This document shows, one piece after another, positions 1-14,891 of a stretch of DNA of 14,891 bases. The DNA is taken from positions 1 through 14,891 of the forward strand of contig CAKRPM010000005.1 of assembly GCA_934378025.1 (NCBI GenBank). Reading direction: 5' to 3'. Each line of letters opens with the position of its first letter. Within the stretch, counting starts at the first letter, position 1. Below the pieces are notes generated by a model, which worked only from the letters and a program-made list of their open reading frames with translations, ran no database searches and had not been told where the DNA came from. Source of the stretch: an uncultured Eubacteriales bacterium (lineage in GTDB: Bacteria > Bacillota > Clostridia > Oscillospirales > QAKW01). The position numbers were made by a program, and so were the translations under genes.

Positions 1-491
1 GGCTTTGCCGGAACACCGCCCACAATGGTATAGGGCGGCACATCCTTGGTTACGACCGCACGTGTACCGATGATGGCGCCGTCGCCGATTTTTACGCCCG
101 GCATAATGACCGCTTCATAGCCGATCCACACATCGTTGCCGATCACGGTGTCGCCTTTGTTGTCCCATGCGTCGCAGATGTTTTTCGCATCCAGCCCCCA
201 CTCGTCAAAGAAGATGGGAAAGGTGTAGGTAGACAGCGACTTTGTCGAATGATTTCCGCTGGTGAACAGGAATTTTGCACCGCAGGCAATGGAACAGAAT
301 TTTCCGATGATTAAGCGGTCGCCGTTGATTGGATAGTGATAGAGCACATTGTTCTTTTCAAAATCACAGGGATCGTGCACAAAATCGTTGTAGATCGTGT
401 AGTCCCCCACTTCGATGTTCGGGTGGGTAATTACATTTTTTAAGTATACCGTCTGTTGATCGTGCGGACGGGGATAGATATGGTTTTTCAT
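1..491 (-). CDS. Vat/CatB-like hexapeptide-repeat O-acetyltransferase (3' end cut by window edge)
   Basis: This is a left-handed beta-helix acetyltransferase of the xenobiotic/streptogramin (Vat, CatB-related) family, which transfers acetyl from acetyl-CoA to a hydroxyl of a small molecule. The 163 visible residues begin [11 protein letters not shown] and run off the window at GGVPAK, just where the helix domain of this family ends, so only the C-terminal segment (about 40-50 residues) is missing. Visible landmarks are [14 protein letters not shown] at 61-74, the GNHS segment with the expected catalytic histidine at 81, [13 protein letters not shown] at 112-124 and the hexapeptide coil [15 protein letters not shown] at 133-147. 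The start at 491 has a GAGG Shine-Dalgarno about 8 nt upstream and lies 16 nt after the GNAT stop, so it is the last visible gene of the DUF998-clpP-GNAT run. Many chromosomal homologues do not confer resistance; the substrate cannot be read from sequence. Confidence 0.88.
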
Positions 492-507
492 TTTGCATGC
501 CTCGCTG

Positions 508-1134
508 TTAAAATAGCTGTCCCGGCAGTTTGAGCTTTTTCTTTTTCGGAAACGTCGCCTCGAACTTTTCAAAGCCTTTTGGATCTTTCTCACAGACAAA
601 ATAGCCCTCCGGATCTTTGTAGGTGCCGGAGATGCCGTCCAAAAATCCCGGCGTCAGCTCCTTGATGAGAAAATAATCCGCTTCCGGATCATCGGCATAG
701 CGCACGCCCTTGGTTTTGGCGGGGACAAAGCCGGACTTTCCGTAAAACAGGATATTGCCGGTGATGGCAAGCGCTCCTGCGCCCATTTTTTTCGCTTTTT
801 CCATGGAATAGTCAAGCAGCCGCTTGCCGTAGCCCTGCCGCTTGTATGCGGGCGCGATGCCGATGGGGCCGAAGGTCATGATCGGCACTTTTCGCCCGTC
901 ATCACAGTCGATTTCCGAGCGCACATAGATGACTTGACCGATCAGCTCGCCGTTTCGTTCTATCACAAAGTCCAGCTCCGGGACAAATGCCGGATCATCC
1001 CGATAGCAGTGCAGCACATAGTGCTCCATGCAGCCGGGACGGTAGACATTCCAAAAGGCCTCGCGTGTTAGGGCTTCGGTATTTCTGTAATCGTCTTTTG
1101 TTTCAAGACGGATGGTTATATTCTTTTCTGTCAT
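508..1134 (-). CDS. GNAT family N-acetyltransferase (YhbS-like)
   Basis: This 208-residue protein of the Gcn5-related acetyltransferase superfamily acetylates an amine with acetyl-CoA. The acetyl-CoA pyrophosphate loop is RQGYGK at 99-104, preceded by the beta-4 strand [23 protein letters not shown] at 127-136 is the usual C-terminal GNAT signature. The N-terminal half ([18 protein letters not shown]) and about 70 residues after the GNAT core resemble COG3153/YhbS-type proteins. The extension ends in a basic run KKKKLK near the C terminus. The start at 1134 has AAGGAG 7 nt upstream. It begins 11 nt after the ClpP stop and ends 16 nt before the Vat-like gene, so the three are very probably cotranscribed. 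The substrate is unknown; a metabolite or a protein amine are both possible. Confidence 0.9.
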
Positions 1135-1145
1135 GGTTTTTCTCC

Positions 1146-1736
1146 TTATCGTTTTTCAATGATTCTGTCAATCAGCCCATAGGCGAGTGCTTCCCGGGCT
1201 GACATAAAGTGATCGCGCTCTGTGTCAGCGGCAACTTGGGCAAAGGGTCTGCCCGTATTTTCGGAGAGAATACGGGTAAGCCGCTGTTTGGTTTTCTGTA
1301 GTTGTTTCGATACGATTTGAATATCCGCGGCAGGGCCTTGTACGCCGTCTCCGCCGATCAGCGGTTGATGAATCATGATCTCGGCATTCGGCAGCGCGAT
1401 CCGTTTGCCCTTTGTGCCGCCTGCCAGCAGGAAGGCAGAGAAGCTTGCGGCAAGCCCTATGCAGATGGTGGACACGTCGCATTTGATATACTGCATGGTG
1501 TCGTAAATCGCAAAGCCGGCGGTAACCGATCCGCCCGGACTGTTGATATAAAGCTGAATATCTCTGCTTGGATCCTGTGCCTCCAAAAACAGCAGCTGCG
1601 CAATGACGCAGCTTGCAACCGCGTCCGTTACCGCTTCGCCGAGAAAAATGATTCGATCGGACAACAGTCGGGAAAAAATATCGTAGCTGCGTTCACTGCG
1701 GTCGGTTTGTTCGATTACATAGGGAATAATACTCAT
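1146..1736 (-). CDS. clpP: ClpP-type serine peptidase, stand-alone paralogue
   Basis: This 196-residue protein aligns over its whole length with ATP-dependent Clp protease proteolytic subunit, the barrel peptidase fed by ClpX/ClpC-type unfoldases in the cytosol. The catalytic triad is intact: Ser98 in [11 protein letters not shown], His123 in MIHQP, Asp175 in TERDHF. The oxyanion stretch SPGGS (66-70) is present. There is no propeptide; it starts [11 protein letters not shown] like housekeeping ClpP. Two things differ from typical Firmicute ClpP: the active-site flank reads AASFSAF instead of AASMGAF, and the handle region reads [16 protein letters not shown], three residues longer than the usual GGAQGQATEIEI. 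It is not next to tig or clpX but 6 nt after a DUF998 gene, whose final codons supply its Shine-Dalgarno (AAGGAG overlapping the stop). I infer a second, accessory ClpP; whether it is the only ClpP in the genome cannot be seen here. Confidence 0.93.
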
Positions 1737-1742
1737 ATAGGG

Positions 1743-2378
1743 TTACTCCTTGATTTTCTTTGGTTTCATACAAAATAGGTGGATCCCCAGCGCGGCATTG
1801 AAGCCTGTGGCGGCGAATACGCTGAACCGCTCGACAATGCCGAAGTAATCGGGGGGAACGATTTTCATTCCCATGGCGCCGACAAGCATCATGCCCAGAG
1901 CAATGGCCGCGCAAATACCGTAGGAACGGCAGGCTTTGTTTTTGGCACCGGCAACGATGATCACACTCAGCGATAGGATGGACAGCAGCACCACCAAAAC
2001 GGTGACGATCATGTGCATGACATCCTGAAACGCACCGGCGTAGCCGCTGTCACTGAGCGGAAACATCCGATAGCCGATCGCCGAAATCCATTCCATCACG
2101 GCGAATAAATAGATGCCCGTGCGCAGCAGTTTGGTTTTTCGGCCTTGTATGCCGATACAAACGAGGGTGGCGCAAACGATCTCGCACGCATTGTAAAAAG
2201 CGCTGAGCTGGTTCCAGAGTGCCAGCGACGGCGCATTGGCCGCACTTAAGTCGCTGACCGCCTGCGCCATTCGGTTGTACCCCGGGTAGGCAAGCGGTGC
2301 AAATATAACGGCTGCCGTGTATGAAAGAAAGCTGACGACGCCCAGCAGCCCCAGTTTCTGTAATAATGACTTTTTCAT
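1743..2378 (-). CDS. DUF998 family integral membrane protein
   Basis: This 211-residue protein has about six hydrophobic segments (roughly 10-30, 60-80, 85-102, 115-143, 150-170, 182-204) and a basic tail KPKKIKE. The loop YPGYNRMAQAVSDLSAANAPSLALWN around residues 32-57 matches the signature of the DUF998 family (an SDL/SEL stretch followed by a conserved tryptophan), whose biochemical role is not established. It starts at 2378 with a strong AGGAGG 8 nt upstream and is the first gene of the run leading into clpP. A group of inverted repeats occupies the upstream region (2397-2524). It could be a membrane partner of the following peptidase or acetyltransferases, but only the tight spacing supports that. 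Confidence 0.85.
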   Translation of the reverse strand: MKKSLLQKLGLLGVVSFLSYTAAVIFAPLAYPGYNRMAQAVSDLSAANAPSLALWNQLSAFYNACEIVCATLVCIGIQGRKTKLLRTGIYLFAVMEWISAIGYRMFPLSDSGYAGAFQDVMHMIVTVLVVLLSILSLSVIIVAGAKNKACRSYGICAAIALGMMLVGAMGMKIVPPDYFGIVERFSVFAATGFNAALGIHLFCMKPKKIKE

Positions 2379-2396
2379 GGTTTTCCTCCTAATACT

Positions 2397-2524
2397 GATT
2401 CTTGATTAAAATATTGAATCAAGAATCCCATGTGCTACGCACACTCGCATCGTGCGAACGCACGATGCGCCGTCTCATGCAGAATCTGACGCTAAAAAGC
2501 TTTTCAAGATTTTTAACAGATTCT
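2397..2524. repeat. Cluster of inverted repeats in the leader of the DUF998-clpP operon
   Basis: Three clear inverted repeats lie in 128 bases between the KTR terminator and the DUF998 start. (a) GATTCTTGATT at 2397-2407 pairs with AATCAAGAATC at 2417-2427 (11 bp perfect, 9-nt loop), only about 18 nt before the ATG. (b) CGCATCGTGC at 2446-2455 pairs with GCACGATGCG at 2460-2469 (10 bp perfect, 4-nt loop). (c) AGAATCTG at 2481-2488 pairs with CAGATTCT at 2517-2524 and encloses an AAAAGCTTTT palindrome. A weaker TGTGC/GCACA pair sits between (a) and (b). I see no good -35/-10 pair nearby; a TATACT follows the terminator at about 2525-2530. None of the repeats has a U-tract on the minus strand, so they are not intrinsic terminators. 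They may be operators, a structured RNA leader, or a small palindromic insertion. Confidence 0.7.
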
Positions 2525-2527
2525 AGT

Positions 2528-2572
2528 ATAAAAAAATGCAGTGCATGACCGCCTGAAAACGGTCAGCACTGC
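2528..2572 (-). terminator. Rho-independent terminator of the TetR-KTR operon
   Basis: On the minus strand GCAGTGCTGACCG (2572-2560) pairs with CGGTCATGCACTGC (2551-2538), with one bulged base, followed by a run of seven T (2536-2530). The stem includes the KTR stop codon. It separates this operon from the DUF998-clpP run downstream. Confidence 0.88.
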
Positions 2573-2754
2573 GTCTTTGCGTCCGGCTGACGGATAATTT
2601 CTACTCTAAAATTTTGCGCGTTGATGATGCTCTCCCGTTTGCACTTCGGGCAAAAAAGCGGGAACTCCTTTAGTACCGTCCTTTGCAGGAGCCGCAGCCG
2701 CGTTTTTGCGCCGCAAATCGGACAAAGAAGCCATTTTTCCTCCGTCGGGTTCAT
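2563..2754 (-). CDS. Cysteine-rich KTR domain protein
   Basis: This 63-residue protein carries two CxxC knuckles, C11-P-I-C14 and C35-P-K-C38, with the diagnostic Lys-Thr-Arg directly after the first (CGAKTRLRLL, residues 14-23). This is the Cys_rich_KTR family, small probable zinc-ribbon proteins of unknown role that often follow TetR-type regulators in Firmicutes. Its ATG (2754) overlaps the TetR stop as ATGA, and the upstream Shine-Dalgarno is weak, so translational coupling is likely. Its stop lies inside the operon terminator. It could bind DNA or RNA or modulate the TetR protein; nothing in the sequence decides this. Confidence 0.87.
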   Translation of the reverse strand: MNPTEEKWLLCPICGAKTRLRLLQRTVLKEFPLFCPKCKRESIINAQNFRVEIIRQPDAKTQC

Positions 2755-3398
2755 CGATTTTCACCATTTTTCAAACGGCCGGCATGAACCATGCGAAAAA
2801 AGAGCCGTACATGGGTTTGCAGCTTTTCCAAACACTCATTTTCCCGTTCCGGCTGACGGTCGCATACGCCGATAAGCGTCAGCACCGGCGCGACATACAT
2901 CATGGCCAGTGCGTTCGGATCTTCCGCGCGGATTTCATCGGAAGCAATCAGAGCACGGAAAATATCGGCATGATATTCCAGTATCCGTTCCACATATCGT
3001 TTGGAGTAGAGCGCCGCAAGTTCCGACGAGCGGAATTGCTCAATGGTCATCATGCGGCGAAATCGGCTGATCGGTTCGCTGTGCAGAGAATACTCAAAAA
3101 TCTGCCGCACTTTCTCAAAAAGCGCGTCTTGTGTGATCTCCGTAAAAATCGGGATGTCTTTTTGCACATTTTGCACATGAATGTTAATCTTATCGGTATC
3201 CGCCTCGTACTGCGCCGCCGTAGATTCTACGATGGCATCGAAAATCGCCTGCTTGCTCGGAAAGTGGTTATAAAGCGAGGGGGCTTTAATGCCGACTGCG
3301 CGGGCAATTTCGCCCACACTGACCGCATCGTATCCGCGCGCCGCAAACAGCTCCAGGGATTTATCAAGAATTTTCTGTTTTGTGTCTTCCGGTCTCAT
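2751..3398 (-). CDS. TetR/AcrR family transcriptional regulator
   Basis: This 215-residue repressor has a TetR_N helix-turn-helix at about residues 8-55: ILDKSLELFAARGYDAVSVG, then IARAVGIKAPSLYNHFPSKQ with the family's Y-NHF-SK signature. The rest is an alpha-helical ligand-binding domain of ordinary length, without recognisable ligand residues. The start at 3398 has only a weak GGTGAT Shine-Dalgarno. A consensus promoter and an imperfect palindrome lie directly upstream (3412-3459), so autorepression is likely. Its stop overlaps the KTR start, and the KTR protein is the only other visible gene of the transcript. The natural target could be itself or a gene elsewhere. Confidence 0.92.
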   Translation of the reverse strand: MRPEDTKQKILDKSLELFAARGYDAVSVGEIARAVGIKAPSLYNHFPSKQAIFDAIVESTAAQYEADTDKINIHVQNVQKDIPIFTEITQDALFEKVRQIFEYSLHSEPISRFRRMMTIEQFRSSELAALYSKRYVERILEYHADIFRALIASDEIRAEDPNALAMMYVAPVLTLIGVCDRQPERENECLEKLQTHVRLFFRMVHAGRLKNGENR

Positions 3399-3411
3399 AT
3401 CATCACCAACT

Positions 3412-3459
3412 AACTAATGTTCGTTAGTTTTATTATAATCCCTATTTTCAAAATGTCAA
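3412..3459 (-). promoter_or_regulatory. Promoter and palindromic operator of the TetR-KTR operon
   Basis: On the minus strand TTGACA (3459-3454), a 16-nt spacer and TATAAT (3437-3432) form a consensus sigma-A promoter. Directly downstream, AACTAA (3412-3417) and TTAGTT (3424-3429) form an inverted repeat with a 6-nt centre, spanning the expected transcription start. This is a typical place for a TetR autorepression operator. That TetR binds it is inference. Confidence 0.8.
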
Positions 3460-3504
3460 GGGGGAGCTTTATTTTTTGGGGCGGGCGCATGCGGCGGCCC
3501 CGCC

Positions 3505-4104
3505 TTATGCTTTTCGGATCCAGTTATCGAGAAACTGCATTTGTGCTTTGGTATGAAACCAATGCTCGCCGTCGGGCATGACGGTCCAATCGGCATGGTG
3601 TTGTTCTGCAAAAGCGGATATCGTTTCCGGGGCGGTCAGATGATCCTGCGCTCCATACAAAATATAGGTCGGCACCTGCCATGAAATCGGATGCGCCCGC
3701 ACATAGCAGAGGTAGCGCCACGACAGCGTTTCCCCGAAATTTGTGGCGATCTCGGATTTTTTCTCCAGTTCGCGCTCGGTTACATTTGACCACTGCATCA
3801 TCTTGCAAATCAGGGCTTCCATGTCCACAATCGGGGAGATGAAAAAGGCTTCATTGACCAGCGCTTCATTCAGCGAGGATAGCACAAAAAACGCGCCGAT
3901 ACTGTTGGCAATTACGATAAGCCGATCGCAATGCGCCCGCTGCTCGGCAAAAAATGCGGAAAATTCTTCTTTGGCTGCCCAAGGCGTTTGAGCGCGGTAA
4001 TCAAACCCGATCACTTCATTATTCGGAAAGAGCCGTTTATAGTGCTCGGCCTCCCCGGCCGAACCGCCCTTCCCGTGAACATAAATGAAAAGGTCTTTTT
4101 TCAT
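3505..4104 (-). CDS. Alpha/beta hydrolase (small serine hydrolase)
   Basis: This 199-residue single-domain alpha/beta hydrolase carries the oxyanion motif HGKGG at 10-14, the nucleophile elbow IANSIGAFF with Ser68 (first Gly of GxSxG replaced by Ala), a probable acid Asp154 in YGAQDHL and a probable His181 in PDGEHWFH. The fold would hydrolyse an ester, thioester or amide in the cytosol; no signal peptide is present. The ATG overlaps the flavodoxin stop as ATGA with only a weak Shine-Dalgarno, so it is probably translated by coupling as the third gene of TetR-flavodoxin-hydrolase. No convincing terminator follows: the GC-rich repeat after the stop is followed by A rather than U on this strand. 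The substrate is unknown. Confidence 0.87.
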   Translation of the reverse strand: MKKDLFIYVHGKGGSAGEAEHYKRLFPNNEVIGFDYRAQTPWAAKEEFSAFFAEQRAHCDRLIVIANSIGAFFVLSSLNEALVNEAFFISPIVDMEALICKMMQWSNVTERELEKKSEIATNFGETLSWRYLCYVRAHPISWQVPTYILYGAQDHLTAPETISAFAEQHHADWTVMPDGEHWFHTKAQMQFLDNWIRKA

Positions 4105-4634
4105 TTGGTGTCAAGGTTTCTCTTTTGTTTTTGTAGGTCATACCACTGCAGTATATCTTTTAAATGCTCGAAACGAACCCGATCGCCGCCGCGGAGCATC
4201 ATCATGTCCAGCATATCGTCCTCCTCCGGGGTGCGGTCCTGCTTTGCGGCAAGTGCCTTGCCGACGGTTTTTACCATAATTTCCATCATGGGGCGGTAGA
4301 CGCCGTGCAGCTTTTTGACATCGAAATTGCCTTGCAGGGTGAACAGCGGAATGTTTTCGGGCACTTCGGTTTTTTTTCGCACGCTGCCTGTCTGCGTTCC
4401 GGTCAGCCCCATGCCGACGCCGCAGACGGCGCATACCTTGTAACGTTTCGCAGCGGCGGAATAGCCTTTGACCGAGCCGCCCATGATCCAGCCGAAGTAT
4501 ATAATCTCCGCGCCGGTCGGGATAACTTTTTTCGCTTCGGCAAGCGCGTACGCCGAAAGCCCGAGTTCTTTTGCCAGCAACTTGGCATAGCGCTCGGTGC
4601 TGCCGGTGTTGGTGGTATAAATAATTGCGTTCAT
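4101..4634 (-). CDS. Flavodoxin-like domain protein
   Basis: This 177-residue protein begins with the FMN phosphate-binding loop of flavodoxins, TTNTGSTERYAKLLA at 7-21, followed by an alternating alpha/beta pattern: EIIYFGWIMGGSVKG at 43-57, KVCAVCGVGMG at 66-76 and IPLFTLQGNFDVKKL at 95-109. This fits the flavodoxin_5/protoporphyrinogen-oxidase-like subgroup rather than the short electron-carrier flavodoxins. The C-terminal third is charged and helical. It probably binds FMN and acts in electron transfer or as a small quinone-type reductase; the partner is unknown. AGAGGA precedes the ATG by 5 nt, and the ATG overlaps the TetR stop (ATGA). It lies between its probable regulator and a hydrolase, so the three are likely induced together. 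Confidence 0.85.
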   Translation of the reverse strand: MNAIIYTTNTGSTERYAKLLAKELGLSAYALAEAKKVIPTGAEIIYFGWIMGGSVKGYSAAAKRYKVCAVCGVGMGLTGTQTGSVRKKTEVPENIPLFTLQGNFDVKKLHGVYRPMMEIMVKTVGKALAAKQDRTPEEDDMLDMMMLRGGDRVRFEHLKDILQWYDLQKQKRNLDTK

Positions 4635-5269
4635 ATAGTCCTCTTTTCATTTATATGGTTTTTGTAATCGGAGTTGATTTTGGCCATAAAGCGGTCAATA
4701 TGTGCCGCCAACAGCGGGGCAATGCTGTCCTTATCCTGCGCACCGTCATAGAGACTGTACAGCAAAAACATCGGCCCGTAAAATTCCAGTGCAAGCTGCA
4801 TGGCCTGTGCATCGGAATCTGTCAGTTTTCGAAAAATCGCCGCCATATATTCGGTGGGACCGGTTGCCAGATAATCATGGTAAAGCTGCGCCAGCTTCGG
4901 ATCGCGATATTGTTCCAGTGTCAGCATCTTGCGAAAATCGGCGGAAAAGGACTCTTTTGTCCAATGGTTAAACTGCGCCGTGCTGTAGGCACGAATTTTG
5001 TCCATCGGCGTGTGCATATACGCTTCCGCAAAGCCGTCCGGCTCTGTTTCCGGCATTTCGTATGCTTCGGCCCGTTCGTAGTCCATTCGCTTCATCTGCT
5101 CCACAATGCAATCCAAAATTTCCTGTTTGCCGGTATAATGTTTATACAAAGCGGCCTTGGTGATTCCCAGCTCCCCGGCAATATCGTTCATGGATGTTCC
5201 GAGATAGCCGTTTTGTGCAAACAGCGTGAGTGCGGTTTTTAAAATCCGCGCTTTTGTTTCTCCGGCCAT
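4631..5269 (-). CDS. TetR/AcrR family transcriptional regulator
   Basis: This 212-residue TetR-type repressor starts MAGETKARILKTALTLFAQN. The HTH covers about residues 8-50, with MNDIAGELGITKAALYKHYT as the recognition part. I chose the ATG at 5269 because AAGGAGG lies 7 nt upstream. A longer frame to 5338 exists but would run through the gene's own -10 and -35 elements. The C-terminal domain (YEMPETEPDGFAEAYM to the end) is helical with no recognisable ligand signature. It is the first gene of an operon with the flavodoxin and hydrolase genes; the ATGA overlap suggests tight co-expression. Two operator copies in its promoter suggest autorepression that also controls the downstream enzymes. 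Confidence 0.93.
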   Translation of the reverse strand: MAGETKARILKTALTLFAQNGYLGTSMNDIAGELGITKAALYKHYTGKQEILDCIVEQMKRMDYERAEAYEMPETEPDGFAEAYMHTPMDKIRAYSTAQFNHWTKESFSADFRKMLTLEQYRDPKLAQLYHDYLATGPTEYMAAIFRKLTDSDAQAMQLALEFYGPMFLLYSLYDGAQDKDSIAPLLAAHIDRFMAKINSDYKNHINEKRTI

Positions 5270-5289
5270 AAATGTCCTCCTTGATCTTT

Positions 5290-5338
5290 GTAACCGTTCG
5301 GTAACTCTTATTATAGTGACCAAACGGTAACTTGTCAA
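5290..5338 (-). promoter_or_regulatory. Consensus promoter with two TetR operator copies
   Basis: On the minus strand TTGACA (5338-5333), a 17-nt spacer and TATAAT (5315-5310) make a perfect-consensus promoter. Two related 16-mers occur in the same orientation: GTTACCGTTTGGTCAC (5331-5316), which fills the spacer, and GTTACCGAACGGTTAC (5305-5290), just after the -10 box. Each is an imperfect palindrome of the GTTACCG...CGGTAAC type common for TetR regulators. Repeat-to-repeat distance is 26 bp. Occupancy of either would block RNA polymerase, so strong autorepression is the simplest reading. Confidence 0.88.
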
Positions 5339-5377
5339 GAGCTTTTATTCTCAGAAGGATGAAAAAAATCGTATGAA

Positions 5378-6580
5378 TTATTCCATTGATTCTTTTAATA
5401 GCCTTTTATAGCTTAAATCGATCCCCAGTGCGCCGAGCGGTGCGGTGATCAGTATGCCGAGTACGGCGACCGAAAGGACAGCACTCCCGCAGGGAAGCCC
5501 CAAGGAGAGCGGTACAGAGCCGATTGCCGCTTGCACAGTCGCTTTCGGCAGATAGGCGATCACGCAAAACAGCCGTTCCTTGAGATTCAGTGATGTTTTG
5601 ATCAGGCAGAGTGCCACGCCGATCGAACGGAACAGAAGCGCTATGAATATCATTCCGACGGCGGTCACTCCGGCATCCAGCGTATAGCGGATGTCCACTG
5701 CCGCCCCGACCAGCACAAATAAAATGACTTCGGCGGCAAGCCATAGCTTGCCGAACTTTTCCGAGAGACGTTTTGTAACAAATTCGGCACTCTTGAGCTT
5801 CAAAAGGCACGCCATGCTGACGACGGCCAGGAGACCCGATACAGCAACTATCTTTTTCATCCATGTTTCGATTGCCATTAAAAGAAACGATAGGCCGAGA
5901 ATAATAATTACTTTTACGCTGTTTCGAATTGGATGCCCGTGAACGTATGACTTTTCAAAGAACAAAGCCAGTACCGATCCAAACACGGCGCCGACGGCAA
6001 CACCCAGTAAAATTGAAATCGGAATATTCAAAAAGTCAAGCAACCTTGCTTTTCCTCCCTGCGCCATGCCGATAAAGGTGGTAAAAAGCACGATGACAAA
6101 AATATCGTCACAGGATGCGCCGGCCATAATCAGCTGTGGAATACTCTTTTCCGTTCCGTATTTTTCATCCATCAGTCGCAGCATCCTCGGCACAACCACA
6201 GCGGGCGAAACGGCGCCGAGCACCGCCCCCATTAACGCGGCTTCAATGCGCGAAACACCTAAAAGCAACGGTGCAAAAAGGGTATACCCGAGGATTTCAA
6301 AGCTTGCCGGTACAAAGGACATCAGTACGGCCGGCCGTCCGACCTTTTTGAGATCGGATAGATTCAGCGACAGGCCGGCTTTTATTAGGATAATGATCAG
6401 CGCCATTTGTCGCAGCTGTGAGGATAGGTCGAGAATCTGCGGATCAAGCCAGTCCAACACATACGGGCCAAGCAGGACGCCGGTGATGATCATGCCGATA
6501 ATACGCGGCAGACGGATCCGTTCACAGATCGCCGCAAGGGATAATCCGACAAGAAAAATGAGTGACAGGGATGTTAACAT
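5378..6580 (-). CDS. Cation:proton antiporter, CPA2 type (SLC9B/NHA2-like), fluoride-riboswitch controlled
   Basis: This 400-residue inner-membrane antiporter has 12 or so membrane segments and no cytosolic TrkA/RCK domain, shorter than KefB/KefC. Diagnostic sites are SPAVVVP at 125-131 (the discontinuous helix), the adjacent acidic pair Asp158-Asp159 in GASCDDIFVIVLF (ion/proton binding in two-Asp CPA2 proteins), and YLPKATVQAAIGSVP at 343-357, the Lys-containing motif characteristic of NHA2-like members. CPA2 proteins exchange cations such as Na+ or K+ for protons. The start at 6580 has AGGAGGA about 8 nt upstream. The leader carries a putative fluoride aptamer with an overlapping terminator, so its physiological output is probably fluoride tolerance, either by moving F- or by ion/pH homeostasis during fluoride stress. 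No crcB/fluC or CLC-F gene is visible here. No clear terminator follows, and some read-through into TetR (5269) is possible. Confidence 0.92.
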   Translation of the reverse strand: MLTSLSLIFLVGLSLAAICERIRLPRIIGMIITGVLLGPYVLDWLDPQILDLSSQLRQMALIIILIKAGLSLNLSDLKKVGRPAVLMSFVPASFEILGYTLFAPLLLGVSRIEAALMGAVLGAVSPAVVVPRMLRLMDEKYGTEKSIPQLIMAGASCDDIFVIVLFTTFIGMAQGGKARLLDFLNIPISILLGVAVGAVFGSVLALFFEKSYVHGHPIRNSVKVIIILGLSFLLMAIETWMKKIVAVSGLLAVVSMACLLKLKSAEFVTKRLSEKFGKLWLAAEVILFVLVGAAVDIRYTLDAGVTAVGMIFIALLFRSIGVALCLIKTSLNLKERLFCVIAYLPKATVQAAIGSVPLSLGLPCGSAVLSVAVLGILITAPLGALGIDLSYKRLLKESME

Positions 6581-6603
6581 AAAAATTCCTCCTATAAACG
6601 CAG

Positions 6604-6648
6604 AAAAGCCGATGCCCTCTGCACCTAAAATGCAGAAGTCATCAGCTT
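6604..6648 (-). terminator. Intrinsic terminator overlapping the fluoride aptamer (expression platform)
   Basis: On the minus strand the arm AAGCTGATGACTTCTGCA (6648-6631) pairs with TGCAGAGGGCATCGGCTT (6623-6606): 17 of 18 positions pair, two as G-U, with a single A/G mismatch and a 7-nt loop. TTTTCT follows, a modest U-tract. The 5' arm is the conserved 3' half of the aptamer, so aptamer folding and terminator formation exclude each other. This predicts termination without ligand and read-through with ligand, an ON switch. The short U-tract is the weak point. Confidence 0.78.
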
Positions 6649-6692
6649 ATCATCAGCGGTTTCGGCATACGCCGCGGGAGAACTTCATTCCC
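6631..6692 (-). ncRNA. Fluoride riboswitch aptamer (crcB motif)
   Basis: Read on the minus strand from 6692, the leader matches the crcB consensus in order: GGGAATGAAGTTCTCCC (consensus GGNGAUGGNGUUCNCC), then AAACCGCT (AACCGC), then AGCTGATGACTTCT (GGCUGAUGACNCCU). The long-range helix is GAAGT with ACTTC, a compensated version of the usual GGAGU/ACUCC. A small CGGC/GCCG hairpin is inserted between the first stem and AAACCGC, at a position where the family tolerates an extra stem. GCT/AGC closes the 3' hairpin. The transcript start predicted from the promoter falls about 5 nt before the aptamer. The match is from memory of the consensus, not from a covariance search. Confidence 0.85.
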
Positions 6693-6703
6693 TTTTTGTA
6701 TAT

Positions 6704-6731
6704 ATTGTATCACCGAATTTCAAAAAGTCAA
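6704..6731 (-). promoter_or_regulatory. Promoter of the riboswitch-antiporter transcript
   Basis: On the minus strand TTGACT (6731-6726), a 16-nt spacer and TACAAT (6709-6704) form a good sigma-A promoter. The predicted start near 6697 is immediately before the aptamer. The -35 box begins 4 nt after the aldo/keto reductase stop codon, so the two units are packed with no terminator between them. Confidence 0.8.
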
Positions 6732-6735
6732 GTTT

Positions 6736-7569
6736 TTACCACTGCATGGCCATTTCCACAAGTTCCGGCTTTTCGGGAGTACCGATCATGGGGGCGGCCT
6801 TGTCCAACGCTTGCAAAACGCGCATTTCCTCCGCAGTCAGTTCAAAATCAAATATGTTGATGTTTTCTTTGATTCGGTCGGAATGAATTGATTTCGGAAT
6901 GACGGTAACGCCGTCTTGTATTGTGCGGCGCAGGAGAATTTGTGCCGGCGTTTTGCCGTACTTTGCCGCAAGTTCCCGAACGGCGGGCTCGGCAAACATA
7001 TCATTTGCTTTCCCTTGACCGAGCGGTGCATACGCCATGTGGGCCACGCGGTATTTTCTTTCCCATGTATGCGCCTTTTGACGTTGGCAATAAAGATGCG
7101 TTTCAATTTGATTGACGGCGGGCGTTACTTTATTATAAGCAATCAAATCCACAAGTCGATCCGGTTCAAAATTAGATACGCCGATGGCACGGATTTTCCC
7201 CTCGGTATGAAGCGTCTCCAGTGCTCGCCATGCAGCATAGTAATCGGCAAACGGCCAGTGCAGCAGCACAAGATCGAGAACGTCCGTTCCCAGTAACCGT
7301 AGGGAGGCTTCAACCGATTTACGGGGATCACCGTAGGATTTGAAATTTACCTTTGTGACCAAGAAAAGCTCACTGCGGTCAATGCCGCTTAGCTTGATTC
7401 CGCGTCCGACTTCATCCTCATTGCCGTAGGCTTCCGCCGTGTCAATAAGGCGGTAGCCGGCTTCGATTGCCGTTGCAACCGTTTGTGCACAGCGCTCTCC
7501 CGTATTCAAAAAAGTTCCGAATCCGAGCAGCGGCATGCGTATTCCTGCCGCAATTTCCTGACAGATCAT
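6736..7569 (-). CDS. Aldo/keto reductase
   Basis: This 277-residue cytosolic NAD(P)H-dependent (alpha/beta)8-barrel oxidoreductase reduces aldehydes or ketones to alcohols. The catalytic tetrad is complete: Asp43 and Tyr48 in LIDTAEAYGNE, Lys73 in LVTKVNF, His104 in LVLLHWP. The family signatures GFGTFLNTG (16-24), AIGVSNFEPDRL and, near the C terminus, VIPKSIHSDRIKENINIFDF (nicotinamide-cofactor phosphate site) are present. I start at 7569, where GGAGG lies 8 nt upstream; the frame stays open to 7641 but would cross the promoter. It is transcribed divergently from MerR. Its promoter has a 19-bp spacer containing a perfect palindrome, so it is probably the MerR target. Detoxification of reactive carbonyls is the likely role. 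No terminator separates it from the downstream antiporter leader. Confidence 0.95.
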   Translation of the reverse strand: MICQEIAAGIRMPLLGFGTFLNTGERCAQTVATAIEAGYRLIDTAEAYGNEDEVGRGIKLSGIDRSELFLVTKVNFKSYGDPRKSVEASLRLLGTDVLDLVLLHWPFADYYAAWRALETLHTEGKIRAIGVSNFEPDRLVDLIAYNKVTPAVNQIETHLYCQRQKAHTWERKYRVAHMAYAPLGQGKANDMFAEPAVRELAAKYGKTPAQILLRRTIQDGVTVIPKSIHSDRIKENINIFDFELTAEEMRVLQALDKAAPMIGTPEKPELVEMAMQW

Positions 7570-7588
7570 ACGATAACCTCCGATATTC

Positions 7589-7617
7589 TTGATTAAATTT
7601 ATTTTCTGTGCTATAAT
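7589..7617 (+). promoter_or_regulatory. Promoter of the MerR-GNAT-diguanylate cyclase operon
   Basis: TTGATT (7589-7594), a 17-nt spacer and TATAAT (7612-7617) form a good promoter. The predicted start near 7624 lies just before the palindrome at 7630-7644, so regulator bound there could also repress its own gene. It overlaps the start region of the divergent reductase promoter. Confidence 0.78.
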
Positions 7618-7618
7618 C

Positions 7619-7649
7619 AGTATAATAAATTCGTGTAACACGAAGTCAA
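7619..7649 (-). promoter_or_regulatory. MerR-type promoter of the aldo/keto reductase with operator palindrome
   Basis: On the minus strand TTGACT (7649-7644) and TATACT (7624-7619) are separated by 19 bp, longer than the normal 17 and characteristic of MerR-activated promoters, where the activator twists the DNA. The spacer is filled by a perfect palindrome: TTCGTG (7630-7635), TAA, CACGAA (7639-7644). The adjacent divergent gene encodes a MerR protein. Confidence 0.87.
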
Positions 7650-7676
7650 GAGAAAATTTTTTACGGAGTTACAGCT

Positions 7677-8099
7677 ATGGATTACACCATAAAACAGATG
7701 GCGCAGATGTTTAATGTGACGGAGCATACATTGCGGTACTATACCGATCTCGGTCTGCTGCCGTGTAAGCGAGACGGCGGCAACCGTCGGGTGTTTAATG
7801 AGGAATCGGTCAACTGGATGCAGGGAATCATGTGCCTGAAGGGCTGCGGCGCGTCCGTTGAGGATATTCGTGAATACTGCCGCTTATGTTTGCTGGAAGC
7901 GTCCGAGGAGAATCTTAGGGCGCGATATGCGATGATTCTCCGACAGCGTGAGGCGGCCTATACCCGTTTGGCGGAAGCGAAAGCAACGGCCGAATATATG
8001 GATGAAAAAGTGGCGCATTACCAATCCATTCTTGCAGGACTTGCACCGGATGACACCAATCCGAAAAATTGGACGGCGGAAAACCGCCCGAGACATTGA
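7677..8099 (+). CDS. MerR family regulator, probable thiol-based electrophile sensor (AdhR/NmlR-like)
   Basis: This 140-residue protein has a MerR winged HTH in residues 3-70 (YTIKQMAQMFNVTEHTLRYY, DLGLLPCKRDGGNRRVFNEE) and a C-terminal dimerisation coiled coil from about 76 to 118. It lacks the metal-binding C-terminal loop of the MerR/CueR type. It has five cysteines (30, 53, 57, 68, 71). Cys53, in WMQGIMCLKGCG, falls where AdhR/NmlR-type regulators have the single reactive cysteine modified by aldehydes. The start at 7677 has ACGGAG 8 nt upstream. It faces an aldo/keto reductase across a promoter with a 19-bp spacer and a perfect palindrome, and lies upstream of a GNAT and a diguanylate cyclase in the same direction. 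Carbonyl or disulfide sensing is inferred from Cys53 and context. Confidence 0.92.
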   Translation: MDYTIKQMAQMFNVTEHTLRYYTDLGLLPCKRDGGNRRVFNEESVNWMQGIMCLKGCGASVEDIREYCRLCLLEASEENLRARYAMILRQREAAYTRLAEAKATAEYMDEKVAHYQSILAGLAPDDTNPKNWTAENRPRH

Positions 8100-8126
8100 A
8101 GTTAAGAAATTGATAGGGATGATGAA

Positions 8127-8597
8127 ATGCGAATATACGAAGTGAAAAGCAGGGATGAAGCGCTTGTCAAAACACTGGTGAGTGTTTGGGAGCGTTCGGT
8201 GCGGGCAACGCACCTTTTTCTTTCGGACGGAGAGATTGGGAAAATCAAACGCTATGTTCCGCAGGCGTTACAGAAAGCGGAACATTTGATCGTTGTTGAA
8301 AACGAAGACGGTGAGGCAATTGCCTTTATGGGGATTGAAAAGGATCGTCTGGAAATGTTGTTTCTATTGCCCGCGGAGCGGGGAAGGGGCTTGGGCAGGA
8401 CGCTTTTGCAAAAAGCCGTTTTAAATTACGGTGTTCGGGAAGTTACGGTTAATGAACAAAATCCCGAAGCCGTTGGATTTTATAAACACATGGGATTTGA
8501 AATTTATCGGCGGGCGGCGCTTGACGAGGAGGGCAATCCGTACCCGCTTTTGTATATGAGAAAAGCATCGTCGGAGGGGTATTATGAAAAAGAATGA
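8127..8597 (+). CDS. GNAT family N-acetyltransferase (YjaB-like)
   Basis: This 156-residue GNAT resembles E. coli YjaB along its length: WERSVRATHLFLS at 21-33, AFMGIEKDRLEMLFLLPAER at 66-85, acetyl-CoA loop RGRGLG at 85-90, VNEQNPEAVGFYKHMGFE at 108-125 and DEEGNPYPLLYM at 133-144. YjaB-type enzymes are reported acetyl-CoA binding proteins without a settled substrate. It starts 27 nt after the MerR stop and overlaps the next gene by 14 nt, so it lies inside the MerR operon. Acetylation of a toxic amine is one possibility given the neighbouring detoxification gene. Confidence 0.92.
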   Translation: MRIYEVKSRDEALVKTLVSVWERSVRATHLFLSDGEIGKIKRYVPQALQKAEHLIVVENEDGEAIAFMGIEKDRLEMLFLLPAERGRGLGRTLLQKAVLNYGVREVTVNEQNPEAVGFYKHMGFEIYRRAALDEEGNPYPLLYMRKASSEGYYEKE

Positions 8598-9777
8598 AGA
8601 CAAACTCGGCATCATTCGGGATTTATCATGTTGGTGCTCGGGGGTTGCTTTAAACAGATTTAAAAGCTTTTGCAAAAATGTTATCGGAACAGAGGTGGGA
8701 GAAGTTCCCTCCGAACAGAGCATTTTTTTGAAACAAAGTTTTGCGATCGTATTTTTCGCAACGGTGTTGTTTTTACTGACCAATGGGTTCTATTTGGTTA
8801 AAAATATTATATTTAATACGATGATCGTCATTGATATGGTGCCGCTTTATATGATGGTGGTCTCCTCCCTTGCTATGCTGATTTTTATTCTATGGAATAA
8901 GAATTATGAAACGCAGCTGCCGAGATTTGCTTTGCTTGCCTACTACACCATGGTGATTGCAAGCGTTACGGTTTTTATGGTTTCCTGCAACTATCACAAT
9001 ATCGGTCTTTCCATTTCCATGTGCTACCTTTTTGTCATTATGATTGCGCCGACATATAAAGCGCTTGACACCGTAGTGATTTGCATTTTAATCAGTATCA
9101 GTTGGTGGCTGCCCGCCCAGCTTCCGTATGCGGACAATTATAATTTATTCAAGCACTTTTTGCTGCGGTTTTCAATTGTGGCCGGATTTCTTGCGATCCG
9201 CATGATTTTCCTTCGTCAAGCCGCCAATGAACGGTATATAAAAGAAATGAACAATTCGTTTATGGGATTGGCATACAACGATATGATGACGGGAACCTTG
9301 AATAAAAAGGCGATGGAAACCTACGGCGTATTTGTTGCCGAAAAGATGAAGCCCGAAAAAGTCAGCGTGATCATTTATGACATTGATAATTTTAAATCCT
9401 TTAACGATCATTATTCCCATATAAAAGGCGATGAGACGCTGCGGTGCGTTGCGGAAAGTGTGGTAAACATTCTTGAAAAATCGGACGACTATCTTTTCCG
9501 TTTCGGCGGGGAGGAATTTGTGATGATTTTGCCGAACATCGGTGAAGACGAGGCCCGCCGTATAGCAAGCAACCTTTTGAATGCGGTACGCGCCGCTGCC
9601 ATTCCGCGGGATGATTTGCCGGGCAAAAGCATCGTTACCGCCTCCTTCGGAGTGGCTTGCGGAACCGGAGAAGAGCTGATGGATCTTTCGCTTGTGGGCA
9701 AGGCGGACAAACAGCTTTACATGGCCAAAAACGGCGGAAAAGATTGCGTCGCGGCCGGCGGCGCACTGTATAAATAG
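8584..9777 (+). CDS. Membrane-anchored diguanylate cyclase (GGDEF)
   Basis: This 397-residue protein has about six membrane segments between residues 52 and 211 and a C-terminal GGDEF domain from about 230. Domain markers are NDMMTGTLNKKAM (232-244; the usual DxLTGLxNRR), DIDNFKSFNDHYSH (266-279; metal and substrate Asp), RFGGEEF with the active GGEEF at 308-312, and ASFGVACG. It should convert two GTP to c-di-GMP at the inner membrane face. The product-inhibition site, normally RxxD five residues before GGEEF, reads KSDD (299-302), so Arg is replaced by Lys and feedback inhibition may be weak. The membrane part does not match a MASE or 7TMR domain I can name. GGAGG lies 6-7 nt before the ATG, inside the GNAT gene. 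A bidirectional terminator lies downstream. Confidence 0.94.
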   Translation: MKKNEDKLGIIRDLSCWCSGVALNRFKSFCKNVIGTEVGEVPSEQSIFLKQSFAIVFFATVLFLLTNGFYLVKNIIFNTMIVIDMVPLYMMVVSSLAMLIFILWNKNYETQLPRFALLAYYTMVIASVTVFMVSCNYHNIGLSISMCYLFVIMIAPTYKALDTVVICILISISWWLPAQLPYADNYNLFKHFLLRFSIVAGFLAIRMIFLRQAANERYIKEMNNSFMGLAYNDMMTGTLNKKAMETYGVFVAEKMKPEKVSVIIYDIDNFKSFNDHYSHIKGDETLRCVAESVVNILEKSDDYLFRFGGEEFVMILPNIGEDEARRIASNLLNAVRAAAIPRDDLPGKSIVTASFGVACGTGEELMDLSLVGKADKQLYMAKNGGKDCVAAGGALYK

Positions 9778-9805
9778 CGCAATCAACGAAAAGGAGCGCT
9801 TTTTG

Positions 9806-9917
9806 ATGAACTACATAAAAATCACCAAAGAAAATGTTGATAAAGAGCATATTTGTTGCGCCATGTCCGGGCAAGCAAAGCGTTACGAAAAAAGAATGAA
9901 TGAAAGAGCGTTTTGGC
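9806..9917 (+). pseudogene. Remnant of a GNAT/YoaP-type acetyltransferase gene
   Basis: AAGGAG and an ATG at 9806 start a frame reading MNYIKITKENVDKEHICCAM, which matches the N terminus of a GNAT-related family (ITKEN-EKEHICCAIS...) known from Firmicutes. At about 9871 the homology moves to the +1 frame, which continues KQSVTKKE, then TGA (9897-9899) where the family has Trp, then MKERFG (compare KKEWLKERF). Homology ends soon after, and the sequence runs into the terminator. So there is one single-base frameshift, one nonsense change and loss of the C-terminal three quarters. The unshifted frame stays open to 10009 (67 codons), but its last part is the terminator stem and is not protein-like. 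It follows the cyclase by 28 nt and was probably once a last gene of that operon. Confidence 0.7.
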
Positions 9918-9965
9918 GCTGGCGGCCAAGTTGCAATAAAGAGAACCGCCAAGCGGAAAGCAACC

Positions 9966-10003
9966 AAAAAAGGGGAGCACTTTGCAAAGTGCTCCCCTTT
10001 TTT
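9966..10003. terminator. Bidirectional Rho-independent terminator
   Basis: GGGGAGCACTTTG (9972-9984) is followed directly by its exact complement CAAAGTGCTCCCC (9985-9997). The palindrome is flanked by six A (9966-9971) and six T (9998-10003). The symmetry gives a U-tract on both strands, so it can end both the MerR-GNAT-cyclase transcript (plus) and the MATE transcript (minus, stop at 10032). Confidence 0.95.
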
Positions 10004-10031
10004 GTATAACGAAAACCACCGGTAGTTATGA

Positions 10032-11375
10032 TTAAACGGCGGCATTTGATCGACTGATTTTCCAATATCCGAGGTTGACCAGCACAACGGTCAACACCCA
10101 TGAGAGCGGAAACGCATGATAGAGCATGGAAAGCGTGGGGGTGGTCGGATAGACGGTGCAGATCCAAATAATGCGAAACGCACAGGTGCCGATCATGGTA
10201 CTGATTGCCGGATACAGAGCATGGCCGCTGCCGCGCAAAACGCCGGCCGGAATTTCATACAAATTGCAGATCGGTTCAAAGAGCAGAATACACAGAATCC
10301 GCACCGAAGCGCTTTCGATTACGGCAAGATCCGTTGTAAAAAGACCGGCAAAAAAATTGCGAAACAGAACGAGGGTAAAAATAGGGATACAGCTGCAAAC
10401 AATTGATAAAATCAGGCAAAGGCGGAGAATTTTTTTACACCGTGCATATTGCCCCGCGGAATGGTTTTGACCGGTAAAGGTAGTCGCCGTTTGTCCAAAG
10501 GCGGTTATGATATAGTAGGTAAAATATTCAAAGTTCATAGCAATGGTACTGCCGGCAATCGCTGTTTTTCCGAAGCGGTTGACCGACGCCTGCACGAAAA
10601 TGTTGGCAAAGCAGAACACGGCGCCCTGTACGGCGGAGGGGATCCCCGTTTTCAGCATTTCCGCCGCAAAATTTAGGGAAAAGGTCGGTTTGCGCAGGGT
10701 CAGGTGAAACTGCTTGTCCTGCGCCAGCCGATAAGTTACCATCAGCGCCGAAAGCAGCGTGGAAATATCGGTGGCGACCGCAACGCCGACAACCCCCATG
10801 TGCAGCACAATGACAAAAAACAGATTAAGTCCGACATTGGCCACCCCGGAAAGCAGCAACGCCAAAAACGGATAACGGCTGTCCCCGCGGGCACGCAGAA
10901 CGGCGGAGCCGAAATCATACACCAGCAAAAAAGGATATCCGAGCATATAAATTCTCAAATACAGCGCCGCATCCCGAAAGATTCCCGTCGGGGTTTGAAT
11001 CAGCCGTAATAAATGCCCGGCGATGCCTTGGCCCAAAAGCAACCCTAAAACGCCGATAACGGCCGACAAAAGCATGGCCGTCTGCACCGCGGCGGGAAGG
11101 TCGCTTTTTTTGTTTTGCCCGATCAGACGGGCAATCAGAATATTGGCGCCGATGGACAGACCGGAAGAAACCGTGACGATCAGCGCAATGATTTCGGTAT
11201 TGGTTCCCACGGCCGCAAGTGCGTCGGCATTTCCGAAACAGCCGACAACGGCGGTGTCCGCCGCATTAAACAGTTGTTGGACAATACTGCTCAGCACGAT
11301 CGGCAGCGTGAACAGCAGCAGCTTTCCGATCAGCCGCCCGTGCAGCATGTCCATATCCCCGGTTGGTAATTTCAT
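10032..11375 (-). CDS. MATE family multidrug efflux transporter
   Basis: This 447-residue integral membrane protein has about 12 membrane segments and a MatE duplication. The N-terminal part reads LLLFTLPIVLSSIVQQLFNAADTAVVGCFGNADALAAVGT, the typical first-helices pattern of DinF/NorM-branch MATE exporters. It would export drugs or toxic metabolites using a Na+ or H+ gradient. I start at 11375 (MKLPTGDMDML) because GGGAGGA lies 6-7 nt upstream; the open frame extends 17 codons further without a comparable site. It is divergent from a LysR gene, with about 105 bp between them. That arrangement suggests LysR controls the pump. It ends at the bidirectional terminator 9966-10003. Confidence 0.94.
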   Translation of the reverse strand: MKLPTGDMDMLHGRLIGKLLLFTLPIVLSSIVQQLFNAADTAVVGCFGNADALAAVGTNTEIIALIVTVSSGLSIGANILIARLIGQNKKSDLPAAVQTAMLLSAVIGVLGLLLGQGIAGHLLRLIQTPTGIFRDAALYLRIYMLGYPFLLVYDFGSAVLRARGDSRYPFLALLLSGVANVGLNLFFVIVLHMGVVGVAVATDISTLLSALMVTYRLAQDKQFHLTLRKPTFSLNFAAEMLKTGIPSAVQGAVFCFANIFVQASVNRFGKTAIAGSTIAMNFEYFTYYIITAFGQTATTFTGQNHSAGQYARCKKILRLCLILSIVCSCIPIFTLVLFRNFFAGLFTTDLAVIESASVRILCILLFEPICNLYEIPAGVLRGSGHALYPAISTMIGTCAFRIIWICTVYPTTPTLSMLYHAFPLSWVLTVVLVNLGYWKISRSNAAV

Positions 11376-11398
11376 AATCGATTCCTCCCTATTGACTC

Positions 11399-11427
11399 TT
11401 GAAATAGTATAAAGGATGTTGTACAAT
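11399..11427 (+). promoter_or_regulatory. Promoter of the LysR gene
   Basis: TTGAAA (11399-11404), a 17-nt spacer and TACAAT (11422-11427) form a good plus-strand promoter about 50 nt before the LysR ATG. The minus-strand promoter of the MATE gene must lie in the same space: a TATACT is visible on that strand at 11413-11408, inside this spacer, but with no convincing -35. The two promoters would therefore overlap and compete. Confidence 0.7.
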
Positions 11428-11446
11428 ATAAAAAGCGAATATTATA

Positions 11447-11459
11447 GATACGATGTATC
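11447..11459. promoter_or_regulatory. Palindrome, candidate LysR binding box
   Basis: GATAC, GAT, GTATC is a short dyad of the ATAC-N-GTAT type seen in LysR-family boxes. It lies between the LysR promoter and its ATG and upstream of the MATE promoter region. Binding by the adjacent LysR protein is inference. Confidence 0.45.
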
Positions 11460-11480
11460 GAAGAATGGAATGGTTGTAGC

Positions 11481-12359
11481 ATGGAAAACGCATTATCAAA
11501 ATATCTTGCCTTGGTCAAGACCGTGGAAACAGGCAGTTTTACCAGAGCGGCGCAAGAGCTTAATTACGCCCAATCTTCCGTCAGCAAAATGGTGGCTGAT
11601 CTGGAAAAAGAGTGGCAAGTGACCTTGCTGGAGCGGAGTAAAAACGGCGTTTGTTTGACGCGGACGGGCGAACAGGTGATGCCCCTTGTGAGGGCAGTGC
11701 TCAACGAGTATCACCGTCTGGAGGGTCAGATCTGCCGAATCCACGGGATCGAAACCGGCAGGGTTCGCATCGGAACGTTTTCCAGCGTTGCAATCCATTG
11801 GTTGCCGAATATCTTTGCAAGACTGCAAAAGGACTACCCCGGCATTGAATATGAAATGCTTTTGGGGGATTACGACGAGGTGGAAAATTTGATTGAAACA
11901 GGACGGGTGGACTGCGGCTTTCTGCGGCTTCCGACGTTGTCAAAGTTTGATACGTTGCTGCTGAAAGAAGACGAATACAAGCTCGTATTGCCGATGGGGC
12001 ATCCGCTTGCAAGGGAGGCGCGCGTGGCCATCGAGCAAGTGAGTCATCAACCGTTTTTGTTATTGGAGCACGGCGGCAAAACCGAAGTTTCCGATTTGTT
12101 GGAACGTCGGCATGTACAGCCCGACATTCGTTTTACGACATGGGAGGATTTTGCCATCATGGCCATGGTGGAAAAAGGGCTGGGCATCAGCATTTTGCCG
12201 GACATGATTTTACAGCGTATCCCCTATAAGATCGAAATACGGCCGCTGAAAGTGCCGTATTACCGTCAAATCGGTCTTGCGGTAAAAGACGCGGAGCGTT
12301 GCGCGCCCGCCGTAAAAAAGTTTATCGAATATTTGCCGTTTCGGGAAATGGAAGCGTAA
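11481..12359 (+). CDS. LysR family transcriptional regulator
   Basis: This 292-residue protein has the LysR winged HTH at residues 1-62 (YLALVKTVETGSFTRAAQEL, NYAQSSVSKMVADLEKEW, LLERSKNGVCLTRTGEQ). A type-2 periplasmic-binding-like effector domain follows from about 88 to the end, starting GRVRIGTFSSVAIHWLPNIF. The start at 11481 is the natural N terminus, although the upstream GGAATGG is only a fair Shine-Dalgarno. It is transcribed away from the MATE gene and is the obvious candidate regulator of it; the effector is unknown. An AT-rich 9-bp hairpin overlaps its stop codon. Confidence 0.93.
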   Translation: MENALSKYLALVKTVETGSFTRAAQELNYAQSSVSKMVADLEKEWQVTLLERSKNGVCLTRTGEQVMPLVRAVLNEYHRLEGQICRIHGIETGRVRIGTFSSVAIHWLPNIFARLQKDYPGIEYEMLLGDYDEVENLIETGRVDCGFLRLPTLSKFDTLLLKEDEYKLVLPMGHPLAREARVAIEQVSHQPFLLLEHGGKTEVSDLLERRHVQPDIRFTTWEDFAIMAMVEKGLGISILPDMILQRIPYKIEIRPLKVPYYRQIGLAVKDAERCAPAVKKFIEYLPFREMEA

Positions 12360-12379
12360 CAATAAAAAGCTTTATTGTT
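12358..12379. repeat. AT-rich hairpin at the LysR stop codon
   Basis: AACAATAAA (12358-12366) pairs exactly with TTTATTGTT (12371-12379) around a 4-nt loop. No U-tract follows, so it is a poor terminator. It may slow polymerase or protect the mRNA 3' end; read-through into the TfoX-domain gene is possible. Confidence 0.5.
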
Positions 12380-12420
12380 GCGGGATTATGAAAACTAAAA
12401 TGTAAAAGGAGAAGAGAGTT

Positions 12421-12756
12421 ATGGCGTCCGATAAAGCGTATTTACAGTTTATTTTGGAGCAGCTGTCGGGACTGGAGGAAATTTCTTATCGTGCGATGAT
12501 GGGCGAATATATTCTTTATTATCGTGGAAAAATTGTTGGCGGGATTTATGATAACCGACTGCTTGTAAAACCGACAAAGTCAGCCGTCTCCTATATGCCG
12601 ACGGCGCCCCTGGAATTGCCCTACGAGGGCGCAAAGGAAATGCTGTGCGTCGAAGAGGTGGAAAACAAAGCGTTTTTGGAGGGGCTGTTTCGCGCAATGT
12701 ATGACGAACTGCCGCTGCCGAAACCGAAAAAGAAAAAAGCGGGCAGGATTTCTTGA
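12421..12756 (+). CDS. TfoX/Sxy N-terminal domain protein
   Basis: This 111-residue protein corresponds to the TfoX N-terminal domain alone: LSGLEEISYRAMMGEYILYYRGKIVGGIYDNRLLVK (residues 15-50), then the PTKSAVSY and YEGAKEMLCVEEVENKAFLEGLFRAMYDELP stretches. The tail is basic (KPKKKKAGR). In Gammaproteobacteria full-length TfoX/Sxy is a competence regulator with a second helix-hairpin-helix domain, which is absent here, so a competence role should not be assumed. AAGGAG lies 9 nt before the ATG. It lies 61 nt after LysR and 175 nt before the AraC gene, and may be transcribed alone or by read-through. Confidence 0.87.
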   Translation: MASDKAYLQFILEQLSGLEEISYRAMMGEYILYYRGKIVGGIYDNRLLVKPTKSAVSYMPTAPLELPYEGAKEMLCVEEVENKAFLEGLFRAMYDELPLPKPKKKKAGRIS

Positions 12757-12931
12757 AAGCGGGATGACCCGGGGGTCATGCGGCCAAAAGAACAAAAGTA
12801 CCCTTAAAATTCGGAAATGCCCGGCCGCGCTGTGGGACGGGACAATCGTTTCATAACATCTCAGCGCACTGGGAGTCAAGAAATGCTGCCGGTTTTTTGA
12901 TAGAATGGCCTGGCAGAAAGGGAGTGAGGAC
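12757..12931 (+). other. Intergenic region before the AraC gene with inverted repeats
   Basis: No gene is seen here. Just after the TfoX stop, ATGACCC (12764-12770) and GGGTCAT (12773-12779) form a tight dyad. GCGGCC (12780-12785) is complementary to GGCCGC (12823-12828), 37 nt away. Neither is followed by a U-tract. A TAGAAT at 12901-12906 is a possible -10 box for AraC, without a good -35. The dyads may be operator sites or a weak terminator. Confidence 0.4.
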
Positions 12932-13816
12932 ATGGATTGGATACAAGGAATACAGCGGGCGATTGACTATGTGGAGGAAAATATCACCGAAGAAATTGAT
13001 TTTGAAGAGGCAGCAAAACAAGCCTATTCCTCTTCCTTTCATTTTCAAAGAGTATTCAGTATTCTGTGCGGTTTTTCACTGGGGGATTATATTCGTATGC
13101 GCAGGCTCTCTCTTGCGGGCGAAGAGCTGTCCAAGGGAAACGCGAAAATTATTGATATCGCCATGAAATACGGCTATGATACGCCGGAAAGCTTTTCACG
13201 TGCTTTTACACGGTTTCACGGCGTCTCTCCGAGCGAAGCAAAGCGCCGCGCCCCTGTCAAAATTTTTACTCCGCTGTCTGTAAAATTAATCGTAACAGGA
13301 GGCAGCAAAATGGATTACAGAATTGAAAAAAGAGATGCGTTTCAGGTGGTATGCAAACGCAAAAAGGTCGAAAAACCGCAGTCGGCCAATGCCACCAAAG
13401 ATATTACCGCCATGTGGCAGACGTTCGGCGCGGACGGAACGATGGCAAGACTGATTGACTGCATGCCGAAAAACCCGGTGATGAAAGGGCTGCTGGGCAT
13501 TTGTTTTTCTTCGGAGCTGGACGCCAGGCAATTCCCATACGGGATCGGCGTGGAATATGACGGAAGAGAGGTGGCGGACGATCTGGAGGTGGTCACCATT
13601 CCGGCGAACACCTATGCAGTCTTTACCAGCAAGGGAAAGATGCCCGACGCATTTATTGATACCTATCATCGGATTGTTACGGAGTTTTTCCCGCAAAGCG
13701 CCCAATACGAATACGCGGAGAATGTTGAATTTGAGGTATATTCGTCGGCCGATGTTTCCAAACCCGACTATCAGTGCGAAATTTGGATTGCCGTGAAGGA
13801 AAAGGCGAAGCGATAA
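12932..13816 (+). CDS. AraC family regulator with GyrI-like effector-binding domain
   Basis: This 294-residue protein has an N-terminal pair of AraC helix-turn-helices (residues 4-105: FEEAAKQAYSSSFHFQRVFS, IDIAMKYGYDTPESFSRAFTRFHGVSPSEAK). A GyrI-like/effector-binding domain follows from about 127 (MDYRIEKRDAFQVVCKRKKV) to the end. This order (DNA-binding domain first) matches Rob/TipA-like multidrug sensors. I chose the ATG at 12932 because GGGAGTGAGGA precedes it; a frame starting 27 nt earlier has no such site. The sensor domain usually binds hydrophobic drugs; no resistance gene lies directly beside it on the plus strand, so its target may be remote. It ends at the terminator 13848-13889. 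Confidence 0.92.
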   Translation: MDWIQGIQRAIDYVEENITEEIDFEEAAKQAYSSSFHFQRVFSILCGFSLGDYIRMRRLSLAGEELSKGNAKIIDIAMKYGYDTPESFSRAFTRFHGVSPSEAKRRAPVKIFTPLSVKLIVTGGSKMDYRIEKRDAFQVVCKRKKVEKPQSANATKDITAMWQTFGADGTMARLIDCMPKNPVMKGLLGICFSSELDARQFPYGIGVEYDGREVADDLEVVTIPANTYAVFTSKGKMPDAFIDTYHRIVTEFFPQSAQYEYAENVEFEVYSSADVSKPDYQCEIWIAVKEKAKR

Positions 13817-13847
13817 AACGCAAAGCATAAATTGCCGCTTTTATTGC

Positions 13848-13889
13848 AAAAAAACAGCGCAGCATCGATAAAAGATGCTGCGCTGTTTT
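13848..13889. terminator. Bidirectional Rho-independent terminator
   Basis: AAAACAGCGCAGCATC (13851-13866) pairs exactly with GATGCTGCGCTGTTTT (13874-13889) around a 7-nt loop. T-runs follow in both directions (four on plus, seven on minus). It closes the AraC transcript and the convergent cupin transcript. Confidence 0.93.
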
Positions 13890-13902
13890 GCGGTTGGAAA
13901 GG

Positions 13903-14256
13903 TTAGTAAATTACTGCGTCATCGGCGGTAAATTCGGTCAGCGAGTTTTCCTTTACCTGAATGCAGACAAAGACGATCGCTTCCTCGTCGGCCGCTGAAA
14001 ATTGCCGCTTGGCCGCCGGTGCGATTTTAAGCCAATCGCCGGCGGAAAGCAGAAGTTCCTCTCCGTCAATTACGACTTTTCCTTTACCGGAAAGAACGCC
14101 GTAAATCTCCTCATTGTTTTTATGAGAATGAACGAACGGTACGCCGCCGCCCGCAGGCAGCCGATTGATGCTGATTTCCGCACCGGTCAGTCCAAGCGCT
14201 TCGTGAAGCTCTGTTCTGGGTTCATTTCCGACATTGATTTTTTTGTAGTTGTTCAT
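13903..14256 (-). CDS. Cupin domain protein
   Basis: This 117-residue single-domain beta-barrel protein has the cupin metal motif FVHSHKNNEEIYGVLSGKG (residues 41-59): His43, His45 and Glu49 or Glu50. The second motif (GDWLKIAPAAKRQFSA, 73-88) lacks the usual histidine, with Arg84/Gln85 there, so any metal site would have three protein ligands. I start at 14256, where AAGGAGG lies 8 nt upstream, rather than eight codons earlier. It is divergent from an HxlR regulator. Small cupins like this often sit beside redox-responsive regulators; enzymatic function is unproven. A 17-nt-spaced promoter (14348-14376) is visible upstream. Confidence 0.9.
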   Translation of the reverse strand: MNNYKKINVGNEPRTELHEALGLTGAEISINRLPAGGGVPFVHSHKNNEEIYGVLSGKGKVVIDGEELLLSAGDWLKIAPAAKRQFSAADEEAIVFVCIQVKENSLTEFTADDAVIY

Positions 14257-14347
14257 GGGTGTTACCTCCTTTTTCGGCAAATTTTCTTTGCCTGTCTAAA
14301 GGGTATCACGGGGCCTGCACAAAAACAAGTACGCACTTTTTTATAAC

Positions 14348-14376
14348 TGTATACTTTTTTTACAATGTATGGTAAA
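14348..14376 (-). promoter_or_regulatory. Probable promoter of the cupin gene
   Basis: On the minus strand TTTACC (14376-14371), a 17-nt spacer and TATACA (14353-14348) form a plausible promoter. AAGTA (14324-14328) and TACTT (14352-14356) form a wide inverted repeat around the transcription start, a possible HxlR operator half-site pair. Both assignments are tentative. Confidence 0.5.
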
Positions 14377-14396
14377 ATAGCCATAACGCGGCTATT
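14376..14396. repeat. Inverted repeat between cupin and HxlR genes
   Basis: AATAGCC (14376-14382) and GGCTATT (14390-14396) form a perfect 7-bp dyad with a 7-nt centre, adjacent to the -35 of the cupin promoter and about 85 nt before the HxlR ATG. It is a candidate operator for HxlR, which binds as a dimer to dyad sites. A GCCCG/CGGGC dyad follows in the HxlR leader (about 14414-14428). Confidence 0.5.
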
Positions 14397-14480
14397 ATAT
14401 TTTGATTGCCCTTTTTCTCGCCCGCGGGACGGGCAACCGAATTATACCGCAACGCGGAACGAATGTGAGGTGAAACATCG

Positions 14481-14810
14481 ATGAAAACCAAAAGCGAATT
14501 GCCGGCATGCCCGGTGGCCACCGCCGTTTCGCTGATCGGCGGAAAATGGAAGCTGTTAATTCTTCGGAATTTGAAAGCGCGCCCGTGGCGGTTTAACGAA
14601 CTGCAGCGCGATTTGGACGGAATTTCCCAAAAGGTGCTGACAGACAATCTGCGGCAAATGATGGAGGACGGTCTGGCCTATCGGCACGATTTCGGCGAAA
14701 TACCGCCGAAAGTAGAATATGGGCTGACCGAGCTCGGCCGTCAAATGCTGCCGATTATCGATGCGCTTGAAACTTTCGGAAATTATTATAAATCGGTATC
14801 AAAATCGTAA
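14481..14810 (+). CDS. HxlR family winged-helix regulator
   Basis: This 109-residue protein is a classic HxlR/DUF24 regulator: CPVATAVSLIGGKWKLLILR (10-29), RFNELQRDLDGISQKVLTDN (37-56), LRQMMEDGLAYRHD (57-70) and VEYGLTELGRQMLPIIDAL (78-96). Cys10 lies at the conserved N-terminal position used by HypR/YodB-type members to sense disulfide stress or quinones; it is the only cysteine. GAGGTG lies about 9 nt before the ATG. It is divergent from a cupin gene, a common pairing, and is followed by a strong terminator, so it is monocistronic. Redox sensing is inferred from family and Cys10. Confidence 0.95.
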   Translation: MKTKSELPACPVATAVSLIGGKWKLLILRNLKARPWRFNELQRDLDGISQKVLTDNLRQMMEDGLAYRHDFGEIPPKVEYGLTELGRQMLPIIDALETFGNYYKSVSKS

Positions 14811-14820
14811 ATTTGCCGTC

Positions 14821-14871
14821 AAAAAGCAAGCCCCCTTTCCTACTTTGCAGGGAAAGGGGACTTGCTTTTTT
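14821..14871 (+). terminator. Rho-independent terminator after HxlR
   Basis: AAAAAGCAAG (14821-14830) with CTTGCTTTTT (14861-14870), and CCCCTTTCC with GGAAAGGGG inside, form one long stem with a loop of about 9 nt and a final T-run. The A-run at the 5' side would also give a U-tract on the minus strand. Confidence 0.92.
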
Positions 14872-14891
14872 GCTACGCAAAAGAATCGGAG

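Follow-up and report, generated by a model that had tools for sequence, protein, structure and literature searches.

A fluoride riboswitch before a lone NHA2-like antiporter gene, and the recurrence of this pairing in Clostridia and beyond

According to the textbooks, bacteria defend themselves against fluoride by exporting it through Fluc or CLC-F. In the locus analysed here, part of a 14,891-nucleotide stretch of DNA (the window), a fluoride riboswitch instead precedes the gene for an NHA2-like antiporter, and this raises the question of whether proton/cation exchange alone is protective against the weak acid HF or whether the antiporter is a hidden fluoride transporter. A preliminary description of the locus had put forward both options; in our analysis the conserved cation site favours pH/Na+ exchange, while an inverse pattern of crcB occurrence keeps fluoride movement alive. 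The features of the locus are collected in Table 1.

Table 1. Features of the riboswitch-antiporter locus (window coordinates).
Feature	Position	Strand	Basis
Sigma-70-like promoter, TTGACT-16-TACAAT, extended TG	6704..6731	-	Consensus match only
Fluoride riboswitch aptamer, RF01734	6626..6701	-	46.3 bits, gathering cut-off 34, E 2.7e-10
Pseudoknot 5' side, GAAGT	6682..6686	-	Sequence; covaries with 3' side among relatives
Pseudoknot 3' side, ACTTC	6635..6639	-	Sequence; common to terminator 5' arm
Terminator hairpin (6648-6606) and short U-run	6604..6648	-	19 bp, -25.8 kcal/mol
Ribosome-binding site, AGGAGG	6588..6593	-	Sequence, by eye
NHA2-like cation/proton antiporter, 400 aa	5378..6580	-	PF00999 137 bits; best PDB relatives NHA2 7b4l/7p1i
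Promoter-like site for downstream TetR gene, TTGACA-17-TATAAT, 12/12	5310..5338	-	Consensus match

The leader had been described as a fluoride riboswitch with its conserved blocks in order and a compensatory GAAGT/ACTTC helix, and each of these points was borne out. When the whole window was searched with Rfam covariance models, RF01734 matched above its cut-off and over the full length of the model (positions 1-64 of 64), with the conserved blocks of the family present in the right order. We take the helix between GAAGT (6686-6682) and ACTTC (6639-6635) to be the pseudoknot of the fluoride aptamer class; it joins the first loop to the 3' strand, and the Rfam consensus at these places is GGAGU/ACUCC. 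The 94 pattern hits among fetched leaders comprised 69 with the GAAGT/ACTTC form and five with GGAGT/ACTCC (four preceding antiporters and one a MutS-like gene), along with 11 that were G-U paired, four with one mismatch and five that we took to be spurious. Since both forms pair in relatives and GGAGU is the consensus, the change in the pseudoknot is compensatory. It can also be seen, by eye and in the fold, that the variable region of the window aptamer contains an extra CGGC/GCCG helix; the 126-nt leader as a whole folds at -42.5 kcal/mol (z -3.37). A chance or artefactual match was ruled out by the RF01734 score and by recurrence among relatives.

The proposal that a terminator reuses the 3' half of the aptamer was likewise upheld, as the 5' arm of the hairpin is the 3' strand of the aptamer with one side of the pseudoknot included. 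The weakness of this expression platform is its U-run, which is short and interrupted (TTTT at 6607-6604, then CTGCG), and an automated terminator scan reported only the inner sub-hairpin at 6625-6611. Longer U-runs are found in many relatives, for example TTTTTTGCG, and in the hairpins listed the inner stem co-varies (TTCTGTGA with TCGCAGA, TTCTACGA with TCGTGGA), as judged by eye and unscored. After examination of 81 leaders, that of the window included, an overlapping hairpin followed by a T-run was seen in 52 of the 57 that passed a strict test for the conserved blocks. A seemingly different, two-hairpin arrangement was noted in the leaders of L004, L008, L013 and L057, and in the L014 leader the hairpin is present with a T count too low for the test. 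By taking only 57 of 81 leaders the block test proved too strict, and the linkage counts given below therefore rest on Rfam matches. The argument from overlap of aptamer and terminator is stated for the class in a passage of PMC2864571, and with the class as described there the window shares the full-length match, the pseudoknot and the overlapping terminator; it differs in the form of the pseudoknot and in the extra helix.

If transcription starts about 6 nt past the sigma-70-like promoter, the RNA would carry the aptamer at its 5' end; the scan for such promoters gave four sites in 1.6 kb against 2.2 in shuffles. The antiporter ATG, at 6580, follows the ribosome-binding site, and since the downstream TetR gene has a promoter-like site of its own, the antiporter may be transcribed alone. 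In this riboswitch class the aptamer becomes more stable once its ligand is bound, and termination is then prevented. We infer that the window riboswitch is an ON switch: the terminator would form when fluoride is absent, and when fluoride is present the aptamer would keep its 3' strand, the terminator would be blocked and the antiporter would be made. A separate near-perfect palindromic hairpin lies between the GGDEF and MATE genes of the window (9959-10010) and is probably a two-way terminator; microRNA matches to it were rejected as spurious, being produced by a palindromic hairpin and falling below the cut-offs of those families.

The antiporter itself had been described as NHA2-like, with a two-aspartate site and without an RCK domain, and comparisons of profile and fold agree. 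A profile built from 12 close relatives matched human NHA2 with 166 bits and bison NHA2 with 160, the next chains being 4czb (NhaP1) at 33 and 32 bits; the match spans residues 24-398 and begins at NHA2 residue 143. A structure predicted with AlphaFold2 (mean pLDDT 77.7; input of 55 rows with 70-86% identity to the window protein) was compared by Foldseek, and the top five matches were all NHA2 entries (TM 0.75-0.78). PF00999 was the sole domain found in the 400-aa protein, with no match to RCK/TrkA-N, PF02537 (CrcB) or PF00654 (CLC), and the absence of an RCK domain rules out a KefB/KefC-type CPA2 protein. The earlier remark that no other fluoride exporter is in view holds for the eight window proteins scanned. 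Residues E95, D158, D159, R318 and K346 align with human E215, D278, D279, R432 and K460, and in an alignment of 146 rows (145 homologues and the window) the first three are each kept in 145 and the last two in all 146. With the Na_H_Exchanger fold, its closest relation to NHA2 and the DD ion-binding pair D158-D159, the protein belongs with the SLC9B/NHA2-like antiporters. Its likeness to SLC9B2/NHA2 (7b4l, 7p1i) thus extends from the profile match and the best fold to an identical Glu/Asp-Asp/Arg/Lys site; unlike NHA2 it is bacterial, lacks most of the N-terminal part and stands under a fluoride riboswitch.

We take Arg431 of bison NHA2 to be the equivalent of human R432. That exchange by NHA2 is electroneutral despite the two aspartates is discussed through this arginine in part of PMC8850199. 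To judge from the conserved arginine the window antiporter is probably electroneutral as well, and it would therefore link the gradients of H+ and Na+ to each other, with no coupling to the membrane potential. The same conservation bears on the idea that the NHA2-like family moves fluoride itself, as HF or as F-, the latter alone or coupled with Na+ or H+, and so forms a third exporter family. An anion carrier should show altered residues at the ion site, and here the DD pair and the surrounding Glu, Arg and Lys are unchanged from NHA2, which speaks against direct transport.

In order to see how widely riboswitch and antiporter occur together, we surveyed several sets of loci and genomes. The first survey started from the 80 best of 380 loci that carry the gene (identity 70-81%), and whole genomes could be assigned to 50 of them. 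In 47 of these 50 genomes, which hold close homologues, a fluoride riboswitch scored above the cut-off, and by a simple pattern the 3' block lay within 400 nt upstream of the gene in 70 of the 80 loci; L004 and L057 have variant blocks, with Rfam matches just upstream. We looked for a conserved neighbour that could be what the riboswitch really controls in the 73 loci whose downstream sequence reaches 900 nt or more, and found none: a co-directional ORF began within 120 nt downstream in 30 of the 73, the largest cluster of such ORFs having seven members, so that the antiporter is usually a lone gene among the loci checked. This counts in favour of direct transport.

The second survey was an even draw of 343 Clostridia genomes, for which at least 95% completeness was requested, and 85 of them carry riboswitches over the cut-off, 104 in all. 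Directly downstream of these 104 there is an NHA2-like gene in 50 cases, crcB in 21, a CLC in at least nine and another gene in 24; the positions of CrcB and CLC genes relative to riboswitches were taken by hand from tables, and that for CLCs reached down to about 201 bits, so that the 24 may contain a few CLCs. No other gene thus follows fluoride riboswitches directly as often as the NHA2-like antiporter in the sampled Clostridia. The preliminary description had presented it as a target 'instead of crcB or CLC-F'; that is correct for this locus, but the implied exception is not one. An NHA2-like gene was called, at E values up to 1e-40, in 62 of the 343 genomes, with up to five candidates per genome scored for antiporter and CLC and up to 14 for riboswitches, so that some may be missed. 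The riboswitch lies 34-341 nt upstream of the gene in 49 of the 62, and in one more (G367) it heads a cluster with the NHA2-like gene about 2.4 kb further on. The other 12 have no over-cut-off riboswitch before or leading to the gene, and among them are three gene fragments and one riboswitch remnant of 19.9 bits. Fluoride control of the antiporter is therefore not obligatory.

Within the family of the nearest relative, the gene was found in 23 of 79 genomes and an over-cut-off riboswitch preceded it in 21 of the 23; one of the other two had a match of 30.4 bits and one had none. All five of the homologues tested from a plasmid collection (34-55% identity; records from Ilyobacter, Cetobacterium, Peptoclostridium, Acetoanaerobium and Picosynechococcus) also have the riboswitch with the gene, and the pairing thereby reaches two Fusobacteriota and a cyanobacterium, Picosynechococcus. 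A rare, one-off pairing was ruled out by these surveys, in which riboswitch and antiporter come together again and again, many times in bacteria of the gut.

The plasmid search yielded several further observations. In Peptoclostridium (L217:2329-4152) the order is fluoride riboswitch, CBS-domain ORF and antiporter, while on plasmid pAQ7 of Picosynechococcus PCC 7002 (L218:3001-4617) the antiporter, again linked to the riboswitch, carries a fused universal stress protein domain. Antiporter matches were found in 912 plasmid records, 736 of them from Klebsiella or Escherichia; among the matches listed, these Klebsiella and Escherichia records hold no more than the C-terminal part of a homologue, which covers 22-47% of the query at 55-64% identity, and in the one record viewed (L153:9001-9552) the piece adjoins rmtB. 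The Lactobacillus-group plasmid matches listed belong to a distant family, with 28-29% identity over about one third of the query, and were set aside.

A potential explanation that would not need to invoke any fluoride-stress role for the antiporter is that the riboswitch is a relic or senses something else. In a tree of 91 rows (L067 was dropped as short, riboswitch-bearing rows were thinned and all rows without a riboswitch were kept) the riboswitch is missing from 17, a share inflated by the thinning, and this absence counts for a relic. These 17 rows are scattered over the tree (15 changes against 15.9 in shuffles), and most deep branches carry the riboswitch, although G387, which lacks it, also branches early. 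We therefore read the association as old, with repeated losses. Full-scoring aptamers across phyla, compensatory changes and overlapping hairpins all weigh against a relic, and we consider this explanation very improbable.

Fluoride riboswitches were also seen in other settings. In L219 one precedes an NHA2-like gene that appears, by eye, to be broken. In a 4251-base locus (L169) the riboswitch at 3799-3728 on the minus strand precedes a 230-aa ORF, which is followed by a gene for a GGGtGRT-family protein (PF14057, 612 bits) and, further on, by an NHA2-like gene. A 230-aa ORF also follows the riboswitch in L232 and L233; the L232 product is weakly NifU/IscU-like (26 bits, below the cut-off), and by eye the copy in L169 resembles that in L233. 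In a further set of loci (L220, L221, L222, L223, L225, L228, L229, L231, L234, L235, L236 and L237) the genes near fluoride riboswitches include an opine-dehydrogenase-like gene, a MutS domain (L221 by Pfam, L223 and L229 by likeness), a dynamin-like GTPase (Pfam match in L231, resemblance in L235 and L236), a DUF6062 gene (L222), an ORF with SpoIIP behind it (L225), a PF00999 antiporter of a different kind (L228), a periplasmic binding protein (L234) and a GNAT protein (L237). Two or more fluoride riboswitches lie close together, in tandem or back to back, in G214, G295, G279, G361 and G380, and these are perhaps two-aptamer or divergent arrangements.

We then asked which other fluoride exporters accompany the pair. 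In the Clostridia survey crcB is present in two of the 62 genomes with the antiporter gene and in 81 of the 281 without it (Fisher p 2e-6, kinship ignored; one of the 83 positive genomes is below the cut-off), and within the family of the nearest relative it is present in none of 23 with the gene against 12 of 56 without (p 0.015, kinship ignored). A CLC of any type shows the opposite trend, with 40 positive genomes among the 62 that have the gene and 126 among the 281 that do not (odds 2.2, p 0.007), although not all of these are CLC-F. In the 50 genomes of the first survey CrcB is present in two and a CLC in 35, and of the 30 CLCs inspected 26 are CLC-F-like and four conventional. CLCs were typed by motif, save for two checked by profile: one GTN-type protein matched the CLC-F chain 6d0j with 192 bits, against 26 for the next protein, and one GND-type protein did so with 208 bits against 43. 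The GTN/GREGA CLCs had at first seemed doubtful as CLC-F.

The 49 Clostridia genomes with a riboswitch directly before the antiporter divide into 16 with neither CrcB nor CLC, 15 in which the only such gene is a CLC whose motif is unlike that of CLC-F, 14 with a CLC-F-like gene, two with CrcB and two with an unclassified CLC. A recognised fluoride exporter is thus absent from 31 of the 49, or 32 of 50 when G367 is added, absences that rest partly on draft genomes, which miss genes. By comparison, crcB or a CLC linked to a riboswitch is present in 30 of the 35 genomes that have a riboswitch and no antiporter, a count decided by seven riboswitch-linked CLCs of which only the G165 (L152) copy was read. 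With the two unclassified CLCs counted as exporters, an exporter is present in 18 of 50 against 30 of 35 (Fisher p 6e-6, kinship ignored; p 2e-5 with 29 in place of 30). Among the 62 antiporter genomes taken together, a recognised exporter is lacking in 40; a CLC-F-like gene is present in 17, CrcB in two and an unclassified CLC in three. The nearest relative (G001, a 1.5-Mb metagenome assembly) has a single riboswitch, before the antiporter, and neither CrcB nor CLC. The pair is also present without CrcB or CLC in named strains such as Faecalibacterium prausnitzii CNCM I 4541 (L031), Faecalibacterium gallinarum JCM 17207 (L052) and Kineothrix sp. MSJ-39 (L066). Enterocloster (L067), likewise without CrcB or CLC, was left out on account of a stop in the antiporter reading frame.

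The rarity of crcB beside the gene, both across the survey and within one family, and the frequent lack of a recognised exporter in genomes with the pair, set against its presence in most riboswitch genomes without the gene, are points for direct transport, and the antiporter could replace export directly. Against it, besides the cation site, stand the CLC-F-like genes carried by 14 to 16 of the 50 genomes with riboswitch and antiporter and the enrichment of CLCs of any type, in a comparison that ignores kinship. On balance we think it unlikely that the family moves fluoride itself. The fuller proposal, that riboswitch-linked NHA2-like antiporters would be a third family for export of F- or HF, with a fold unrelated to Fluc or CLC, and the sole dedicated defence in many gut Clostridia such as Faecalibacterium, is a little more doubtful still; if it were true, animal NHA1 and NHA2 would be kin of a fluoride transporter.

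The CLC counts bear equally on the suggestion that the exchanger only clears an acid load (H+ out and Na+ in, as NHE1 does) or other ionic side effects, and so helps a separate exporter. That CLC-F brings protons in is in its favour, and the CLC-F-like majority among the inspected CLCs of the first 50 genomes and the excess of CLCs of any type beside the gene point the same way. So does Clostridium difficile, where according to part of PMC11477304 one riboswitch precedes an operon of a CLC and an NhaP-type antiporter (CD0656-7). Compared by description, that antiporter stands like ours under a fluoride riboswitch, whereas it has a CLC in its operon and the window has a lone NHA2-like gene. Since CLC-F-like genes co-occur with the pair and this operon exists, the antiporter seems to work beside an exporter in part of the genomes, and the greater frequency of CLCs with the gene fits such a role there. 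As a general account, however, it has to contend with the many pair-bearing genomes that have no recognised exporter to help and with the rarity of crcB, and we regard it as improbable too.

The account that we favour, and hold to be rather likelier than its negation, is that a fluoride-activated ON switch drives a lone NHA2-type Na+(Li+)/H+ exchanger as an indirect defence. Fluoride comes into the cell as HF, and the greater the pH difference, the more of it is proportionally trapped as F-; exchange of H+ for Na+ would tie that difference to the Na+ gradient, and accumulation of HF/F- would thereby be limited and recovery from the acid load assisted. The antiporter could then substitute for a true exporter or act beside one. 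We prefer this to direct transport of F- because the NHA2 cation site is nearly invariant. An exchanger that extrudes H+ would raise the internal pH and so trap more F-, and protection would therefore depend on the direction of exchange. A review ties together the acid entry of HF, Na+/H+ antiporters and the ability of fluoride-acclimated yeast to tolerate a lower internal pH (PMC11139923).

That antiporters are a category of fluoride riboswitch target is already known: a passage of the same review, citing Baker 2012, places Na+/H+ antiporters next after exporters among fluoride-riboswitch genes and ties them to pH homeostasis (PMC11139923), and the window locus alone adds one member. The typical targets, Fluc/CrcB and CLC-F, are unrelated families, and the window gene matches neither. 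A further riboswitch-led fluoride defence is the Enterobacter cloacae FRM operon, described in part of PMC5533749 (ppaC, uspA, eno, gpmA, crcB); it resembles the window in this respect and differs in having CrcB and spare enzymes, and its uspA recalls the Usp domain fused to the Picosynechococcus antiporter. In a search mainly of open-access papers we found none that describes a family of NHA2-like proteins devoted to fluoride riboswitches, or the inverse crcB pattern.

The wider result, which deserves experiments, is that the gene most commonly linked directly to fluoride riboswitches in the sampled Clostridia is an NHA2-like antiporter, often in genomes without a recognised exporter. From these genomic patterns the exchanger looks like a standard, understudied fluoride defence, and the bacterial relatives of a medically interesting human exchanger gain a regulatory context.
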